DNA of 64,000 nucleotides from Paenibacillus sp. MMS20-IR301 (GTDB lineage Bacteria; Bacillota; Bacilli; Paenibacillales; Paenibacillaceae), in contig NZ_CP135275.1 of assembly GCF_032302195.1 (NCBI RefSeq), positions 1,736,001-1,800,000 of the forward strand, given 5' to 3'. The number at the start of each line of letters is the position of its first letter. The first letter of the stretch is position 1. Below, in pieces: positions 1 to 64,000 of this stretch. The notes below the pieces were generated by a model. It was given only the letters and a program-made list of their open reading frames with translations. It did no database searches and was not told the DNA's origin. The position numbers and the translations under genes were made by a program.

Positions 1-3000
1 CCAAGACATGGGCGGGAGGAACAGAGCTGCTCGGGGAATCCGCTACAGTAGGAATGGATCTGAAGGGGTATGGGAGCACCCTAACCGCGAAGAAATCATG
101 GTTCATGCTGAATGATGAGGTAGTTGCGCTTGGAGCCGGAATCAGCAGCACTGACGGAAGAACGATCGAGACGACGGTTGAGAACCGGATGCTGAACAAA
201 ACACAGTCCACCCGGGGAATTGATCCGGCGTCTCCGGCAGTTGCACCATCCGGCAGCGAACCCGTCCGACATAAGATCTATGCGGTCAGCGACAGCGGCA
301 ACGACGGCAATCTTCCTGTGAATACCTATGATAATAATCTGGGCACCAGATGGTCCTCGTCGGGAGACGGCCAGTGGATCCGGTTCGATCTGGGCAAGAC
401 GCAGCCGGTAGGCTATGTGGGACTTAACTTTTATGTGCAGAGCACCAGATTCACCACATTCGATATTCTGGTATCCGAGGATAACGAGACATGGAATACG
501 GTATTCAGCGGAAGCTCGAGCATAGTTGATGATTCTGTAATTCAGGTGTTCGACTTCCCGGATGTGGAGGCCAGATATGTGAAGCTTGTCGGTCACGGCA
601 ACTCCTCGAACCTGTGGAACAGCATCAATGAGCTGCAAATTTATGCTCCCTGCGCAGCAGGGAACCTGATTATCCCGCTGGCAGTAGGACCTGTAAGCCC
701 GGCCGCAGTAACGGATAGTCTGGGCTCAGCTTCCGTTCCTTCCGTCAAAGATAACGATATCAGTACCTTCTGGAGTGCAGACAGTGACGGGGCATGGCTG
801 AAATATGACCTGGGAGTAAGTGTTCCGCTAGGCTACACAGGTATAAGCTTCGCGGCGGGCAATGAGCGCAAGTATTCCTTTGATATTGAAACCTCGCCGG
901 ACAATACGGTCTGGACCGCGGTTTACAGCGGGCAAAGCAGCGGGCTGACTGCTGAGATTCAAGCTTATGCTTTCAACGAGACCACAGCCAGATATGTGAA
1001 ATTCAACTTTCACGGGAATGATCATGACCTCTTAAGCAAGGTCTCAGAAATTCAGCTGTATTCTCCTAACACTCTAGGTCCGGTTCTGGCGCCGCTGCAT
1101 ACGGGGCAGAAGGCGAACGGGGATGAAGAGTTCATCGTCAACGGCACGGCTAAGCCGGCAGCCCTTGGCTGGACGGAGGAAATGGATAACGTCTCTTATG
1201 CCTACCTCGAAGGAACAGGGGGCTATTATTTCCCGCAGCCGGCTACAGTCAAGGGCTTGAGAAGCGCTTCCCAGGGCAGCTGGTCCGAGCTCAATACGGG
1301 AGGCCCGTCGGCTATTTTATCGAAGAATTATTTGACGCTCTGGCTGGATCATGGGGTAAATCCGCTCAATAAAGATTATGCCTATGTCCTGCTCCCGGGC
1401 AAGACCGCGCAAGAGACAGCTGATTACAGCAGCAATCCGGATATTGAGATCCTGTCGAATAATACCAATATCCAGGCGGTACGGGATAAGGTGCAGCATA
1501 TTACCGGAGCGAACTTCTGGGTGCCGGCTACAGTGGATATGCTGACCGCCTCTAATCCGTCTTCCATAATGCTGAAGGAGGAGAACGGTGTGCTGGATGT
1601 GGCGGTATCCGACCCGGCCCGGCTCCAGAACAAAGTCACCTATGAAATATTCAAAGAAGGGTTAGCGGTTGTTGCCAAAGATCCTACCGTTACCGTTCTT
1701 CAGCTCAGTCCGACCCTCAAATTCGAGGTCAATACCGCAGGCCAGGACGGCAGGTCCCATAAAGTGAAATTCCAGTATGATCCCTCTGTACTGACACCGC
1801 TGCCGGTACCTACACCGCCTCCGGTAACACCTCCGACACCGCCAGTTCCAAGTACAGTAACTTTAGTGGATGATCTGGATGATTTCACCCAGCTCTTCGC
1901 CCGTAGCGCCAATCTGAGCTTTGACCGGGGAGAGGCGGCAACCTTCGGGGGAGATACTTCCCGGCTGATCCGCAGCAAGAACACGAACGATTATATTATT
2001 TACAAAGCGGCAGCGGATAAGGATATGACTGATTTTGCCCTAAAAACCTGGTTTTGGTCCACGGAGCAGACAACGGATTTTCAGTTCTATACTTCACCGG
2101 ATAACATCACTTATACTCCATTTATACCGGATAAGGCTGCCGGCTCCGCAGGCTGGAAAGAAGTGAATTACAGCGGCAGTCTGCCCGCCGGGACCCGGTA
2201 TTTAAAGATCGTCTATATGCATAGTACCAGCAATCTCTGGAATCCGCAGATCGGGCAGGCCGTAATCACAAGCAAGGTTCCGGTACCCACCAGCCTGACG
2301 GTGCGCGATGAGATGGAGGATTACACTAAAATGTTTGCCCATAGCGGCAATGTATCCATCAGCGGAGGAAACCCGGAGAGCTTCGGTGCGGATACTTCCC
2401 GTCTGGTCAGGCTGACGAACACGAACGAATATGTCATCTATAAGGCTGCGCCAGGGATGGACCTGAAGCAGTTTTCGGCAAAAGCGTGGTTCTGGCCTTA
2501 TGAGGCGGCGGATGACCTGCAATTCTCTACCTCCACAGATAACAGCACTTATCTGCCGTACACTCCGGTTACAGCCTCCGTCTACGGCAGCTGGAATGAG
2601 GCTAATTACAGCGGGAAGCTGCCGAGAGGGACCCAGTACCTGAAGATCGCCTATAGCATAAGCCCGGATAAAGTCTGGAACCCGCAGATCGGCAGCGTCG
2701 AAACGCTCAGCGAAGTGCCGAAGCCGGCAAGTGCAGTGCTGAGTGATCCATTGTACGACTTCAGTAAAATGTTTGCCCACAGCAGTAATCTGTTTTTTGA
2801 CATTTCGAATCCGGCCAACTTTGCCGGCGATACCTCCCGTCTGGCCAGGAAGACCAACACGGAGGAATATGTGGTTTATCAGGCTGCAGCCGGAATGGAT
2901 ATGAAGGAATTCAGCGTCACCTCCTGGTATTGGCCGGGTGAGACTGCCGGAGATCTGGAGTTCTACGTATCAGCGGACAACACGGCTTATACCGCATTTA

Positions 3001-3167
3001 CCCCTGTGCGGACAACAGGAGCAGCCAACTGGAAGGAGATCCTGTATAGCGGGCTTGTGCCAGCCGGGACCCGGTACTTGAAAATTGTCTGCAAGGTGAC
3101 GCCGGAGAAAAGCTGGAATCCGCAAATCGGCAAGGTGGAGATTCAAAGTGAACACGCAGATGATTAA
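1..3167 (+). CDS. Polysaccharide lyase family 8 (hyaluronate/chondroitin/xanthan lyase type), 5' end outside window
   Basis: The frame is open to the left edge, so the N-terminal catalytic alpha-toroid with the Asn/His/Tyr residues is not visible. Residues are counted from the ATG at 54. The family 8 beta-sandwich begins at once (GMDLKGYG, AKKSWFML, ENRMLN). It is interrupted at about residue 50 by two discoidin (F5/8 type C) domains, about 74-198 and 208-336. It resumes at about 360 (VNGTAKPAALGW, GYYFPQP) and runs to about 575. A Pro/Thr linker and three tandem repeats of about 145 residues (602-745, 748-890, 893-1035; shared GDTSRL, TNEYVIYKAA-like and WNPQIG motifs) complete the protein. 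There is no anchor, so it is probably secreted. The transporter and GH88 genes downstream fit degradation of a uronic-acid polymer. The exact substrate cannot be read from this part. Confidence 0.9.
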   Translation, partial: KTWAGGTELLGESATVGMDLKGYGSTLTAKKSWFMLNDEVVALGAGISSTDGRTIETTVENRMLNKTQSTRGIDPASPAVAPSGSEPVRHKIYAVSDSGNDGNLPVNTYDNNLGTRWSSSGDGQWIRFDLGKTQPVGYVGLNFYVQSTRFTTFDILVSEDNETWNTVFSGSSSIVDDSVIQVFDFPDVEARYVKLVGHGNSSNLWNSINELQIYAPCAAGNLIIPLAVGPVSPAAVTDSLGSASVPSVKDNDISTFWSADSDGAWLKYDLGVSVPLGYTGISFAAGNERKYSFDIETSPDNTVWTAVYSGQSSGLTAEIQAYAFNETTARYVKFNFHGNDHDLLSKVSEIQLYSPNTLGPVLAPLHTGQKANGDEEFIVNGTAKPAALGWTEEMDNVSYAYLEGTGGYYFPQPATVKGLRSASQGSWSELNTGGPSAILSKNYLTLWLDHGVNPLNKDYAYVLLPGKTAQETADYSSNPDIEILSNNTNIQAVRDKVQHITGANFWVPATVDMLTASNPSSIMLKEENGVLDVAVSDPARLQNKVTYEIFKEGLAVVAKDPTVTVLQLSPTLKFEVNTAGQDGRSHKVKFQYDPSVLTPLPVPTPPPVTPPTPPVPSTVTLVDDLDDFTQLFARSANLSFDRGEAATFGGDTSRLIRSKNTNDYIIYKAAADKDMTDFALKTWFWSTEQTTDFQFYTSPDNITYTPFIPDKAAGSAGWKEVNYSGSLPAGTRYLKIVYMHSTSNLWNPQIGQAVITSKVPVPTSLTVRDEMEDYTKMFAHSGNVSISGGNPESFGADTSRLVRLTNTNEYVIYKAAPGMDLKQFSAKAWFWPYEAADDLQFSTSTDNSTYLPYTPVTASVYGSWNEANYSGKLPRGTQYLKIAYSISPDKVWNPQIGSVETLSEVPKPASAVLSDPLYDFSKMFAHSSNLFFDISNPANFAGDTSRLARKTNTEEYVVYQAAAGMDMKEFSVTSWYWPGETAGDLEFYVSADNTAYTAFTPVRTTGAANWKEILYSGLVPAGTRYLKIVCKVTPEKSWNPQIGKVEIQSEHADD

Positions 3168-3172
3168 CGAAA

Positions 3173-3200
3173 GTTCATGATCTTAAATATGAATCATGTT
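3173..3200 (+). promoter_or_regulatory. Shared upstream motif, copy 1 (candidate response-regulator site)
   Basis: GTTCATGATCTT is followed, 20 bases from its first base, by ATCATGTT. The same arrangement with the same 20-base offset occurs at 10445, upstream of the GH88 gene. Copy 1 lies about 60 bases before the solute-binding protein gene. It could bind the AraC-type regulator encoded at 8789. That assignment is inference. Confidence 0.45.
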
Positions 3201-3260
3201 ATTGGCTTAGCCAGGGTGTGATAATGAAAGAGCAAGGAACAGTATACAAGGGGGGTTAAG

Positions 3261-4979
3261 ATGAAAAAGAAGCAAGCAATAACCGCATTTGTAAGCGTTA
3301 TCCTGACAGCGGGGATTCTGGGCGGCTGCGCAGGTAACAACAATAGTAATGGCAATGAAGGACAATCGGCCAGCCCGGGTGCCAGCCCGGAGGCTGTTGC
3401 CAGCGAAGCGCCCGCAGTACAGCCCAAAGAGAATGACCGGACCAAATTTGACCCGCCGGTAACCATTACCGCAGCCATCGCCATGAAGCCTTCTGACAAG
3501 CTGCGTAACGGCGATACGCCGGAGAACAATCCGATTTCCCGGTGGTTTGAAGAGAATCTGGGGATTATAACCAAATATCAATGGGTGGTCACAGATTCAC
3601 TGGAAACCAAAGTCCGGCTGGCGATGGCCAGCGGGGAAGCTCTGCCGGATGTACTCTATGTATCCGGAACCTTGTTCGAGGATCTCGTGGCCTCGAAGAA
3701 GATTCAGCCGATTGACGAGGCCTTCGAGAAATATGCGACGGCCAGGGTGAAGGAATCCTATGCTAAGAACCCTGAAATCTGGAATTCGGTAAAAAGAGAC
3801 GGCAAGGTCTATGGCCTGCCGAATATCTCAAACGGCATCGTCGGCGATACCGTAATGTGGATCCGCCAGGACTGGCTGGATAAGCTGAATCTGCAGGCTC
3901 CAACCACCATTGAGGAAGTTCAGCAGGTGATGGACGCTTTTACCAACCAGGACCCGGACGGCAACGGCAAGAAGGATACGTTCGGGATGGCCATCGGCGG
4001 CAACTCCGGCTTTTATAAACCTACTAATAATTATATGGCCGATACAGCCTTTGTCTTCGGCCAGGATCAGCCTTATATGTGGCTTAAGGGGGAGGACGGC
4101 AAACTGCAATACGGCTCCATTCAGCCTGCCATTAAGGAAGGGCTGGCAAAGCTGAATGAGTGGTACACGAAGGGATACATCAGCCCGGACTTCGGCACAC
4201 AGGATGCAGCGAAAGCCATGGGGGACTTCACTTCCGGCAAAGCAGGAATTGCCTTTGCTCCCGGTTGGGCCGGCGGCTGGCCGGTGGGCACTGCAGTAGC
4301 GGAGGCCAAGGCCAAGAATGAAACGGTCGTGATCAAGCCTTATCCTCTGCCGTCAGGCATCAAAGGGGAGGTAGGCCGGCAGGAATCCCCTCCGTCCTAT
4401 GGAACCTATGTGTTTCGTGAAGGCTTCACCCACATGGAGGCCATCTTCAAATACTGGGACACCATGTATGCCGGCCTGGTTGAAGATGAAGCGAGTCCGT
4501 TCGGCCAAGGCTACGGGGAAGGCTATGACTACGTGATGAAGGACGGCAAGCCCTCCTGGGATGTTCCGGATGGCGTGGTCAGCTTGAATACGTATTTGCT
4601 TATGTCACCCGGCTCGGGAACGGCTCCGATGAATGTTGTCAGCGGCCCGAATATTTATGAGCGGGTAGCTGCCGGCAAGCAGGATAATATCTTCGAGCAG
4701 AAGCTGAAGGCGAGCAACGGCGAGCTGACCATTGCCGGCTTCGCAGTCGCCCAGCAGCAATTCGGCCAGGATGTGAAGAGCGGCTTCTACGGGGCCAATA
4801 CCCCGACGATGAAGGAGAAATGGGACCAGCTGGCCACACTTGAGGAGCAGACCTTCCTGCAGATCATCTACGGCAAGCAGCCGGTAGACTACTTTGATAC
4901 TTTCGTGAAGCAATGGAATGATCAGGGCGGGGCGAAGATCACTGAAGAAGTGAATGAAAGCGTTCAAGATAATCAGTAA
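3261..4979 (+). CDS. Extracellular sugar-binding lipoprotein of an ABC importer (LplA-like)
   Basis: The protein has 572 residues. It starts with a Lys-rich n-region and hydrophobic core ending in a lipobox (LGGC, Cys23), followed by an Asn/Ser/Gly/Glu-rich linker. The rest is a family 1 solute-binding fold, with DGKVYGLPN and a DPDGNGKKDTFG calcium-loop-like motif near residues 230-240. GGGGGG at 3250 sets the ATG. It would sit on the outer face of the membrane and hand oligosaccharides to the two permeases that follow. No ATPase gene is present in the cluster. That is normal for this subfamily, which uses a shared MsmX-type ATPase encoded elsewhere. Oligosaccharides of the adjacent lyase are the likely ligand (inference). 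Confidence 0.9.
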   Translation: MKKKQAITAFVSVILTAGILGGCAGNNNSNGNEGQSASPGASPEAVASEAPAVQPKENDRTKFDPPVTITAAIAMKPSDKLRNGDTPENNPISRWFEENLGIITKYQWVVTDSLETKVRLAMASGEALPDVLYVSGTLFEDLVASKKIQPIDEAFEKYATARVKESYAKNPEIWNSVKRDGKVYGLPNISNGIVGDTVMWIRQDWLDKLNLQAPTTIEEVQQVMDAFTNQDPDGNGKKDTFGMAIGGNSGFYKPTNNYMADTAFVFGQDQPYMWLKGEDGKLQYGSIQPAIKEGLAKLNEWYTKGYISPDFGTQDAAKAMGDFTSGKAGIAFAPGWAGGWPVGTAVAEAKAKNETVVIKPYPLPSGIKGEVGRQESPPSYGTYVFREGFTHMEAIFKYWDTMYAGLVEDEASPFGQGYGEGYDYVMKDGKPSWDVPDGVVSLNTYLLMSPGSGTAPMNVVSGPNIYERVAAGKQDNIFEQKLKASNGELTIAGFAVAQQQFGQDVKSGFYGANTPTMKEKWDQLATLEEQTFLQIIYGKQPVDYFDTFVKQWNDQGGAKITEEVNESVQDNQ

Positions 4980-4990
4980 ACAGTAAATCG

Positions 4991-5073
4991 GTCCGGGCAT
5001 ACAAGCCCGGAACCGCAGAGACAGGCAAATGCGGCAGACAAAGTTATTGCGCTGCGTTCTCCGCATTTGCCTG
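4991..5073 (+). other. Two intercistronic stem-loops
   Basis: A small hairpin (TCCGGGC / GCCCGGA, 4992-5011) is followed by a strong 13-bp perfect stem (5022-5034 pairing with 5061-5073, CAGGCAAATGCGG). No T-run follows. The structure is therefore more likely a 3' stabiliser or processing site that keeps binding-protein mRNA above permease mRNA than a full terminator. Confidence 0.6.
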
Positions 5074-5115
5074 CTCTTAAATATAAGTCATGTTTATGGA
5101 TAGGAGACTCTCCGG

Positions 5116-6072
5116 ATGAAAACTGTGAAAGTAAATCTCAGTACAAAGAGAAATGCTGTCCGAATCCCCAAGCTGCGAAGCAGCCTCAATCTGCGGAAAA
5201 CCTGGCCGCTGCATATGTTCCTTTTGCCCTCCGTAATCCTGCTCCTTGTCTTCAACTACACACCGATGGCGGGCTTTATTATTGGATTCAAGGATTATAA
5301 GCCCTGGCTGGGCATGTGGGATTCCCCGTTTGTAGGGCTGAAGCATTTCCGGTTCATGTTCCATGATCCCGTTGCCCTCAAAGTGATCTGGAATACCTTC
5401 CTGATCGCTGTATTTAAGATTATATGCGGAGCCATCGCTCCCTTTACCTTTGCACTCTTCCTCAATGAAATACGCATTGTCTTCCTTCAGAGAACCGTTC
5501 AGTCCCTGGTCTACCTGCCGCACTTCCTGAATTGGGTCATTCTTGGAGGGATTCTGTCAGACATGCTGTCCTCAAGCGGGATGATCAATCAGTTCCTGGG
5601 CTGGCTGGGCCTTGAGCCTATCTTCTTCCTTGGGAGCGGCAACTGGTTCCGGTTCACGCTGGTTGTCAGCGATGTATGGAAGGAATTCGGCTTCGGCACA
5701 ATTATCTATCTGGCCGCCATGGCAGGCATCAACCCGAATCTGTATGAAGCAGCAGATATGGATGGGGCCAATAATTTCCGCAAGGCGCTGCATATCACCA
5801 TTCCGTCAGTTATTCCGATCGCCATCGTTGTAGCCACCTTATCCCTTGGCAACATTCTGAACGCCGGCTTTGATCAGGTATTCAATATGTATAATCCGTT
5901 AGTCTATGACAAAGGCGATATCATTGATACCTATGTATACCGTGTAGGCCTGCTCCAGGGCTCCTTCAGTCTGGCGACAGCCGTAGGGCTGTTCAAATCC
6001 GTCATCAGTTTTACGTTAATTGCCACGACCTACCGTTTGGCCAGCAAGTATGCCGATTACCGGATTTTCTGA
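5116..6072 (+). CDS. ABC sugar transporter permease (LplB/YtcP-like)
   Basis: The protein has 318 residues and six predicted membrane segments, starting at about residue 32 (MFLLPSVILLLVFNY). The EAA loop that contacts the ATPase is visible as YEAADMDGANNFRKALHITIP around residues 214-234. A YTPMAGFIIGFKDYKPW segment after the first helix is typical of LplB-type permeases of Gram-positive bacteria. AGGAG at 5102 serves the ATG. It pairs with the next gene to form the membrane channel for the lipoprotein encoded at 3261. Confidence 0.9.
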   Translation: MKTVKVNLSTKRNAVRIPKLRSSLNLRKTWPLHMFLLPSVILLLVFNYTPMAGFIIGFKDYKPWLGMWDSPFVGLKHFRFMFHDPVALKVIWNTFLIAVFKIICGAIAPFTFALFLNEIRIVFLQRTVQSLVYLPHFLNWVILGGILSDMLSSSGMINQFLGWLGLEPIFFLGSGNWFRFTLVVSDVWKEFGFGTIIYLAAMAGINPNLYEAADMDGANNFRKALHITIPSVIPIAIVVATLSLGNILNAGFDQVFNMYNPLVYDKGDIIDTYVYRVGLLQGSFSLATAVGLFKSVISFTLIATTYRLASKYADYRIF

Positions 6073-6085
6073 AAGGATACTGATT

Positions 6086-6964
6086 ATGCTCAAATTATCG
6101 TTTTCCAACAAAATGTTTCAGGTTCTCAATAATTTGCTGCTCTCGCTGGTGGCTATTCTATGTATCCTGCCCATGGTCCATGTTCTGGCCGTATCGCTCA
6201 GCTCGGATTATGCTACCACTTCTTATCTTGTGAAGTTTTGGCCCGTGGGATTTAACCTTTCGGCCTACAAAAAGGCGCTGGAGAGCAACAACTTCATTAT
6301 TGCATTTCAGGTAAGCGTACTGCGGACGGTTCTGGGCACGGCCATCACCATGTTTCTAACGATGCTGTCGGCCTACTCCATGTCCAAGGATGACCGCTAT
6401 TTCCGCGGGAGAACGGTGTACGCCTGGTTCTTCGTATTCACTATGCTCTTCCATGGGGGGCTGATTCCTACCTATCTGGTGGTGCAGAAGACCGGACTGA
6501 CCAATTCGATCTGGGCCCTGGTAATACCCTCTGCGGTAAATGTATTCAATGTCGTGCTCATGATGAATTTCTTCCGGGGAATCCCGAAGGAGCTGGAGGA
6601 ATCGGCCATGATTGACGGTGCGGGGCATTTCCGGATTCTGTTCCGGATTCTCATTCCGATCTCCCTGCCTTCAATTGCGACACTTTCTTTATTTACGATC
6701 GTCTATCACTGGAATGCCTGGTTCGATGGGCTGATTTATATGAACAAAGCGGAGCTGTTCCCGCTGGCTACCTTCCTGCAGGCACTGATTGCCGGATTTG
6801 ATTATACGAAGATCGGGCTTAATCCCACGGATCTGGAGAATCTCTCAGAGCGGTCCCTGAAATCTGCACTGATCTTCATCGGCACGTTTCCGATTCTGCT
6901 GGTGTACCCGTTCCTGCAAAGGTATTTCGTGAAGGGAATGACCCTCGGCTCCGTCAAGGAATAA
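6086..6964 (+). CDS. ABC sugar transporter permease (LplC/YtcO-like)
   Basis: The protein has 292 residues from the ATG at 6086, which is preceded by GAAAGGA. An in-frame ATG at 6020 lies inside the previous gene and has no ribosome site. Six hydrophobic segments are seen. The EAA motif reads LEESAMIDGAGHFRILFRI, and the C-terminus ends in the QRYFVKGMTLGSVKE typical of this family. It is 13 bases from the previous stop, so it is translated from the same mRNA and forms the second half of the heterodimeric channel. Confidence 0.9.
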   Translation: MLKLSFSNKMFQVLNNLLLSLVAILCILPMVHVLAVSLSSDYATTSYLVKFWPVGFNLSAYKKALESNNFIIAFQVSVLRTVLGTAITMFLTMLSAYSMSKDDRYFRGRTVYAWFFVFTMLFHGGLIPTYLVVQKTGLTNSIWALVIPSAVNVFNVVLMMNFFRGIPKELEESAMIDGAGHFRILFRILIPISLPSIATLSLFTIVYHWNAWFDGLIYMNKAELFPLATFLQALIAGFDYTKIGLNPTDLENLSERSLKSALIFIGTFPILLVYPFLQRYFVKGMTLGSVKE

Positions 6965-7053
6965 ATCCGGTATGAATATGGCTGTTAAGGGAGACCTTGG
7001 CAGCTATTTTCTGTGTATAATTAGGAGGTATCCGCAGAAGGGGGGAGCAGGCT

Positions 7054-8781
7054 GTGAAACTGATTAAAAGGGTAATCCTGCTCATTGTTGCCAGCCTGAT
7101 CCTGATTCTGGCACTGTATTTCTATTCCTACAGGCAAAGCGTATCGGTCATCGAGAATCAGATTAACAGCCGTAACGATGAGAAGCTTGCATACTTCCTC
7201 AACCGGATTGAAGGCTTGCTGGATCAGAATATGCTGTTTGCTTCGCTGATGGCCAAAGATCCCGAGGTCAAGCGGGTCTCTTACGGCAATCTGCCTCCGG
7301 CCGGTTATGACCGGCTAAATGTGATCCAGTCGATGGAGTACAAGCTTAATTTATTCAGCATTACGAATCAGATCATGAACATCATCTCGATTTATTTTCC
7401 AAAATATGATTTGGCTCTATCTTCCGTACCTTCCATGAAATTCAACCAGGCAGAAATAGCTTCGGCGTACACCTCCAACTGGAAAATAAATACGGTTGAA
7501 GTAAGCGGCGTGAAAATGGAAGCGTTCTCCCGGTTTTTTGTCTCCCCGTTTCAGGCTGAACCGCCGGATTTGACGAAGGCTGACTTTATTATCCGCGTGG
7601 ATTTCTTCACCAAGAATATTACGAATGTGCTGGATGAGTTCAAGCTGGGCGGTTATGGCGATGCATTCTTTTATCACAGTGAGGAACAGATGGTCTATAA
7701 CAGCACAGCCAAGAATGAGCTGATCCGCCAGGTGATGGGGGCTCGTACCCCAGGGATTCATCATACGAAAGGGCAATATCATGAGATTGTGGAGGTGGAT
7801 GACAAGAAATATATCCTGTATGTTCTTCCTTCAAACAAAATAGATTGGAGTCTCATGGATATCGAGCCGCTGGATGAGATTCTGCAGCCTGTGGTAGACA
7901 GCCGTAATTTGTTCGGGCTCATTATGTTTCTGCTGCTGCTGCTGGGGATTATCGCTGCCTTCCTGTTGTACTTCTATATACAGGTGCCGATACGTATTCT
8001 GATCCGCAGTGTGGAGCATATCCGCAACCAGGACTTCTCTTACCGGATTCATAGCCAGAAGCGAAATGAATTCCAGCAGCTGTTCGATTCCTTCAATAAC
8101 ATGGTTAAAGAAATCGACCATCTGATCAAGCGGGTGTACACGGAGGAGATCCGTTCGCGGGAGGCCGTCATGAAGCAGCTGCAGTCGCAGATCAATCCTC
8201 ATTTCCTGTATAACTGCCTGGCGTACATCGTGAACATGGCTAAGCTGAACAAGAACAACTCCATCATAGCTATGGCCCATAGCCTGGGCGATTATTACAA
8301 GTACACGACCCGCAACGAAACGCTGGAAACTACGCTGTGGAGTGAGATAGAGCTGGCGGTCAATTATATGGATATTATGAATCATCAATTGGATAAATTC
8401 CGTTACACCCTCTCTATACCTGAAGCTATGAAAAATATCAAAATTCCCCGGCTCATTATCCAGCCCGTGATCGAGAACGCGATTGTCCATGGGCTCGAGG
8501 AGGTTGTGGCCGACGGACTGATTGTGATTAAAGGTCTGGAGGAAGCGGACTCCTGCCGGCTGATTATCGAGGATAACGGACCAGGATTATCTGCAGAGGA
8601 AATTGAGGAGCTGACCAGCAGGACGGAGATCGATGATAATCTTACCGAACAGACGGGGTTATGGAATGTTCACCATCGTCTGAAATACTACTTCGGTGAG
8701 CACTCAGGGATCCGGCTGGCTCCTTCGGCCTTGGGCGGACTGAAGATTGAGCTGTATTGGGAGAAAGTGGAGAGGGAGTGA
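7054..8781 (+). CDS. Sensor histidine kinase, YesM type
   Basis: The protein has 575 residues and starts at GTG, 7 bases after a GGGGGAG site. Membrane helices lie at about 5-25 and 288-312 and enclose a Cache-like extracellular sensor. A HAMP region follows, then the His-kinase box LQSQINPHFLYN with its phospho-accepting His, and an HATPase domain (QPVIENAIVHG N-box, EDNGPGL G1-box). All catalytic motifs are intact. A TATAAT at 7016 may be part of a separate promoter. It probably senses an oligosaccharide or the loaded binding protein and phosphorylates the regulator encoded next. Confidence 0.92.
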   Translation: MKLIKRVILLIVASLILILALYFYSYRQSVSVIENQINSRNDEKLAYFLNRIEGLLDQNMLFASLMAKDPEVKRVSYGNLPPAGYDRLNVIQSMEYKLNLFSITNQIMNIISIYFPKYDLALSSVPSMKFNQAEIASAYTSNWKINTVEVSGVKMEAFSRFFVSPFQAEPPDLTKADFIIRVDFFTKNITNVLDEFKLGGYGDAFFYHSEEQMVYNSTAKNELIRQVMGARTPGIHHTKGQYHEIVEVDDKKYILYVLPSNKIDWSLMDIEPLDEILQPVVDSRNLFGLIMFLLLLLGIIAAFLLYFYIQVPIRILIRSVEHIRNQDFSYRIHSQKRNEFQQLFDSFNNMVKEIDHLIKRVYTEEIRSREAVMKQLQSQINPHFLYNCLAYIVNMAKLNKNNSIIAMAHSLGDYYKYTTRNETLETTLWSEIELAVNYMDIMNHQLDKFRYTLSIPEAMKNIKIPRLIIQPVIENAIVHGLEEVVADGLIVIKGLEEADSCRLIIEDNGPGLSAEEIEELTSRTEIDDNLTEQTGLWNVHHRLKYYFGEHSGIRLAPSALGGLKIELYWEKVERE

Positions 8782-8788
8782 GTCCTGG

Positions 8789-10414
8789 ATGTACTCATTA
8801 TTAATTGTGGACGACCACAAGCATCAAGTGGATACCTTAGCGGTTACGCTGCCCTGGGAGCAGTTCGGGATCACCTCCGTTCACAAGGCATATGACAGCC
8901 GTCTGGCGCAAGAGCTGCTTAGGGATATTCCCATCGATATTATGATTACAGACATCCGTATGCCGGGAATCTCGGGGCTGGAGCTGATCAGCTTCATTAA
9001 CGAGAATCAACTGGATACCGATTGCATTTTACTTACCGGCTATGCGGAATTTGAGTATGCCAAGAAAGCGATTGAGCTGCATGCAGTGGATTATTTCATC
9101 AAGCCGGTGCGCGATGAGCTGCTTCTGGATACCGTGGATAAAATTATAGATAAACGCAGGCGCCATCAGCAGCATTCACGCATGTTCGAGCATGCCACCG
9201 CAGTTCTCCACCAGAACTTGCCGCTGCTCAAAGAAAATCTGCTGCTCGAAACCCTCCAGGGCTCCGGCTACACCAGGAATTATCTCACCGAGAAGCTGAG
9301 GATGTATCAGCTTCCTTATGCCTATGGGGATTCTGTTAAGCTTATGGTGATCAATTTCGAGTCCAGCTTCTATGAAACATATACTTCGGCCGATATTAAG
9401 CTGCTCGAGTATGCAGTCATGAACATGGCGGAGGATCTGCTGTCCCCCCATTTCCACGTATGGAACCGGATTCAATCCGAGATCAATTTGACGTTGCTGC
9501 TGTTGCCCCGGACTGCGGATTGTACTGGGGACAGCGATCACTGGAGCCCATCCAGCCGGGAGCTGTTGTCCGCCTTAGCTAACCGGCTGCTTGAGCAGGT
9601 GGACCACTATCTGAAGCAACACGTTATCATTGCCATCTCGGGTACAGCCAGGTTCCCGGAAGATATTCACGGTGTGTATTCCTCTGTCCTATCCAGTGTG
9701 ATTAAGTCAGCGGAGCGGCAGGGGGTTATTGTTCTGGAGCAGCCGGGAATATCCCGAAGTATCGCTCCGCTGCGTTCCCTGTATCAGTCGCCCACCTTAA
9801 TCCAGCTCATGGATCAGGGCAAGATGGAGAAGCTGAATGATAAATTCCAACAGATTTTCACTGAATTGGAGACACGGGAGTCCGATTCACGTGCCCATCT
9901 GCGTGAAGCCTATCTGCATCTGCTAAGCAGCTTTACTTATCTGGCCCATAAGAACGGCAAGGTGCTGGAGGATATTACTGGAACCGCATCTATCCATGCG
10001 GAACGCAGTGTGATTCATTCCGCCCGGCAGCTCAAAGCCTGGAGCCGTATCATTATAGAAGCCCTAATCGATCAGGGTCCGGCTGCCAATGATGAGACCC
10101 ACCAGCAGCTGGTCAACAAAATCCACAGCTACATTCAAGAGAACCTTGAACGGGATGTGACCCTGCAATCCATCAGTGAGTATGTCTATCTGCACTCGGT
10201 CTATTTATCTAAGCTCTACAAAGAGATTACCGGGCTTAATCTCAGTGAATATATTCTGCGCGCCCGGATGACGGAGGCCAAGCGCCTGCTGGAGCACACC
10301 GCCTACAAAATCTATGAAATTACAGAGAAGGTGGGCTATCAGAGCCCGCAGCATTTCATCCGCAGATTTAAGCAGTACTACGGGGTCACTCCGGATATTT
10401 TCCGTAAACAGTAG
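8789..10414 (+). CDS. Response regulator with AraC-type DNA-binding domain, YesN type
   Basis: The ATG at 8789, after GAGAGGGAG and 8 bases past the kinase stop, is preferred over the in-frame start at 8747. The receiver domain (about 1-125) shows LIVDDH, the phospho-acceptor in ITDIRMPG, LLTGYAEF and the FIKP lysine. A long middle region of about 300 residues precedes two AraC helix-turn-helix units at the C-terminus (HSVYLSKLYKEITG, ITEKVGYQSPQHFIRRFKQYYG). It would activate the surrounding transporter and hydrolase genes. The repeated motif at 3173 and 10445 is a candidate binding site. Confidence 0.92.
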   Translation: MYSLLIVDDHKHQVDTLAVTLPWEQFGITSVHKAYDSRLAQELLRDIPIDIMITDIRMPGISGLELISFINENQLDTDCILLTGYAEFEYAKKAIELHAVDYFIKPVRDELLLDTVDKIIDKRRRHQQHSRMFEHATAVLHQNLPLLKENLLLETLQGSGYTRNYLTEKLRMYQLPYAYGDSVKLMVINFESSFYETYTSADIKLLEYAVMNMAEDLLSPHFHVWNRIQSEINLTLLLLPRTADCTGDSDHWSPSSRELLSALANRLLEQVDHYLKQHVIIAISGTARFPEDIHGVYSSVLSSVIKSAERQGVIVLEQPGISRSIAPLRSLYQSPTLIQLMDQGKMEKLNDKFQQIFTELETRESDSRAHLREAYLHLLSSFTYLAHKNGKVLEDITGTASIHAERSVIHSARQLKAWSRIIIEALIDQGPAANDETHQQLVNKIHSYIQENLERDVTLQSISEYVYLHSVYLSKLYKEITGLNLSEYILRARMTEAKRLLEHTAYKIYEITEKVGYQSPQHFIRRFKQYYGVTPDIFRKQ

Positions 10415-10444
10415 ATTTCCCTGAGTTTCAGGTAGTTAACAGAC

Positions 10445-10472
10445 GTTCATGATCTTTAGAACCGATCATATG
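10445..10472 (+). promoter_or_regulatory. Shared upstream motif, copy 2
   Basis: GTTCATGATCTT is followed by ATCATATG at the same 20-base offset as copy 1 at 3173. It lies 99 bases before the GH88 start, so the esterase/GH88 pair may have its own regulated promoter rather than relying on read-through from the response-regulator gene. Confidence 0.45.
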
Positions 10473-10543
10473 CTTCCCCTGGCTCTAGTGACATAATTAA
10501 GCAGGGAAGGATATTGATTCTTGGAGCATGGGGGAGCTATGGC

Positions 10544-11653
10544 ATGAAGGACAAATGGCCGGAGATGGCCTGGCAGAGAGTAGCTGAGAAAATCGAACGG
10601 ATCAGCCGGACAATAGGGGCAGCATTTCCAAACGGCTCCATACATGGCCGTTACCAGCTGGCGGCAGCCCATGACTGGATTGCAGGCTTCTGGCCCGGAA
10701 TGCTGTGGGCCGTGTATGAGGAGACAGGGAAGGAAGAACTAAAGGAGCTGGCCGTGCAATGTGAACGGCAGATCAGCCGGACACTGTGGGACAGCTTCGA
10801 GCTGCTGCATCATGACGTTGGTTTCATGTTTGAGCTTAGCAGTGTCCGGCAGTATAAGCTGATTCAGGATGAGGAGGCCAGACGCCACGGATTGATGGCC
10901 GCCAGCCTGCTGGCTGCCAGATTCAACCCGGCAGGCGGGTTCATCCGGGCTTGGCCCAATTGGGGCGATGAAGACCATACGGGCTGGGCAATAATCGATT
11001 GCATGATGAATCTGCCGCTGCTCTATTGGGCTTCAGCAGAGCTGTCTGATCCGCGGTACCGGCAAATAGCCGTGCTTCATGCCGATACCGTGCTGCGGGA
11101 ATTTCTCCAGGCGGATGGCTCGGTCCACCACATCGTCTGCTTTGATCCGGATACTGGTGCACGGGTCGAAGCGTTGGCCGGCCAGGGATATGCGGCTGAC
11201 TCTGCCTGGTCCAGAGGAGCCGCGTGGGCGTTGTACGGGTTTGCGCTCAGCTACAGATACACGGGGCATGACAGATATTTAGCTGCTGCCTGTAAGGTTG
11301 CCGCCTTCTTCCTGAAGCATCTTCCGGAGGATCTGGTGCCGTACTGGGATTTCAGGCTGCCGGAGCCTGATGCCGCGGGTATGCCGAGGGACTCTTCGGC
11401 AGCTGCCATTGCCGCAGCCGGATTGCTGGAGCTGGCTGAAGCCGTGCCAGCAGAGGCAGGCAGGGAATATAAAGCTGCAGCTGCAGCCATTATTCGCTCC
11501 TTATATGAGAATTACGGCGCCTGGGATGAGGACGAGGAGGGGCTGCTGCTCCAGGGAACAGGCTATTACGGAAGAGAGATTTATGTAGACCGGCCGCTTA
11601 TTTTCGGTGACTATTATTTCGTGGAAGCGCTTAAACGGCTTAAGAATAGTTAA
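10544..11653 (+). CDS. Glycoside hydrolase family 88, unsaturated glucuronyl hydrolase
   Basis: The ATG at 10544 follows GGGGGAG by 8 bases. A TTG at 10514 with its own GGGAAGG is an alternative start that adds 10 residues. The alpha6/alpha6-barrel family signatures are clear: HDVGFMFELSS with the nucleophile-region Asp, IIDCMMNLPLLYWAS with the second catalytic Asp, and DSAWSRGAAWALYGFA. There is no signal peptide, so it is cytoplasmic. It removes the 4,5-unsaturated uronic acid from the non-reducing end of oligosaccharides made by lyases, which matches the PL8 lyase at the left edge. Confidence 0.92.
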   Translation: MKDKWPEMAWQRVAEKIERISRTIGAAFPNGSIHGRYQLAAAHDWIAGFWPGMLWAVYEETGKEELKELAVQCERQISRTLWDSFELLHHDVGFMFELSSVRQYKLIQDEEARRHGLMAASLLAARFNPAGGFIRAWPNWGDEDHTGWAIIDCMMNLPLLYWASAELSDPRYRQIAVLHADTVLREFLQADGSVHHIVCFDPDTGARVEALAGQGYAADSAWSRGAAWALYGFALSYRYTGHDRYLAAACKVAAFFLKHLPEDLVPYWDFRLPEPDAAGMPRDSSAAAIAAAGLLELAEAVPAEAGREYKAAAAAIIRSLYENYGAWDEDEEGLLLQGTGYYGREIYVDRPLIFGDYYFVEALKRLKNS

Positions 11654-11716
11654 GCAGATAAGCAGAGCAGAGGCTATGAATTGATTAAACAACCAAGACG
11701 AAAGGAAGATTCAAAG

Positions 11717-12427
11717 ATGACAAATGATCGTGTGGTGCTCATTAAGCCGGGGAATTTCGGACAGATTGTGGCGGCAGACGGCCGCAGAGGTGAATTTGAC
11801 ATTGGTAATGAGGTCATTCTCAGCCATCGGCTGCCGGTGGATGCTGTATTTATCGGAGATTCCATTACCCACATGTGGGAGCTGAATGCTTATTTCGGCC
11901 GCAACGGCAGATTGCTAGTGAACCGGGGAATCGGAGGCGATATCAGCAGTCATGTAGCAAGACGGTTTGCCGCCGATGTCATCCAGCTACAGCCCAAATG
12001 CGCAGTGATCAAGATAGGCGTGAACAACTTCTGGGCGCTGGACGGCTGGACGGCGGCTGACCGCAAGCCTGTGGAAGAGATTGTCGCTGATCTGGTGAGC
12101 GATGTTCAGGATATGGTAAGGCAAGCCAAGGAGCACGGTATAGTACCTGTAATCTGTTCGGTTCTTCCAACGCATATGCCGCATTCGGGTAATGACGGAC
12201 TGCGCAACACCGGGATTCAGAATGCCAACGAGCTGCTGCGCACGCTGGCCGCAGAGCAGGGCGCCATCTATGTGGATTATCATTCCAGGATGGTCCAGCC
12301 GGACCGGCTTCAGCTGCGTGGCGGACTAGCAGACGATGGCCTGCATCCGCATGTACGGGGCTATGATATTATGGCTGAGACCTTACGTGAGACACTGCGT
12401 ACTACAGGGATTGATTGGCTGGCATAG
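11717..12427 (+). CDS. SGNH/GDSL-family hydrolase (probable carbohydrate esterase)
   Basis: The start at 11717 follows AAGGAAG; an upstream TTG at 11681 is weaker. The protein has 236 residues without signal peptide. SGNH blocks are visible: FIGDSITHMW (catalytic Ser), RGIGGDIS (oxyanion Gly), KIGVNNFW (block III, with Asn-Asn where Asn-Asp is usual) and DGLHPHVRGY (catalytic Asp/His). It would remove acyl groups from sugars in the cytoplasm. It is the last gene of the + strand locus and is followed by a terminator. Confidence 0.85.
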   Translation: MTNDRVVLIKPGNFGQIVAADGRRGEFDIGNEVILSHRLPVDAVFIGDSITHMWELNAYFGRNGRLLVNRGIGGDISSHVARRFAADVIQLQPKCAVIKIGVNNFWALDGWTAADRKPVEEIVADLVSDVQDMVRQAKEHGIVPVICSVLPTHMPHSGNDGLRNTGIQNANELLRTLAAEQGAIYVDYHSRMVQPDRLQLRGGLADDGLHPHVRGYDIMAETLRETLRTTGIDWLA

Positions 12428-13067
12428 GAGCAACTGCGTGAATGGGTGAATGATAATAATCTTTAACTATCATTTATCCATATGAAATGATCAAAATATC
12501 GGGGACTATATAATGATTTGGTTACATTAATCCATATTATTTTGCGTATTGCTCATAAATTCACAAAGTCCTGAGATTCAGTAAAGCTGAAGCAGGACTT
12601 TTTTGCTGGAAACTGAAAACTTGATGTAAAATACTGAATACTCAGATTATTTAAGGAGATAAATTAAAGTAGCATTATAAAACTGAGTTATATCTAAATG
12701 TTCAAATCCAGGATTACCTGATCTGATCAGTTAGACCGAGGTTGAATTTGGGTTAACTGTTTGGGTTAACTGTAATGAGACTTCGATGTTTAAAAAAAGT
12801 TACATCAGTCGGAGAAAAGAGTACGAAATTACATACCATGCAGCAAAGAACATGCCGATCAGCTAAAACCAGGTTTTAGCCGAAGATTGGTAAAATCAGG
12901 CTTAATTCAAGCTGCCCTGGTTTATTTACTTACTACTTCTTCACAAAACCCGTATTTTGTACATATGTTGATATATCGATTTCATGCCTAATAGCTACTG
13001 ATTTTTTATTTTGGAACCTGCTATTATGTTCACACTTATTAAATGATAATCTGAAAATTGTAGCCAT
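12428..13067. other. AT-rich intergenic region with inverted repeats
   Basis: The region runs 640 bases between convergent genes. Apart from the terminator at 12565 I see no gene. Two nested inverted repeats lie at 12862-12880 (GCTAAAACC a GGTTTTAGC) and between AAACCAGG at 12866 and CCTGGTTT at 12917, so alternative folds are possible. No start with ribosome site leads to a coding-like frame. Base composition falls sharply here compared with the left side. Confidence 0.6.
12565..12604 (+). terminator. Rho-independent terminator after the SGNH hydrolase gene
   Basis: The perfect 9-bp stem AAAGTCCTG / CAGGACTTT (12565-12573 and 12593-12601) runs directly into a T-tract. It lies about 140 bases after the stop. 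Confidence 0.85.
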
Positions 13068-14012
13068 CTATTCTATCATAGTTGTTAACCCAGCCCCCGG
13101 CTTTTCTGTCCCATGATGCAAAACAGCGGGCCCTTGTTCTATAAAATGTCTACGTAGCTGGTTTGGCGTAACTCCATATGCCTTCTTAAACATGCGGTCG
13201 AAATACCCTACATTATCAAATCCGACTGTTCCAGCAATATCTGTAACCGTTCTTTTTGTAGCCAATAACATTTTTCTGCCTTGCTTAAGACGAAATTGGA
13301 TCAAAAAATCTACAGGTGAAGTAGCTGCTCCTTCTTTAAAACAGCGCAAAGCCTCACTTTTACTTACTTTAGCCGCAAATGCAATATCTTCAAGACGAAT
13401 TTTGTCCATAAAGTGGTTTCCAATGTATTCTATCATCAAACGCAGACGTGTCTGGGTAGTGATATAGGTTGCGGTATGAGGAGAAAAAATGCAGGAATCT
13501 TGATGCAAAAACACTTGGCGCCATATAGAGGTAGTTGCAATTTGTATATCCAGCTCCCTTGTCTCATCCCCTGAATTGCATAAGCTAAAAATATGGTTTA
13601 AGGATCTCCGAATATCCTCTTGCCAGCTAACCCTGCTGCTTAAGGTTAAGTATGAGATCTGAGAGGTTTGTATAGGCCGTATATATTTTTGATACACAGT
13701 CTGGTTTCCTCCAGCAATTAACTCCGGAGAGAATACTATATTGGGAACAAGTGTATGGTTCTCCGCTTCATAACCGTGAATTATCCCCGAATTGATAAAA
13801 ATCCCTTCTCCTTTATGGAGCACAACCATTTGATCACCGATCTGATAGTTAGCCTCACCTTCTTGAATGAGTGCAAACTCTATTTCATCATGCCAATGGC
13901 AATTAACTCTGTGGTCAGGATAATGATTAATATCATCAAGATAATATTGAAATGGAAAATTTTTGGATCCATGCGTTGTTATTTCCCGAAGCTGGTCATT
14001 TGTAATAACCAT
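13068..14012 (-). CDS. AraC-family transcriptional regulator
   Basis: I choose the ATG at 14012 (MVITNDQLRE) because AAAGGATGG lies 12 bases upstream; the ATG at 14027 touches that site. An N-terminal cupin-type sensor (NCHWHDEIEFALIQEGEA, near residue 40) is followed by two C-terminal helix-turn-helix units (LEDIAFAAKVSKSEALRCFKE and the VGFDNVGYFDRMFKKAYG block). The layout is that of one-component sugar-responsive activators. It is divergent from the MFS gene at 14141, its likely target. Confidence 0.88.
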   Translation of the reverse strand: MVITNDQLREITTHGSKNFPFQYYLDDINHYPDHRVNCHWHDEIEFALIQEGEANYQIGDQMVVLHKGEGIFINSGIIHGYEAENHTLVPNIVFSPELIAGGNQTVYQKYIRPIQTSQISYLTLSSRVSWQEDIRRSLNHIFSLCNSGDETRELDIQIATTSIWRQVFLHQDSCIFSPHTATYITTQTRLRLMIEYIGNHFMDKIRLEDIAFAAKVSKSEALRCFKEGAATSPVDFLIQFRLKQGRKMLLATKRTVTDIAGTVGFDNVGYFDRMFKKAYGVTPNQLRRHFIEQGPAVLHHGTEKPGAGLTTMIE

Positions 14013-14140
14013 ATTATGTATATCCATCCTTTCTCAATGATTAATGTGATATTGTACAATATTTTTAGGTAATACTGCAAGTAAACTGGAAAGTTCATGT
14101 GATATATTACATCTCACATGCATCTCCAGAGGAGGATTTT

Positions 14141-15322
14141 ATGGCAACGCTGTTACTGGTAGTCATTTACATCATTTTTATAAGTCTTGGAATTCCTGAT
14201 TCTTTGTTCGGGGCAGCTTGGCCAGCTATTTACGAAGAATTTAGCTTACCAGTTTCAGCAGCAGGATCTGTGACGTTTACTATTTCGGCTTGTACAACCA
14301 TTTCCAGCCTTCTTAGTGCAAGGCTTATTAATAAGTACGGCACAGCCAAGCTTACTGCAATCAGTGTTTTCCTGACAGCTACAGCATTATTGGGCTTTTC
14401 ACTTTCTCCAAATATAATTTGGTTCTGTTTATTCGCTGTTCCGTTAGGACTAGGTGCAGGAGCTGTAGATGCAGCACTCAACAATTATGTTGCGCTTTAT
14501 TATAAAGCCAGCCATATGAATCTCTTGCACTGCTTTTACGGTCTTGGAGTTTCTGTAAGTCCATATATCATGTCACTTGCACTTTCACAACAGAATAATT
14601 GGCGGGGTGGCTATAGCAATGCTTTTTGGATTCAGATAATTATCGCATTAATTGCCCTTTGTACTTTACCGCTCTGGAAGAAAGTACATCTACGCAAGCA
14701 AGAACCTGAAGATGAAGTTTTTCATATAGTTAGCATTACTAAACTATGTAAACTTCCCGCTGCAAGAGCAGTATTCTTTATACTCATCAGCTCTTGCGCT
14801 ATTGAGTATACGGCTGGCATTTGGGGAAGCACTTTTCTAGTGAACACTAAAGGATTAACTGCCGAGAACGCTGCTAAATGCCTTGCCTTGTATTATATTG
14901 GACTAGCTACCGGTAGACTGTTAGCAGGTTTGGCAGCAACCCGATTGTCAAGCTGGAAATTGATTAGTATCGGCCAGAGTGTCTTGATTACCGCGATTTT
15001 CATGCTCATGCTGCCATTGCCTACAAGCGTTTCAGTTGGAGCATTATTTTTAATCGGTCTTGGTAACGCCCCTATATTCCCTAATATTCTTCACTTAACT
15101 CCACAGAATTTTGGAAAAGAGTACTCACAGTCCATGATGGGAGCACAGATGGCTGTTTCCTATGTCGGGATCGCCCTGATGCCTCCGCTTTACGGTATAC
15201 TTGCACAAAAACTTAGCATGAGTATATTCCCTTATTTTATAGTGCTCTTATTTTCTTTGATGGTCTTCTCCATTTACCGTCTAAGAGCTACTCTGAAGGA
15301 ACAGCAAATAAAACAGCATTAG
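14141..15322 (+). CDS. MFS transporter, sugar permease-like
   Basis: The start at 14141 follows AGAGGAGG by 6 bases, so the ATG at 14099 is rejected. About 12 membrane helices are seen over 393 residues. SLGIPDSLFGAAWPAIY at the first helix is typical of the FucP-like group of bacterial MFS proteins. The cytoplasmic loop between helices 2 and 3 reads ARLINKYGTAKL. The divergent AraC regulator and the acetyltransferase remnant downstream suggest that it once belonged to a small sugar module. The substrate is unknown. Confidence 0.85.
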   Translation: MATLLLVVIYIIFISLGIPDSLFGAAWPAIYEEFSLPVSAAGSVTFTISACTTISSLLSARLINKYGTAKLTAISVFLTATALLGFSLSPNIIWFCLFAVPLGLGAGAVDAALNNYVALYYKASHMNLLHCFYGLGVSVSPYIMSLALSQQNNWRGGYSNAFWIQIIIALIALCTLPLWKKVHLRKQEPEDEVFHIVSITKLCKLPAARAVFFILISSCAIEYTAGIWGSTFLVNTKGLTAENAAKCLALYYIGLATGRLLAGLAATRLSSWKLISIGQSVLITAIFMLMLPLPTSVSVGALFLIGLGNAPIFPNILHLTPQNFGKEYSQSMMGAQMAVSYVGIALMPPLYGILAQKLSMSIFPYFIVLLFSLMVFSIYRLRATLKEQQIKQH

Positions 15323-15382
15323 ATATTTGCCGAGAAAACACAGAATGATCGAGAGAAAATCACATTTTACGAGGTGTCTGAA

Positions 15383-15838
15383 ATGACAGAAAAAGAAAAA
15401 TCACATGCTGGCTTGTTGTACCAACCTAATGACCCCGAGCTTGTTGCGGACCGTGATGTAACTGTGAAGAAACTGTACGACTACAACAACCTACACCCTC
15501 TTGAGCGCGAATTAAGAAGTACCGCTATACGCGAATTGCTCGGTAAGGTCGGCGAAAATTGTATTGTGGAGCAGCAGCTTTTTTGTACTTATGGGTATAA
15601 TACTACACTGGGTAATAATTGCTTCATTAATCTTAACTGCAAACTTATGGACAGTGGATTCATTACGATTGGAGACAATGTATTTATTGCCCCTAATGTT
15701 TGTGTCATAACGGAGAATCACGCAATGGATGTGGAGCAACGTTTGGCGGGATTAGAATACACAGCTCCTGTCACAATTGGCGATAATGTCTGGATCGGTG
15801 CTGGTGTCATCATATTGCCAGGTGTAACAATTCAGTAG
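15383..15838 (+). pseudogene. Maltose/galactoside O-acetyltransferase, truncated at the 3' end
   Basis: The ATG at 15383 follows GAGGTG. The N-terminal maltose acetyltransferase segment (ERELRSTAIRELLGK) and left-handed beta-helix hexapeptides are typical (GNNCFINLNCKL, ITIGDNVFIAPNV). The active-site His is in ITENHAMD. The frame stops after ILPGVTIQ, where relatives continue for about 35 residues with the last coils and C-terminal cap (usual length about 185-190, here 151). The sequence beyond 15832 belongs to something else, so this looks like a deletion junction. Confidence 0.75.
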
Positions 15839-15942
15839 GAATCGTTCTTTCGTTTGCACCAACTAACAATTATGGCATCCACACCTAACCGTTCTGCTTC
15901 AACACAACTTTGGACTGTAGGATTAATAGGTCTATGTACTAA
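15832..15942 (-). pseudogene. Short gene remnant, possibly of an Asp/Glu/hydantoin racemase
   Basis: A minus-strand open frame of about 36 codons, closed at both ends, reads PTVQSCVEAERLGVDAIIVS. It resembles the segment of Asp/Glu- and hydantoin-racemase proteins just before their second catalytic Cys. It abuts the truncated acetyltransferase. The identification rests on one short motif and is weak. Confidence 0.25.
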
Positions 15943-15967
15943 CTAACAGACGAGAGGAAGTACCGAC

Positions 15968-16243
15968 GTGACTAAAATATGCAAAGGCGGTTTTCAAAAA
16001 GAGTTTATAGAAAAACATCCTTTCACTAACATCAAAAGGACGCGAGTTTATTCCCATTCTGGAAATGATGGAGAATTTCGGATTGAAATTCGGGGAAACT
16101 ATCGATTAATATATTGGCTTAGCACATTTACAAGTAATTTCACACTCTTTTTAGCGCCTCAATGCATTCCTCTCTTCTGGCGGCAGGAACTACGAAATCG
16201 AAATAAGTTTCTTCGTTCTCTTCTCCCCGTACCAAGTGAATAA
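15968..16243 (+). CDS. Unrecognised small open frame, 91 codons
   Basis: GAGAGGAAG precedes the GTG at 15968. The first 55 residues (GGFQKEFIEKHPF, IRGNYRLIYW) look coding-like but match nothing I know. The last third overlaps the metallo-beta-lactamase-fold remnant on the other strand. It may be another gene fragment rather than a working gene. Confidence 0.25.
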   Translation: MTKICKGGFQKEFIEKHPFTNIKRTRVYSHSGNDGEFRIEIRGNYRLIYWLSTFTSNFTLFLAPQCIPLFWRQELRNRNKFLRSLLPVPSE

Positions 16244-16782
16244 ACTCCTGCCCAAGAATTTCTGTTCTTTGCTGGACTTGCGGGAGTTGTTTTAGGCTAT
16301 CAATCATAAAATCAATAAACGTTCTAGACAGTGAGGAACGATCATGACAAGTATGAATAGATGTGAAATCCAAAGCTTTAATTCTCTCTAAATCATGGAT
16401 AAACTGGTCGAGTGGGATCCACTTTCCGAGTCCATACAACAGGCGTCTGGCAACTGTATCACTGGTGAATAACGAGTTTGTCTTTTCATCCAATAGCAGA
16501 ATACTTCCGTCCGTATAACCCGGCACATGAAAAATACGAATGACATGTCCGTTGCCAATATCCAGAACATCGCCTTCCCGTAGATAATGGATGGTTTCTG
16601 GAATGTCCTCGTAGTCATTTAATCCATATTCTCCCTTGAGCAGGCCCTCATCATTTGGGTGAATCCAGCATTGAGATTTCTTGCCCCTTAATTAGCCAAG
16701 AATTCCCTGTAGGACTCCCGAATTCTAAGCTGCGGCCCCAGTGGCTTCCGTTCTCTACAACTTCGCAGATGAAACCTCTCAT
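16140..16782 (-). pseudogene. Metallo-beta-lactamase-fold hydrolase, internally deleted
   Basis: The C-terminal part is clear in one frame: WIHPNDEGLL, a metal-site His-type segment in FHVPGYTDGSILLLDEK, and IHTCHD. It runs to a natural-looking end at 16140. Upstream of a TAA in that frame, another frame carries GNSWLIKGQEISMLD, which resembles the first strand of this fold. The stretch that should hold the HxHxDH metal site (roughly 60 residues) is missing between the two. The gene therefore appears dead through an internal deletion plus frame change. Confidence 0.65.
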
Positions 16783-16989
16783 TTTATTCAGAAGGAAGAT
16801 CATAGATTAATCCTACAAAATTCCGGTTCAACTCTCCATCGCTTATCCGACTTTGTGATATCGGTTAAACGACTTCTAACGAAAAAAACCTTCCAGCTCA
16901 TATCCTGATTGATACTAGGACATCAACTGAAAAGTGTATATATTATCTATAAATTCGTGACTTAATCTCTTTCCAAGTTTTGATCTGTT

Positions 16990-17961
16990 TTATTCACTTG
17001 CCATATACCGTTCCAGATACTCATTCATCTTCTCTATATATTTTGCATAAAGCTTATTGTCATTTTGCAGACCATGTCCCGAATGAGGGAATTCGAAATA
17101 ATCGTGGGGCACATGGTTTTCCTCCAAAGCATTAATCAGATGTTTTACTGACCTAAACGGAGCTACCTTATCGTATTTTCCATAAGCAACCAGTGAAGGC
17201 ACAGAGTTTTCATTAATCCACATATACGGTGAAATCCCTTTGACTGCTTCCTCATACTTTGGCGTTCCTATCATATTGGTTGTGATGGTGTTGCCGGACA
17301 TTACGCTGAATAAGTCTGCCGCTGCCTCTGGATTCTTATCCAAACCGTAAGGAGTCCAGTCCTCCGGATAAAAGCTGGGAGGGCCGACCATTTCAAAGAC
17401 CATTGTAACAGGAATCGGAGAGGCAGCTGCATCGCGGTATGCATACAATAGCGCCAGCGTCCCTCCCGCTGATCCACCGGATATCGCCATCCGATCGAGA
17501 TTGTAGCCTAACTTTTCCGCTTCTGCTTTTACAACCGGAATACTTTCTTTGATTTCCTGTGACATGGTATACACACTGGCTTCAGGGTTATTGTCATTAC
17601 GCAGCGTATAATTAATTCCTGCAGCGACGTAACCTTTTGAGGTGAGCCATTTCAGCATATTGGCGTCATCATTTTTGTCACCGGTTGAGAACCCTCCTGC
17701 ATGGAGATATACAACAAGACCGTAAGTTTTCTTTGTATTATCCGAGGGAACATACAGGTCGAATTTGTTCTGCTCCTTTTCGCTGTAGGCGATATCCGTA
17801 TATACACGGCCAACGGAGTCATTCCAATCCACCTGCATTTCTCCAGACAGCGGATTGTAGGTCATTTTGATGATGGCCGAAGCGGCAAATGCAATAATGA
17901 AAGTCCCCACATAAATAAATCCCCAAAGGACTTTTTTTCTGCCTTTTTCTTTATTTGTCAT
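16990..17961 (-). CDS. Alpha/beta hydrolase (esterase/lipase, HSL-like)
   Basis: The protein has 323 residues. An N-terminal membrane anchor (about 10-30) is followed by an alpha/beta hydrolase domain with an oxyanion motif VYLHAGGF, nucleophile elbow SGGSAGG, acid in YGKYDKVAP and catalytic His in PHSGHG. GGAGG precedes the ATG. The gene overlaps the small upstream frame by 4 bases (ATGA), so they are translated together. The substrate is unknown. It is probably an outward-facing membrane-tethered esterase. Confidence 0.85.
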   Translation of the reverse strand: MTNKEKGRKKVLWGFIYVGTFIIAFAASAIIKMTYNPLSGEMQVDWNDSVGRVYTDIAYSEKEQNKFDLYVPSDNTKKTYGLVVYLHAGGFSTGDKNDDANMLKWLTSKGYVAAGINYTLRNDNNPEASVYTMSQEIKESIPVVKAEAEKLGYNLDRMAISGGSAGGTLALLYAYRDAAASPIPVTMVFEMVGPPSFYPEDWTPYGLDKNPEAAADLFSVMSGNTITTNMIGTPKYEEAVKGISPYMWINENSVPSLVAYGKYDKVAPFRSVKHLINALEENHVPHDYFEFPHSGHGLQNDNKLYAKYIEKMNEYLERYMASE

Positions 17962-18092
17962 AGAAAGTTACCTCCGAATAGTGTGCCGCCGAGTAAAGTA
18001 TTCATAAATGCCCGTACCGCAAGCCGCCCCATAACAGCGGCTACGATAATAACTGCAACTAAAATGATGGTGCGTTTTTGTTTAAGTGTCAT
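17958..18092 (-). CDS. Small single-helix membrane protein, 44 residues
   Basis: The start at 18092 (MTLKQKR) follows AAGGGGATGAAG; a longer frame to 18278 would run through the promoter. Basic N-terminus, one hydrophobic helix (IILVAVIIVAAVMG), then a Gly-rich tail. It ends in an ATGA overlap with the hydrolase gene. I do not recognise a family. A membrane partner of the hydrolase is possible. Confidence 0.55.
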   Translation of the reverse strand: MTLKQKRTIILVAVIIVAAVMGRLAVRAFMNTLLGGTLFGGNFL

Positions 18093-18130
18093 CTCTTCAT
18101 CCCCTTCCATTTGTTCGTTGACAAACTGCA

Positions 18131-18230
18131 TGTAACAGTTGTAACTTTTTTGTGTTACAAATGTATCACCGGTTAAGGTGAGAATCAATACTCGGGCAGA
18201 AAATGATACAGAGTGGATATAATGTAACAT
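18131..18230. promoter_or_regulatory. Duplicated control region, copy A
   Basis: It lies upstream of the small-protein/hydrolase operon. It aligns with 19410-19510 over its whole length: in the ungapped 70-base part I count 52 identities. Conserved elements are TGTATCA (18162), TGATACA (18204) and AATGTAACAT (18221); TGTAACA and TGTTACA face each other at 18131 and 18153. In copy B the right-hand end is the start codon of a TetR gene. Here only the first few bases of such a gene remain. Confidence 0.7.
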
Positions 18231-18260
18231 GCCAGATCTAACGGGCATGAAAAACTGGCA

Positions 18261-18295
18261 AAAGGGCACCGGAATCAAAGCTCGGCGCCCTTTTT
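18261..18295 (-). terminator. Terminator after the second hydrolase gene
   Basis: A GC-rich hairpin (AAAGGGC...GCCCTTT with a short side bulge) has T-runs on both sides, so it can work in both directions. It follows the stop at 18310 on the minus strand. Confidence 0.7.
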
Positions 18296-18309
18296 CACAA
18301 GTACAATAT

Positions 18310-19275
18310 TCAGTGATTTTTCGCTACATCCTGCCAGTTAGCATTTGTAAGGATCTCAGCATCGTTGCCAAAGAATGCAGTTCCCGCTTGCAGATCGTCT
18401 TTCAGCCAATACATAAACCAAGCTGTCATATATCCGTCAGCATGATTCAGCATATCACTGTGGTCTGTGTTTACGCGCCTTGCCATAACCTTGGTTACCG
18501 TATCGGGAATAATGGAATAATTCTTGTTCATTGACCAAAGCGGAGCAATCCCCTGCCCTTCTGTAGCCCTTATGTCTTCTGCAGTACCTGCATCAAAATT
18601 CCCCGTACCAGCAACCATGAAGTAGGGTATATTAACCTTAGTTATGTCGTAGCTCCAATCCGTTCCGAATACATTTTTCTGGCCCCAGTAGCTTGAAGTG
18701 GCGCTTGCCGTAAACATGGACTTGTATAAATTACCATTCTTCTGATTGGTTACAGCATTTATTGTGCCCACGCCTCCCTGCGAATGTCCGCCGATCCCGA
18801 TGTTATCAACATCAATTTTTCCATAAAAATCGCTCTTGGCGTCTTCATTCAGTTTCAGCAGAAACTCAAGACTTGCAGATGATGAAGCTCCTGTTCGCGA
18901 ATTTTCGTCCTCATTGCCAACAACGACAAATCCCCAGGAAGCAAGATGTTTAAAAACAGATTTGTATTTTGAAGCCGTAATTCCCGTGCCGTTTGCCATT
19001 ACAACGAGAGGATAGGCAGATGAACGATCTTTCATTTCGGACGGATACCAAATCTCATATTTCTTATAACTATCATGATCTGCGTCGAATTCTGCATAAG
19101 AAACCTTATGGGGTCCAAGTGCCGTATATTGGGCTTCTATTGGCTTGTCAGTCTTTACAAATCTATAATAATGATCATTGCGGTATGACAGATATTTGAA
19201 AACCGCCACAACTGCCAAAATAATTACAACAATTACGATAGCCACAAATAGGAATATTCTTTTTAATAGTTTCAT
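18310..19275 (-). CDS. Alpha/beta hydrolase, chlorophyllase/PAF-acetylhydrolase-like
   Basis: The protein has 321 residues and AGGAGG at the start. An N-terminal membrane helix (about 7-28) is followed by a hydrolase domain with VVMANGTG oxyanion loop, GGHSQGGVGT nucleophile elbow, an acidic candidate in the VAGTGNFD region and NTDHSDML as His region. It is divergent from the TetR gene at 19509. Their shared control region suggests repression by that TetR. Confidence 0.8.
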   Translation of the reverse strand: MKLLKRIFLFVAIVIVVIILAVVAVFKYLSYRNDHYYRFVKTDKPIEAQYTALGPHKVSYAEFDADHDSYKKYEIWYPSEMKDRSSAYPLVVMANGTGITASKYKSVFKHLASWGFVVVGNEDENSRTGASSSASLEFLLKLNEDAKSDFYGKIDVDNIGIGGHSQGGVGTINAVTNQKNGNLYKSMFTASATSSYWGQKNVFGTDWSYDITKVNIPYFMVAGTGNFDAGTAEDIRATEGQGIAPLWSMNKNYSIIPDTVTKVMARRVNTDHSDMLNHADGYMTAWFMYWLKDDLQAGTAFFGNDAEILTNANWQDVAKNH

Positions 19276-19409
19276 TGTTTCCTCCTGAGAATGTTGATAT
19301 TATAACGCTAAATTGTAAATGGTTGGGCTCCAATAGATTGATGTGCTATATCTGTGTATTACCATCCACAAAGGATGCATTATGATTGTGCAATTTGAAC
19401 TCCCATTAA

Positions 19410-19508
19410 TGCAACAGATGTATCTTTTTTTGTGCTGCAAATGTATCATTAGATAATATCAAAATCAATATACTAACGGATAATGATACAGAAGGGATAA
19501 AATGTAAC
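19410..19508. promoter_or_regulatory. Duplicated control region, copy B (between hydrolase and TetR genes)
   Basis: It is the counterpart of 18131-18230. TGTATCA at 19442 and TGATACA at 19484 form an inverted pair in the same places as in copy A. The outer pair has changed to TGCAACA / TGCTGCA but stays nearly complementary, which suggests selection on operator symmetry. These are the likely binding sites of the adjacent TetR protein. Confidence 0.65.
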
Positions 19509-20018
19509 ATGGCCGATAAAAATAAAAAAAACACATTTGTAAAGCTTCAAATTACAAATTCACTTCTTGATCTGTTGAAAATAAAAGAGCTAAAGTCGAT
19601 CTCCATCAGTGATCTCACCTCCCAGGCAAAGGTAAGCCGTGTTTCCTTTTACCGGAACTATAATGAAAAAGAAGATATTATAAAGGAATATGTCTATAAA
19701 CTTATTGGGGATTGGCATGAGGAATATCAAGAGAGCATCAAGGCCTCTGAAGAAGACATGCTGGGGAGTATGTTTGATCACTTCAGTAAACAGAGGGAAT
19801 TCTACCTGCTTCTTACTCAAAGAAATTTGTTTCATCTTCTAAAAGATGTGCTCAAAGCGCTCTATGGACCGAAGCCGGAATATCCAAACTTTGGTGCCTA
19901 CGTGGCGGCCTATTTTGCTTACGGATTGTTCGGCTGGATTGAAGAATGGTTTGCCCGAGGGATGCAAGAATCAGCAGAAGAAATGACGATCCTTCTGAAG
20001 AATCGTGATTTATCGTAA
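19509..20018 (+). CDS. TetR-family regulator
   Basis: The protein has 169 residues with an N-terminal helix-turn-helix (SISDLTSQAKVSRVSFYRNYNE-type block, about 29-52) and a C-terminal all-helical ligand domain that is shorter than average. It probably controls itself and the divergent hydrolase through the repeats in 19410-19508. Copy A of those repeats suggests that it also controls the operon at 16990-18092. Confidence 0.85.
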   Translation: MADKNKKNTFVKLQITNSLLDLLKIKELKSISISDLTSQAKVSRVSFYRNYNEKEDIIKEYVYKLIGDWHEEYQESIKASEEDMLGSMFDHFSKQREFYLLLTQRNLFHLLKDVLKALYGPKPEYPNFGAYVAAYFAYGLFGWIEEWFARGMQESAEEMTILLKNRDLS

Positions 20019-20059
20019 ACTGTAATTGCTATAGGGATAGAAAATGAATCCTGAAACAC

Positions 20060-20082
20060 AAAGCCCGCACAGGGTGCGGGCT
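20060..20082 (-). terminator. Hairpin after the tannase remnant
   Basis: AGCCCGCAC / GTGCGGGCT with a 3-base loop. The T-rich side (TTTGTGTTT) lies downstream on the minus strand. It probably served the tannase-like gene. Confidence 0.55.
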
Positions 20083-20095
20083 AATGAGGACTATG

Positions 20096-20365
20096 TTACC
20101 TCATGAATATGCGGTCAACTCGCTTTCCCGAATCCCCCTTTTCTACCCAATCCATTAAAGCCTTCATACCGGTTGTCTTGGTTAGTCCGGGACCATGGGT
20201 GTAACAATTTCCATGTCCGTCGCCGGGATTAAAGAACAACCGGAAGAATTTCCTGGTATCTTCATTGCTTCCGATTAGCTGGACGACACGGTTGTAATAA
20301 TCAAGCACACCATCCGGCGGTACATTAAGAATCGGAAACGATTCGAAATTGGTATTGAATTTGGG
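20096..20365 (-). pseudogene. Tannase/feruloyl esterase C-terminal fragment
   Basis: The frame carries the PPDGVLDYYNRV, FFRLFFNPGDGHG (catalytic His region) and ALMDWVEKG motifs of this esterase family. The nucleophile Ser and acid regions are absent, and the frame also stops earlier than relatives do. Only about 90 of some 500 residues remain, so it cannot be active. Confidence 0.7.
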
Positions 20366-20373
20366 ATGTAAAC

Positions 20374-20402
20374 TTGCATTAATAAACCGATCGGTTTATA
20401 CT
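20374..20402 (+). promoter_or_regulatory. Sigma-A promoter with a palindromic TetR-type operator in its spacer
   Basis: TTGCAT (20374) and TATACT (20397) are 17 bases apart. The perfect 18-base palindrome ATAAACCGATCGGTTTAT (20382-20399) fills the spacer and overlaps the -10 box. A bound repressor would block RNA polymerase. The TetR protein encoded at 20893, second gene of this operon, is the obvious candidate. Confidence 0.75.
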
Positions 20403-20434
20403 GAGTCAAAAGGTTTAGAAAGCGAGGAAATTTA

Positions 20435-20896
20435 ATGATTAATTTAGCTCCCCCATTCACTCGTGAAACAGCAATTCAAAAAACTCGTATGGCAGAAGAC
20501 AGCTGGAATAGCCGAGACCCTCAGCGAGTCTCACTTGTGTATACTGAGGATTGTTATTGGAGAAATCGGAGCGAGTTTGTAACAGGCCGCCAAGAAATTG
20601 TCTCTTTGCTAACCAGAAAATGGGCCAAAGAACTGGACTACCGCCTTATCAAGGAGCTCTGGTCATTTACGGATAACCGTATTGCAGTTAGATTCGCATA
20701 TGAATGGCATGATGATAGCGGCAATTGGTTCAGATCGTATGGAAACGAGAATTGGGAATTCGCTGAAGACGGTTTGATGAAGCGTAGGTTTGCTTCTATT
20801 AATGATATGCGGATTAAGGAAGAAGAACGAAAATTCCATTGGCCTCTCGGTACGCGTCCCGCTGAACATCCAAGCCTAAGTGAGTTAAACCTATGA
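20435..20896 (+). CDS. NTF2-like protein, DUF1348 family
   Basis: The protein has 153 residues and GAGGAAA at the start. [31 protein letters not shown] and YGNENWEF are hallmarks of the DUF1348 branch of the NTF2/SnoaL fold, a conical alpha+beta barrel with a small-molecule pocket. No enzymatic role is established for the family. The stop overlaps the TetR start by 4 bases. The association with a TetR repressor suggests a response to a small molecule. Confidence 0.85.
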
Positions 20897-21468
20897 CTCG
20901 CACTGTTTTTGAAAAATCTGATGTCATCCCTCTCGTTACTGAGGTATTTCGTGAATTAGGTTATGAAGGTGCATCGTTGAGTAAAATAACAGCCCGTACG
21001 CGTCTATCTAAAGGAAGTTTATATTATTTCTTTCCGGGTGGAAAAGATGAGATGGCTGCTGAAATTCTTGCTCATATTGATCAATGGTTTATCAAGAACA
21101 TTTTTGAACCGCTCGAAATGAATGAACCCCGGGCAGCCATTGATCATATGTGGCAAGAGGTCGATTCTTATTTTCAATCTGGTCAGCGTATATGCCTTAT
21201 TGGTGCATTTGCTTTGGACGAAACAAGAGATCGATTCGCTGCAGTAATTCGGCAGTATTTTAAAAGATGGATTGAAGCCTTAAGCGCGGCACTAGTTCAA
21301 ACAGGTATCTCTAAAGAGACTGCTGATCAAATCTCAGAGGAAACCATTGCTAGCATTCAAGGGGGATTAATGCTGAGTAGAGCACTTAATGATGAATCCT
21401 TTTTTGAGCGTACATTGACAAATCTGTCACAACGAGTCTCGCAACTTTATGGGAGGTCAATATCATGA
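20893..21468 (+). CDS. TetR-family regulator (LmrA/YxaF-like)
   Basis: The protein has 191 residues. The helix-turn-helix at about 23-45 ([27 protein letters not shown]) includes the [11 protein letters not shown] motif typical of the LmrA/YxaF branch. The C-terminal domain is a helical ligand pocket. It is coupled by 4-base overlaps to both neighbours, so it is made together with the genes it is likely to repress via the palindrome at 20382. Confidence 0.88.
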
Positions 21469-21935
21469 GCAATTTTGTCGCAGATCAATTGAGATTTGTT
21501 CGCCGTCAGGCAGTTGATCATGTGAGGAACATAAATGACTCTGCCTCGGAAAAAATTCCAGCAGGTTTGAAAAACAATATAAAATGGAATCTAGGCCATA
21601 TGTATGTCGTACATGAGAAGTTCGCTTTCCAGCTTACTGGGGAAGAAACCAAATATCCTGCTAGTTTTAGTAAGTTGTTTGATCCAGGAACTAAACCGTC
21701 TGACTGGAATACAGAGCCTCCAACGTTGTCTCAGTTAATCGATTTGTTAACCGAACAAATTGACAGGGTAGAATCGGTACTTTCAAGCAAATTGAAAGAA
21801 GAAATCAATCCGCATTACAAGTCTTCTACAGGACTTACCTTTACAAATGTAGAACAATTACTGTGTTTTCTGATTTACCATGAAGCAATGCACTTTGCAA
21901 CAATTAAAAACATCAAGAGCATAATTGACAGTTAG
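21465..21935 (+). CDS. DinB-family protein
   Basis: The protein has 156 residues and a four-helix bundle layout. Candidate metal-binding His residues are in KWNLGHMYVVHEKF and YHEAMHFATI. The DinB/YfiT superfamily includes metal-dependent thiol transferases and damage-induced proteins, so a thiol-linked detoxification role is possible but not shown. It is the last gene of the operon and is followed by a terminator. Confidence 0.85.
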   Translation: MSNFVADQLRFVRRQAVDHVRNINDSASEKIPAGLKNNIKWNLGHMYVVHEKFAFQLTGEETKYPASFSKLFDPGTKPSDWNTEPPTLSQLIDLLTEQIDRVESVLSSKLKEEINPHYKSSTGLTFTNVEQLLCFLIYHEAMHFATIKNIKSIIDS

Positions 21936-21975
21936 GATTAGTAAAGAATTGCTAACGCATCTCTAACTCAAAAAC

Positions 21976-22026
21976 GAGGGGAGTCTCAAGCAGCCGTTGC
22001 ATGGTTTTTGAGACACCCCCTTTTCT
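21976..22026 (+). terminator. Terminator after the DinB-family gene
   Basis: A long hairpin (GGGGAGTCTCAA ... TTGAGACACCCCC, one bulge) is followed by TTTTCTTT. It may also face the alanyl-tRNA synthetase gene, which ends at 22079 on the other strand. Confidence 0.8.
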
Positions 22027-22078
22027 TTAAATACTGTTCTCCGGTACGGCCAACGGAAAGGCCAGGCTAAAACATCAG

Positions 22079-23950
22079 CTATTGTTCCGCGTTTTTATTA
22101 ATTACTCCTTTAATCCTCCTAACTCCAGCAGCAGAAGATTGTTCTTTTGTGATCCTGAACTTCCCTAAGGTTGTCGTATCTTCTACATGAGGTCCTCCAC
22201 ATACTTCCCGGCTCCAGACTTTCCCGTTGTTATCTTTGATTGTATATACCTTAACGATATCCGGATATTTATCCCAAAAGTTCCCTTCAACATTACTTTC
22301 TTTCGCTTCGATTTTAGGCAGCTCTGAAATATAGGTAACTGCTTTTGATGAAATCGCATCATTCACATACTTTTCCAATTCAGCTATTTGCTCTGGCGTA
22401 AGTTTCTCTTCATGGTTGAAGTCAAACCGTAATCGTTCTGAAGTAATATTACTTCCTTGTTGATGAACATGATCCCCTAAAACTTCCCTTAACCCAGCAA
22501 GTAATAAATGAGATACCGTGTGCAGCGCTGTTGTTTCTGTTGAATGCTCAGCTAATCCGCCTGTGAATTTACCCGCAGAAGCAGTTCTGCTCTTGTCAGC
22601 ATGTTTCTTTGCCGCCTCTGTGTAAGACGCCTTGTCCTCAATGCTATATCCGCTTTCCGTTAGAAACTCTTCCGTCAATTCCAAGGGAAACCCATAGGTT
22701 TCGTAAAAATAAAAGGCATCTGCACCTGTAACGTTGCCCTTATGCTTAAGATGTTTTTGTATTTCAAATTCGCTTTGCTGTAAAGTTCTATAGAAAAGAT
22801 TTTCTTCCTTATTTACAATATCGATAATTTTCTTTTTATTACCGGTCAAATCTTCATAAGCTGTTGCTTCATCTATATAAACTTCAGACAGCTCACCTAC
22901 AAAACTTCCTTGTATACCTATTTTTTTACCTGCCCGGATCGCCCTTCTTAATAACCTTCTTGTGATATACCCTGCATCACTATTAGCTGGCTCCGCACCA
23001 TCATTAATTAGAAAAGTAGCCGCTCTCACATGATCAAGTATGATTCTAAACGACTTTACATCGTCAGTGTATGGTTTACCGCTTAACTCCATCAATTTAT
23101 TCTTGGGGTTAAGGAAGAAAGCCGTATTATAAATATCCTTGTCACCACTAAGGGCCGTTGCAACCCTTTCTAATCCGCCTCCATAATCAATATTAGGATT
23201 TTGCATTTTTACAAATCCTGTGTCTTCTTTTTTGTAGCACATAAATACGTTGTTCCCGATTTCTAAAAACCTCCCGCTATCCGAAGCAGGATGATCCATT
23301 GAATCCCCGCCCGGTTCAAGATCATAGAACATTTCACTGTCAGGTCCACCCGGTTCACCAACAGGCATATGGAGTGGGCTTCCGGTTCGGCTCCACCAAT
23401 TTTCTTTTTCATCGTACAAGAATATTCTTCCGCCTCTAGATGCCCCATATTGGTAGGGATCATCTTCAACGATAGGTTCTATACCCACGGATTTGAATTT
23501 TTCTGACCAGAGCCCAATGGCTTCCGTATCTTTCTGTATATTCAAATCATCACTTCCTATAAAAGCACTGATATACAGCCTGCCAGGATCAATGCCTAAT
23601 TCGCTAATTTGCCAATTCCAAATGGCATCGATTTGCTTTTTCTTATAGTTAGCTTCATTTGCTTTAAATTCCCACCGGCCTATCATTTCAAAAAATGTCA
23701 GATGCGACATATCTCCTACTTCATCAATATCCCCTGTCCTTAAACACTTCTGAATATTAGCAAGCTCATTACCTACCGGATGCTTTTCCCCCAATAAATA
23801 GGGAACCATTGGCTGCATTCCACTGCCTGTAAACAACGTTGAGGGATCGTTTTCTGGCAACAAGCTGGAAGAGGGGACTTGGCTGGCCCCTCTTCCTTTC
23901 ATAAAATCAATATACGATTTTCTTAACTCATCTGGTGTCATCTTCACCAT
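22079..23950 (-). CDS. alaS: Short-form alanyl-tRNA synthetase without C-Ala domain
   Basis: The ATG at 23950 (MVKMTPDELR) is chosen because GGAGG lies 8 bases upstream; the GTG at 23965 overlaps that site. The class II core is complete (TGSGMQPMVPYL, IDYGGGLERVATAL, ITRRLLRRAIRAG). The editing domain keeps both metal motifs (HTVSH, CGGPH). The protein stops after the editing domain at 623 residues, whereas housekeeping enzymes have about 875 with the C-terminal C-Ala/DHHA1 part. The T-box leader upstream would switch it on when uncharged tRNA-Ala builds up. A second, stress- or inhibitor-linked enzyme is likely. Confidence 0.85.
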   Translation of the reverse strand: MVKMTPDELRKSYIDFMKGRGASQVPSSSLLPENDPSTLFTGSGMQPMVPYLLGEKHPVGNELANIQKCLRTGDIDEVGDMSHLTFFEMIGRWEFKANEANYKKKQIDAIWNWQISELGIDPGRLYISAFIGSDDLNIQKDTEAIGLWSEKFKSVGIEPIVEDDPYQYGASRGGRIFLYDEKENWWSRTGSPLHMPVGEPGGPDSEMFYDLEPGGDSMDHPASDSGRFLEIGNNVFMCYKKEDTGFVKMQNPNIDYGGGLERVATALSGDKDIYNTAFFLNPKNKLMELSGKPYTDDVKSFRIILDHVRAATFLINDGAEPANSDAGYITRRLLRRAIRAGKKIGIQGSFVGELSEVYIDEATAYEDLTGNKKKIIDIVNKEENLFYRTLQQSEFEIQKHLKHKGNVTGADAFYFYETYGFPLELTEEFLTESGYSIEDKASYTEAAKKHADKSRTASAGKFTGGLAEHSTETTALHTVSHLLLAGLREVLGDHVHQQGSNITSERLRFDFNHEEKLTPEQIAELEKYVNDAISSKAVTYISELPKIEAKESNVEGNFWDKYPDIVKVYTIKDNNGKVWSREVCGGPHVEDTTTLGKFRITKEQSSAAGVRRIKGVINKNAEQ

Positions 23951-23985
23951 GCTCACTACCTCCACTTTAATTATGTACTTAAAAC

Positions 23986-24275
23986 AAAAAAGCCCTAAGC
24001 TGACATATTTCTTGTCAACTTAGGGCGAACTATAATGTCCGTGTTACCACCTAATTTCAGATTTCTCTGCACTCAATCAATACGGGATCTCTCCGATATT
24101 GTTTCCTGAATAACGGTGGAACTCCGTTGAAGCCTACTAAGATTCCTCTGTTCGGTTCACAGCTCCGAGACTGCTTCACTATTAGATCAATGAAGATTCG
24201 CACCAACCATCTTCTCTCTGTGAGATCCCTAATAGCTACTATTTCTCATCATAGCCTTTTCGTTTTAAGTTGAAC
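23986..24275 (-). promoter_or_regulatory. T-box leader (riboswitch) of the alanyl-tRNA synthetase gene
   Basis: On the minus strand the leader has a GGTTGGTGCGA apical-loop motif of stem I and the T-box sequence AGGTGGTAACACGG (24039-24052). It ends in an intrinsic terminator whose stem pairs GCCCTAAG with CTTAGGGC (23991-24026) before a T-run. A GCA triplet at 24172-24174 (context GAAGCAGTCTCGG) is in the position expected for an alanine specifier. The T-box element pairs with uncharged tRNA and prevents the terminator from forming. Confidence 0.88.
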
Positions 24276-24375
24276 CCATGGTATCACACTCAAATTGCTC
24301 CGTCAATTAACATTTTTGTAAAATTATAAATTTGAGGGTGGTGGGCCGCACCGCGGGGAAATCCCCTATTTTCAT

Positions 24376-25221
24376 TTATTCGAAGTATTTTTTTGTAAAC
24401 TTATCAAGAAGAGCCTCTGCCTTATTCAATAACTTAATACCTTCTGCCGCCTTCTTTTCACCTGCATTAAATTTGGTGAAGTTTATTTTGGTCGTCTTCA
24501 GACTGTCCCGCATTATAGTGAACCCTTCCAGCTGGAGTTTTGCCCCTGCCAGATGGTAATTGTATATTTCTTTCAACTCTGCATTATTATTGGGTTTGAT
24601 GTTTTTTAGCCCGGATACAAACTTAGTATAATTGGGCACTACAGTATTGTTTAAAGCCAGGAAGATTGTTTTTCTGGTTGAATCGTTTACAACGTCATAT
24701 TGGTTAATCGTAGTTATGGCTTTCTTTTCATAGGTTGCTATCAGATCCAACTGATCGATGTAATCTGACAAATCCTGTAACATGATCTCTGCTTGAGTAG
24801 GTTCCTTTACAACAACCGGTTGGGTTGGTTCAGAAGTTGGTTCAGGAATGACTGTATACTCATCCACCACTTGAACAGTGAATACGTAAGGTTCAAACTT
24901 GTCTCCAATATTAACCGTTAAGGTAGCCGTCCCCTTACTTATTGCATGAAGTTCAGAGACCCATTTTGTTTTCCGGACTACCTTGATAATATTCTCATCC
25001 GAAGAGGCTGGCGTGAAGTCATGGTCTGTAACATCTGCATCGGTCCAGTCAGAGATGGCTATCTCGTAGGACTTCCACTCTCCAACTTTAATCTCAGCAG
25101 GCTTGGTCACTTTAACAATGTCAGTGATGTTTCGCGCGGCCGCGTGGATGCTACCCGCTCCTGATACAACCGATACTATAATTGCCAGCAATAACGAATA
25201 AATCAAACTCTTTCGTTTCAT
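24376..25221 (-). CDS. Secreted protein of unknown function with Ig-like and helical parts
   Basis: The protein has 281 residues with a classic signal peptide (cleavage likely after IHA, about 28). Residues 35-125 look like a beta-rich Ig/Big-like domain (EIKVGEWKSYEIAIS, ISKGTATLTVNIGD). A Pro/Thr/Glu linker and a C-terminal helical bundle of about 130 residues follow. GGGGA lies before the ATG. No family name can be given. It is a single-gene unit between the T-box gene and the metallophore operon. Confidence 0.65.
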   Translation of the reverse strand: MKRKSLIYSLLLAIIVSVVSGAGSIHAAARNITDIVKVTKPAEIKVGEWKSYEIAISDWTDADVTDHDFTPASSDENIIKVVRKTKWVSELHAISKGTATLTVNIGDKFEPYVFTVQVVDEYTVIPEPTSEPTQPVVVKEPTQAEIMLQDLSDYIDQLDLIATYEKKAITTINQYDVVNDSTRKTIFLALNNTVVPNYTKFVSGLKNIKPNNNAELKEIYNYHLAGAKLQLEGFTIMRDSLKTTKINFTKFNAGEKKAAEGIKLLNKAEALLDKFTKKYFE

Positions 25222-25375
25222 AAAAGCTTTTCCCCGCTTAATATTAAGTAGTAAAGCATCAGCCTATTTTGCCAGAAAATTTCTTGTATAGGTTGCAAGT
25301 GGCGATAATAGTAAAATACTTTCCTTTTATATTATACGACTTAACTGGAAAAATTGTACTACTGTTTTTACTGCT

Positions 25376-26572
25376 TTAAGTTCCGCTTGCTGGTACCTCC
25401 GCATTTAATTTCAGTTTCAGCTGCTGCCTGGAGATAAAGAGTAGCAATCCCGCTCCAAGCATGGCACAAAATATATACATCCAGGAATAGGATAGCAGGT
25501 CCGCAACAGGACCAAGCAGCACTCCGCCAAGCGATACGCCGAGGTCAGCCATAGCAATAAACAGCCCGATCAGCACATTGCGCTTAGACTCCGGGAGAAC
25601 GAAGGTCAAATAGGTCGTTAAAGTCGGATACAGCATCGCTTGGGCCAATCCCATCAGCAATGCACCGCAGTAGAATACCGCAAATCCGCCATAACCGGAT
25701 AATCCGGTACACAGGGAAGCAGCAGTAAGGGACAAAATGACCGCTTTTATAAAGGCGGGATGCCATTTGCCGTCAGAGGGTATTTTTTTACGCAAAAAGA
25801 ATCTTGCAGCTACAATCGTTCCCGCCTGCAGCATTAGATAGAAAGCTGCGCTGGCGTGCTGAATCTGCCCTGCGTACAATGGAATAAATGTCGTGACTCC
25901 ACCGAAGATAACGGATGATCCAAGCATTAGCATGCCGCACAGAAACAGGTGAGGGTTAGTGAATAACTGGTTAAAGGAACCCTGCCTGTCAGCCTGACGC
26001 GGGATTGGGCGGTTATCTGCCGCCTTCATCGTAGCACTAAAGCCAAAAGCGCCGGTAAGCACAGCCATGCTGAGGATTGTTATTGAAAAAACACCCATGT
26101 TTCCGGATTCCCAAATATTCAGTGCCAGTAACGGTCCTATGACCCCGGGCATTGTGGCACAGAGCGAATACATGGATATGCCCTGCGAGCGGTCTTTTTC
26201 AGGCAGCGAATCGATAATACCAAGCTGCAGCGACATGGAGAAAAAGGCTGTGCACACGCCTTGCAGCATCCGTGCGAAGAAATATCCGCCCAAACCGGTA
26301 AACGTGTACAGCGACAAAGCCAGGGCGTTAATGGCCAGGATGATCCGCAGCACTTTTACAGGGCCCTGCCTGTAGATGACCTGACCTGCCCAGGGCCGCA
26401 GGAACATCGTTGTAAATAAATAGGCTCCCATGACTATACCTATGGCCGAGTTGCTGGCACCGAGTGATTCACCTTTTAAGGGTATAATTACATTCAGAAT
26501 TGAATTTGAACTGAAATATAGAAGTGTCAATAGATATAATCTCAGAAAGGGCCAAGCCAAAGCTCCCCTCAC
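25376..26572 (-). CDS. cntE: MFS exporter of the opine metallophore
   Basis: The protein has 398 residues and about 12 membrane helices, with FLRPWAGQVIYRQGPVKVL as the conserved loop 2-3 motif. Its place as last gene of the cnt operon, overlapping cntF by 4 bases, matches the staphylopine exporter CntE. It would pump the newly made metal-free metallophore out of the cell. The assignment rests on fold plus exact gene order. Confidence 0.85.
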   Translation of the reverse strand: MRGALAWPFLRLYLLTLLYFSSNSILNVIIPLKGESLGASNSAIGIVMGAYLFTTMFLRPWAGQVIYRQGPVKVLRIILAINALALSLYTFTGLGGYFFARMLQGVCTAFFSMSLQLGIIDSLPEKDRSQGISMYSLCATMPGVIGPLLALNIWESGNMGVFSITILSMAVLTGAFGFSATMKAADNRPIPRQADRQGSFNQLFTNPHLFLCGMLMLGSSVIFGGVTTFIPLYAGQIQHASAAFYLMLQAGTIVAARFFLRKKIPSDGKWHPAFIKAVILSLTAASLCTGLSGYGGFAVFYCGALLMGLAQAMLYPTLTTYLTFVLPESKRNVLIGLFIAMADLGVSLGGVLLGPVADLLSYSWMYIFCAMLGAGLLLFISRQQLKLKLNAEVPASGT

Positions 26573-27357
26573 AATATAATTCTCTCCTTCCTATCCCTGC
26601 TGTCAGTTAAACGTAATGCCATCTGCAGCATCGCTTTAGCGTATTCGGACTGTACCTCGTTTAACCGCCGGGCGGATATGATCTCTTCGATATGACCGCT
26701 GCGGATAAACATCATCCGGTCACATAAATAAGCAGCTGCCTGAAGATCATGTGTGATGAAAATATAGCTCATACCGTACGTCTCTTTCAGCTTCTTCAGC
26801 AGCTCCAGAATTTGGAACTGAACGGATGCATCCAGCGAACTGACGGCTTCATCCAGGAGAATATATTGAGGATCCGTTGAAACTGCCCTGGCAATGCACA
26901 CCCGCTGTGCTTGTCCTCCGGACAGCTCATGGGGATACTTTTTCCGGTAAGAGCTGTCCAAGCCTACTTCATGCAGCAGGCGGTCGATTTTGTGATCAAT
27001 ATCTGCATGCTTACGTCCTTGAAGCTTGAGCGGTTCGGCCACTGCCTTTTCCACACTGTAAAAGGGGTGAATTGAGGAAGTATAATCTTGAAATACAGCG
27101 CTGATCTTTCCCTTTCTGCCGGCCCGCTCCCCTATATCCCTGCCTTCAAATTGAATTGTGCCGCGGTCCGGCTTCTCGATGCCAAGCAGCAGACGTCCCA
27201 AGGTTGATTTGCCGCTGCCGCTCTCTCCGATGATGCCCAGCACCTCGCCTGGCTCTAAGGTAAAGCTGATATGATGCAGCACCTGTTTGCTCTTACTGGA
27301 GAACAATTTGCCCCCGGTATATGATTTCTCCACCTGATTAACGGTCAACAAGCTCAA
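26569..27357 (-). CDS. cntF: Metallophore importer ATPase
   Basis: The protein has about 262 residues with a complete ATPase: Walker A GESGSGKST, Q-loop VFQDYTSS, signature LSGGQAQR, Walker B YILLDEAVSSLD and H-loop FITHD. It is of the oligopeptide/nickel (OppF-type) branch. The frame overlaps cntD by 20 bases. A TTG at 27357 or, better spaced from GGGAGGG, at 27351 is the start. It works with CntD to drive import through CntBC. Confidence 0.9.
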   Translation of the reverse strand: MSLLTVNQVEKSYTGGKLFSSKSKQVLHHISFTLEPGEVLGIIGESGSGKSTLGRLLLGIEKPDRGTIQFEGRDIGERAGRKGKISAVFQDYTSSIHPFYSVEKAVAEPLKLQGRKHADIDHKIDRLLHEVGLDSSYRKKYPHELSGGQAQRVCIARAVSTDPQYILLDEAVSSLDASVQFQILELLKKLKETYGMSYIFITHDLQAAAYLCDRMMFIRSGHIEEIISARRLNEVQSEYAKAMLQMALRLTDSRDRKERIIL

Positions 27358-28159
27358 GCCCTCCCATACTCTGGATGAAGTGGCTATTCAGTGCCTGCTT
27401 CGCTTCGAGAAGATATTTGGTGTACGCATGCCTGGTATTGGTGAAAACCTCGGCAGCTGCTCCGCGCTCGACAATCTCGCCGTCCTTCATAACGACGATA
27501 TCATCAGCAATCCGCTTCACTGCGCCAAGATCATGCGAGACAAAAATCATAGAGCAGCCGGACTCGGCCTTCAGGGAAAGTAACTGCTCCATAACCTCAT
27601 ACTGGGATAAGGTATCCAGTGCAGATGTCGGTTCATCGGCAATAATCAGTGTTGGTTTTAGGACGATTGCCAGTGCAATCATCATTCGCTGCAGCATGCC
27701 TCCCGATAGCTGATGCGGGTATTTATTCATCAATGTTACCGGATCCTTAAGCATAACGCTTTCCATGGCGCCAGCCATCTTCGCTGTAATTTCCGTGTGG
27801 CTCCAGCCATAATGCTGCTTCAGCGTCTCTTTGAAATGATTGCCCACAATACTGGAAGGGTCGAAAGCGCGCATCCCATTTTGCATAATCAGGCATAATT
27901 GCCGGCCTCTTTGCTTCCGCATTTCATGCTCGGAGAGCCCGCCGAGATTCATTCCGTTAAGCTTTATACTTCCGCTCTGTCTAAGGTTAGCCCTATTCAG
28001 ACGCATAATCGCCCGGCAGGTTACAGACTTCCCGCACCCGCTCTCCCCTACAATAGCCAGGCAGCTCTCGGACTTGATCTGAAAGGAGCTGTCCTTGACA
28101 AGGATAGTATCCGTTAAACTATCCCATATACGTAACTTTGAAACCTCCAGTGTATTCAT
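27338..28159 (-). CDS. cntD: Metallophore importer ATPase
   Basis: The protein has 273 residues of the OppD-type branch: Walker A GESGCGKSV, signature LSGGMLQR, Walker B LIIADEPTSALD and H-loop FVSHD. It lies 5 bases after cntC and overlaps cntF, as expected for two ATPase halves made in equal amounts. Confidence 0.9.
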   Translation of the reverse strand: MNTLEVSKLRIWDSLTDTILVKDSSFQIKSESCLAIVGESGCGKSVTCRAIMRLNRANLRQSGSIKLNGMNLGGLSEHEMRKQRGRQLCLIMQNGMRAFDPSSIVGNHFKETLKQHYGWSHTEITAKMAGAMESVMLKDPVTLMNKYPHQLSGGMLQRMMIALAIVLKPTLIIADEPTSALDTLSQYEVMEQLLSLKAESGCSMIFVSHDLGAVKRIADDIVVMKDGEIVERGAAAEVFTNTRHAYTKYLLEAKQALNSHFIQSMGGLELVDR

Positions 28160-28164
28160 TGAAG

Positions 28165-29058
28165 CTATGCCACCTCCTCCCTCTTCAGTTTGGCAGACAA
28201 TCTCGTAAATGCCCGCCGCGGTTTGGACAGCCCTCTTTGCAATTTCGGATCTAAGGCTACTTGCAGCGCATCAGAGCAGAAATTTACCGCGGATACCACA
28301 ATGACGATGGCGAGCCCTGGGGCCAGCATAAGCTCCGGCCGGGAGAACATCACCCCTCGTGCTTCATTAAGCATCATGCCCCACTCTGCATGAGGCGCCT
28401 CGATTCCTAAACCAAGAAAGGACAGTCCGGAGATTTGCAGAATCATCGTTCCAAACGCACTGCTTGAAATGACGGCAAAATCCGGAAGTGCTACAGGCAC
28501 GACATGCTTTATCATAATTGCCATATTACCCATTCCGGTCGTTTTGGCAAATCTTACATAGTCTGTATCGGCATACTGCTGGACCGAAGAGCGGATGACA
28601 CGTGCAAACCAGGCCCATTTCATAACGACAAAGGCAATTAGAATGTTCCGGATTCCCGGGCCCAATATCCCTACTACAGCCAGCGACATGACATAACCTG
28701 GAAAGGAAAGCATTACGTCACAGACCCTCATGATCACACTGTCCGTCTTTCCCTTGAAATAACCGGCCAGCAGTCCGAGCAATGCCCCGAAAAGCGCGGA
28801 TACAGCCAGCGCAACAAATACCCACAGGACACTGGGACGGATGCCGTAAATCAATCTGGATAATACGCAGCGTCCCAAATGATCGTTGCCAAGCAGGTAT
28901 TGCCAGGTCGGTGAAGCATAGCGCAGCTCCATTTGAACTTGCTCCGGACTATGGGGCGCTAACCAAGGTGCAAAGATTCCCGCGACTGCCGTCAACATGA
29001 TGATTATGAGGGATAATGCGGCAAGCTTGTCTCCCCACATCTTTTGGAATACGCTCAT
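28165..29058 (-). CDS. cntC: Metallophore importer permease
   Basis: The protein has 297 residues, OppC/NikC-type. It has an N-terminal helix, then the ML-GNDHLGRCVLSRLIYG motif typical of the family, and a C-terminal five-helix core with an ATPase-contact loop near FAKTTGMGNMAIMIKHVVP. Its ATG follows the cntB stop without a gap (TAGATG). Confidence 0.9.
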   Translation of the reverse strand: MSVFQKMWGDKLAALSLIIIMLTAVAGIFAPWLAPHSPEQVQMELRYASPTWQYLLGNDHLGRCVLSRLIYGIRPSVLWVFVALAVSALFGALLGLLAGYFKGKTDSVIMRVCDVMLSFPGYVMSLAVVGILGPGIRNILIAFVVMKWAWFARVIRSSVQQYADTDYVRFAKTTGMGNMAIMIKHVVPVALPDFAVISSSAFGTMILQISGLSFLGLGIEAPHAEWGMMLNEARGVMFSRPELMLAPGLAIVIVVSAVNFCSDALQVALDPKLQRGLSKPRRAFTRLSAKLKREEVA

Positions 29059-29991
29059 CTAGAACTCCTTTCTTAACTTGGGGTCCAGTGCTGCATTAAT
29101 GAGATCCGAGAGTGTATTAAACAGCACGAAGGAGACGGCCAGCAGCAGGACATAAGCCTGAATGACCGGAAAATCCCTCCCCAGGATTGAATTTACGGTT
29201 AAAGTGCCTAAACCGGGCCAGGCGAAGATGCTTTCGACGACGACTGTACTCCCCAGAATAATGGGGACCGCCATGCAGAACACAGAAGTAGCAACCTGCA
29301 TTGAATTCTTTAACATCATCAGCGTAATTTTACTCTCCTGCAGACCGCAGGCTCTGGCATACAGCGTGTAGTCCTCATGCAGCTGGCTTAGCATTGAACT
29401 GCGGACAAGACGGAAGTAAATACCTGCATAGCTGACCGTAAGGACAATTACCGGCAGAATGTAGCTGGCCCAGGAATCCATTCCGCTGGTCGGCAGCCAA
29501 TCCAGCTTTACTGAGAAATACCAGATCATCATCGCTGCAAGCCATGCCGACGGCATGGAGGTCAGGAAGAATGATATACCCCGGATCGAACGGTCAAGTA
29601 GCCGCCCTTCTTGTAACGCACAGAGAACTCCGAGCCCGACGGAAAAAGCCAGAATAGCAATCACCGATACCATAGTTAACTTGAGCGTGTTCATAAAGGC
29701 CGGGCCAAGCAGCGCCCACACCGCTGTGCCCGTGATATAAGAGTTTCCGAATTCCAGGCGGAAGCAGGAGGTCAGCCAATCAAAGTAACGGATCAGAAAA
29801 GGCCGGTCCATGCCTAGTGCAGCTTTGGTCTCCATGAGCAAGGCTTCAGTGACTTGCGGGACCCCTTGTGCCCGGAGAACAACCTCGGCCGGGTCCAGCG
29901 GCGAGAGGTTGTTCAGAGCAAAGGTCAGGAATGAGATAATGATCAGCAGCGGAACCGCAAGCAATGATCTTTTGAGGATAAAACCGCCCAT
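29059..29991 (-). CDS. cntB: Metallophore importer permease
   Basis: The protein has 310 residues, OppB/NikB-type. ILKRSLLAVPLLIIISFLTF forms the first helix, and the ATPase-contact loop is in YARACGLQESKITLMMLKNS. Position between cntA and cntC and the joined stop/start with cntC support the name. Confidence 0.9.
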   Translation of the reverse strand: MGGFILKRSLLAVPLLIIISFLTFALNNLSPLDPAEVVLRAQGVPQVTEALLMETKAALGMDRPFLIRYFDWLTSCFRLEFGNSYITGTAVWALLGPAFMNTLKLTMVSVIAILAFSVGLGVLCALQEGRLLDRSIRGISFFLTSMPSAWLAAMMIWYFSVKLDWLPTSGMDSWASYILPVIVLTVSYAGIYFRLVRSSMLSQLHEDYTLYARACGLQESKITLMMLKNSMQVATSVFCMAVPIILGSTVVVESIFAWPGLGTLTVNSILGRDFPVIQAYVLLLAVSFVLFNTLSDLINAALDPKLRKEF

Positions 29992-30015
29992 ACAGACCTT
30001 CCTTTCCTTAACCGG

Positions 30016-31617
30016 TTATTCAAAAAACATATTCTCGAAAGGCAGCTCAAATTGCGTCTGCTTAAAGCCGATGCCCTGCAAGCCGCTTGGAGCCACTATA
30101 GTAAGATTTCCGTTCGTAACCGGAATGAAGACGGCTTCATCATGGACAATCGTCAGAATATCCGTGTACAGTGATTTTCGCTGATCCTCTGTGGTAGTTG
30201 CCATAACCCTGTTTATCTTGTCATAAAGCTGCTCTGCTTGAGCAATACCGCTTGTTGCATGATAGTATGAGGATTCAGAGGTAAATGCAGAAACTGTACT
30301 TTGCGGGTCATAGGCAAGGCCCCATGTCTGGTTGAACAGCAGATCATAAGTCCCTGCTGCTCTCCGGTTAGCGATGGAGGAGGAATCTTCGCCAATCAGC
30401 TTCAGCTCCATGCCGAGCCCTTTCACCGTATTTTGGATCAGTTCGGCTTGTGTCTTCTGGGATATGGAAGCTGCATCATAATAGAGCTCCATGGATAAAG
30501 GCTTATCGTCTTTAGTGCGGGTTCCGCCGTCTGAGACATTCCAGCCAGCATCGTCCAGCAGCTGTGCTGCCGCCTCCAAATCATAGGCACGCGTCTTTAA
30601 TCCGATATCTGCATAGTTCACATTGGCGGAAAATAATGTTTCAGCGGGCGTTTCTTTTCCGCTAAAAATTTGACGGGCGATACTTTCACGGTCGATTGCA
30701 TGCCAAATCGCTTCGCGGACTGCTTTTTCCTGTGCAGGACTTCCGGCTTTGCTGCTGTTGGCCACAATTACTTTCGTGTTCATCGGCTCACTTCTAACGA
30801 CTTGATAATCACCGGCCGCAATCAGACGGTCCATTGCCTCTGTATCAATGCTGTCCGTTCCCCTGTCATCAGTAAAGACAAAGTTAACTTCCCCTTTTTG
30901 CAGGGCCAGGTAAGTTGTTTCTCCTGTCGGGAGCACCTTGGCGGTAATTTGCTTAATCTTCGGTGCGCCGTTCCAGTAATCAGGATTAGCTTCAAAGATA
31001 GCATACTGATCTGTCTGATGTTCGATGAGCCGGTAAGGGCCGGTTCCGTTATAACCGTTTACTCCATCCTTGGTTTCCCCGTGAATAAAGTTTTTCGGTG
31101 ACAGGAAGACGTAAGGTCTGGTCATGGAAAGCTCAAGCAACGCAGGATAATACGGCTCTGACAAGGTCATCTGGAAGGTATATTCATCCACCGCTTTGGT
31201 ATCGACAATTTTGGTGGACAGTTTGATCCACGAATGCTTGACCGCATTATGCTGCACTGCATCGATATTCTGTTTAACTGCCTCTGCATTAAACGGTTCT
31301 CCATCGTGGAAGACAACGCCTTGTCTCAGTTGAAACGTATACACAGTTCCGTCTTCGGAGATGGTCCAGGATTCTGCCAACAGCGGCTTGATTCCTTCAG
31401 GTGTGTTTTCGACCAGTGATTCGTAGACCATTCCTTGGGCCGGCATAGAGCCTGGATAAAGATGCGGATTCATATCGTTAATATCCTTGACTGTTGCGTA
31501 AACGAGCTCCTGCTTTGGACTGGACGCAGCGGTTTGTCCGTTCTCCGCCTTACCGCATCCGGCCAGCAAAGCCAGCGCCGTGACTGCCGCCAGTAAAGTG
31601 ATTAATTTTCGTTTCAT
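30016..31617 (-). CDS. cntA: Metallophore-binding lipoprotein
   Basis: The protein has 533 residues with a lipobox LAGC (Cys21). It belongs to the family 5 oligopeptide/nickel-binding proteins (EDGTVYTFQLRQGVVFHDGEPF, GTGPYRLIEH). GGGGGA lies 6 bases before the ATG. It would capture the metal-loaded opine outside the cell and deliver it to CntBC. It is the first transporter gene after the three biosynthetic genes, as in Staphylococcus aureus. Confidence 0.9.
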   Translation of the reverse strand: MKRKLITLLAAVTALALLAGCGKAENGQTAASSPKQELVYATVKDINDMNPHLYPGSMPAQGMVYESLVENTPEGIKPLLAESWTISEDGTVYTFQLRQGVVFHDGEPFNAEAVKQNIDAVQHNAVKHSWIKLSTKIVDTKAVDEYTFQMTLSEPYYPALLELSMTRPYVFLSPKNFIHGETKDGVNGYNGTGPYRLIEHQTDQYAIFEANPDYWNGAPKIKQITAKVLPTGETTYLALQKGEVNFVFTDDRGTDSIDTEAMDRLIAAGDYQVVRSEPMNTKVIVANSSKAGSPAQEKAVREAIWHAIDRESIARQIFSGKETPAETLFSANVNYADIGLKTRAYDLEAAAQLLDDAGWNVSDGGTRTKDDKPLSMELYYDAASISQKTQAELIQNTVKGLGMELKLIGEDSSSIANRRAAGTYDLLFNQTWGLAYDPQSTVSAFTSESSYYHATSGIAQAEQLYDKINRVMATTTEDQRKSLYTDILTIVHDEAVFIPVTNGNLTIVAPSGLQGIGFKQTQFELPFENMFFE

Positions 31618-31664
31618 TTGATTTCCCCCATGTTATGTTTATAGTTTCTGGAGCTGCATCTGTA

Positions 31665-32957
31665 TCACACAGTCAAATCACTGCAGATCAATTGAATATC
31701 TTCCGAAAACGCCTGTATTTGAAACGCACCGGAGAGGTTCTGTCCCTGAAGCAATCGGGCTGAGAACATTAATTGCTGCTCATACCGGTCAATAAAGGTA
31801 TCAATAGTCGGGCAGCTCCGCTTCAAGTGCCGGGCCAGGCCCTGAATAATTTTGGTGCGGTAATAATCCTCCTTAGGCATTCGTGGAACATCCCACGCCC
31901 CGTCCCGGTTTGTGAATATAGACTGGATGGGAACTGCTGAGAAGTCGTAGTATCGTCCGTCCGAATCCGGTTCAGAAAACGGGTCGATCAGCAAGGAGGC
32001 ATAACGGATGTACAGCAGATACTCCTGATGCACCGGTTCAAGCGAAATGAAGCTGTCGATGCTTGCCTGCGGCAAGCTCTCTGTTCTGACCGGATAATTA
32101 TCCTCTGTCATAAACTTAAGGAGATTCATACTCTTCAGATTTAAAGCCTCAAACAATACAGACAGCTCTTTCCAGCATTCCAGCATTTCATGGATTAGCG
32201 TGTACGTAACCGGGCCTTCAGGAAATAATTTGTATACATACTTAACTCCTGATCTTTGCCTGAATACGGTATTGAGCGAGAAGTCATTCATAAACAGCGC
32301 CGGATGCACGAACAGGGAAATATTTCTGCTCTCGGCCTCCAGCGGGGACTTCATAACCTCCAGCATGATATCTAGGCGGTCGTACAGCCCGGTTAACCTG
32401 TTCACATTTATATTTTTCACATGCGTGGAGCCAATGAACAGCTTTCTTTTCACGGCCGTGGTTAGTACACAGTTTGACGGTTGTCCATCAATCCAGCGGG
32501 TATCGCCCAAATAAGTGGAGCAGCTGATTACTTCCGCTTCCAGGCCGGTCTTTTGTATGTATTTGTGAACCAGACTGTTAGAGCCCAAAGTTGGAGAAAT
32601 CAACAGAATGCATTTTACATGCGCCAGCACATCCCTGTTAAGGCTGCTTAATACACTCAGATAAGCATCCGCAGTCACGTTAAGGATGATAGTATCCCAG
32701 CTCCCCGTCACGGTTTCATAGCCGTGAAATACCTGCTCCGGGCAGCACTCGCCCTCCAGCAACTGGTGGGATTCATTCTGCACCCTCGAGTACAAGCGGT
32801 TTCCGCCCGAATGGAGTGCAGCCATGAATAGTTCGGAGCGGCTTGAGACCCGTCCGGCTAATCCCAGCTCACAGTGAAAATCATTTTTGATCAGCACCGC
32901 CAGCTGAACCGCAGCAGGCCCTGTGCCCAGCAATAGAACGCGCTTGAACCCGTCCAT
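31665..32957 (-). CDS. cntM: Opine metallophore dehydrogenase (staphylopine-dehydrogenase family)
   Basis: The protein has 430 residues. An N-terminal Rossmann fold with VLLLGTGPAAVQLA binds NADPH, and a C-terminal catalytic domain follows (FALNTVFRQRSGVKYVYKLFPEGP-type block, residues about 225-250). It reductively joins the CntL product to a 2-oxo acid to finish the metallophore. Pyruvate gives staphylopine, and 2-oxoglutarate gives the pseudopaline/bacillopaline type. Which one is used here cannot be settled by eye. GGGAGG lies 5 bases before the ATG. Confidence 0.9.
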   Translation of the reverse strand: MDGFKRVLLLGTGPAAVQLAVLIKNDFHCELGLAGRVSSRSELFMAALHSGGNRLYSRVQNESHQLLEGECCPEQVFHGYETVTGSWDTIILNVTADAYLSVLSSLNRDVLAHVKCILLISPTLGSNSLVHKYIQKTGLEAEVISCSTYLGDTRWIDGQPSNCVLTTAVKRKLFIGSTHVKNINVNRLTGLYDRLDIMLEVMKSPLEAESRNISLFVHPALFMNDFSLNTVFRQRSGVKYVYKLFPEGPVTYTLIHEMLECWKELSVLFEALNLKSMNLLKFMTEDNYPVRTESLPQASIDSFISLEPVHQEYLLYIRYASLLIDPFSEPDSDGRYYDFSAVPIQSIFTNRDGAWDVPRMPKEDYYRTKIIQGLARHLKRSCPTIDTFIDRYEQQLMFSARLLQGQNLSGAFQIQAFSEDIQLICSDLTV

Positions 32958-32983
32958 TATGGCCTCCCTTCTTAAGCAAACCT

Positions 32984-33766
32984 CTAAACTTTACAGTACA
33001 ATGCTACGTCAAAGACTTGACCGGGACACGATAGCTGCTCTGCGATCCTCCATTTGGACTCATCCACAGGCTGCATGGGATAATTGAAAAGCGATTTAAG
33101 CTGATTCCCGTAACGCATGGATACAACAACTCCCTTAGAGGTAAGTGCATGCAACCGATCCAGTAATTCATACTTCAAGGCAACCGTTGAGCTGAAAATA
33201 ATATGAGTTGCCGCCTTTATTTCCAGCTTGAAATCATGTATTTCCCCTGTTACCAGACGTATAGGCAAAGTACTGCCCAGCTTTTTCAGGACATTGTTGC
33301 TAAGCTCAACCGCTTCCTTATCAATATCTAATCCAAGCACCTCCACATTCTTTTGCCGGCCTATGAGCATCGGAGTTATCGGAAACGCCCCTGACCCGAT
33401 CATTACAACCTTTGAATCAGAGCTGAGGTGAAAGCTCCCGAATTCCTGTTCAATACAGGATTCAACATTTGCAAAATAAGCAGCTGCCTCTTCAACTCCG
33501 CCTAATACTTTAATTGCACGGTTCTTCTCCATAATGGAAACACATCTGGCGGAAACCTCTCTTAATTCTGCTGCTAGCTCATGCCCTCTCCTTGAGCCTG
33601 GTTGTTCAAGCTCCTCCCACAACGGTATATTGCTTGGGTTCATGATAAAACCGGTATAACTATCAATAAGTTCAGTGAGCTCTGCGCTTCTCTTTGCTGT
33701 ACCATCATACATATCCGCTATTTGCCTGAACTTAGATGCGTAATCATGAAGTGAATACAGGGACAT
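32984..33766 (-). CDS. cntL: Nicotianamine synthase-like aminobutanoyltransferase
   Basis: The ATG at 33766 is preferred; a TTG two codons upstream is possible. The protein has 260 residues. A helical N-terminus precedes an S-adenosylmethionine-binding fold (VVMIGSGAFPITPMLIG, LGLDIDKEAVELS). This small bacterial nicotianamine synthase transfers the aminobutanoyl group of S-adenosylmethionine to histidine. The racemase gene beside it implies D-histidine as acceptor. Confidence 0.9.
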   Translation of the reverse strand: MSLYSLHDYASKFRQIADMYDGTAKRSAELTELIDSYTGFIMNPSNIPLWEELEQPGSRRGHELAAELREVSARCVSIMEKNRAIKVLGGVEEAAAYFANVESCIEQEFGSFHLSSDSKVVMIGSGAFPITPMLIGRQKNVEVLGLDIDKEAVELSNNVLKKLGSTLPIRLVTGEIHDFKLEIKAATHIIFSSTVALKYELLDRLHALTSKGVVVSMRYGNQLKSLFNYPMQPVDESKWRIAEQLSCPGQVFDVALYCKV

Positions 33767-33795
33767 CTCCAATCAGCACCTCTCATTAGTATGAG

Positions 33796-34632
33796 TTAAA
33801 GATGGATATATGCTTTACCCTCTGCAACAATGCTGACATTGCCTGATATACTCACACCTGAAATTTTGTGTTCCTCGCAACTTGCTGAGACCCGGATAAT
33901 TCCGCCGGGCTGTTGTATCGGTGCCTCAAATAATGTTCGATTCTTCCAAGCGGCATAGGCACCCACTGAAGCGGTTCCTGATCCGCAGCCTCTTTCCCAA
34001 ACCAGACTATCCAGCGCCGGAACATACATAAGCGGGAGCAGCTCATTAGAATCAGGCTTGAACAACAGGACACCGATGAGAGGATAGGATGATGTAATCT
34101 CAAGCATCCTTGCTAAATTCTCAGCCAATTTCTTTAAGGAGCCGGTAAACTGCTGTACTTCTAGAATAATGTGAAGGAAATCGGAGTATTGGACTAGCCC
34201 GGCGGTGTAATTATTGCCCTCGTGCTTTAAAGTTCTGGCTTCTATATTCCTGGGGACAGGCATCATAACCTTGCAGAAGAAATCATCCTCATCTGTTTTT
34301 TGTACCAGACAGTTGATCAATTGATCTGTTCCGGAGGCCTCCAAATGAATTGTTGTGGATTCACTTGGATGGATTGTCTGCTGGTGTGCGGTGAGTGCAG
34401 CCAATGCCATACAGGCATTTCCGCAAAACTCACCTCCTGCCATATTCAGGGCAGCAACAGCACCGGGATGTGTAGCTTGTTTGATGAAGCCAACCTGCTC
34501 GGCAAATACATTGTCGTAGGACATGAGCCTTGAAGCAATCGGAGCATATTCCTCTTCGCTATGCATGCTTTTTACCAGAATGGTCATGTTTTGAGTGGGA
34601 CTTAATTTTGCGAATGATATTTCCTGAAGCAT
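33796..34632 (-). CDS. cntK: Histidine racemase, diaminopimelate-epimerase fold
   Basis: The protein has 278 residues in two pseudo-symmetric halves. The two catalytic cysteines lie in GGEFCGNACMA and WERGCGSGTAS, replacing the usual epimerase motifs and matching CntK. It converts L- to D-histidine for CntL. It is the first gene of the operon, with GGGGGTGAGGG directly before the ATG and a Zur-box-like site plus promoter upstream. Confidence 0.9.
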   Translation of the reverse strand: MLQEISFAKLSPTQNMTILVKSMHSEEEYAPIASRLMSYDNVFAEQVGFIKQATHPGAVAALNMAGGEFCGNACMALAALTAHQQTIHPSESTTIHLEASGTDQLINCLVQKTDEDDFFCKVMMPVPRNIEARTLKHEGNNYTAGLVQYSDFLHIILEVQQFTGSLKKLAENLARMLEITSSYPLIGVLLFKPDSNELLPLMYVPALDSLVWERGCGSGTASVGAYAAWKNRTLFEAPIQQPGGIIRVSASCEEHKISGVSISGNVSIVAEGKAYIHL

Positions 34633-34667
34633 CCCTCACCCCCGGCATAGTATTGAATGAAAAGCCT

Positions 34668-34688
34668 AAATAGTAATGATTACGATTA
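34668..34688 (-). promoter_or_regulatory. Zur-box-like operator of the cnt operon
   Basis: TAGTAATGATTACGA (34671-34685) is a 7-1-7 palindrome with one mismatch to the known Bacillus-type Zur core TCGTAAT-n-ATTACGA, and has A/T flanks. It lies about 10 bases downstream of the -10 box, where a zinc-loaded repressor would block transcription. Zinc starvation would then induce the operon. Confidence 0.75.
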
Positions 34689-34697
34689 ACAATGTAA

Positions 34698-34726
34698 ATT
34701 ATATCCATGATTATGACTTTGGTCAA
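34698..34726 (-). promoter_or_regulatory. Sigma-A promoter of the cnt operon
   Basis: On the minus strand TTGACC (34721-34726) and TATAAT (34698-34703) are 17 bases apart, close to consensus. The start would fall at or just before the Zur-box-like site. Confidence 0.85.
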
Positions 34727-34764
34727 TATATTCTTTTTTTATTTTGCTAGGACTGCTCCTGTAC

Positions 34765-34810
34765 AAAAAAAGCTTTCCAGCTGATACCTTAATTAGGCAC
34801 AGGGAAAGCT
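34765..34810 (-). terminator. Terminator of the DUF4240 gene
   Basis: AGCTTTCC pairs with GGAAAGCT, followed on the minus strand by a run of seven T. It separates the upstream gene from the cnt promoter. Confidence 0.75.
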
Positions 34811-34919
34811 TCTGTTCAAAATGATATACCGGGATACCTATCAAATCGGTAAAGGGAGCAGTAGTACGGTCTTTTTATACACTCAAATATCCCTCCATGG
34901 GGCTAACGTTAATCTCTTG

Positions 34920-35483
34920 TTACCAATCAAAAGCCTCGCACAGTTTTGGAAGCCACTTGTGCATCGCTTCTTCGTCGTCTTCGTCCCAATCCTGATCGAT
35001 ATCATCCGCGTACGTGATTTCGGATGTAATGGCCTCAACCGTTCCATCGGCAAGCGGATGGTTGTCAAGGGCAGCATAGAACAGCTCATAATCTGGCGGC
35101 AAGCCGAGCTGATGAAGATAGGCGTTGCAGGCTGCACCCAGGATGCGCTCAAAACTTACGTCTCCCTCGCAAGCCTCTACTTCCGCAAGCGAATCGGGAT
35201 TGTTCAGCGCATTAAGGAAAACATCCTTGCCCTGGGCCGTCAGCCATCCGCGAAAATAATCAAAACCGTCGTCCGAACACCCTCCGTTAATCGTATAAGC
35301 CGCCGCCCAAAGTTTGTTTTTATAAGAGAGCTGCTGATACAGGCTGAATATCTGCTGCCACTGTAAAATTTCGGCCGGTTTAAGCGATGACAACGCTTGA
35401 ACCAATGGCTCGTACATCCTCTCCCAGCCGTTTGCCAATGACCTGGCTTGATCAATGATGCTCCAAAAGGTTTCCTTATTCAT
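34920..35483 (-). CDS. DUF4240 domain protein
   Basis: The ATG at 35483 follows AGAAGGAG by 7 bases. The protein has 187 residues. MNKETFWSIIDQA at the start, GGCSDDGFDYFRGWLTAQG in the middle and the acidic C-terminus are typical of DUF4240. It is a cytoplasmic single-domain protein with no known activity. Relatives often sit near polymorphic-toxin or immunity-type genes, but no toxin is seen here. Confidence 0.85.
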   Translation of the reverse strand: MNKETFWSIIDQARSLANGWERMYEPLVQALSSLKPAEILQWQQIFSLYQQLSYKNKLWAAAYTINGGCSDDGFDYFRGWLTAQGKDVFLNALNNPDSLAEVEACEGDVSFERILGAACNAYLHQLGLPPDYELFYAALDNHPLADGTVEAITSEITYADDIDQDWDEDDEEAMHKWLPKLCEAFDW

Positions 35484-35687
35484 GCTGTTGCTCCTTCTCA
35501 CCTGACCGGTGTTTGGTATGGATACTGGTTTCCTAAGAGATTAACGTTATATGAGAACAGGAAGTACCCTTATTTATAGCTGGACCAAAGTCTTAAATAG
35601 ATGCTGGGCTCAGGTTTGTTTCTCGCCAATTTGTCAAGTGTAATACTCCTAATCGTAATACATATAACCTTTAAGGAGTGAAATGGC

Positions 35688-35756
35688 TTGAAATCATCTA
35701 AGATTGGCGGGCAAACAGTGAAAAAGGTAGATAGAAAAGTAATTCAAGAATCGTGA
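35688..35756 (+). CDS. Possible 22-residue peptide
   Basis: AAGGAGTG lies 9 bases before a TTG that opens a 22-codon frame rich in Lys (GGQTVKKVDRKVIQES). The ribosome site is good, but the frame is short and no family is known. It may be the start of a lost gene. Confidence 0.25.
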   Translation: MKSSKIGGQTVKKVDRKVIQES

Positions 35757-35773
35757 AGAGGGCTACAACCTGA

Positions 35774-37093
35774 TCAATTGGTTTTCTTTTTAATTTGAAA
35801 CCGTAGTATAACCGGAATCAGCAGCAACGATAGAATCCCGCCAGCTAAAGAGAGCGTAGAGTAATCAGAATGAGCCACGATCAGGCCGGACAGCACCCCG
35901 CCTGAAGCGCCGGATAAAGCGATTAAAACATCGACTGTACCTTGTGTTTTGGCCCTGATATGCAGAGGTGTAGCATCGATAATCGTTGCCGTTCCGCTTA
36001 TCAGCCCAAAGTTCCATCCTAAGCCTAAAAGTGCAAGTGCCAATATAAGCAACGGCATTGAGTCACTAGGCGCATATGCTGCTATTAACCCTGCTGACAA
36101 CAGTGTCAACCCGGCTGCATAAGCCATAATAGTCCGGCCCAGTCTATCAACCAAGATTCCAGTAACTAATGAAGGTAGATACATAGCTGCCACGTGAATG
36201 CCGATTACCATCCCTACTGCGCCTAAGCCGTGACCGTGACTCTTCATATGCAAAGGTGTCATTGTCATAATGGCAACCATTACAATCTGTGTTAGAACCA
36301 TTACCGTTGCTCCGGTGATGAGCCCGGGCTTATTAACGCTTCCTTCCATATCATGTGAGCTGCGTACATCACCATTTGTATTTTTTATCCGGTTCGCTTC
36401 TGCAATGGCTTTCGAGACGAGGTAAGGATCTGGCCGAAGAAAAATAAGCAGAACCAGGCCAGCCAGAGTATACGCCACAGCACCTAACATAAATGGGCCT
36501 GACAGCGCCGGTGCACCTAGCGAAGTGGCAACTCTCCCCGTAAAATTAACAAGATTAGGTCTTGCCACAGCACCAAAGGTGGTAAAAACCATGGCCATGC
36601 TTATAGCTTTGGCCCGCTTAGCCGGCGGCGACAAGTCCGTTGCTGCATATCGTGCCTGCAGGTTTGTCGCAGTCCCAGCTCCATATATGAATAGCGATAG
36701 AAACAGCAGAATGACATTATTCAATATTGCCGCAAGAACAACTCCAAATGCACCTGCCCCTCCCGCAAAAAATCCGGCTGCTAACCCTACACGCCGGCCT
36801 GATTTTTGAGAAAGCCGGCCAACCACTAATGCTGTACCAGCAGAACCAAGCGTAAATAAGGCAGATGGAAGCCCGGCATAATTATCTGAACCGATCATAT
36901 CCTGTGCCAGCAGTGCTCCAACTGTAATACCTGCGGCTAACCCTGCTCCGCCAAATATCTGAGAAGCAATTACGACAGCCAACGTTTTTTTGTGTAGCTG
37001 ATGCTGCTTTTCTGCTAATTCGATATACTCCCTCCATGATTCAGGGATAATAGTACTTTCATTTTCAAGACTGAAAGGCCTTACATCTGACAT
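35774..37093 (-). CDS. MFS transporter
   Basis: The start at 37093 follows AAGGAG by 6 bases; the longer frame to 37189 runs into the LysR gene. The protein has about 439 residues with a 12-helix layout and a GRLSQKSGRRVGLAAG loop 2-3 signature. It begins 11 bases after the LysR stop and probably shares its mRNA. It resembles drug or metabolite exporters. The substrate is unknown. Confidence 0.85.
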   Translation of the reverse strand: MSDVRPFSLENESTIIPESWREYIELAEKQHQLHKKTLAVVIASQIFGGAGLAAGITVGALLAQDMIGSDNYAGLPSALFTLGSAGTALVVGRLSQKSGRRVGLAAGFFAGGAGAFGVVLAAILNNVILLFLSLFIYGAGTATNLQARYAATDLSPPAKRAKAISMAMVFTTFGAVARPNLVNFTGRVATSLGAPALSGPFMLGAVAYTLAGLVLLIFLRPDPYLVSKAIAEANRIKNTNGDVRSSHDMEGSVNKPGLITGATVMVLTQIVMVAIMTMTPLHMKSHGHGLGAVGMVIGIHVAAMYLPSLVTGILVDRLGRTIMAYAAGLTLLSAGLIAAYAPSDSMPLLILALALLGLGWNFGLISGTATIIDATPLHIRAKTQGTVDVLIALSGASGGVLSGLIVAHSDYSTLSLAGGILSLLLIPVILRFQIKKKTN

Positions 37094-37104
37094 AATGTTC
37101 TCCT

Positions 37105-38001
37105 TCATGCCCATCCTTTCGACTGCTCCCGGACCAATGAGAGGAATGCCGCAGCCGGTGGTGACAACGTCTCCTGCTTCCGGGTACACACGGCAATCGG
37201 ATTTAGCAAGGAAGCGCCCTTGACCCTCACACGCTCCACATCCCCGCGCTCCACATTGTCCCTTACGGCCAGGGAGGAGATAAAGACGGCTCCGTAGCCG
37301 GCCATGACGGCCCGAACCATCTCGTTCACCCCGTTAAATTGTAGACCAACCTTGGGAGGACTCACGTTTAAAGCCCGGCACAAGGAGAAGAGACGTTCCC
37401 GGGTAGAACTTCCTTCTTCACGCAGAATGAAGGGAACCTTCATCATCTCTGCTAAAGTAATTTCTTTCCCGGCGTATGGATGGTTTTTGGGGACGATAAA
37501 CCAGAGCTCATCCTCCAGAAGCTCCTCCCATTGGATGCCCGCCTGCTCCTCCCAGCCGCCTCCGTATACGGCTACCTCCGCATCATACTGCAATAGCCCC
37601 TCCACTGCTTCCCGGGAGTTGGCCGTGGTCAGGACTACCTCCACAGAAGGGTGCTCCTGCTTGTAGAGAGCAAGCCATTCCGGAAGCAGCAGATTGGCTG
37701 GCAGATAGGTGGCGACGATCCGCAGGATACCGCTGAACCCGGCCTTATATTCCCGGACCACTTCATCCAGCTCCCGCTCGAGCGCAAACAGCCGTTTCGC
37801 GTGGCTGGCCAGCATCTGACCCGCATCGGTCACCAGAATGCCACGCCCTTTGGAGGCTAACAGCTGGATGCCCAGTTCCTTCTCCAGGTTGCGTACCTGG
37901 GCCGTAACCGCAGGCTGGCTAATCCGTAGTTCCTCAGCGGCACGGGTGACTCCTCCTTTTTCGACGACGGTGTGAAATATTTTAAGGGCGTGAAGATTCA
38001 T
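37105..38001 (-). CDS. LysR-family regulator
   Basis: The protein has 298 residues. The N-terminal winged helix (LKIFHTVVEKGGVTRAAEEL, RISQPAVTAQVRNLEKELG split over two motifs) is followed by a linker helix and a periplasmic-binding-like effector domain. It is divergent from pyruvate kinase and upstream of the MFS gene. Control of one or both, perhaps by a glycolytic metabolite, is inference. Confidence 0.9.
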   Translation of the reverse strand: MNLHALKIFHTVVEKGGVTRAAEELRISQPAVTAQVRNLEKELGIQLLASKGRGILVTDAGQMLASHAKRLFALERELDEVVREYKAGFSGILRIVATYLPANLLLPEWLALYKQEHPSVEVVLTTANSREAVEGLLQYDAEVAVYGGGWEEQAGIQWEELLEDELWFIVPKNHPYAGKEITLAEMMKVPFILREEGSSTRERLFSLCRALNVSPPKVGLQFNGVNEMVRAVMAGYGAVFISSLAVRDNVERGDVERVRVKGASLLNPIAVCTRKQETLSPPAAAFLSLVREQSKGWA

Positions 38002-38019
38002 AAGATGACCTGCCTCCTA

Positions 38020-38033
38020 CATCAAAATTGATG
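38020..38033. promoter_or_regulatory. Candidate LysR binding site
   Basis: CATCAA-AA-TTGATG is an inverted repeat with T-N11-A-like spacing between the LysR and pyruvate kinase genes. A partial second copy (CTGATGAAT) lies at 38058. Confidence 0.45.
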
Positions 38034-38142
38034 AATAACGAAAATAAATATATTTTTCTGATGAATCTTTTTGCTTTATTGTATTAGTTAAGGAAAATTT
38101 TCACAAGTGTTCAATGCTAATTTATGAAGGAGAGAAAAATCC

Positions 38143-39573
38143 ATGAACAAAACTAAAATCGTCTGTACCATTGGCCCCTCCAGCGAAAGTCCCGAAATGC
38201 TCCGGAAGCTGATCCGGGCCGGTATGAACGTCGCCCGCCTGAATTTCGCCCACGGAGAGCTGGACGAGCATGCGGAGCGCATCCGCCGTATCCGGGAAGC
38301 AGCCAAGGAGCTGAACCAATACGTTGCCGTCCTGCTCGACATCAAAGGTCCGGAAATTCGCATCGGTAAAATGGCCTCGGACTATGCGGAGCTGGTATCG
38401 GGTGAAGCCGTGGTTCTGACCACCGAGGAAGTACTCGGCACCAAGGACCGCATACAAGTCACCTACAAGCAGCTGCCCCAAGATGTCAAGCCCGGCACTA
38501 TCATTCTGATCGATGACGGTCTGGTCCGGTTGGAGGTCGTAAAGGCCGAAGGCACCGAAATCACCTGCCTCATCCTGAACGGCGGCAAGCTGAAGCAGCG
38601 CAAGGGCATCAATGTTCCCGGCATCAAAACCAGTCTTCCCGGCGTAACTGAGAAGGACGTCCGGCACATCGAGTTCGGTATTGAGCAGAGGATCGACATC
38701 ATCGCCCAATCCTTCGTACGCAAAGCCGAAGACATTCTAGAGATTAAACATATCCTAAATAAACACAAGGGCGGCCATATCCAAGTCATTGCCAAGATTG
38801 AAAATGACGAAGGCGTGGAGAACCTGGACGCTATCCTGAGCGTAGCTGACGGCCTGATGGTTGCCCGCGGCGATCTGGGCGTAGACCTGCCGGTGGAGGA
38901 GGTGCCACTGGTTCAGAAAGACATGATCAAGAAGTGTAACCTGGCCGGAAAACCGGTCATCACCGCCACCCACATGCTGGAGTCCATGCAGATGAACCCG
39001 CGTCCGACCCGTGCGGAAGCAAGCGATGTCGCCAATGCCATCTTCGACGGCACCGATTCCGTCATGCTGTCCGGTGAATCTGCCGCAGGCAAGTACCCGC
39101 TGGAGTCCGTCGAGACCATGGCGCGCATCGCCGCCCGCACCGAGTCCGTTCTGGGACGTTATGACCGCTACAGCCTCAAGGGTGATGAGGCTGCCGATAA
39201 CGTAACCGGCGCCATCGGTGAAGCTGTTGCCCGTACTGCGCTCGCGCTCTCCGCCAAGGCCATTCTTGCCCTGACCGAAAGCGGCTTTACCGCCCGGATG
39301 ATCGCCAAGCATAAGCCGGCTGTACCGGTCATCGCTGTATCCACCCAGGAGAGCGTGCTGTATGCCCTGTCTTTGACCTGGGGGGTAACTCCGCTGCTGC
39401 GCAAAGAGTCCGCTTCCAGCACGGATGCAGCTGTAGCAGCCGCTGTTGAACTGGCCAAGTCAGCCGGATACATACAAGATGGCGACTTGGTGGTCATCAC
39501 CGCCGGTGTCCCCGCAGGCTGCACCGGAACCACCAACCTGCTGCGGGTTCACCAAGTAGGCGAAGGGCTCTAA
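38143..39573 (+). CDS. pyk: Pyruvate kinase, short form
   Basis: The protein has 476 residues and AAGGAG 10 bases before the ATG. The barrel carries RLNFAHGE, LLDIKGPEIR, VIAKIENDEG (catalytic Lys) and the MLESM...RPTRAEASDVANAIFDGTD signature. It ends after the allosteric C-domain, without the extra PEP-utiliser-like domain usual on the main enzyme of Bacillus and Paenibacillus (about 585 residues). It is therefore probably a second isoenzyme. Codons are strongly biased to C at the third position compared with the neighbours, as in highly expressed genes. Divergent LysR control is likely. Confidence 0.92.
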   Translation: MNKTKIVCTIGPSSESPEMLRKLIRAGMNVARLNFAHGELDEHAERIRRIREAAKELNQYVAVLLDIKGPEIRIGKMASDYAELVSGEAVVLTTEEVLGTKDRIQVTYKQLPQDVKPGTIILIDDGLVRLEVVKAEGTEITCLILNGGKLKQRKGINVPGIKTSLPGVTEKDVRHIEFGIEQRIDIIAQSFVRKAEDILEIKHILNKHKGGHIQVIAKIENDEGVENLDAILSVADGLMVARGDLGVDLPVEEVPLVQKDMIKKCNLAGKPVITATHMLESMQMNPRPTRAEASDVANAIFDGTDSVMLSGESAAGKYPLESVETMARIAARTESVLGRYDRYSLKGDEAADNVTGAIGEAVARTALALSAKAILALTESGFTARMIAKHKPAVPVIAVSTQESVLYALSLTWGVTPLLRKESASSTDAAVAAAVELAKSAGYIQDGDLVVITAGVPAGCTGTTNLLRVHQVGEGL

Positions 39574-39578
39574 AAAAG

Positions 39579-39625
39579 AAAAACATCCGCAGCAGGAGCC
39601 TATCGCACCTGCTGCGGATGTTTTT
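39579..39625 (+). terminator. Terminator after pyruvate kinase
   Basis: A perfect stem of at least 16 bp (ACATCCGCAGCAGG / CCTGCTGCGGATGT core) is flanked by A-tract and T-tract, and starts a few bases after the stop. It should work in both directions. Confidence 0.9.
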
Positions 39626-39675
39626 GGTTTACCCTGCGCCTTTATGATAACCTTCCTGCATCTTCCCCTCTTTAC

Positions 39676-40437
39676 CTATTTGAATGAGTTAAACCAATCA
39701 TCTAACGCCTGGACGACACTCCGGAGTTGTTCATCTTCGGTAATTTCAGGTGCATGATCTCCCTTTTGCATCCCGTATGATCCGAACTGTCCGTGGTTCC
39801 CTCCATCAATGCTGACGAATGTTGTGTCCTCAGGTAGATTCGTTTGGGTCTTCTCCCATTCTTCCTTGTTCAGTACGCCATCATCGGTTCCTGTAATTTG
39901 TAATGCAGATAAGCTGGTATCCTTTAAGCTTCCACCGTCATCTGCATAAGAGGCCAAGTAAAAAATACCTTCAAGCTTCTCAGGCTGCTCTGCAGCATAC
40001 CGGGAGGCAAATGCGCCGCCCAGCGAATGGCCGCCAATGACGAACGCTTCATCAGGATGCTCTGCAATGAAAATGTCGGCTTTATTCTGACCAAAGATGG
40101 CTAAATTGAGCGGCATCTTGGCAATGTATACCCGGTGGCCTTGTTCCGCCATTGCTCTGGCGAGCGGAGCATAACTTGCGGGTTCTACCAGACCTCCCGG
40201 ATAAAAAATGATATTGGGCTCCACAGCTTCTTTTCCCTGCGGTTCAAACCGGTAACCCTGCTTTATAGTGGTGACATGTACCTGATCGTCGCTTAGCATT
40301 GCTGCTTCAGCATTTCCGGACGGGCTATACGTAACCGATTTGAGATATACAAACACTCCTGCCACAAGGGCGACGACAACCACGCTTATCCATATCAGTA
40401 TTTTCTTCCATCTGCTCATGCGTTTTGCCGTTTTCAA
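39676..40437 (-). CDS. Alpha/beta hydrolase with membrane anchor
   Basis: The TTG start follows AGGTGG. The protein has 253 residues. A basic N-terminus and one helix (about 12-33) tether a hydrolase domain outside the cell. IIFYPGGLV is the oxyanion strand, IGGHSLGGAFAS holds the nucleophile, DDGVLN the acid candidate and GGNHGQFG the His. It is divergent from a TetR regulator, which probably represses it. The substrate is unknown. Confidence 0.85.
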   Translation of the reverse strand: MKTAKRMSRWKKILIWISVVVVALVAGVFVYLKSVTYSPSGNAEAAMLSDDQVHVTTIKQGYRFEPQGKEAVEPNIIFYPGGLVEPASYAPLARAMAEQGHRVYIAKMPLNLAIFGQNKADIFIAEHPDEAFVIGGHSLGGAFASRYAAEQPEKLEGIFYLASYADDGGSLKDTSLSALQITGTDDGVLNKEEWEKTQTNLPEDTTFVSIDGGNHGQFGSYGMQKGDHAPEITEDEQLRSVVQALDDWFNSFK

Positions 40438-40485
40438 TATACAACCACCTTTAGTATCGCTATTTTGACTACAGATTAATTATAT

Positions 40486-40495
40486 TTACCGGTAA
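40486..40495. promoter_or_regulatory. Candidate TetR operator
   Basis: The perfect palindrome TTACCGGTAA lies between the divergent hydrolase and TetR genes in an otherwise AT-rich stretch. Confidence 0.45.
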
Positions 40496-40571
40496 GTAAA
40501 ATTACAAGTGGATAGTAGATATTGTTTATGCCCGGCTTGTGTCATAATATATCTATGAAGGAGAGTGTGCA

Positions 40572-41174
40572 ATGCCAGAAAAATCAAGAAAGCGGTTGCC
40601 GGGTAGACCCAAACAAGCTGACACAGACTTATCTGTTCAGCAAACGATTATTTCTACTGCATCCTCATTGTTTAAGGAATACGGCTACGAATCGGTCACA
40701 CTCCAGCAAATCGGGAAACAATGCGGTGTCTCCAAGCAGGCCATTTATTATCATTTCGCAAGCAAACCTGAACTATTCAAGGTCGCCATGACTGCGATGT
40801 TTCACAATATCCATAGAGTCACTGCCGAGCTGTTGAATGAAGCCGATCATCTGGAACAGGGGTTGGTCCGTTTGGCGGAAGCCAGCTTAGCAAATCCCCA
40901 TACTGAGATTGAATCGATGATGAGGGATGCTGAGCCTTATCTTGAAAAAGAGCAGATTCGGATAATCCGGGAAGCCGAGCAACAAATTATCGGATTGTTA
41001 GCTGTCCATTTCAGGAACGCGATGAACCAGCAGCTTCTTCGTGAAGACGATCCAATGTTCCTGGCAGAGACCTTCTCGACCCTGATGTTGATTGGGAATC
41101 GTCCGCTTAAGTATGAATCTCATCTTGTCCTGGGCCGGAGGCTGGTGGCCCTCTTCCTTCGGGGGGCAATTTGA
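40572..41174 (+). CDS. TetR-family regulator
   Basis: The protein has 200 residues and AAGGAGAG before the ATG. The helix-turn-helix (SVTLQQIGKQCGVSKQAIYYHF-type block, about 42-64) is preceded by a basic N-terminal arm (KSRKRLPGRPKQ). The C-terminal domain resembles the AcrR/TetR_C_39-like group. It probably acts on the divergent hydrolase promoter at the 40486 palindrome. Confidence 0.88.
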   Translation: MPEKSRKRLPGRPKQADTDLSVQQTIISTASSLFKEYGYESVTLQQIGKQCGVSKQAIYYHFASKPELFKVAMTAMFHNIHRVTAELLNEADHLEQGLVRLAEASLANPHTEIESMMRDAEPYLEKEQIRIIREAEQQIIGLLAVHFRNAMNQQLLREDDPMFLAETFSTLMLIGNRPLKYESHLVLGRRLVALFLRGAI

Positions 41175-41225
41175 ACAGTCTTAATATGAATAATCGGAGA
41201 GATCGATCAGGAGGTGTAATATTCT

Positions 41226-42398
41226 TTGATTAAGGCACTGCTAATAGATGATGAACGACTGGCTATAGTTAAACTGGAGTTTATGCTTAATGAAATGAAA
41301 ACTGTGGAGGTTGCAGGATGCTTTACGGATCCTGTACAAGCTCTTGAGGCTGCTCCCCGCTTAAGTCCGGATGTGATTTTTCTGGATATTGAAATGCCGG
41401 AGCTTAACGGTCTTATGGTCGCAGAACAACTTCAGAGCATCTGTCCCAAAGCAATGATCGTTTTTTTGACAGCCTACAATAACTATGCCGTTGATGCCTT
41501 TGAGCTTAATGCGCTGGATTATATTCTAAAGCCTGTTAACCGCAGCAGACTTTCGGTAACACTTGAGCGGCTGGAGAAGCGTCTGGAGGCGCAAGCGTTG
41601 TTACATCCGGTCAAAGCTACTCTGGTGCACTGCTTCCAATCGATCCGGTTCGAATACGGGGGCGTTATAATTCCCAATTTCCGCTGGCGCACTACGAAGG
41701 CTCAGGAGCTGTTCGCGTATTTATTGCACAATCGTAACCGCTTTGTTCACAGGGATGCGCTTATTGAACTGCTATGGCCTGACTTTCCAGTCAAAAAAGC
41801 CTCCTCGCTACTGTACACTACAATTTATCAGGTTAGGCAGTGCCTTAAACAGGGGGAAATTGATCTGCAGATCAGTAATGTCAGTGCCGGTGAAGGCTAC
41901 CTGCTTGAAGTTAAAGGACTGCATGTCGATGTCGACGAATGGGAAGAAGGTATTCAGCGTCTGTCCTTAATTCATTCCGGCAATGTTCTGGAGCATCATC
42001 GCTTATTCGAACTTTACATAGGGGACTATATGGGGGATTATGATTTCTTATGGGCAGAAAGTGAACGGCAGCGTCTTCGCACGATCTGGCTTCATCACGC
42101 TATGAATATTGGTAATTTCTATATCTCCTGCAACAAACTTGCTGAAGCAGTAACGGTGTATCAGCGAATCGTTCAGATGCAGCCCTACTTTGAGCAGGCG
42201 CATTTCGGATTAATGAAGATCTATGAGACCGTCGGGGACCGGCCAGCTGTTGAGAGTCAATATAATCATCTCTCGGAAATACTTCTGTATGAGCTGGGGA
42301 TAGAACCTATCACTGAAATTACTAATTGGTATGAAACATGGAAACAAGGTAATCACAAGAATATACCGCTTGAAGACAAAACCGCCGCTTCGTTATGA
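41226..42398 (+). CDS. Response regulator with winged-helix and BTAD domains (SARP-like)
   Basis: The TTG start lies 9 bases after GGAGGTG. The receiver (1-120) has LLIDDE, phospho-acceptor VIFLDIEMPE, FLTAY and the ILKP lysine. An OmpR-type winged helix (about 145-235, with RRTTKAQELFAYLLHN-like segment and ALIELLWPD) and a BTAD helical-repeat domain (about 240-380) follow. Regulators of this build commonly accompany the 7TM hybrid kinases found at 46434 and 49568, so those are its likely partners. It converges on the adhesin gene with a shared terminator. Confidence 0.88.
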   Translation: MIKALLIDDERLAIVKLEFMLNEMKTVEVAGCFTDPVQALEAAPRLSPDVIFLDIEMPELNGLMVAEQLQSICPKAMIVFLTAYNNYAVDAFELNALDYILKPVNRSRLSVTLERLEKRLEAQALLHPVKATLVHCFQSIRFEYGGVIIPNFRWRTTKAQELFAYLLHNRNRFVHRDALIELLWPDFPVKKASSLLYTTIYQVRQCLKQGEIDLQISNVSAGEGYLLEVKGLHVDVDEWEEGIQRLSLIHSGNVLEHHRLFELYIGDYMGDYDFLWAESERQRLRTIWLHHAMNIGNFYISCNKLAEAVTVYQRIVQMQPYFEQAHFGLMKIYETVGDRPAVESQYNHLSEILLYELGIEPITEITNWYETWKQGNHKNIPLEDKTAASL

Positions 42399-42416
42399 AG
42401 TGGCGGTTTTGTCTTC
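42372..42416. terminator. Two-way terminator between regulator and adhesin genes
   Basis: A 20-bp stem (GAAGACAAAACCGCC / GGCGGTTTTGTCTTC plus GCTTC/GAAGT) with a 5-base loop. The stop codon of the response regulator lies in the loop/stem, so the hairpin is partly coding. Confidence 0.85.
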
Positions 42417-42423
42417 GACTTGA

Positions 42424-45400
42424 TTATTTTTTAGATTCCCTGAATTTCCTGGAGAGTATGAACCCGAGAAGGATCAGTCCAATTCCAGCTGCGTAAATCA
42501 AAATGGGTGCTTCCTCTCCTGTCTGCGGAAGCTTGCCCGGCAGACCGCTTTGGTTCGCAGGTTCTTGTTGCACTGGTTCGTCTACGGTCCCTTTCGGCAC
42601 CTCGTCAACCACTACCTCGATTTCGAGCTCTTGCTCCTCACCATTATTATTAATGATGATGGTAAACTTATCTTTGCCTGTATAGCCAGGGTCTGGTGTG
42701 TATTTCCATTTCCCGTCAGGTGTAATTACGACGGTTCCATGTTCAGGCTTGTCACCAATACTAGGTATCCCTCCAAGCGGGATCTCACCCTCAATCGGAA
42801 CATCCTCTATTGTAGTGACAGCGGTGGGTTGTGGACTAGAAGGACTGCTAGATGCAGGTGTCACTCCCGGTGCAACAGTAGGTTCTGGTGAAGCTGTTGG
42901 AGTCACTGCTGGGGTTACTGTTGGACCCGGTGTGACTACGACCCCTGGTACGCCTGGAGTTGGCGTCGACGACGGTAATGATGGTACATATGGTGTTTCT
43001 GTTGGTGCCATTGTTGGCGCAGGAGTCGGCGTTGCCGTTGGTGCTATTGTTGGCGTTGCTGTTGGTGCTTCAGTCGGTGCTACTGTCGGCGTTGCCGTTG
43101 GCGCTACAGTAGGTGTTGCTGTTGGCGCTTCTGTCGGTGCTACTGTTGGCGTTGCCGTTGGAGCTATAGTCGGTGCTACTGTTGGTGCTACTGTTGGCGC
43201 TAAAGTCGGCGATGCTGTCGGTGACGGTGATACCGTTGGCGCCACTGTCGGCACAACTGTTGTTTTATTTGTAATTTGCAGCTCTATACCTGTAGTTGAA
43301 TTGATTTTGACTGGATGAGGCGTCGTATCTAACACGTAACCTGCAGGTGAAGTTTTTTCGATTACTGTGTAATCGCCTCCGAGCAATTTAGTGAATTCAA
43401 GCTTACCTTCTACATTAGTAACTCCCGAATTAATCCAAATCTGCTCATTGCCGGCGATACGGAATAAATCAAATTCAGCTCCCTGGAGAGTTTTACTATG
43501 ATTGCTGGCATCGATCTTCTCAATACTAAGGGTACCTCTTACACCGCTTCCTGTACCAGATCCGCTTGAGAGCTTAACCGTGATTTCGGAATTGCTGTCT
43601 TTGGTCACTTCTTTTACATTTTTCCCTTCGAGGTTTACCTCATTACTAACCTGCTCGTTATTCTGTGCAGCAATCAGTGACTGGTACTTAAGGATATAGG
43701 CTTCTGAAATTTCACTTACAAACTTCAGCTGGAAGCTTTCTTTACCGTCACTGTCCTTCAGAAATTTCAGAGTATAATCCTTCCCGTTAACCAGTTCCTC
43801 ACTGGCTGGCGTTATTGTTCCGTTGGCCGCAACATTTGTCTTGTAGAGATGATAAGTGTTGGTGAGCAGAATTTGGTTCGCACTCGGAAGGTCTGTTAGT
43901 ACAGCATCCTTCACAACAGATTGATTCCGGTTAATATATACCGTCCAATCAATCTTATTTCCGTTTTGCGCCCCTGTTTTGTTGATATATTCGCCCCCGT
44001 TAGGAATGTTGACAGAAGCATTCAGGTCAGCGGATTCCCGGGCCGTACCGTCATACAGAACCGCAGTGTTGTTAACTTCCTTCAGGTCGATAACCTGACC
44101 GGCGAATGAAGTCTTAAAGGTAACATAAAATGCATAATTGATCGTTTTATTAAAGCTTATCTCCAGCTTCCCGCCGCTCAGAGTCACCTTGTAATCCTCT
44201 TCATTGACGTTTACATCCTCATCAGGGTTCCCGTTCTTGCCGTAGACCCATTTGAACACCTTAACGGAATCCAGATCTACAATTTGGCCTTCGCTGATCG
44301 TATCTGTCAGTTTGGCCTTGGCCAGGGATTTCATATTATAGTTAGCCCCGATATTCCAAGTGATTTTCTTGGCAAGAGCATCGTAAGAACCGTTCTTAAG
44401 GCCGTTATTTTTCACTTCAGCTCTAGGATTGAACGTTGAAGTTTCCGTTATTGTCCGCACATCGGTTTCTCCGGTCTCTAACCATTCCAGCACTGCCTGA
44501 TTAACGAAGCGGTCTTCTCCCTCCGAGAGCCAGTCATAATTGAACTGTGTGGTATAGGTGATGGTATACGGTTCATGAATCGGCGCTTTGAAAATGATCG
44601 TAAACCCGTCGGTTGCCGTCACAGGGTTGTGCTCCGTATAGACTACCTCTGTAACGACGGCAGCACCTCCCCCGGCCGGTTTAATTACGAGGGTTCCTGG
44701 GACAAGCTTCAGTCCTGCGTTAAGGAAGGTATCCGTTACCTTCAAATTATTCATTGTTTTGGAGTCTTTGTTGATTGTAATTGTCCAGTCTACTGTCTTG
44801 TTCAGGTAATGGATATTGCTGTTTCCCTTGGACAATATTTGTTGGGTGATATTCTGGGAAGATGATTCTTTATGTTCACCAAAAATCACTTCATTAGTGA
44901 CATTACCATTTTTGAATACACGTTCTGATGCCTTTGTCTTGTATTCGATGCGGTATGCCGAGTGAATATCATCTTTGAATTTAAGTGCAAACTGATTTTT
45001 ACCATCTACCACTGAGGTAGTAACCGTGTATTTATTGTCCGGAAGCGGCTGTTCATCCTTGACCCCTGTACCATCGGCCGCAATAGTCACCGGGTATACC
45101 ATCAGTGAATTTGCGATGAGCTCTTGTTTGAGGTCTACAGTATCCTTCAGCAGCGCATCGTTTGCCGGAATCAGCTTTTCATTGTAGTTGAATTCAATGG
45201 CCCAGCTGATAGTCTGGGTGGCAGAATCGTAGCCGGCAGTCACTTTATTAAGCGGCTTACCTCTTCCTGCGGTAACGGTAGCCTTTGATTCTTTGGATAA
45301 TCCGCCGTCGCCTGTAAATACCGCAGTATTCTCATAACTAACTGCGTCTTCACCGCTGGCTGTAATATCGGTGGTGAATTCTATACGATACGCCTTGATA

Positions 45401-46236
45401 ATCGGACTCTGATTAAATTTCAATTCCAGCTTCGCCGGGGCAGACCCGGAAGTGTTATAACTGCTTCCCGGAACAATGGCTCCAGGCGTGACTGTGCCAT
45501 CCAGATTCACTCCAAGCTCGCGCACTACAATGGTACTCGTATCCAGTGACAAACCTGCTGGAATGACATCGGTGACGGCAGCATTGCCTACACTTTCCAA
45601 GGCCTTGTTTACATCGACTGTCCAGTTGATTTGCTTCGGATTGTAGAATTGAGGTGCTGGAGTTCCTTTCTTCTCTACGGTCGAACTGACGTTAGGCTTG
45701 AATTGTAGTTCAATCACCTGGGTGCCGCCATGGATAGGAAACTCCACAAGCTGTTTCGTAGACCCGGATATTTTTTTAGAACTAAGCAGTGAGCGTACAG
45801 TGAAAGTGCCGCTTACTTGATCGTACTGTTCAATAAATTCATTGAACGTAAAGACCACATGATTGCTGTCTTTATTGACATGGTACGTACCGACCGCTTC
45901 ACTCCCAAATAGAAGCTCTCCATCTAAATCGTTATAGAGCTCGAATTGCCCCGGAAGATCAAATCCAAAAGTGGAGCCTGCTTTATACCCGTGCCCGTCA
46001 TATAATGACCAGTTGTAGTTTAATTCAGTGTGGGAATCCAGCTGATACACATTCCCGGTGACTGTCTCTGAGTAGTGGTCATCCGTATACACGGCAAGTG
46101 TTACACTTTGGATCAGATTTTCAGTAATATTACTGGGTTCTGCATAAGCGCTTTGTGTGAAAGATCCAAAGCTAGTGGTCCATTGGGTAACCATCAGGAT
46201 AAGAATGAGCCACAGGTTAATTTTTTTCACTTTCAT
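42424..46236 (-). CDS. LPXTG-anchored surface adhesin with collagen-binding-type and Cna-B domains
   Basis: The protein has 1270 residues. A signal peptide (cut after AYA, about 32) is followed by an N-terminal Ig-like ligand domain and five modules of about 140 residues of the Cna collagen-binding type (each opening with an I-W-x-I/V-x-x-N strand and a LTDTI-like strand). One SpaA/Cna-B domain (IEKIDA Lys, VIEKTSPAGY Glu for the isopeptide bond), a Thr/Pro/Ala repeat stalk, a cadherin-like domain (ITPDGKWKYTPDPGYTG) and the sorting signal LPQTGEE plus helix and basic tail complete it. Sortase would attach it to the cell wall. The binding target is unknown. AAGGAGGAAG precedes the ATG. Confidence 0.9.
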   Translation of the reverse strand: MKVKKINLWLILILMVTQWTTSFGSFTQSAYAEPSNITENLIQSVTLAVYTDDHYSETVTGNVYQLDSHTELNYNWSLYDGHGYKAGSTFGFDLPGQFELYNDLDGELLFGSEAVGTYHVNKDSNHVVFTFNEFIEQYDQVSGTFTVRSLLSSKKISGSTKQLVEFPIHGGTQVIELQFKPNVSSTVEKKGTPAPQFYNPKQINWTVDVNKALESVGNAAVTDVIPAGLSLDTSTIVVRELGVNLDGTVTPGAIVPGSSYNTSGSAPAKLELKFNQSPIIKAYRIEFTTDITASGEDAVSYENTAVFTGDGGLSKESKATVTAGRGKPLNKVTAGYDSATQTISWAIEFNYNEKLIPANDALLKDTVDLKQELIANSLMVYPVTIAADGTGVKDEQPLPDNKYTVTTSVVDGKNQFALKFKDDIHSAYRIEYKTKASERVFKNGNVTNEVIFGEHKESSSQNITQQILSKGNSNIHYLNKTVDWTITINKDSKTMNNLKVTDTFLNAGLKLVPGTLVIKPAGGGAAVVTEVVYTEHNPVTATDGFTIIFKAPIHEPYTITYTTQFNYDWLSEGEDRFVNQAVLEWLETGETDVRTITETSTFNPRAEVKNNGLKNGSYDALAKKITWNIGANYNMKSLAKAKLTDTISEGQIVDLDSVKVFKWVYGKNGNPDEDVNVNEEDYKVTLSGGKLEISFNKTINYAFYVTFKTSFAGQVIDLKEVNNTAVLYDGTARESADLNASVNIPNGGEYINKTGAQNGNKIDWTVYINRNQSVVKDAVLTDLPSANQILLTNTYHLYKTNVAANGTITPASEELVNGKDYTLKFLKDSDGKESFQLKFVSEISEAYILKYQSLIAAQNNEQVSNEVNLEGKNVKEVTKDSNSEITVKLSSGSGTGSGVRGTLSIEKIDASNHSKTLQGAEFDLFRIAGNEQIWINSGVTNVEGKLEFTKLLGGDYTVIEKTSPAGYVLDTTPHPVKINSTTGIELQITNKTTVVPTVAPTVSPSPTASPTLAPTVAPTVAPTIAPTATPTVAPTEAPTATPTVAPTATPTVAPTEAPTATPTIAPTATPTPAPTMAPTETPYVPSLPSSTPTPGVPGVVVTPGPTVTPAVTPTASPEPTVAPGVTPASSSPSSPQPTAVTTIEDVPIEGEIPLGGIPSIGDKPEHGTVVITPDGKWKYTPDPGYTGKDKFTIIINNNGEEQELEIEVVVDEVPKGTVDEPVQQEPANQSGLPGKLPQTGEEAPILIYAAGIGLILLGFILSRKFRESKK
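42985..43265 (-). repeat. Degenerate tandem repeat encoding the APT-rich stalk of the adhesin
   Basis: Short units encoding PTVAPT, PTATPTVAPTEA and variants repeat about 20 times in frame. They form an extended stalk between the Cna-B domain and the C-terminal domains. Such tracts can change length by slippage. The opposite strand has a long open frame (42698-43318) that is only a by-product of the repeat. Confidence 0.85.
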
Positions 46237-46433
46237 GAATGAATACTTCCTCCTTCTTGGTCATCGATTGGGTTTGACTTCATTGTCCGTTGTACAAGCA
46301 ATTTCTGGGATCATTGCATTGACAGCAGTTTAAGTTACTGTAAACTTGGCATATGAACAATATCTGAACAATGTCGGCAACCCAATTAATTACAACAAAG
46401 AATTCTATTCTTTATTGTGGAAATGAGCGCTTC

Positions 46434-49400
46434 ATGCAAAACGATAATTCAATCTTCCCGTACAAATATAAAGTTGCTGCATTGCTCGCATTGTTTATCC
46501 TATTGCTGCTAGGCTGCCGCTTAATCTGGTCCATGGTTAACAGCACACCGGATCACCCTCAGGTGTCCGAGGGGATTCTTGATATGCGCGGCTGGGATGT
46601 GGAGCAATCCCATTCCATCCCTTTACAAGGCGAATGGGAATTCTATCCGGATCAGCTGCTTGGACATAACGGATTCCCGGGTCGGAATGCTGGCTACATC
46701 CAGGTTCCGGGTGACTGGAGTAACAACCTGGAGGTATCAAAGCGCAGACCAGCCTTCGGATATGGAACCTACAGGCTGCGTATTCTTGTGGACCCGAAGG
46801 CTGAAGCTGCTTACGGATTCTGGATTCAGCGGATTCAATCCGCTTCAGAAGTCGAGATTAATGGTGAAATCACGGCGGTCTACGGCAGGGTTGCAACGGA
46901 AGCGTCTTTTTATCAACCTGTAACGAGGTCATATACGCCTAACTATACGGGGGGCCAGTCTGACGATGAGCTTGAGCTTGTTATCCGGGTAGCCAATTTC
47001 AGCCATCCGCCACAAGGCGGAATTGTGATGAATATCCGTTTTGGCTCACAGGAGGCCATTGCGAGGGAACGTTCGTTATCCATTGGGTTACAGCTGGTTA
47101 CTTTTATGATTCTGTTGCTTCACATGCTGTATGCCGGCATTCTATATTACTTCAACCGGAAGGAAAAAGCGCTTCTTACATTTCTGTTGCTTTTGGCGGT
47201 AGCCGCCCTTTCCATCATGTCTAATCATGATTCTCTATTGCTGCAATGGCTGCCGCTTAATGATATTTGGATGTTAAAGGTCAAAATGCTGGCCTATTTA
47301 TATATTCCCTTCTTAATGCTCATACTGGTCTGCCAGCTGACTGATTTGCAGGACCCGCTGAAACCACTTATGATTTTCTCCTCTGTACTTGGAATGGTTA
47401 CACTTTTTATATTAGGGTCTCCTCTGTTGCACATTTATAATTACATAGCCAGCGTCCTGCTCGTGCTGCTTTATGGGATATCTTATATATGGCTATTTAT
47501 TATTACTGGAAATCTGGTACTCCGCAGGTATAAATATTCATTATTTTTGCTGTTTACAGCTACTGCTATTTGTTCAAGCTTAGTCTGGGGATCGATTCAG
47601 ATAACCAGCAGGGATTCTGGTATCTATTATCCGTTTGATCTGATTGCCGCTCTTATAGGCTTCTCGACCTTCTGGTTTAAGAAATACTTTGAGAACACCA
47701 AAGATAATGCCGAATTGTACCGCAGGCTTAGTGAATCCAGCAAACGGAAAGATGAATTTTTGGCCAATACCGCACATGAACTGCGGACACCCTTGCATGG
47801 GATTATCAATCTGGCTCAATCTGTGCTGAGCAGTGACAGGCAGGGTGAGCACCAAATGCCGGTTAGAAACAATATGGGGCAGTTAATCTCAATCAGCCGC
47901 CGCATGTCCTATATTGTGAATAGTCTCTTAGACCTCTCACGTCTGCGGGACCATAGGCTCGCTATACAACCAGGGCCTGTGTCGATCCATTCAACTGCAG
48001 CCGGAGTAACTGATATGATGCAAAATCTGATACAAGATAAACCGGTTACGTTATCCGTAGATATTCCACCGGATCTTCCCTTAGCCTTCGCAGATGAGAA
48101 GCGGGTCATCCAAATATTGATTAATCTCTTAAATACTGCAGTCACATTCACAGAAAGCGGAGCAATTTCCATAACGGCCAAAGCTCTAGAGAAACACCTG
48201 CTTATCCAGATCAAATATAAGGGTTATGGTATAGCTGCTGCTGAACTGGACACGATTACCGGGGTCTATGAAATTGCCGGAGAAGAGAATTCAGGAATTG
48301 GGCTTGGGTTGATTATTAGCAGGCAACTGGTTGAATTACATGGCGGTTCATTTCAAATGAGTTCCACTTCGGGGGAAGGGAGCCTATTCAGCTTCACGCT
48401 TCCAGTAGCGGATACTTCAGCGGAGATCTCCCAGAATATGAACCTGATCAGCGGCGGGAATCAAGGAAGCAGCATGAATGCCATGGTTCAACATGCTTCC
48501 GGTGATAAGGGCTTTGAAGATCAGCTTGCTCAATTGCCAGAGCATAAACTTAATATTCTAGCCGTGGATGATCATCAAGTTAATTTGAAGGTTCTTGCCA
48601 GCATCCTGCCTGCAAGTCAATTCAGTATAACGATGGCTGGCAGCGGCCTTGAAGTATTGAACCTGCTGACGAACTCAGCACTGGAGTGGGATCTGCTGAT
48701 AGCTGATGTGATGATGCCCCAGATGTCGGGATACGAATTAACGCGCAGGATACGCAAGCGTTACTCACACTCTGAGTTGCCCATCCTGCTCTTGACTGCC
48801 CGTAATCAGATAGAAGATATTCATGCCGGATTCTCAGCCGGCGCCAATGATTATGTATCCAAGCCTGCTAATGCAATAGAACTGCAGTACCGGGTGTGGT
48901 CTCTGGCAACCCTCAAACGTTCAGTACATGAACGTCTGAGGATGGAGGCTGCCTATTTACAGGCACAGATCCGCCCGCAATTTATTATCAGCACACTTAA
49001 TGCTATTATGGCCCTAAGTATCACTGATATTGAGCAGATGCGTGACCTCAGCGAAGCATTTACTACGTACTTACGGATAAGCTTTGACACTGTTAACTCT
49101 GACCAGTGGATCATGCTCCGGGATGAGCTTGATTTAGTGCGTGCTTATCTTCATGTGGAGAATGCACTGTTGAGTGAACCCATTACTATTATATGGGAGA
49201 TCGGGGCTGATTTAAGCCTTCCTGTTCCTCCACTCCTCCTTCAGCCTTTTGTTGAAAATGCTGTGAATCACGGCCTTCGGGATCATAAGTCCGGACAGAA
49301 ATTGTATATACGCGTTGTGGATCAAAGCAGCTCGACCTTATTCCAAATACGCGATAATGGAGTTGGCATGGAGGACAGCCAGATCCATGAGCTGCTGAAC

Positions 49401-49553
49401 CTCGGCCGGCATGCAGAAGGTGCGGCAGGTATACCGAGCACGAACCGGCGGCTGCTTCAGCGTTATGGCCGTGGACTTACGATAACAAGTATTCCTGGAG
49501 AAGGCACTTCGGTTTCTTTTGAAATTCCGCAGCGACAAAAAATACGGCCATAG
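46434..49553 (+). CDS. Hybrid sensor kinase 1: jelly-roll 7TM sensor, HisKA, degenerate ATPase, receiver, second kinase module without its His
   Basis: The ATG at 46434 is preferred; one at 46371 has no ribosome site. The protein has 1039 residues. The order is N-terminal helix, extracellular jelly-roll (GEWEFYP, VPGDW, GYGTYRL), about seven helices, HisKA, ATPase 1, receiver, LytS-type dimerisation part and ATPase 2. HisKA keeps His448 in AHELRTPLHG. ATPase 1 has lost the Mg-binding Asn (Thr568 in NLLNTA) and the G1 Asp (Tyr595 in KYKGYG). The receiver is intact (Asp758). The LytS-type module has Gln849 where the phospho-His belongs (QIRPQF), while its ATPase 2 keeps FVENAVNHG and DNGVGM. 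It is the paralogue of the next gene, 14 bases away. Confidence 0.88.
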   Translation: MQNDNSIFPYKYKVAALLALFILLLLGCRLIWSMVNSTPDHPQVSEGILDMRGWDVEQSHSIPLQGEWEFYPDQLLGHNGFPGRNAGYIQVPGDWSNNLEVSKRRPAFGYGTYRLRILVDPKAEAAYGFWIQRIQSASEVEINGEITAVYGRVATEASFYQPVTRSYTPNYTGGQSDDELELVIRVANFSHPPQGGIVMNIRFGSQEAIARERSLSIGLQLVTFMILLLHMLYAGILYYFNRKEKALLTFLLLLAVAALSIMSNHDSLLLQWLPLNDIWMLKVKMLAYLYIPFLMLILVCQLTDLQDPLKPLMIFSSVLGMVTLFILGSPLLHIYNYIASVLLVLLYGISYIWLFIITGNLVLRRYKYSLFLLFTATAICSSLVWGSIQITSRDSGIYYPFDLIAALIGFSTFWFKKYFENTKDNAELYRRLSESSKRKDEFLANTAHELRTPLHGIINLAQSVLSSDRQGEHQMPVRNNMGQLISISRRMSYIVNSLLDLSRLRDHRLAIQPGPVSIHSTAAGVTDMMQNLIQDKPVTLSVDIPPDLPLAFADEKRVIQILINLLNTAVTFTESGAISITAKALEKHLLIQIKYKGYGIAAAELDTITGVYEIAGEENSGIGLGLIISRQLVELHGGSFQMSSTSGEGSLFSFTLPVADTSAEISQNMNLISGGNQGSSMNAMVQHASGDKGFEDQLAQLPEHKLNILAVDDHQVNLKVLASILPASQFSITMAGSGLEVLNLLTNSALEWDLLIADVMMPQMSGYELTRRIRKRYSHSELPILLLTARNQIEDIHAGFSAGANDYVSKPANAIELQYRVWSLATLKRSVHERLRMEAAYLQAQIRPQFIISTLNAIMALSITDIEQMRDLSEAFTTYLRISFDTVNSDQWIMLRDELDLVRAYLHVENALLSEPITIIWEIGADLSLPVPPLLLQPFVENAVNHGLRDHKSGQKLYIRVVDQSSSTLFQIRDNGVGMEDSQIHELLNLGRHAEGAAGIPSTNRRLLQRYGRGLTITSIPGEGTSVSFEIPQRQKIRP

Positions 49554-49567
49554 AAGGTATTTAAACT

Positions 49568-52500
49568 ATGAATAAAGAATCTGTAAAATACTATTTGAGA
49601 TATGTTGTACTAATCCTATTCTTTTTAATGCTATTCCTTAGCTTACAATGGGTATGGCAAATGAGGTTCATTACACCGGAGCAACCCAGAGCCGAGCAGG
49701 GTGTAATTGATTTTCGGGGATGGGATTTCAATCACTCCCATTCCCTCCTTCTGGACGGAGAATGGGCCTTCTATCCGAGTGAGTGGTTGACCCTGGACGA
49801 TATTCCGGGCGGTGCTGACACCAGCAGCCATACCATTCAGGTTCCCGGAAGCTGGAAAGAGGAAGTAGGATCTTCATTAGGATATGGCACATACCTACTG
49901 CGCATTCTGATTGATCAGCCGGTGGACCAGCCATATGTCTTCTGGATTCATCAGATTCAAGCTGCTTCAGAGATCGAAGTTAACGGGAAAGTCCTATACA
50001 CTATGGGAGATCCTGATGTTATTGAAGAACAATACAGACCGGAATCGGTTCCTTTTACGGTAAGCTATGATGCGTTGAACGGGAATGAGCTTATTGTAAT
50101 CATCCGGGCAGCCAATTTCGATCACGGAACAAAGGCCGGTATCTCCTACTCTATCCGCTTCGGGACTGAAGCTGCCGTTGATGCAGAACATAAGTATTCA
50201 ATGGCATTTCAATTCGGAATTATCCTTATATTTATGCTGCATGTGATCTATTCCGGTATACTGTTCATTATGTCCCGGGAGCGTGACTTATTGATTTTTA
50301 TGTTTCTGCTCATTTGTACCGTCCTGTCCGTTGCTTCCGATAATGATGCATTACTATTAAGTCTGCTGCCCCTCAATTATACGTGGGGCATCAAAATCAA
50401 ATTGTTAGCTTACTTATGGATGGTCTTCTTTAATCTGCTAATAACCTATAGTTTTAGCGGCTCCAAGGCTGAAGGGAAACTATTTAAAGCCTATCGGATG
50501 ATACTCTCCATTTATAGTCTTTATCTGTTGGCATTTCCTATTAAAGTGGTGCTGCTCTATGCAGATTGGATCTTCGGAGCCTTATATGTTGTTCCGGCCC
50601 TTTGGATGTTAATTATATATGTAAAAATGGTTTGCCTGCGAAAAAAAGATACAGGGTATCTATTGTTTTCCGCATGCGCCATGATCTCTGGAGTGCTATG
50701 GGGGTTTGCTGTGAATAGCGGAGAGAAAACGCTCCCGTTCTATCCGGTCGATATTCTTGCTGCCATCATAGGGTTTACGGCTTATTGGCTGAAGCAGTTT
50801 TTTCGTAAATCCCAGGAGAATCAGAAATTAACTCAAAAGTTGCTGGAAGATCATCGGGATAAAGATCAGTTCCTGGTTCAGACTTCGCATATTTTGAAAA
50901 ATCCGCTGGAGCATATTCTTCGGATCGCTCATTCACAATTTGCTGTGATTGATTATTCTACCGGCACAACTTCCAAAGATCATATCGGTTTGTTAATCCA
51001 GATTGGCAATCGTATGTCCCTTCTGCTTGATGATCTGCTCGACGCCCCTTTACTTGATGAGCAAGGAATACAGATGGATCTCAAAGATTTGGATATACGG
51101 AATGCCATTATGGATGTGATCAACATGCTCCAGTATCTAATAGAGGGCAAACCTGTAGAGATACAAGTTAATTGTCCTGCGACATTACCGTATGTTCATG
51201 CAGATGAGAAAAAATTGTCTCAAATCCTATACAACTTGCTGCATAACGCAATTAAGTATACAGAACAAGGTGAAATTATAATTGAGGCCGTTCCTGTAGG
51301 TGATCAGGTTAAGATTAGCATTAGGGATACAGGAATAGGAATGGATGAGGAAACGGCTGCCCGAATATTTAAGCCTTACGAACAGGGCAGCCAAATGATG
51401 GAGGGTGGTATTGGTCTGGGCCTAAGCATCAGCAAATGGTTAGCAGAGCTTCATCACAGTCAATTAACGGTGTATTCTAAGCCTAATGAAGGATCCACCT
51501 TTAGTTTTTCGTTAACCGCATCAGCCAATGGCATCATGCATCCTGAAGAATCTGAGATGATCATACATCCGGTTCATGGGTTAAACAGCCCTTTCCGCAG
51601 GAGCAGTCAGCATATTATTCTCACTGAAGATCATTCCGGGGCAGACACCGCAGGGCTTCCTAATGAAATGAACAGACCCCATATTCTGATTGTGATGGAT
51701 GATCCGGTTCAATTGAAGGTTCTGAATAGTATTCTCTCCGAAGATAATTATAGCCTGACTACAGTCTCCAGTACGCATGAAGTACTTGATCTGTTACGTT
51801 CTCAGTCCTGGGATTTGCTAATAGCAGATGTAAAATTGCCCCAGATGCCGGAAAATGAGCTTTTGGGACTGGTCAGGCAGCATTACAATGCTACGGAACT
51901 GCCTATTCTCCTGTTAATTTCCAGTTTAGCTTCAGAAGAAGTGTATAGGCAGTTTATAAGTAATGCTAATGACTATGTAACGAAGCCCATTGAGAGAGTG
52001 GAATTTAAATATAGAGTACAAGCCTTAATTTCGTTAAAACAATCGGTTGACCGAAGTATACGTATGGAAACAGCCTATTTGCAGGCTCAAATCAAGCCGC
52101 ATTTCCTGTTTAACACCATGAACTCCATAATGGCCCTTAGTGAATTTGACCTGGGACAGATGCGCAAGGTTACGAATGCATTTACCGATTACTTAAAGTA
52201 CAGTGTTGACTTCATGAATTCCAGTCAGCTGGTTAGTCTGGAGAATGAAATCTCTTTGGTAAAAGCCTATCTATTTATTGAAAAAATACGTTTTGAGGAC
52301 AGGTTATCTGTAATTTGGGATATTCAGCCGGATATTCAGTTCAAGCTTCCTCCGCTATCCATCCAGCCGCTGGTGGAGAATGCAGTGAGACATGGTTTAC
52401 TTAGCCGGACCAGAGGCGGAGAACTGATTATACGTATATATGAGACGGAAACTGCTGCATGCGTACAGATTATAGACAATGGAAAAGGAATTGCTGAAGC

Positions 52501-52675
52501 TGAAATTGAAGCCATCTTAAGCCCGGACCGGAATAACTCTGGCGGAATCGGTCTAAGAAATACTAACCGCCGTTTGATCCAGCGGTATGGTCACGGGCTT
52601 CGCCTTCAAAGTAAACTAGGGACAGGTACGACGGTCTCATTCTTAATTCCATTTAACAAAGAAGCCGATGCTTAA
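49568..52675 (+). CDS. Hybrid sensor kinase 2: same layout with different lost sites
   Basis: The protein has 1035 residues with the same order of domains as its upstream neighbour. The H-box of HisKA is degenerate (SHILKNPLEH: His441 kept, the following acid and Arg-Thr lost). ATPase 1 is intact (NLLHNAIKYT, RDTGIGM, GIGLGLSIS). The receiver keeps Asp754 and the KP lysine, but Ile replaces the conserved Thr/Ser (LLLISS). The LytS-type module is complete: His845 in QIKPHFLFN, PLVENAVRHG, DNGKGI, GGIGLRNTNRRL. The two proteins have lost mostly different functions, which points to joint action as a heterodimer. AGAAGGT precedes the ATG. Confidence 0.88.
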   Translation: MNKESVKYYLRYVVLILFFLMLFLSLQWVWQMRFITPEQPRAEQGVIDFRGWDFNHSHSLLLDGEWAFYPSEWLTLDDIPGGADTSSHTIQVPGSWKEEVGSSLGYGTYLLRILIDQPVDQPYVFWIHQIQAASEIEVNGKVLYTMGDPDVIEEQYRPESVPFTVSYDALNGNELIVIIRAANFDHGTKAGISYSIRFGTEAAVDAEHKYSMAFQFGIILIFMLHVIYSGILFIMSRERDLLIFMFLLICTVLSVASDNDALLLSLLPLNYTWGIKIKLLAYLWMVFFNLLITYSFSGSKAEGKLFKAYRMILSIYSLYLLAFPIKVVLLYADWIFGALYVVPALWMLIIYVKMVCLRKKDTGYLLFSACAMISGVLWGFAVNSGEKTLPFYPVDILAAIIGFTAYWLKQFFRKSQENQKLTQKLLEDHRDKDQFLVQTSHILKNPLEHILRIAHSQFAVIDYSTGTTSKDHIGLLIQIGNRMSLLLDDLLDAPLLDEQGIQMDLKDLDIRNAIMDVINMLQYLIEGKPVEIQVNCPATLPYVHADEKKLSQILYNLLHNAIKYTEQGEIIIEAVPVGDQVKISIRDTGIGMDEETAARIFKPYEQGSQMMEGGIGLGLSISKWLAELHHSQLTVYSKPNEGSTFSFSLTASANGIMHPEESEMIIHPVHGLNSPFRRSSQHIILTEDHSGADTAGLPNEMNRPHILIVMDDPVQLKVLNSILSEDNYSLTTVSSTHEVLDLLRSQSWDLLIADVKLPQMPENELLGLVRQHYNATELPILLLISSLASEEVYRQFISNANDYVTKPIERVEFKYRVQALISLKQSVDRSIRMETAYLQAQIKPHFLFNTMNSIMALSEFDLGQMRKVTNAFTDYLKYSVDFMNSSQLVSLENEISLVKAYLFIEKIRFEDRLSVIWDIQPDIQFKLPPLSIQPLVENAVRHGLLSRTRGGELIIRIYETETAACVQIIDNGKGIAEAEIEAILSPDRNNSGGIGLRNTNRRLIQRYGHGLRLQSKLGTGTTVSFLIPFNKEADA

Positions 52676-52696
52676 GCTGCATTGGCTTCTTTGTTA
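52656..52696 (+). terminator. Terminator overlapping the stop of kinase 2
   Basis: AACAAAGAAGCC pairs with GGCTTCTTTGTT; the TAA of the kinase gene lies in the apical part. The last codons of the gene thus form one arm of the hairpin. Confidence 0.75.
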
Positions 52697-52701
52697 AGAT
52701 C

Positions 52702-52748
52702 GCCTGTCCCAATCAGCCGTTTCGCAGATTTTGGGGCAGGCCTGAAAA
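52702..52748. repeat. Dispersed intergenic hairpin repeat, copy 1
   Basis: GCCTGtCCCAA...TTGGGGCAGGC with conserved loop-side AATCAGCCGT. It matches the copy at 61774 at 42 of 49 positions by my count. Both copies lie after a gene end in intergenic DNA. Confidence 0.7.
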
Positions 52749-52886
52749 AATTTAAAGATCAGGTACTCAACTTGTCCTCGCAGGAAGGAATTCCGAGTGG
52801 TCTTGCTTACAGGTTGTGGTCGGTAATTCTTCCTCTTTAGCCGTTCTACTAAGTTCCTGATGTTTGATTACAGATTCTCCTCATAC

Positions 52887-54383
52887 CTACCCCTGTGTTT
52901 TGTGAGAGATTGCCAATAATGTGTTATGAGCAAAGAAAAGAATGGCTGTTACGGACAAAAGTATAAAGGCTAGTGGTACAGCAAGCGACATGAAACCTAA
53001 AAAGAATTTGCCCCAGAAGTACCCAAAGAAAGATGGGAATATTGCTGAGAATACTATAGCAAAAGTAGAAACAATAGAAGTTATCCCGATTATTATAAAT
53101 CCCTTTACGGTAGGTAAGCCGAATTTATGAGAATTGGAAACTATTCTAGATACTCTTCTGATTATCAAAAATGTTAAAAGACAAATTGCAATAAACAAGA
53201 CAATACTCGCGGCTGACGTGATCGTGTCCAAAACTGCAAAGATGGAATCGCCAGGCATGGTCGGTTTGCCGCCATGAAGCAATACATTAATTCCTTTTGC
53301 AACGTCTGGGGCAAAAATGGATGAAGAGTTTGCAAGAACACTAATCGTAACCCCTTCGTCCGGAAGTATAATAACACGGGAGTTAAAACCAGGCACTTCG
53401 CCATCATGATGTATCATAGAACCATCTTCAGTTATCATCCATCCGGCGGCGTAATAAGACCCGTCAACCGCTTCAACGCTTGTATCCGGCGTTAATGCAC
53501 GTTTTACAAGGGCAGTCCAAAAATCTGAAATATAAGTTTTGCCTGAGAAAATATTAAGCCATCTGGATATGCCCTCGGAAGAGGCTAATATAAAGCCTGT
53601 TGATTTGCTACCATCGACCAAGGCAGCTGGCATGACTAAAGAGCGTGTTCCGAAAAACGCAGGTTTATGGCCTACAGCTAAATTGCCCGCAGCGTTTTCT
53701 TGAAAAAGCAGCGTATTTTCGTGTAAGCCTAATGGCTCAAGAATTTCTTCAGTCATAAACGTTGCAAAGCTTTTACCCGTAACAGTCTCTATTAGGTAGG
53801 CTAGTACATTGTAATTCGGAGAACCGTATTCGTATTGGCTCGATGGCTCAAAAGCCAGGTCAGCACCAACTAGCGCACGAACATTTTGTTCAAGAATATC
53901 CTCAGAGTTTTCCATTACACTTAGTTTCAAATGCTTTTTGTTTGTGAGACCGCTTGTGTGATATAAAAAGTTGGCAATTGTAACTTGAGAACCGCTATAT
54001 TCCTGTCCGTTTAGGCGGAAGTTAAGCCATGGTATATACTTTGTTATAGGTTCATTAATGTCTATTTCGCCACGTTCGTCCAGGAACATTATTGCAAATC
54101 CTGTGTAGGATTTACTAACTGAGCCTAGAAAAAAAAATGTATTGGGGTCTACACTGGTCTTTTTACTTTTATCAGTGTAACCGTACGAGTAGAATTCCGT
54201 ACCACTTTTGGTTGTAACAGATGCCGAAATTCCTGGCGTATGGCTTGCTTTTGCACTATCCTCAGTGTAACTTTGAATCGTAGACTGACCATTCGCCGAT
54301 GCATTAAGGCTAGGAGTTAGGCATGCTGCCACCGCAATTAGTGTTAGTGTAATTGCTGCCATAAAGCGTTTAATTGTTTTCAT
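52887..54383 (-). CDS. Beta-lactamase-fold serine hydrolase with C-terminal membrane helices
   Basis: The protein has 498 residues with a signal peptide (cut near NASA, about 31). The class C/PBP-like domain has SVSKSYTG (Ser-x-x-Lys), YGSPNYN (Tyr-x-Asn) and HHDGEVPG (third motif His-x-Gly). About four hydrophobic segments follow from residue 375. Proteins of this build (Pbp4*/FmtA-like) act on D-amino-acid peptides or esters at the cell surface. AAGGAGAAAT precedes the ATG. It stands as a single gene. Confidence 0.87.
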   Translation of the reverse strand: MKTIKRFMAAITLTLIAVAACLTPSLNASANGQSTIQSYTEDSAKASHTPGISASVTTKSGTEFYSYGYTDKSKKTSVDPNTFFFLGSVSKSYTGFAIMFLDERGEIDINEPITKYIPWLNFRLNGQEYSGSQVTIANFLYHTSGLTNKKHLKLSVMENSEDILEQNVRALVGADLAFEPSSQYEYGSPNYNVLAYLIETVTGKSFATFMTEEILEPLGLHENTLLFQENAAGNLAVGHKPAFFGTRSLVMPAALVDGSKSTGFILASSEGISRWLNIFSGKTYISDFWTALVKRALTPDTSVEAVDGSYYAAGWMITEDGSMIHHDGEVPGFNSRVIILPDEGVTISVLANSSSIFAPDVAKGINVLLHGGKPTMPGDSIFAVLDTITSAASIVLFIAICLLTFLIIRRVSRIVSNSHKFGLPTVKGFIIIGITSIVSTFAIVFSAIFPSFFGYFWGKFFLGFMSLAVPLAFILLSVTAILFFAHNTLLAISHKTQG

Positions 54384-54519
54384 TTTTATTTCTCCTTATA
54401 AATATTTTTTTTACAATAGTTGTTTTAGCTCCCTCATTCACATTTGAGGCGCACCTAACCAGGCCCCTACCATATGTAAGGCGCCAAGAGAGGATATTAA
54501 ACTGAATTTACGAGTTATG

Positions 54520-55206
54520 CTATATTTGCTTACTCTTGATCGGAATTAAGCTGGCGGAGTAAACAGCCGCTCCCAGTATCAGGCAGAGTAGGATTTGTAC
54601 GATGGAATCATTGTGGAAGATAATCAAATTGAAAAACCATATCAATGCTACACGTAATGAAGCAAACGGAGTAAAGATGCTGATGATCGCTATGATAAGG
54701 ACATCGACTACCCAGCCATACCAGCGGCCCTGTATCAAGGTCAGTGTGTGCAAAACACAACAGGACAGCGTTAGGAAGGCGAACATCTGGATAAATGCTA
54801 ATACTGGCCCATGCGCCCAAAAACCAAACACATCCATTAGAATGATTATGTCCATTCCACTGTTAAGCAGTAAAGGATACAGGGTGGGATACAATACGGT
54901 ACTTACCAAGGTCACAATCGCAATGACGGACAGATAGGCCATGATGCAGGACTTGAAAAAATCCATACGCTGGCCGCCTAAATTCATCAGTTTGGTAAAA
55001 TGCTGTGACGGAATTAAAATGGCCATAAGCAGCGGGAGTAGGTACAGATAATCCCCCATTGCAATCGTATTATCGCTCCCCGGACCCAATATGGCTGTGG
55101 TTATGATGTCACCTGAAATCGACAGAAGAAGCACCACGCCGACGATATAATATGAAATCTTCGTTTGTTTCAGGCCGATTTTAGCCATGTTCAAAGCTGT
55201 TTTCAT
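54520..55206 (-). CDS. ABC-2 type membrane protein of the GntR-ABC operon
   Basis: The protein has 228 residues and six hydrophobic segments, but no strong family motif. It overlaps the ATPase gene by 4 bases. As third gene of a GntR-ATPase-permease operon it should be the membrane half of the transporter, as in the ytr operon type of Firmicutes. Confidence 0.75.
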   Translation of the reverse strand: MKTALNMAKIGLKQTKISYYIVGVVLLLSISGDIITTAILGPGSDNTIAMGDYLYLLPLLMAILIPSQHFTKLMNLGGQRMDFFKSCIMAYLSVIAIVTLVSTVLYPTLYPLLLNSGMDIIILMDVFGFWAHGPVLAFIQMFAFLTLSCCVLHTLTLIQGRWYGWVVDVLIIAIISIFTPFASLRVALIWFFNLIIFHNDSIVQILLCLILGAAVYSASLIPIKSKQI

Positions 55207-56054
55207 ACGGGTTGCCCCCTTTCATCACCCACTAAGGCGATAAAAAAATCCTGCAAACTCAAAGCGGCCACGGAATAGCGGTCTCCATCGTCAATGCGCT
55301 TATCGTACACATGACGCGAAAGAAAGCCTCCCGCCGTTATTTCTCCAATCACGTTGAGACCCTCGGTTGCTGATTTAACCTGCTCGGCAGGGCCGGTAAC
55401 GCTGTAGGCTTTCTCGTCAATTTCTGACATGGCGCAATGAACCACCAACCGCCCGTGATCGATTATAAGCAACCGCTCGGCGACCTTCTCAATTTCATCA
55501 ATGATATGCGTGGACACAATGATAATTTTGGACTTTCCCGCGCAGTTTTCTTCCAATAGCTCATAAAATGTTTTACGCATTACAGGGTCAATACCAAGCA
55601 TCGGTTCATCCAATAGTAATATTTCTTTGTTGGAAGCCAAAGCAATCAGCGTGTTCGTCAGAGCCTTCATGCCAAAAGAAAGCTGTTTGTATCGCTTCTC
55701 CAAATCCAACCGCAATCGCTTCGCCAGTTTCAGCGCGAAGTCGGTGTCAAAGCTATTGTTGATTTCAGCGGCAATATGAAATAATTCTTTCAGCTTAACA
55801 TTAAATTGTGAGGCTGCGCTTCCCGCAAAATATACATTCTGCGGCATGGCCATCATACTTACCTGATTGTTATTTACCGCAACCGAGCCGGAAGTGGCTT
55901 CGATATGCCCAGCAAGCATTTTAAGCATCGTCGTCTTCCCCGCGCCATTTCGCCCCAGCAGGCAATAAATACCGGGCTGCTCAATAGTCATCGAAAAATC
56001 ATTGAAGGCAACAGTTCTGCTGTAGTCTTTGGTGACATTCCTAAACTCAATCAT
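55203..56054 (-). CDS. ABC transporter ATPase
   Basis: The protein has 283 residues: Walker A LLGRNGAGKTT, a signature region LSFGMKALTNT (a relaxed form of LSGGQ), Walker B ILLLDEPMLGID and H-loop VSTHIIDE. The GMKAL variant and the gene order resemble YtrB-type ATPases. It overlaps the regulator gene by 8 bases. Confidence 0.88.
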   Translation of the reverse strand: MIEFRNVTKDYSRTVAFNDFSMTIEQPGIYCLLGRNGAGKTTMLKMLAGHIEATSGSVAVNNNQVSMMAMPQNVYFAGSAASQFNVKLKELFHIAAEINNSFDTDFALKLAKRLRLDLEKRYKQLSFGMKALTNTLIALASNKEILLLDEPMLGIDPVMRKTFYELLEENCAGKSKIIIVSTHIIDEIEKVAERLLIIDHGRLVVHCAMSEIDEKAYSVTGPAEQVKSATEGLNVIGEITAGGFLSRHVYDKRIDDGDRYSVAALSLQDFFIALVGDERGQPV

Positions 56055-56403
56055 GCAAATTCTCCTTTAAAATCTGTAATAGCTCCGTATCGGAAATACC
56101 GATTTTTTTCGCTCCGTTGATAAACTCTTGTACAACCTTTTCATAAAATTCCTTTTTTCGCTCGTTTAAAATCATCTCTCTCGCCTCTTTGGTCACAGCC
56201 ATACCAACACCACGCTTTTTGTAGATGACACCACGGTCGGTCAGTACACCGATGGCCCGTTGTGCCGTAGTGGGGTTCACCGACAGTAGCTTTGATATTT
56301 GCGGCGTTGAGATAATCAGATCATCCACGCCGTAGGTGCCGGAGAGAATATCGTCCTCTATCATTTCAATGATCTGAACAAATACAGGCTTCTCACCTTT
56401 CAA
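56047..56403 (-). CDS. GntR-family repressor, YtrA type
   Basis: The TTG start follows GGAGG by 9 bases. The protein has 118 residues: a GntR winged helix (PQISKLLSVNPTTAQRAIGVL) with a short C-terminal helical tail, which is the YtrA branch. Related repressors respond to cell-wall-active agents. The inverted repeat at 56437 is its likely operator. Confidence 0.88.
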   Translation of the reverse strand: MKGEKPVFVQIIEMIEDDILSGTYGVDDLIISTPQISKLLSVNPTTAQRAIGVLTDRGVIYKKRGVGMAVTKEAREMILNERKKEFYEKVVQEFINGAKKIGISDTELLQILKENLHD

Positions 56404-56436
56404 TGCTATTTTCCTCCCTGCATTATTGGTTAAATG

Positions 56437-56458
56437 GTTAATGATCTAAGTCATTAAC
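56437..56458. promoter_or_regulatory. Operator of the GntR-ABC operon
   Basis: The perfect 8-base arms GTTAATGA / TCATTAAC are separated by 6 bases, 34 bases upstream of the GntR start. The layout suits a YtrA-type dimer. Confidence 0.7.
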
Positions 56459-56724
56459 TAATTTATAACCCATTCTCTGTCTTTTGTCGAGAGGAATTTA
56501 TCTTTCCATGCCAAAGTAATTGTAAATAATTCACTAACAAAAAAGTGGAAGGGGCAGGGGTTACGGTTTTAGAGATCTGTTGTCGGGCGGATCGTTAAGA
56601 AGGATTCGCGCACAAAGCTAATCCATATCGAGCAGAAGGGCGGAGATACTGAAAGGGTGCCTTCATGGATATCATGAAGGTGAATGTAGCTTTTTGATGA
56701 CAAATGGATACGAATGGTAATATA
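56459..56724. other. Intergenic stretch without a recognisable gene
   Basis: Together with its flanking sites this leaves about 380 bases between genes. Apart from the GntR operator and the following terminator I see nothing: no frame with a ribosome site and no strong secondary structure. Confidence 0.5.
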
Positions 56725-56766
56725 CAAAAGAGCCGTATGGGAAAGCATCCCTGCGGCTCTTCATTT
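56725..56766 (-). terminator. Terminator of the LytTR-controlled ABC operon
   Basis: AAGAGCCG / CGGCTCTT stem with an inner GGGA...TCCC pairing, and TTTT downstream on the minus strand, just after the permease stop. Confidence 0.75.
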
Positions 56767-56786
56767 AGTTTATACATAAATTCATT

Positions 56787-57485
56787 TCAGTCATCCATTC
56801 TCGTCTTCCGGAAACAAAGATACGTAAAGATGGCTGCGCCAAGTACCCATATCCCTATAATGCCCATCGGCATCCACGAGCTGGTATCGTGAGCCTGGAC
56901 AGCCTGCATCACAGGAAACTTATCGAGGATTCTGAGCCCGATGCTGTTGTCGGCAAGCAGACCCAGCGTACCGATCATCGGTGTGAAGCCGAACAGGAAT
57001 GTGAACGGCATCAGATAAGCAGTGGTTCCGGCAACCGATTTGGCGGACAGCGCAAACCCTATGCCAAGCAGCAGGAAGAACAAGAGCAGTAAGACTAGTC
57101 CAAGCACAGCCTTCAGGTCCAGAAAGGGGCCTATGCCGACAATCAGCAGTGACACTATTAATGTAAATAAGGTTGCGAGGACGGTGACCAGACTTTTTCC
57201 GATAATAATATCCAGCAACGAAGCAGGGGACTGAATTAATCCGCGCAGGGTCTTCTTCTCATTCTCCTCTGCCATCATGCTCATGATCGTGCCTGTTGTT
57301 ACTACGGCAAAGGTCCCTCCGACAATGATATAGACCATCGCTAGGGTAAGCTCGGCGCCATTACGGACACGTCCAAGTACTAACGCAATAATAATAGGAG
57401 TAAACATCGTAATTAACATCGTTAAGTTCTTCATAAGGTCTTTGATGTCTTTTTCAAAAATTGCATTGATACGCCGGATACTCAT
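56787..57485 (-). CDS. ABC-2 type permease
   Basis: The protein has 232 residues and six helices. RRINAIFEKDIKDLMKN at the start and EENEKKTLRGLIQSPAS in the first cytoplasmic loop are typical of ABC-2 exporters. It shares one base with the ATPase stop. Together they form an exporter, perhaps for a peptide or lipid-active compound. Confidence 0.87.
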   Translation of the reverse strand: MSIRRINAIFEKDIKDLMKNLTMLITMFTPIIIALVLGRVRNGAELTLAMVYIIVGGTFAVVTTGTIMSMMAEENEKKTLRGLIQSPASLLDIIIGKSLVTVLATLFTLIVSLLIVGIGPFLDLKAVLGLVLLLLFFLLLGIGFALSAKSVAGTTAYLMPFTFLFGFTPMIGTLGLLADNSIGLRILDKFPVMQAVQAHDTSSWMPMGIIGIWVLGAAIFTYLCFRKTRMDD

Positions 57486-58333
57486 TAGTCCAGCTCCTTT
57501 CCGGTCACTTTTAAAAAAATCTGCCCGAGGGTTGGATCATCGGTGTGCATGTTCTTTACTTGACCGCTGGCGACCAGCTCTCTGATCTGCTCCGCGTGTT
57601 CCGGCTTATTGGCAATGACCAGCCTGTCTCCGGTACGGGTCTCCACATGAAAAGCATGCGTCGAGTATTTATAGCGCAGGGCAGCCGGACTGTCCAGCTC
57701 CTGAAGCTCGCCGTTATGCAGGAAGGCCACACGGTCACATAAAGCCGTTGCTTCCTCCATATTATGTGTGGTCAAAAAAACTGTAGTTCCTGCTTCGTTC
57801 AGCCTCTGTAGGCCTCTGTGAATATGTGTCATATTTCCGGGGTCCAGCGCCGAGGTCGGTTCATCCAGAAAGACCAGCTGAGGGTTATGAATCAGTGCTT
57901 TAGCCAGCAGTACGCGCTGCTTCATGCCTTTTGACAACTTAGAGACAGTCTTGGCCCCCTCATCCTGCAGGTTCACTACGCCCAGAATCTCTCTAATACG
58001 GTTTAGCGGTACATCATACAATTTGCAGAATAGCTTCAGGTTATCGTAGACACTCAGCCGTTCGTACAGTGCACTGTTATCTGATAGAATTCCGATTCTG
58101 GATTTGAAATCTGCCGTGTCAAATTGTGCTGGTTCAAAGCCAAGCACTTTCAATTTACCGGCCGTCGGCGCAAGCTCACCGGTTAAAATTTTGATGGTTG
58201 TTGTTTTGCCTGAGCCGCTGGGTCCAAGCAGCCCGAAGATTTCACCTCTTTTCACATCAAAACTTAGCTGCCTGAGGGCCGTATTACTACCGAATACTCT
58301 CTGCATCCCTTGCACTTCAATTGAATTCTGCAT
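57485..58333 (-). CDS. ABC transporter ATPase
   Basis: The ATG at 58333 (MQNSIEVQG) follows GGAGGAAG; the longer frame to 58354 is not needed. The protein has 282 residues: Walker A LLGPSGSGKTT, signature LSKGMKQR, Walker B LVFLDEPTSALD, H-loop LTTHN. The promoter region upstream and a fragment of the gene itself are duplicated before the M13 peptidase gene at 61558. Confidence 0.9.
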   Translation of the reverse strand: MQNSIEVQGMQRVFGSNTALRQLSFDVKRGEIFGLLGPSGSGKTTTIKILTGELAPTAGKLKVLGFEPAQFDTADFKSRIGILSDNSALYERLSVYDNLKLFCKLYDVPLNRIREILGVVNLQDEGAKTVSKLSKGMKQRVLLAKALIHNPQLVFLDEPTSALDPGNMTHIHRGLQRLNEAGTTVFLTTHNMEEATALCDRVAFLHNGELQELDSPAALRYKYSTHAFHVETRTGDRLVIANKPEHAEQIRELVASGQVKNMHTDDPTLGQIFLKVTGKELD

Positions 58334-58435
58334 GTGTCTTCCTCCTTCGTTCAACTTACTTCAAGCATATCGAACGCAGCAGGAAGTGTCTGCCGCCTGG
58401 GGATGTAATGTACCGTGCAAAGGGTTGAACTGTAC
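58334..58435 (-). promoter_or_regulatory. LytTR-type promoter region, copy A
   Basis: On the minus strand ACAGTTCAA and GGTACATTA, resembling LytTR half-sites, lie between the LytTR gene end and the ATPase start. The whole region, including TTCGATATGCTT and the ribosome site, recurs at 61639-61745. Confidence 0.6.
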
Positions 58436-59380
58436 CTATTCCAGGCTGAATTTATCCAGAACTTCCTGCAGTCTGGTCCGGGAGAGCGGAATGGTGGACT
58501 GCACTTTGTTGTCAATCCGCAGGGAATATGTATTTTTTGACCAGGTAATAATTTCACGGACCTTCTGCAGATTTACAATATAAGAGCGGTGGCAGCGGTA
58601 AAATCCATATACCTCCAGTTTCTTTTCGACTTCCGCCAGAGTAGAATCCATCGCGTACTTCTCATTGTTGATGACAATCACGGCCTTCCCATCCTGGCCT
58701 TCGATGTAGTCAATCTCCGGGGGATCGAACAGAATGATTTTATCGTCCACTTTAGCGGGTATTTTGAACAGCTTTACCGTCTTCGGTGTCAGGATTTCTG
58801 CTTCAGGCACTGCTCCCTCTTCGATAATTTCAATCTGCTGTATACCGTTTGGCTGGAGCTTGTAAGCATTATCCCCGAGAATCAGCGCATGCTCCATGCT
58901 CGATACCAGAATGAGTACAGCGCTGTGCTGATGCTTCATGATGTTCAGCATATTGATGAAGCTATTAATCGTTCGTACATCAACCCCCTGGATAGGCTCG
59001 CAGAACACCATATTCTGAACCCCGCTCATATAATACTTGGCATAACAGACCCGGCGGATTTCAGATTCTGAGCACTTATGCAGCGGGCGCTTAACACAGT
59101 ATTGCAGCTCGAATTGCACAAGAATTTCAGACAACGGGATTGTGCAGCCGAACCATTTATGAAAAAAAGCGATATTATTCTCTACCGTCAGGCGCATGTA
59201 TAAGCCGTCCTCACTATCTAGCACCGGGATCCCCGTCTTGCTGCGCAGAGCCTTTACCAGTTCAGCCTGCAGATCGGTATCGCTATAAACAGCGGTTACC
59301 AGCAAGTCATTCAGGGTAAGCGAAAACGCGGGAAGTGCCTCACTGCCTAACATTTCCGAATCAATACTAAAACCTGCCAT
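58436..59380 (-). CDS. Regulator: degenerate ABC-ATPase-like domain fused to a LytTR DNA-binding domain
   Basis: The protein has 314 residues. Residues about 75-185 follow the helical and C-terminal parts of an ABC ATPase in order (LTVENNIAFFHKWFG, a KCSESEIRR signature position, NMVFCEPIQGVD in place of Walker B, LVSSMEHA in place of the H-loop). There is no Walker A, no LSGGQ, no Walker B Asp and no switch His, so ATP hydrolysis is not expected. The LytTR domain is at about 210-310 (YIEGQDGKAVI, FYRCHRSYIVNL). It sits just upstream of a real ABC ATPase/permease pair and may sense the transporter state or its ligand while binding the promoters at 58334 and 61639. Confidence 0.85.
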   Translation of the reverse strand: MAGFSIDSEMLGSEALPAFSLTLNDLLVTAVYSDTDLQAELVKALRSKTGIPVLDSEDGLYMRLTVENNIAFFHKWFGCTIPLSEILVQFELQYCVKRPLHKCSESEIRRVCYAKYYMSGVQNMVFCEPIQGVDVRTINSFINMLNIMKHQHSAVLILVSSMEHALILGDNAYKLQPNGIQQIEIIEEGAVPEAEILTPKTVKLFKIPAKVDDKIILFDPPEIDYIEGQDGKAVIVINNEKYAMDSTLAEVEKKLEVYGFYRCHRSYIVNLQKVREIITWSKNTYSLRIDNKVQSTIPLSRTRLQEVLDKFSLE

Positions 59381-59466
59381 TCTTTATTCCCCTTCCTGAC
59401 AGCTTAAGTTGCTTCTTCTATTTCTACGCAACATTGAGACTTATGGACTCAAGTTTACAAAGTAAA

Positions 59467-59508
59467 GACACCTCTAAATCTTGACGTTGGCAAGATTTAG
59501 AGGTGTCA
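59467..59508 (-). terminator. Terminator after the M13 peptidase gene
   Basis: A perfect 17-bp stem (GACACCTCTAAATCTTG and its complement) with a 7-8 base loop, followed on the minus strand by a T-rich stretch. Confidence 0.85.
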
Positions 59509-59530
59509 GAGAAAATCTGTTATGACAGTA

Positions 59531-61558
59531 TTACCATACCTTCACCCGCTTCTCAGGCGCAAGGTACATACCGTCCCCCTCGTGTACATCATAGACGTCA
59601 TAGAATCCATAAAGGTTCTGGACCTGTCTGTTCACGCGCAGCTTGTAAGGAGCATGGGGGTCACTTGTCAGCAAATATTGTACCGTTTCGGGAGTCGCTT
59701 TAAAACGCCAGAGAGTGGCCCAGCCTTCGAAAAATTCCTTTAGATTGCCACCAGGCAGTTTTTTAACGAGCTCGAATGTACTGGACAGGCCGCCGGCATC
59801 GGACACATTCTCATTTGCAGTCAGCTTGCCATCCACCTTACCTCCCCCGGAGGGCAGGCCATCAAACAGCGTTACCATCGAAGCAGTACGCTCCTGATAA
59901 GCTTTATAGTCCGCTTTAGTCCACCAGTCGCGCAGACCTCCGTACTGATCATATCGGGCACCGTTGGTATCAAAGCCATGGGTGATCTCATGGGCGATGA
60001 CCGCGCCGATACTGCCATAAAGGCGGCTGAGCGAATACTTGGGGCTATAGACGGGTTCACCCAGTATACCCGCTGCTATAAAGACCGCATTGCCCTGCAG
60101 ATAATGGGCAGCGTTAGCAACATGTGCCGGGAAATACCATTCATCACGGTTCACCTTTTGTCCGCATCTTTTCAAGAAATCTATGCTATGCACCCGCAGG
60201 AGACTGACATAGTTATCGAGCAGATTACCATCTTTGACATGCAGCTCTGAATAGAACGGGCTGATGTAATCCGGATAGCCGATATGCATTTTCATTGCTT
60301 TCACCTTGGTAACCGCCATCTTGATCGTCTCCTTGCTCAGCCAATCATTGGCTTGCAGGCGGCGGATATATTCTGAGCGGATATTCTCCGCCATATCGGT
60401 CAGCTTGTGCTTGGCATCTTCGCGGAGGTAAGTGCGGCCATAGTATTCGCCCACCAACTGGTCAAAGGGAGCTGAAGCTAAGCGGTAAGCCAGCTTCTTA
60501 GGATCGGTAAGCTCTGTTGATCCCAACACCGACATGTTATAGGACTCCGCTGTGTTTGCCATCTCTTCTGTTAGGGCCAGAGCAGAGCCGAAAACCGTTT
60601 GCCCGTAAAGCCATCCCTTGAGTAACGGAAAATTTTTCTCGTTAAATATTTTATCCAGCGAGTTGTAGAAACGTGGATTTCTAAGAACGACAGTAGTAGG
60701 TGACTTAGGCACCAATGCAGATATTAACGCCTTGATGTCAACTGATTTGGAGCTGGCGGCAAGATCTTTGAGCAGAACTGGATTGTATACGGATTGACTG
60801 GCGAGTTTCTCTGTTAAAGATGGAGCATATGCCTGTAGCACACGGTCAAAGGCAAGCGTCTGATCCGCGATTTGAGCCGCCTTCTTGGGCTTACATCCGC
60901 TCAACTTCAAGAGCTTTAGCAAGTGTTCCTTATAACTTGCCAACCTCTTCCTACCTGCAGGCGTATCATACAGGCTCGCATCATTCAATATGACGTTGGG
61001 CATTTCCAATTGCAGAGAGTTGTACTGTGCATTCTTCATATCCTGAACCGCAATGATCGTAAATGGTGAGGCCATTTGCACCAGGAAGGGAGGCAGCTGT
61101 GGCAATGAACTTCCTTTGAGAACAAGTTCTGGCAAGGCTTTGTTAAAATCCTTCAGGTTTTGCAGCTTGTCAATGACCTTCAGGTACGGCCGCAGCGGTG
61201 CCGCACCATCCTTGTTCCGCTTTTCATAATCTAATGTCCTGTCGTAAAATTTCAAAAATTCCGATAATTTTTCAGCATTGGGGGATTTCGGGGTTATTGT
61301 CGCAAAATCCGCCATGAGCCGGTCTTCTATATCGCCGCCCAGATCTTCAAGCCCGCCTACTGCTATTTTCCCGGCGGGGATTTTGGCCGAGGCTAACCAT
61401 TGCTCATTGACTGCTGCATACAGGTCATCCTGCAGCCGGATAGAAGCAGAAGCGTTCGCTTCGGAAGTATCCATAACACCAGCGGCAAGAACCACCGGGC
61501 TTATGAGCATGATACTGGCAGTAAGCAGTACGATTTTTTTCCAGGGTCTGTTCTTCAT
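59531..61558 (-). CDS. M13-family (neprilysin/PepO-like) zinc metallopeptidase
   Basis: The protein has 675 residues with a signal peptide (cut after ANA, about 37). The zinc site is complete: HEITH (first two His) and NENVSDAGG (third ligand Glu). The end has the KRVKVW C-terminus of the family (a Cys-free CxxW variant). It acts outside the cell on peptides of moderate size. Its ATG overlaps the TGA of a 27-codon leader made from an ABC ATPase gene fragment, so its translation is probably coupled to the leader and its transcription to a LytTR-type promoter. Confidence 0.92.
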   Translation of the reverse strand: MKNRPWKKIVLLTASIMLISPVVLAAGVMDTSEANASASIRLQDDLYAAVNEQWLASAKIPAGKIAVGGLEDLGGDIEDRLMADFATITPKSPNAEKLSEFLKFYDRTLDYEKRNKDGAAPLRPYLKVIDKLQNLKDFNKALPELVLKGSSLPQLPPFLVQMASPFTIIAVQDMKNAQYNSLQLEMPNVILNDASLYDTPAGRKRLASYKEHLLKLLKLSGCKPKKAAQIADQTLAFDRVLQAYAPSLTEKLASQSVYNPVLLKDLAASSKSVDIKALISALVPKSPTTVVLRNPRFYNSLDKIFNEKNFPLLKGWLYGQTVFGSALALTEEMANTAESYNMSVLGSTELTDPKKLAYRLASAPFDQLVGEYYGRTYLREDAKHKLTDMAENIRSEYIRRLQANDWLSKETIKMAVTKVKAMKMHIGYPDYISPFYSELHVKDGNLLDNYVSLLRVHSIDFLKRCGQKVNRDEWYFPAHVANAAHYLQGNAVFIAAGILGEPVYSPKYSLSRLYGSIGAVIAHEITHGFDTNGARYDQYGGLRDWWTKADYKAYQERTASMVTLFDGLPSGGGKVDGKLTANENVSDAGGLSSTFELVKKLPGGNLKEFFEGWATLWRFKATPETVQYLLTSDPHAPYKLRVNRQVQNLYGFYDVYDVHEGDGMYLAPEKRVKVW

Positions 61559-61638
61559 CTTGTTCCAACCCCCTGTTCCGATTCGCCAGCCATTGGCGTA
61601 AGCTCACCGGTTAAGATTGTAATGGTTGAATTCTGCAA
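61555..61638 (-). pseudogene. Leader frame: 5' end of an ABC ATPase gene with internal deletion
   Basis: TTG start with the GGAGG site kept. The frame reads MQNS followed by TITILTGELTPMAGES, which equals the start of the ATPase at 57485-58333 joined to its Walker A-adjacent segment, with about 40 codons removed. It ends in TGA overlapping the M13 ATG by 3 bases (ATGA). It cannot be an ATPase and now serves as a coupled leader. Confidence 0.75.
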
Positions 61639-61745
61639 TTGACTTCCTCCTTCGTTCGACTTGCTCAAAGCATATCGAACCAGGCAGGAACCGTCAGCTA
61701 TTTGGGGGTGGAATGTACACATGGTGAGGTGAACTGTACCTATTA
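61639..61745 (-). promoter_or_regulatory. LytTR-type promoter region, copy B
   Basis: It is collinear with 58334-58440: same ribosome site, TTCGATATGCTT-type block and TAGGTACAGTTCA at the far end, with changes mainly in between. It is the likely second target of the LytTR fusion protein. Confidence 0.65.
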
Positions 61746-61773
61746 ACCAATAAGTCGACTTTGCCATAACAAA

Positions 61774-61820
61774 GCCTGCCCCAATCAGCCGTGTTGCGGC
61801 TTTTGGGGCAGGCCTGGAAT
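61774..61820. repeat. Dispersed intergenic hairpin repeat, copy 2
   Basis: GCCTGCCCCAA...TTGGGGCAGGC, a perfect 11-bp stem. It lies between the duplicated promoter and the end of the hydrolase gene at 61831. See the copy at 52702. Confidence 0.7.
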
Positions 61821-61830
61821 AATGTTAGGA

Positions 61831-62814
61831 TCAGGTTTTGTCAGCGGTGAAATCCCGTATTTTCTCAGCGATATCTTCGGGATGGGAACGGTACAGATAA
61901 TGATCCGCATACAGTAAGGCAATTTCTCCATGCAGAGAATGCCCGATTTGCTTCTCGTGTTCCGGAACCCACTGGTCCGTCACCGGGTGATTCGCCTGGA
62001 GAATGAACAGGACTGGTAATTTGGCGGGAAAGCTCAGCTGTTCTGCTGCGTTATAGTTGGAGTACATGCTCACTGCCTCATTTAATTGAGTTGAATTATA
62101 CATATTTTTACGCATCAGAATGCGGATCTGTTCTTTGGTCTGCTCATCATAGGCCAGGCCTTCATAAGAGTCGGCACTCAGCTTCAGCTGGATGCGGGCG
62201 AAGCCAAGATTGCGGAACCATTTTACCGGACCTATGTCAGATGAAGTAATCCTCTGTTCTCTTAATGTAGGAACACTGCTGTCCAGCCCGATATAAGCAC
62301 TCACTTCATCTGGGTACTGGTTCACATAATTCAGACTATAAAGTCCTGAGATGGAGTGAGCCATCAGAATGTAACGATCGATCTGCAGACTTTGCAGCGC
62401 TTCATGAATTTCACTTACAATGTTTGCGGTAGTGCGTTCCTTCCCGGTCAGGTCACTTAATCCATAACCAAAAGGCTCAACCACTACTACTTTATAATGC
62501 GGGCTTAGCTCTGATATGAGCGGCTTGAAATCGAGTGCAGGTGCTGCTGTACCATAACCAGGCAGAAGCACGATGGTTTCTTCACCCTGGCCTGCAATGA
62601 ACACATTCATCTGCTTACCGTCTACAGGTACAAGCTGGCCATAAGGCTCCGTTCTTTTTTGTTCCGAATAGGTGCTGATCTTGTTAACCGCAAATACGCT
62701 GGCGATCCCAAGCAGGACGAGTATCAATAATGCGGCGATTATTTTCAGTACAATATGAAGCACTCTTTTGATAGTGAAACGGTTCTTTGCGTTCTCTCCC
62801 TTTGGGTTAGTCAT
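61831..62814 (-). CDS. Membrane-anchored alpha/beta hydrolase, paralogue 1
   Basis: The ATG at 62814 is 9 bases after GAGGTGAAG; a GTG four codons earlier lacks a site. The protein has 327 residues. An N-terminal helix (about 22-44) precedes a hydrolase domain with LLPGYGT, nucleophile elbow MAHSISGLYS, and the final DHYLYR His. It is a close relative of the next gene, from which it is separated by about 27 bases. Confidence 0.85.
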   Translation of the reverse strand: MTNPKGENAKNRFTIKRVLHIVLKIIAALLILVLLGIASVFAVNKISTYSEQKRTEPYGQLVPVDGKQMNVFIAGQGEETIVLLPGYGTAAPALDFKPLISELSPHYKVVVVEPFGYGLSDLTGKERTTANIVSEIHEALQSLQIDRYILMAHSISGLYSLNYVNQYPDEVSAYIGLDSSVPTLREQRITSSDIGPVKWFRNLGFARIQLKLSADSYEGLAYDEQTKEQIRILMRKNMYNSTQLNEAVSMYSNYNAAEQLSFPAKLPVLFILQANHPVTDQWVPEHEKQIGHSLHGEIALLYADHYLYRSHPEDIAEKIRDFTADKT

Positions 62815-62841
62815 ACGTCTCTTCACCTCTTGGTGTCTGTA

Positions 62842-63822
62842 TTATTGGATTTGCTGCATATACTCTTTGAATGCCTTGGCGATTTCCTTGTATTTCGTAT
62901 GATGCAGATAATGTGAGCCTTCCATCGGGATCATCAGGCCTTGCGACGATAGTTTGACCTGTGCCTCATGCAGCGGAACCCACTGCTCATTGTGTTCGTT
63001 GTTCGATTGGACAAAGAGAAGCACCGGCAGATCATTTGGATATGTCAGCTGCTCCCCATTCTTGAAATTGGATCCGAGATGTTTGAGCTCGTCCATCATT
63101 GTTGCATTCCCTGCGACTTGATTTGAAATGAGCGTCATCTGTTCTTTGGTATGCTCATCGTAGTCAAGTGACGCATAGGGATCACCGCTAACTTTTTGGA
63201 GCAGTCTCATCAGACCTGATTGCTGCAGAAACTGCATCGATTTCAGCGGTAACTTAACATCCATCCCCGGCTGATTCGGAACACTGCTGTCGATGCCGAC
63301 AAAAGCAAGAACCTCGTCAGGATAGCTGTTCACATAAGACACACCGTAAAGTCCGGTGATCGAATGTCCCATAAGAATGTAACGGCCGATCCCCAGCTGC
63401 TGCACAGCTTCGTGAATTTCGCTGACGATATTCTCCGTAGTTCTTGCCTTCTCCGTTGGGTCACTGAGTCCGTATCCGAAGGGTTCAATGGCGACCACCC
63501 GGTAATCGGGAGACAATTCATCTATCAGCAATTTAAAATCAAGCACAGGTGACGGGGTCCCCTGCCCTGGAAGAAGGACAATCGTCTGCCCGCCGCTGCC
63601 TTGAATGAACACATTCATCTGCTTGCCGTCCACAGCGACGTATTGGCCGTACGGTTCAATTTTCTTTTTCTCGACCCCTTTACTGATCACATTAACGATA
63701 AATAGAACACCCATGAACAACACAAGCACCCCAAGGATTCCTCCAATTATCTTTAACCCCAGTCTCCGTTTCTTGCGGATTCCGGTCCCGTTCTTGATTT
63801 CCATCGTCTCTGTCACGTTCAT
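62842..63822 (-). CDS. Membrane-anchored alpha/beta hydrolase, paralogue 2
   Basis: The longer frame to 63996 runs through a terminator. The likely start is the ATG at 63822 behind AGGAG, or the one at 63804. The protein has about 326 residues: helix at about 22-43, LLPGQGTPSP, elbow MGHSITGLYG, and GSHYLHH as His region. PYGQYVAVDGKQMNVFIQG is shared almost word for word with paralogue 1, so the pair comes from a tandem duplication. The substrate is unknown. Confidence 0.85.
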   Translation of the reverse strand: MNVTETMEIKNGTGIRKKRRLGLKIIGGILGVLVLFMGVLFIVNVISKGVEKKKIEPYGQYVAVDGKQMNVFIQGSGGQTIVLLPGQGTPSPVLDFKLLIDELSPDYRVVAIEPFGYGLSDPTEKARTTENIVSEIHEAVQQLGIGRYILMGHSITGLYGVSYVNSYPDEVLAFVGIDSSVPNQPGMDVKLPLKSMQFLQQSGLMRLLQKVSGDPYASLDYDEHTKEQMTLISNQVAGNATMMDELKHLGSNFKNGEQLTYPNDLPVLLFVQSNNEHNEQWVPLHEAQVKLSSQGLMIPMEGSHYLHHTKYKEIAKAFKEYMQQIQ

Positions 63823-63931
63823 CTTCTCCTGTCTCTTTATCTGTAGCACCGCTTTAGCGGCATATTTAAAGTGTAAACAGGCAATATGTCCCCTTCGTGA
63901 CGTCAGTATGAACGGAGTATGAACAGGTACA

Positions 63932-63975
63932 CAAAAAAGAGGCGTTACATCTAAATGATGTATGCACCTCCTTAT
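63932..63975 (-). terminator. Terminator of a gene lying beyond the right edge
   Basis: On the minus strand GAGGTGCATACATC pairs with GATGTAACGCCTC (one mismatch region) and is followed by TTTTTTG. It isolates the hydrolase pair from upstream transcription. Confidence 0.7.
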
Positions 63976-64000
63976 CAAAGCGTTGATTTCGATCAAGCCT

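Follow-up and report, generated by a model that had tools for sequence, protein, structure and literature searches.

Reciprocal catalytic losses in a conserved pair of Paenibacillus hybrid kinases suggest a heterodimeric sensor kinase

Several described systems divide the work of a histidine kinase between proteins or between modules, and we compared them through the accessible text of six papers (PMC3591291, PMC12675982, PMC9491836, PMC12189002, PMC4321377, PMC4734776). FasB and FasC of group A Streptococcus are sensor kinase-like proteins of one locus that form a heterodimer in two-hybrid analysis; FasC was proposed to be a pseudokinase whose DHp histidine is phosphorylated by the kinase domain of FasB (PMC12675982). 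In Rhodobacter sphaeroides, the phosphoacceptor and the ATPase reside on two proteins, CheA3 and CheA4, neither of which autophosphorylates alone (PMC3591291). TodS/TodT runs a His-Asp-His-Asp relay through two transmitter modules around a receiver (PMC4321377). Complementation between EnvZ mutants, in the portions of the literature consulted, provides a precedent for phosphorylation across mixed subunits. The literature searched, with subscription papers mostly outside its reach, yielded no pair of the kind described below.

The window, a 64,000-nucleotide stretch of the Paenibacillus sp. MMS20-IR301 genome, contains two large kinase genes, with 14 nt between the stop of the first and the start of the second:

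46371..49553, + strand: K1, hybrid kinase 1, longest open reading frame, 1060 aa
46434..49553, + strand: K1 with the conserved start 46434 (Met22), 1039 aa
49568..52675, + strand: K2, hybrid kinase 2, 1035 aa

The start at 46434 matches that of the K1 orthologue in the genome G060 in the alignment. Both frames, and the multi-domain build that they share, agree with a sequence-only reading made earlier. The common domain order is sensor, 7TM, HisKA, ATPase1, receiver, LytS-type His domain and ATPase2. In a Pfam search of both proteins (E up to 0.001), K1 matched HisKA, HATPase_c in two stretches, Response_reg and His_kinase, and its 7TMR-DISM_7TM match fell below the family cut-off. K2 matched the same families except HisKA, which was not listed for it at this threshold. 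Both proteins thus carry the two HATPase_c stretches, Response_reg and His_kinase of hybrid kinases; in K1 a HisKA domain can be recognised, complete with its phosphoacceptor His and the acidic residue next to it, and K2 lacks both the Pfam match and the Glu. When solved structures were searched with K1, the 60 of 264 matches listed were to shorter hybrids or to individual modules, either kinase or receiver, and no full-length relative was among them. Monomer structure models of K1 and K2 reached a mean pLDDT of 76 and 77 and are silent on the heterodimer and on cis versus trans phosphorylation.

The two proteins differ in which of their domains are catalytically complete:

47748..47948, + strand: K1 HisKA domain, H-box HELRTP intact (Pfam)
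48093..48410, + strand: K1 ATPase1, degenerate (Pfam, alignment)
48555..48890, + strand: K1 receiver, intact, not relaxed (Pfam, alignment)
48945..49172, + strand: K1 LytS-type His domain (His_kinase; Pfam, alignment)
49203..49535, + strand: K1 ATPase2, not relaxed (limits set by us from the alignment)
50861..51061, + strand: K2 HisKA region, degenerate (limits set by us from the alignment)
51203..51517, + strand: K2 ATPase1, intact (Pfam, alignment)
51683..52015, + strand: K2 receiver, degenerate, relaxed (Pfam, alignment)
52067..52306, + strand: K2 LytS-type His domain, intact (Pfam, alignment)
52325..52657, + strand: K2 ATPase2, intact (limits set by us from the alignment)

K1 keeps the H-box histidine, His469 (47775-47777), and a receiver with Asp733, Asp734, Asp779, Thr809 and Lys831. 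Its ATPase1 has Thr589 (48135-48137) in place of the N-box Asn and Tyr616 (48216-48218) in place of the G1 Asp, and the F-box FxPYEQG is gone; the block is still a domain, with AF2 pLDDT of 79-89 except at residues 621-650 (42-65). In the LytS-type domain the phosphoacceptor His is replaced by Gln870 (48978-48980), and ATPase2 retains Glu962, Asn963 and Asp995 with a changed G2 box (Ala1018, Ser1023). The pattern in K2 is the opposite. Its H-box reads HILKNP, so that His441 is retained in the window with Ile442 for the adjoining Glu, and its receiver has Ile784 for the Thr and, in the window, Met710 for the first acidic Asp, with Asp754 and Lys806 retained. ATPase1 (Asn556, Asn560, Asp587, G2 box) is intact, and module 2 is whole, with His845 (52100-52102) and an ATPase2 that retains Glu937, Asn938, Asp970 and GIGLRN. 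All the residues named in the sequence-only reading, including those of K2, proved right; its His448, Thr568, Tyr595 and Gln849 of K1 are His469, Thr589, Tyr616 and Gln870 in the longest frame. Its view that every function is present once fails for ATPase2, which both proteins retain unrelaxed, and its view that neither protein is complete alone fails for the LytS-type module of K2.

The same pair, with the same complementary losses, was found in two further Paenibacillus genomes, G041 and G060. In the order window/G041/G060, the ATPase1 Asn of K1 is T/G/G, the ATPase1 Asp Y/Y/F and the LytS His Q/Q/E, so that these three sites are lost in all three K1 proteins; the K1 H-box is intact in 3/3 and the HisKA domain is not relaxed. 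In K2, the HisKA Glu (I/A/V) and the receiver Thr (I/I/I) are lost in 3/3 and the HisKA His (H/R/Q) in 2/3, the window retaining it. K2 ATPase1 is intact in G041 and G060 although the HisKA His of K2 is gone there; judged by residues, the phosphoacceptor and ATP-binding functions of module 1 would lie on separate proteins in these two genomes. At a level of ~65% identity or more, K1 and K2 orthologues occurred together in 3 of 100 genomes of the genus, and either gene alone occurred in 0 of the 100; beyond the genus the search used K1 as the query, and K2 was searched within the genus only. In G041 an extra gene lies between K1 and K2, a point against the heterodimer reading.

We then scored the catalytic residues against relatives, as the sequence-only reading had proposed. 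In a set of 132 related proteins, one deviated from the canonical residue at the HisKA His, one at the ATPase1 Asn, one at the ATPase1 Asp, two at the receiver Thr and none at the LytS His. These counts cover open reading frames of at least 850 aa that span most of the query (185 frames, 140 matching, 114 distinct); the broken family genes in L068, L099, L100 and L104 lie outside them, and L069, with a shortened end, lies inside. Because the lost sites are almost universal in these relatives, the loss pattern of K1 and K2 is far from chance. Canonical sites were found in all six copies of three further tandem pairs (P. paeoniae, Cohnella sp. WQ 127256 and G367), so tandem layout by itself is no cause of loss.

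The rates of evolution told the same story domain by domain. For HisKA, K2 was relaxed (0 of 691 complete-kinase pairs as low) and K1 was not (321/691). For ATPase1, K1 was relaxed (0/691), and for the receiver, K2 (2/691; K1 345/691). The LytS-type His domain and ATPase2 were relaxed in neither protein, the former being unrelaxed in K1 although its His is lost. Domain-specific relaxation thus mirrors the residue losses. K2 ATPase1 was mildly relaxed too (z -1.1 to -2.6; 53/691), which counts against a split of functions. The comparison covered rows of 980 aa or more, without the distant L108 and the paralogues from the same genome, L003-L007. Purifying selection acts on both genes (dN ~0.21, dS ~1.4-1.7), with dS near saturation and dN/dS figures not computable for some domains.

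As to origin, a recent tandem duplication was rejected, since K2 falls among complete kinases from other genomes (the X clade). Forcing K1 and K2 together as sister duplicates was also rejected (AU p 9.3e-5, a test on 21 rows picked by us with a quick tree). The long K1 stem makes attraction effects possible. Rows close to ones already kept were omitted, leaving two of the nine X-clade kinases in the 21-row tree and one in a 63-row tree.

Upstream of K1 lie a candidate output and its candidate target:

41226..42398, + strand: candidate response regulator with LytR/BtsR-like receiver, Trans_reg_C and BTAD
42424..46236, - strand: LPXTG-anchored collagen-binding surface protein, candidate target gene
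46237..46370, no strand: divergent control region shared by the adhesin gene and K1

The candidate regulator contains no LytTR DNA-binding domain, its output part being Trans_reg_C and BTAD. The adhesin gene is divergent from K1 and convergent with the regulator gene, and its neighbourhood is the same in G060. Orthologues of the regulator adjoin single kinases of the K1/K2 family in some genomes, and some single-copy 7TM hybrid kinases adjoin a related BTAD regulator and adhesin. From this neighbourhood, the BTAD regulator is the likely target of K1/K2. In G041, the regulator is on a different contig from the kinase pair, and at four fetched loci (G041, G082, G074, G059) a regulator 60-63% identical has no adjoining family kinase; regulator and kinase can therefore lie apart, and the assignment of regulator to kinase is uncertain. 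Within the control region, a promoter-like TTGACA-16-TAAACT (46319-46346) and an inverted repeat AAGTT-N6-AACTT (46332-46347, seen by eye) are present in the window and G060 in the alignment. A promoter and terminator scan of 46100-52900 gave no more matches than shuffled sequences.

The losses, their conservation, the co-occurrence, the domain-specific relaxation and the neighbourhood are direct observations. From them we infer dimer formation, the direction of phosphorylation, the regulator and the regulator's target, and we consider it probable that K1 and K2 pair as the subunits of one heterodimeric sensor kinase, with a divided catalytic set and the BTAD regulator as output. A mutually dependent heterodimer, as the sequence-only reading had it, best explains the co-occurrence, reciprocal losses and relaxation; its terms "obligate" and "across subunits" are kept conditionally. 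In module 1, K2 ATPase1 would phosphorylate K1 His469 in trans, and the phosphoryl group would pass to Asp779 in the receiver of K1, which alone of the two receivers is complete. For module 2, K2 His845 would be the sole phosphoacceptor and usable output His, charged by K2 ATPase2 or by K1 ATPase2 in trans. From there the group would reach the LytR/BtsR-like BTAD regulator, which probably controls the adjoining surface protein gene and perhaps also the kinase operon. Counting against this reading, only three K1/K2 pairs are known, and ArcB, also a HisKA kinase, is reported in the literature consulted to autophosphorylate within one subunit. Since His441 is still present in the window, self-phosphorylation of K2 is formally possible.

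We also put forward, tentatively and as the less likely case, a TodS-like His-Asp-His-Asp relay that crosses between subunits more than once, from K2 ATPase1 to K1 His469, Asp779, K2 His845 and the regulator. Were this so, output would require the two sensors to sit together in a mixed dimer, which would act as a built-in AND gate, fixed through reciprocal loss. K2 His845 may, in such a relay, also be charged by the retained K1 ATPase2.

The main alternative, rather improbable in our judgement, is that K2 signals alone through its complete LytS-type module and is tuned allosterically by a dead, unphosphorylated K1. Constraint on the K1 LytS-type domain without its His is as expected of a scaffold, and RetS/GacS and DivL/CckA, as covered in the sources consulted, are kinases tuned by a partner kinase. 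However, the K1 H-box is intact and unrelaxed, the K1 receiver is complete and unrelaxed, and K2 keeps ATPase1 even in the two orthologues whose HisKA His is gone; a K1 that acted purely as a scaffold would need neither its own His and receiver nor K2 ATPase1. It is more doubtful still that homodimers only are formed, with phosphoryl groups passed from one complex to another or exchanged with further kinases of the cell. K1 matches 152 places in the genome at E<=0.001, which comprise diverse kinases and receivers, so possible cross-talk partners exist, but a direct complex is favoured by the co-occurrence and closeness of K1 and K2. HisKA phosphorylation takes place inside the DHp bundle, so a separate homodimer of K2 would be very unlikely to charge a K1 homodimer that has no ATPase1. 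Least credible, by a little, is a redundant, partly decaying system with a coincidental pattern: the replaced sites still vary among species (T/G/G; H/R/Q), but strong purifying selection acts on both genes over three species with open frames, dN and dS (the latter near saturation) disfavour pseudogene decay, and marked relaxation is limited to the domains with lost residues, whose losses do not overlap.

Paralogous homodimerising kinases can in principle grow interdependent by losing opposite catalytic halves, and the mixing of EnvZ mutants, in the portions consulted, shows that this is feasible. K1/K2 is apparently a natural case in a two-module kinase, with complete single-copy relatives for reference and three species to compare. 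It lends itself to experiments on cis versus trans phosphorylation, on the way in which heterodimers become obligatory and on two sensors with one output.

The nearest precedents are FasB/FasC, CheA3/CheA4 and TodS. K1/K2 resembles FasB/FasC, as described there, in having two kinase-like proteins of one locus with proposed phosphorylation by the partner; there, however, the kinase-domain loss is one-sided, whereas K1 and K2 have losses on both sides and each carry two kinase modules and a receiver (PMC12675982). With CheA3/CheA4 it would share, judged by residues, the split of phosphoacceptor and ATPase over two proteins; whole domains are missing from those chemotaxis kinases in the account given, whereas the domains of the membrane hybrid kinases K1 and K2 are present but substituted (PMC3591291). 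TodS has the same transmitter-receiver-transmitter order, but is described as a single protein with PAS sensors and without transmembrane regions, while K1/K2 spread their active sites over two proteins and have a LytS-type module 2 (PMC4321377). RetS and GacS are likewise two kinases in a heterodimer, but RetS inhibits GacS, both also homodimerise, and the text consulted describes no reciprocal loss (PMC12189002, PMC12675982). Closest in architecture are the single-copy 7TM hybrid kinases of Paenibacillaceae, in nearly all of which, unlike K1 and K2, the catalytic sites are intact within one protein.

The window's genome (7.69 Mb) carries K1 and K2, two tandem giant hybrid kinases, each with a sensor, HisKA and ATPase1 (module 1), a receiver, and a LytS-type His domain and ATPase2 (module 2). 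The locus is laid out as follows:

41226-42398, candidate regulator with a BtsR/LytR-like receiver and a BTAD domain, upstream of K1-K2
42424-46236, minus strand, LPXTG collagen-binding protein, upstream of K1-K2
46237-46370, divergent control region of the adhesin and K1
46371-49553, plus strand, open reading frame of K1
49568-52675, plus strand, open reading frame of K2, 14 nt from K1

The K1 start proposed in the sequence-only reading, 46434, lines up in the alignment with the start of the orthologue in G060, one of two further Paenibacillus genomes (with G041) that hold the pair. Pfam assigned two stretches of HATPase_c, Response_reg, His_kinase and a 7TM family to both proteins alike, the 7TM match of K1 being below cut-off; HisKA was called in K1 only.

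We scored 25 positions in an alignment of 114 distinct family proteins, counting Thr/Asn, Glu/Asp and Asp/Glu exchanges as canonical. Overall, 101 proteins were canonical throughout, and the 13 others included all six proteins of the three pairs. The seven further rows comprised L007, L066 and L136 (one site each), L003 and L006 (three each), L069, which is cut at its end (four), and the distant L108 (nine). The complementary losses first read from the window recurred in both related genomes. In K1, the HisKA His and Glu and the receiver sites are intact in all three genomes; the ATPase1 Asn is replaced by T/G/G and the Asp by Y/Y/F (window/G041/G060), the F-box motif is gone in all three (judged by eye), and the LytS His has become Q/Q/E. 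In K2, ATPase1 and the LytS His are intact throughout, the receiver Thr is Ile in every case, and the first acidic Asp position reads M/D/T. Among 132 other family proteins, non-canonical residues were found at the HisKA His in 1, the HisKA Glu in 2, the ATPase1 Asn in 1, the ATPase1 Asp in 1, the receiver Thr in 2 and the LytS His in 0.

In the degenerate H-box of K2 the Glu is gone in all three (I/A/V), but the His persists in the window's K2, against Arg in G041 and Gln in G060, which counts against a tidy story. Since G060 K2 clusters with the window's K2 in trees, apart from G041 K2, the His was probably lost twice, later than the Glu. Elsewhere in the window's genome, L006 (G000:C1:6205543-6208650), a distant full-length paralogue of about 31% identity, has lost the HisKA His (to Thr), the HisKA Glu (to Gln) and one G2 Gly, and keeps the other scored sites. 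Two records of Brevibacillus panacihumi (L068, L099) seem to have the family gene broken into fragments.

The pair is uncommon, and we have only three examples of it. Among 100 genus genomes, K1 and K2 each had matches of at least about 65% identity in the same three, no other hit exceeding 48% to K1 or 49% to K2; neither partner was found alone. K1 matches above 60% were confined to these three genomes among 394 genomes of the family and 392 of an even sample of the order. A scan of named genomes, from which records near the window's genome were possibly left out, gave 48% at best.

For each domain we set the identities between the three orthologues against those of 691 complete-kinase pairs of similar overall identity. 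These pairs came from 125 proteins, and one draw gave 37 disjoint ones. HisKA was ordinary in K1 (321 of 691 as low) and below all 691 in K2. ATPase1 was below all 691 in K1, with 53 as low for K2, and the receiver was ordinary in K1 (345), with 2 as low for K2. LytS-His had 448 as low for both proteins; ATPase2 had 418 for K1 and 578 for K2. Conservation of the sensor exceeded expectation, above all in K2 (z +3.5 to +4.0), in part because the compared pairs were matched for overall identity. Relaxation thus hits the domains with lost sites, except that the LytS-His domain of K1 is constrained without its His and must therefore still have some role; obvious candidates are dimerising with K2 and supporting ATPase2. 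For the whole proteins dN is about 0.21 against dS of about 1.4-1.7 each, so neither is decaying freely.

The earlier proposal that each function is present once across the pair does not extend to ATPase2, which is kept in both. Because the acceptor site of module 1 is intact in K1 alone and its ATP site in K2 alone, ATPase1 of K2 would phosphorylate His469 of K1, presumably inside a mixed HisKA bundle, and His469 would pass the phosphoryl group to Asp779 of K1. Asp779 might then either pass it to His845 of K2, the predicted sole module 2 acceptor, as in TodS, or work as a switch. The receiver family of the regulator fits a LytS-type donor. EnvZ mutants carrying one or the other of these defects rescue each other in mixtures, whereas ArcB is reported to act within one subunit; trans geometry is therefore a real requirement of the predicted K2-to-K1 step. 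In AF2 monomer models the ATP lid of ATPase1 has low certainty in both proteins, and the receiver is less sure in K2 (block pLDDT 62-81) than in K1 (78-89).

In trees built without the catalytic columns, both proteins fall within complete kinases. K1 forms a long-stemmed lineage of its own, and K2 is sister to complete kinases which, in nine genomes, directly precede a BTAD regulator; the trees include two of these nine. A K1-K2 clade was rejected (p 9.3e-5, 21 rows). Given these placements, two already distinct kinases of complete stock may have come to lie side by side and later shared out the functions, or a precursor of K1 may have been lost from the genomes of the K2 sister group; the data agree with either. 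In three other tandem pairs of the family (L042, L070, L190) all copies are complete, and such pairs could represent the state from which the split began.

Our search found many regulators about 60% identical to that of the window. Seven fetched loci have one beside a single family kinase (G077, G056, G037, G039, G017, G081, G029), with about ten more such neighbours outside the fetched set. In all seven the order is kinase, regulator, convergent adhesin-like gene, and the kinases are canonical at the scored sites. This recurring module of complete 7TM hybrid kinase, BTAD regulator and convergent collagen-binding-adhesin-like gene (L176-L181, L186) is likely an adhesion switch of the genus. 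In G041, G082, G074 and G059 a regulator of 60-63% identity has no adjoining family kinase, and an adhesin-like gene lies beside it in three of the four. The window and G060 have no kinase before the regulator, and K1-K2 lie across the adhesin from it; at E<=1e-60 the window's genome has one other such regulator only, adjoining another family kinase. By gene position, the putative assignment of the regulator to K1-K2 rests on two of the three genomes, because G041 carries its regulator and an adhesin-like gene on another contig than the pair. G041 also has a complete single kinase (G041:C62), and a glycosyltransferase-like gene (by eye) on the opposite strand (L119, 13640-14683) sits between its K1 and K2, both kept. 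Within 46237-46370, a block nearly identical in G060 (alignment, by eye) holds TTGACA-16-TAAACT and the inverted repeat AAGTT-N6-AACTT, a possible operator.

In the literature passages covered by our searches, no example turned up in which two modules had lost single residues reciprocally. The closest parallel in function is FasB/FasC, among split kinases CheA3/CheA4 and in architecture TodS, and K1/K2 can be classed with the split or heterodimeric histidine kinases as a variant form.
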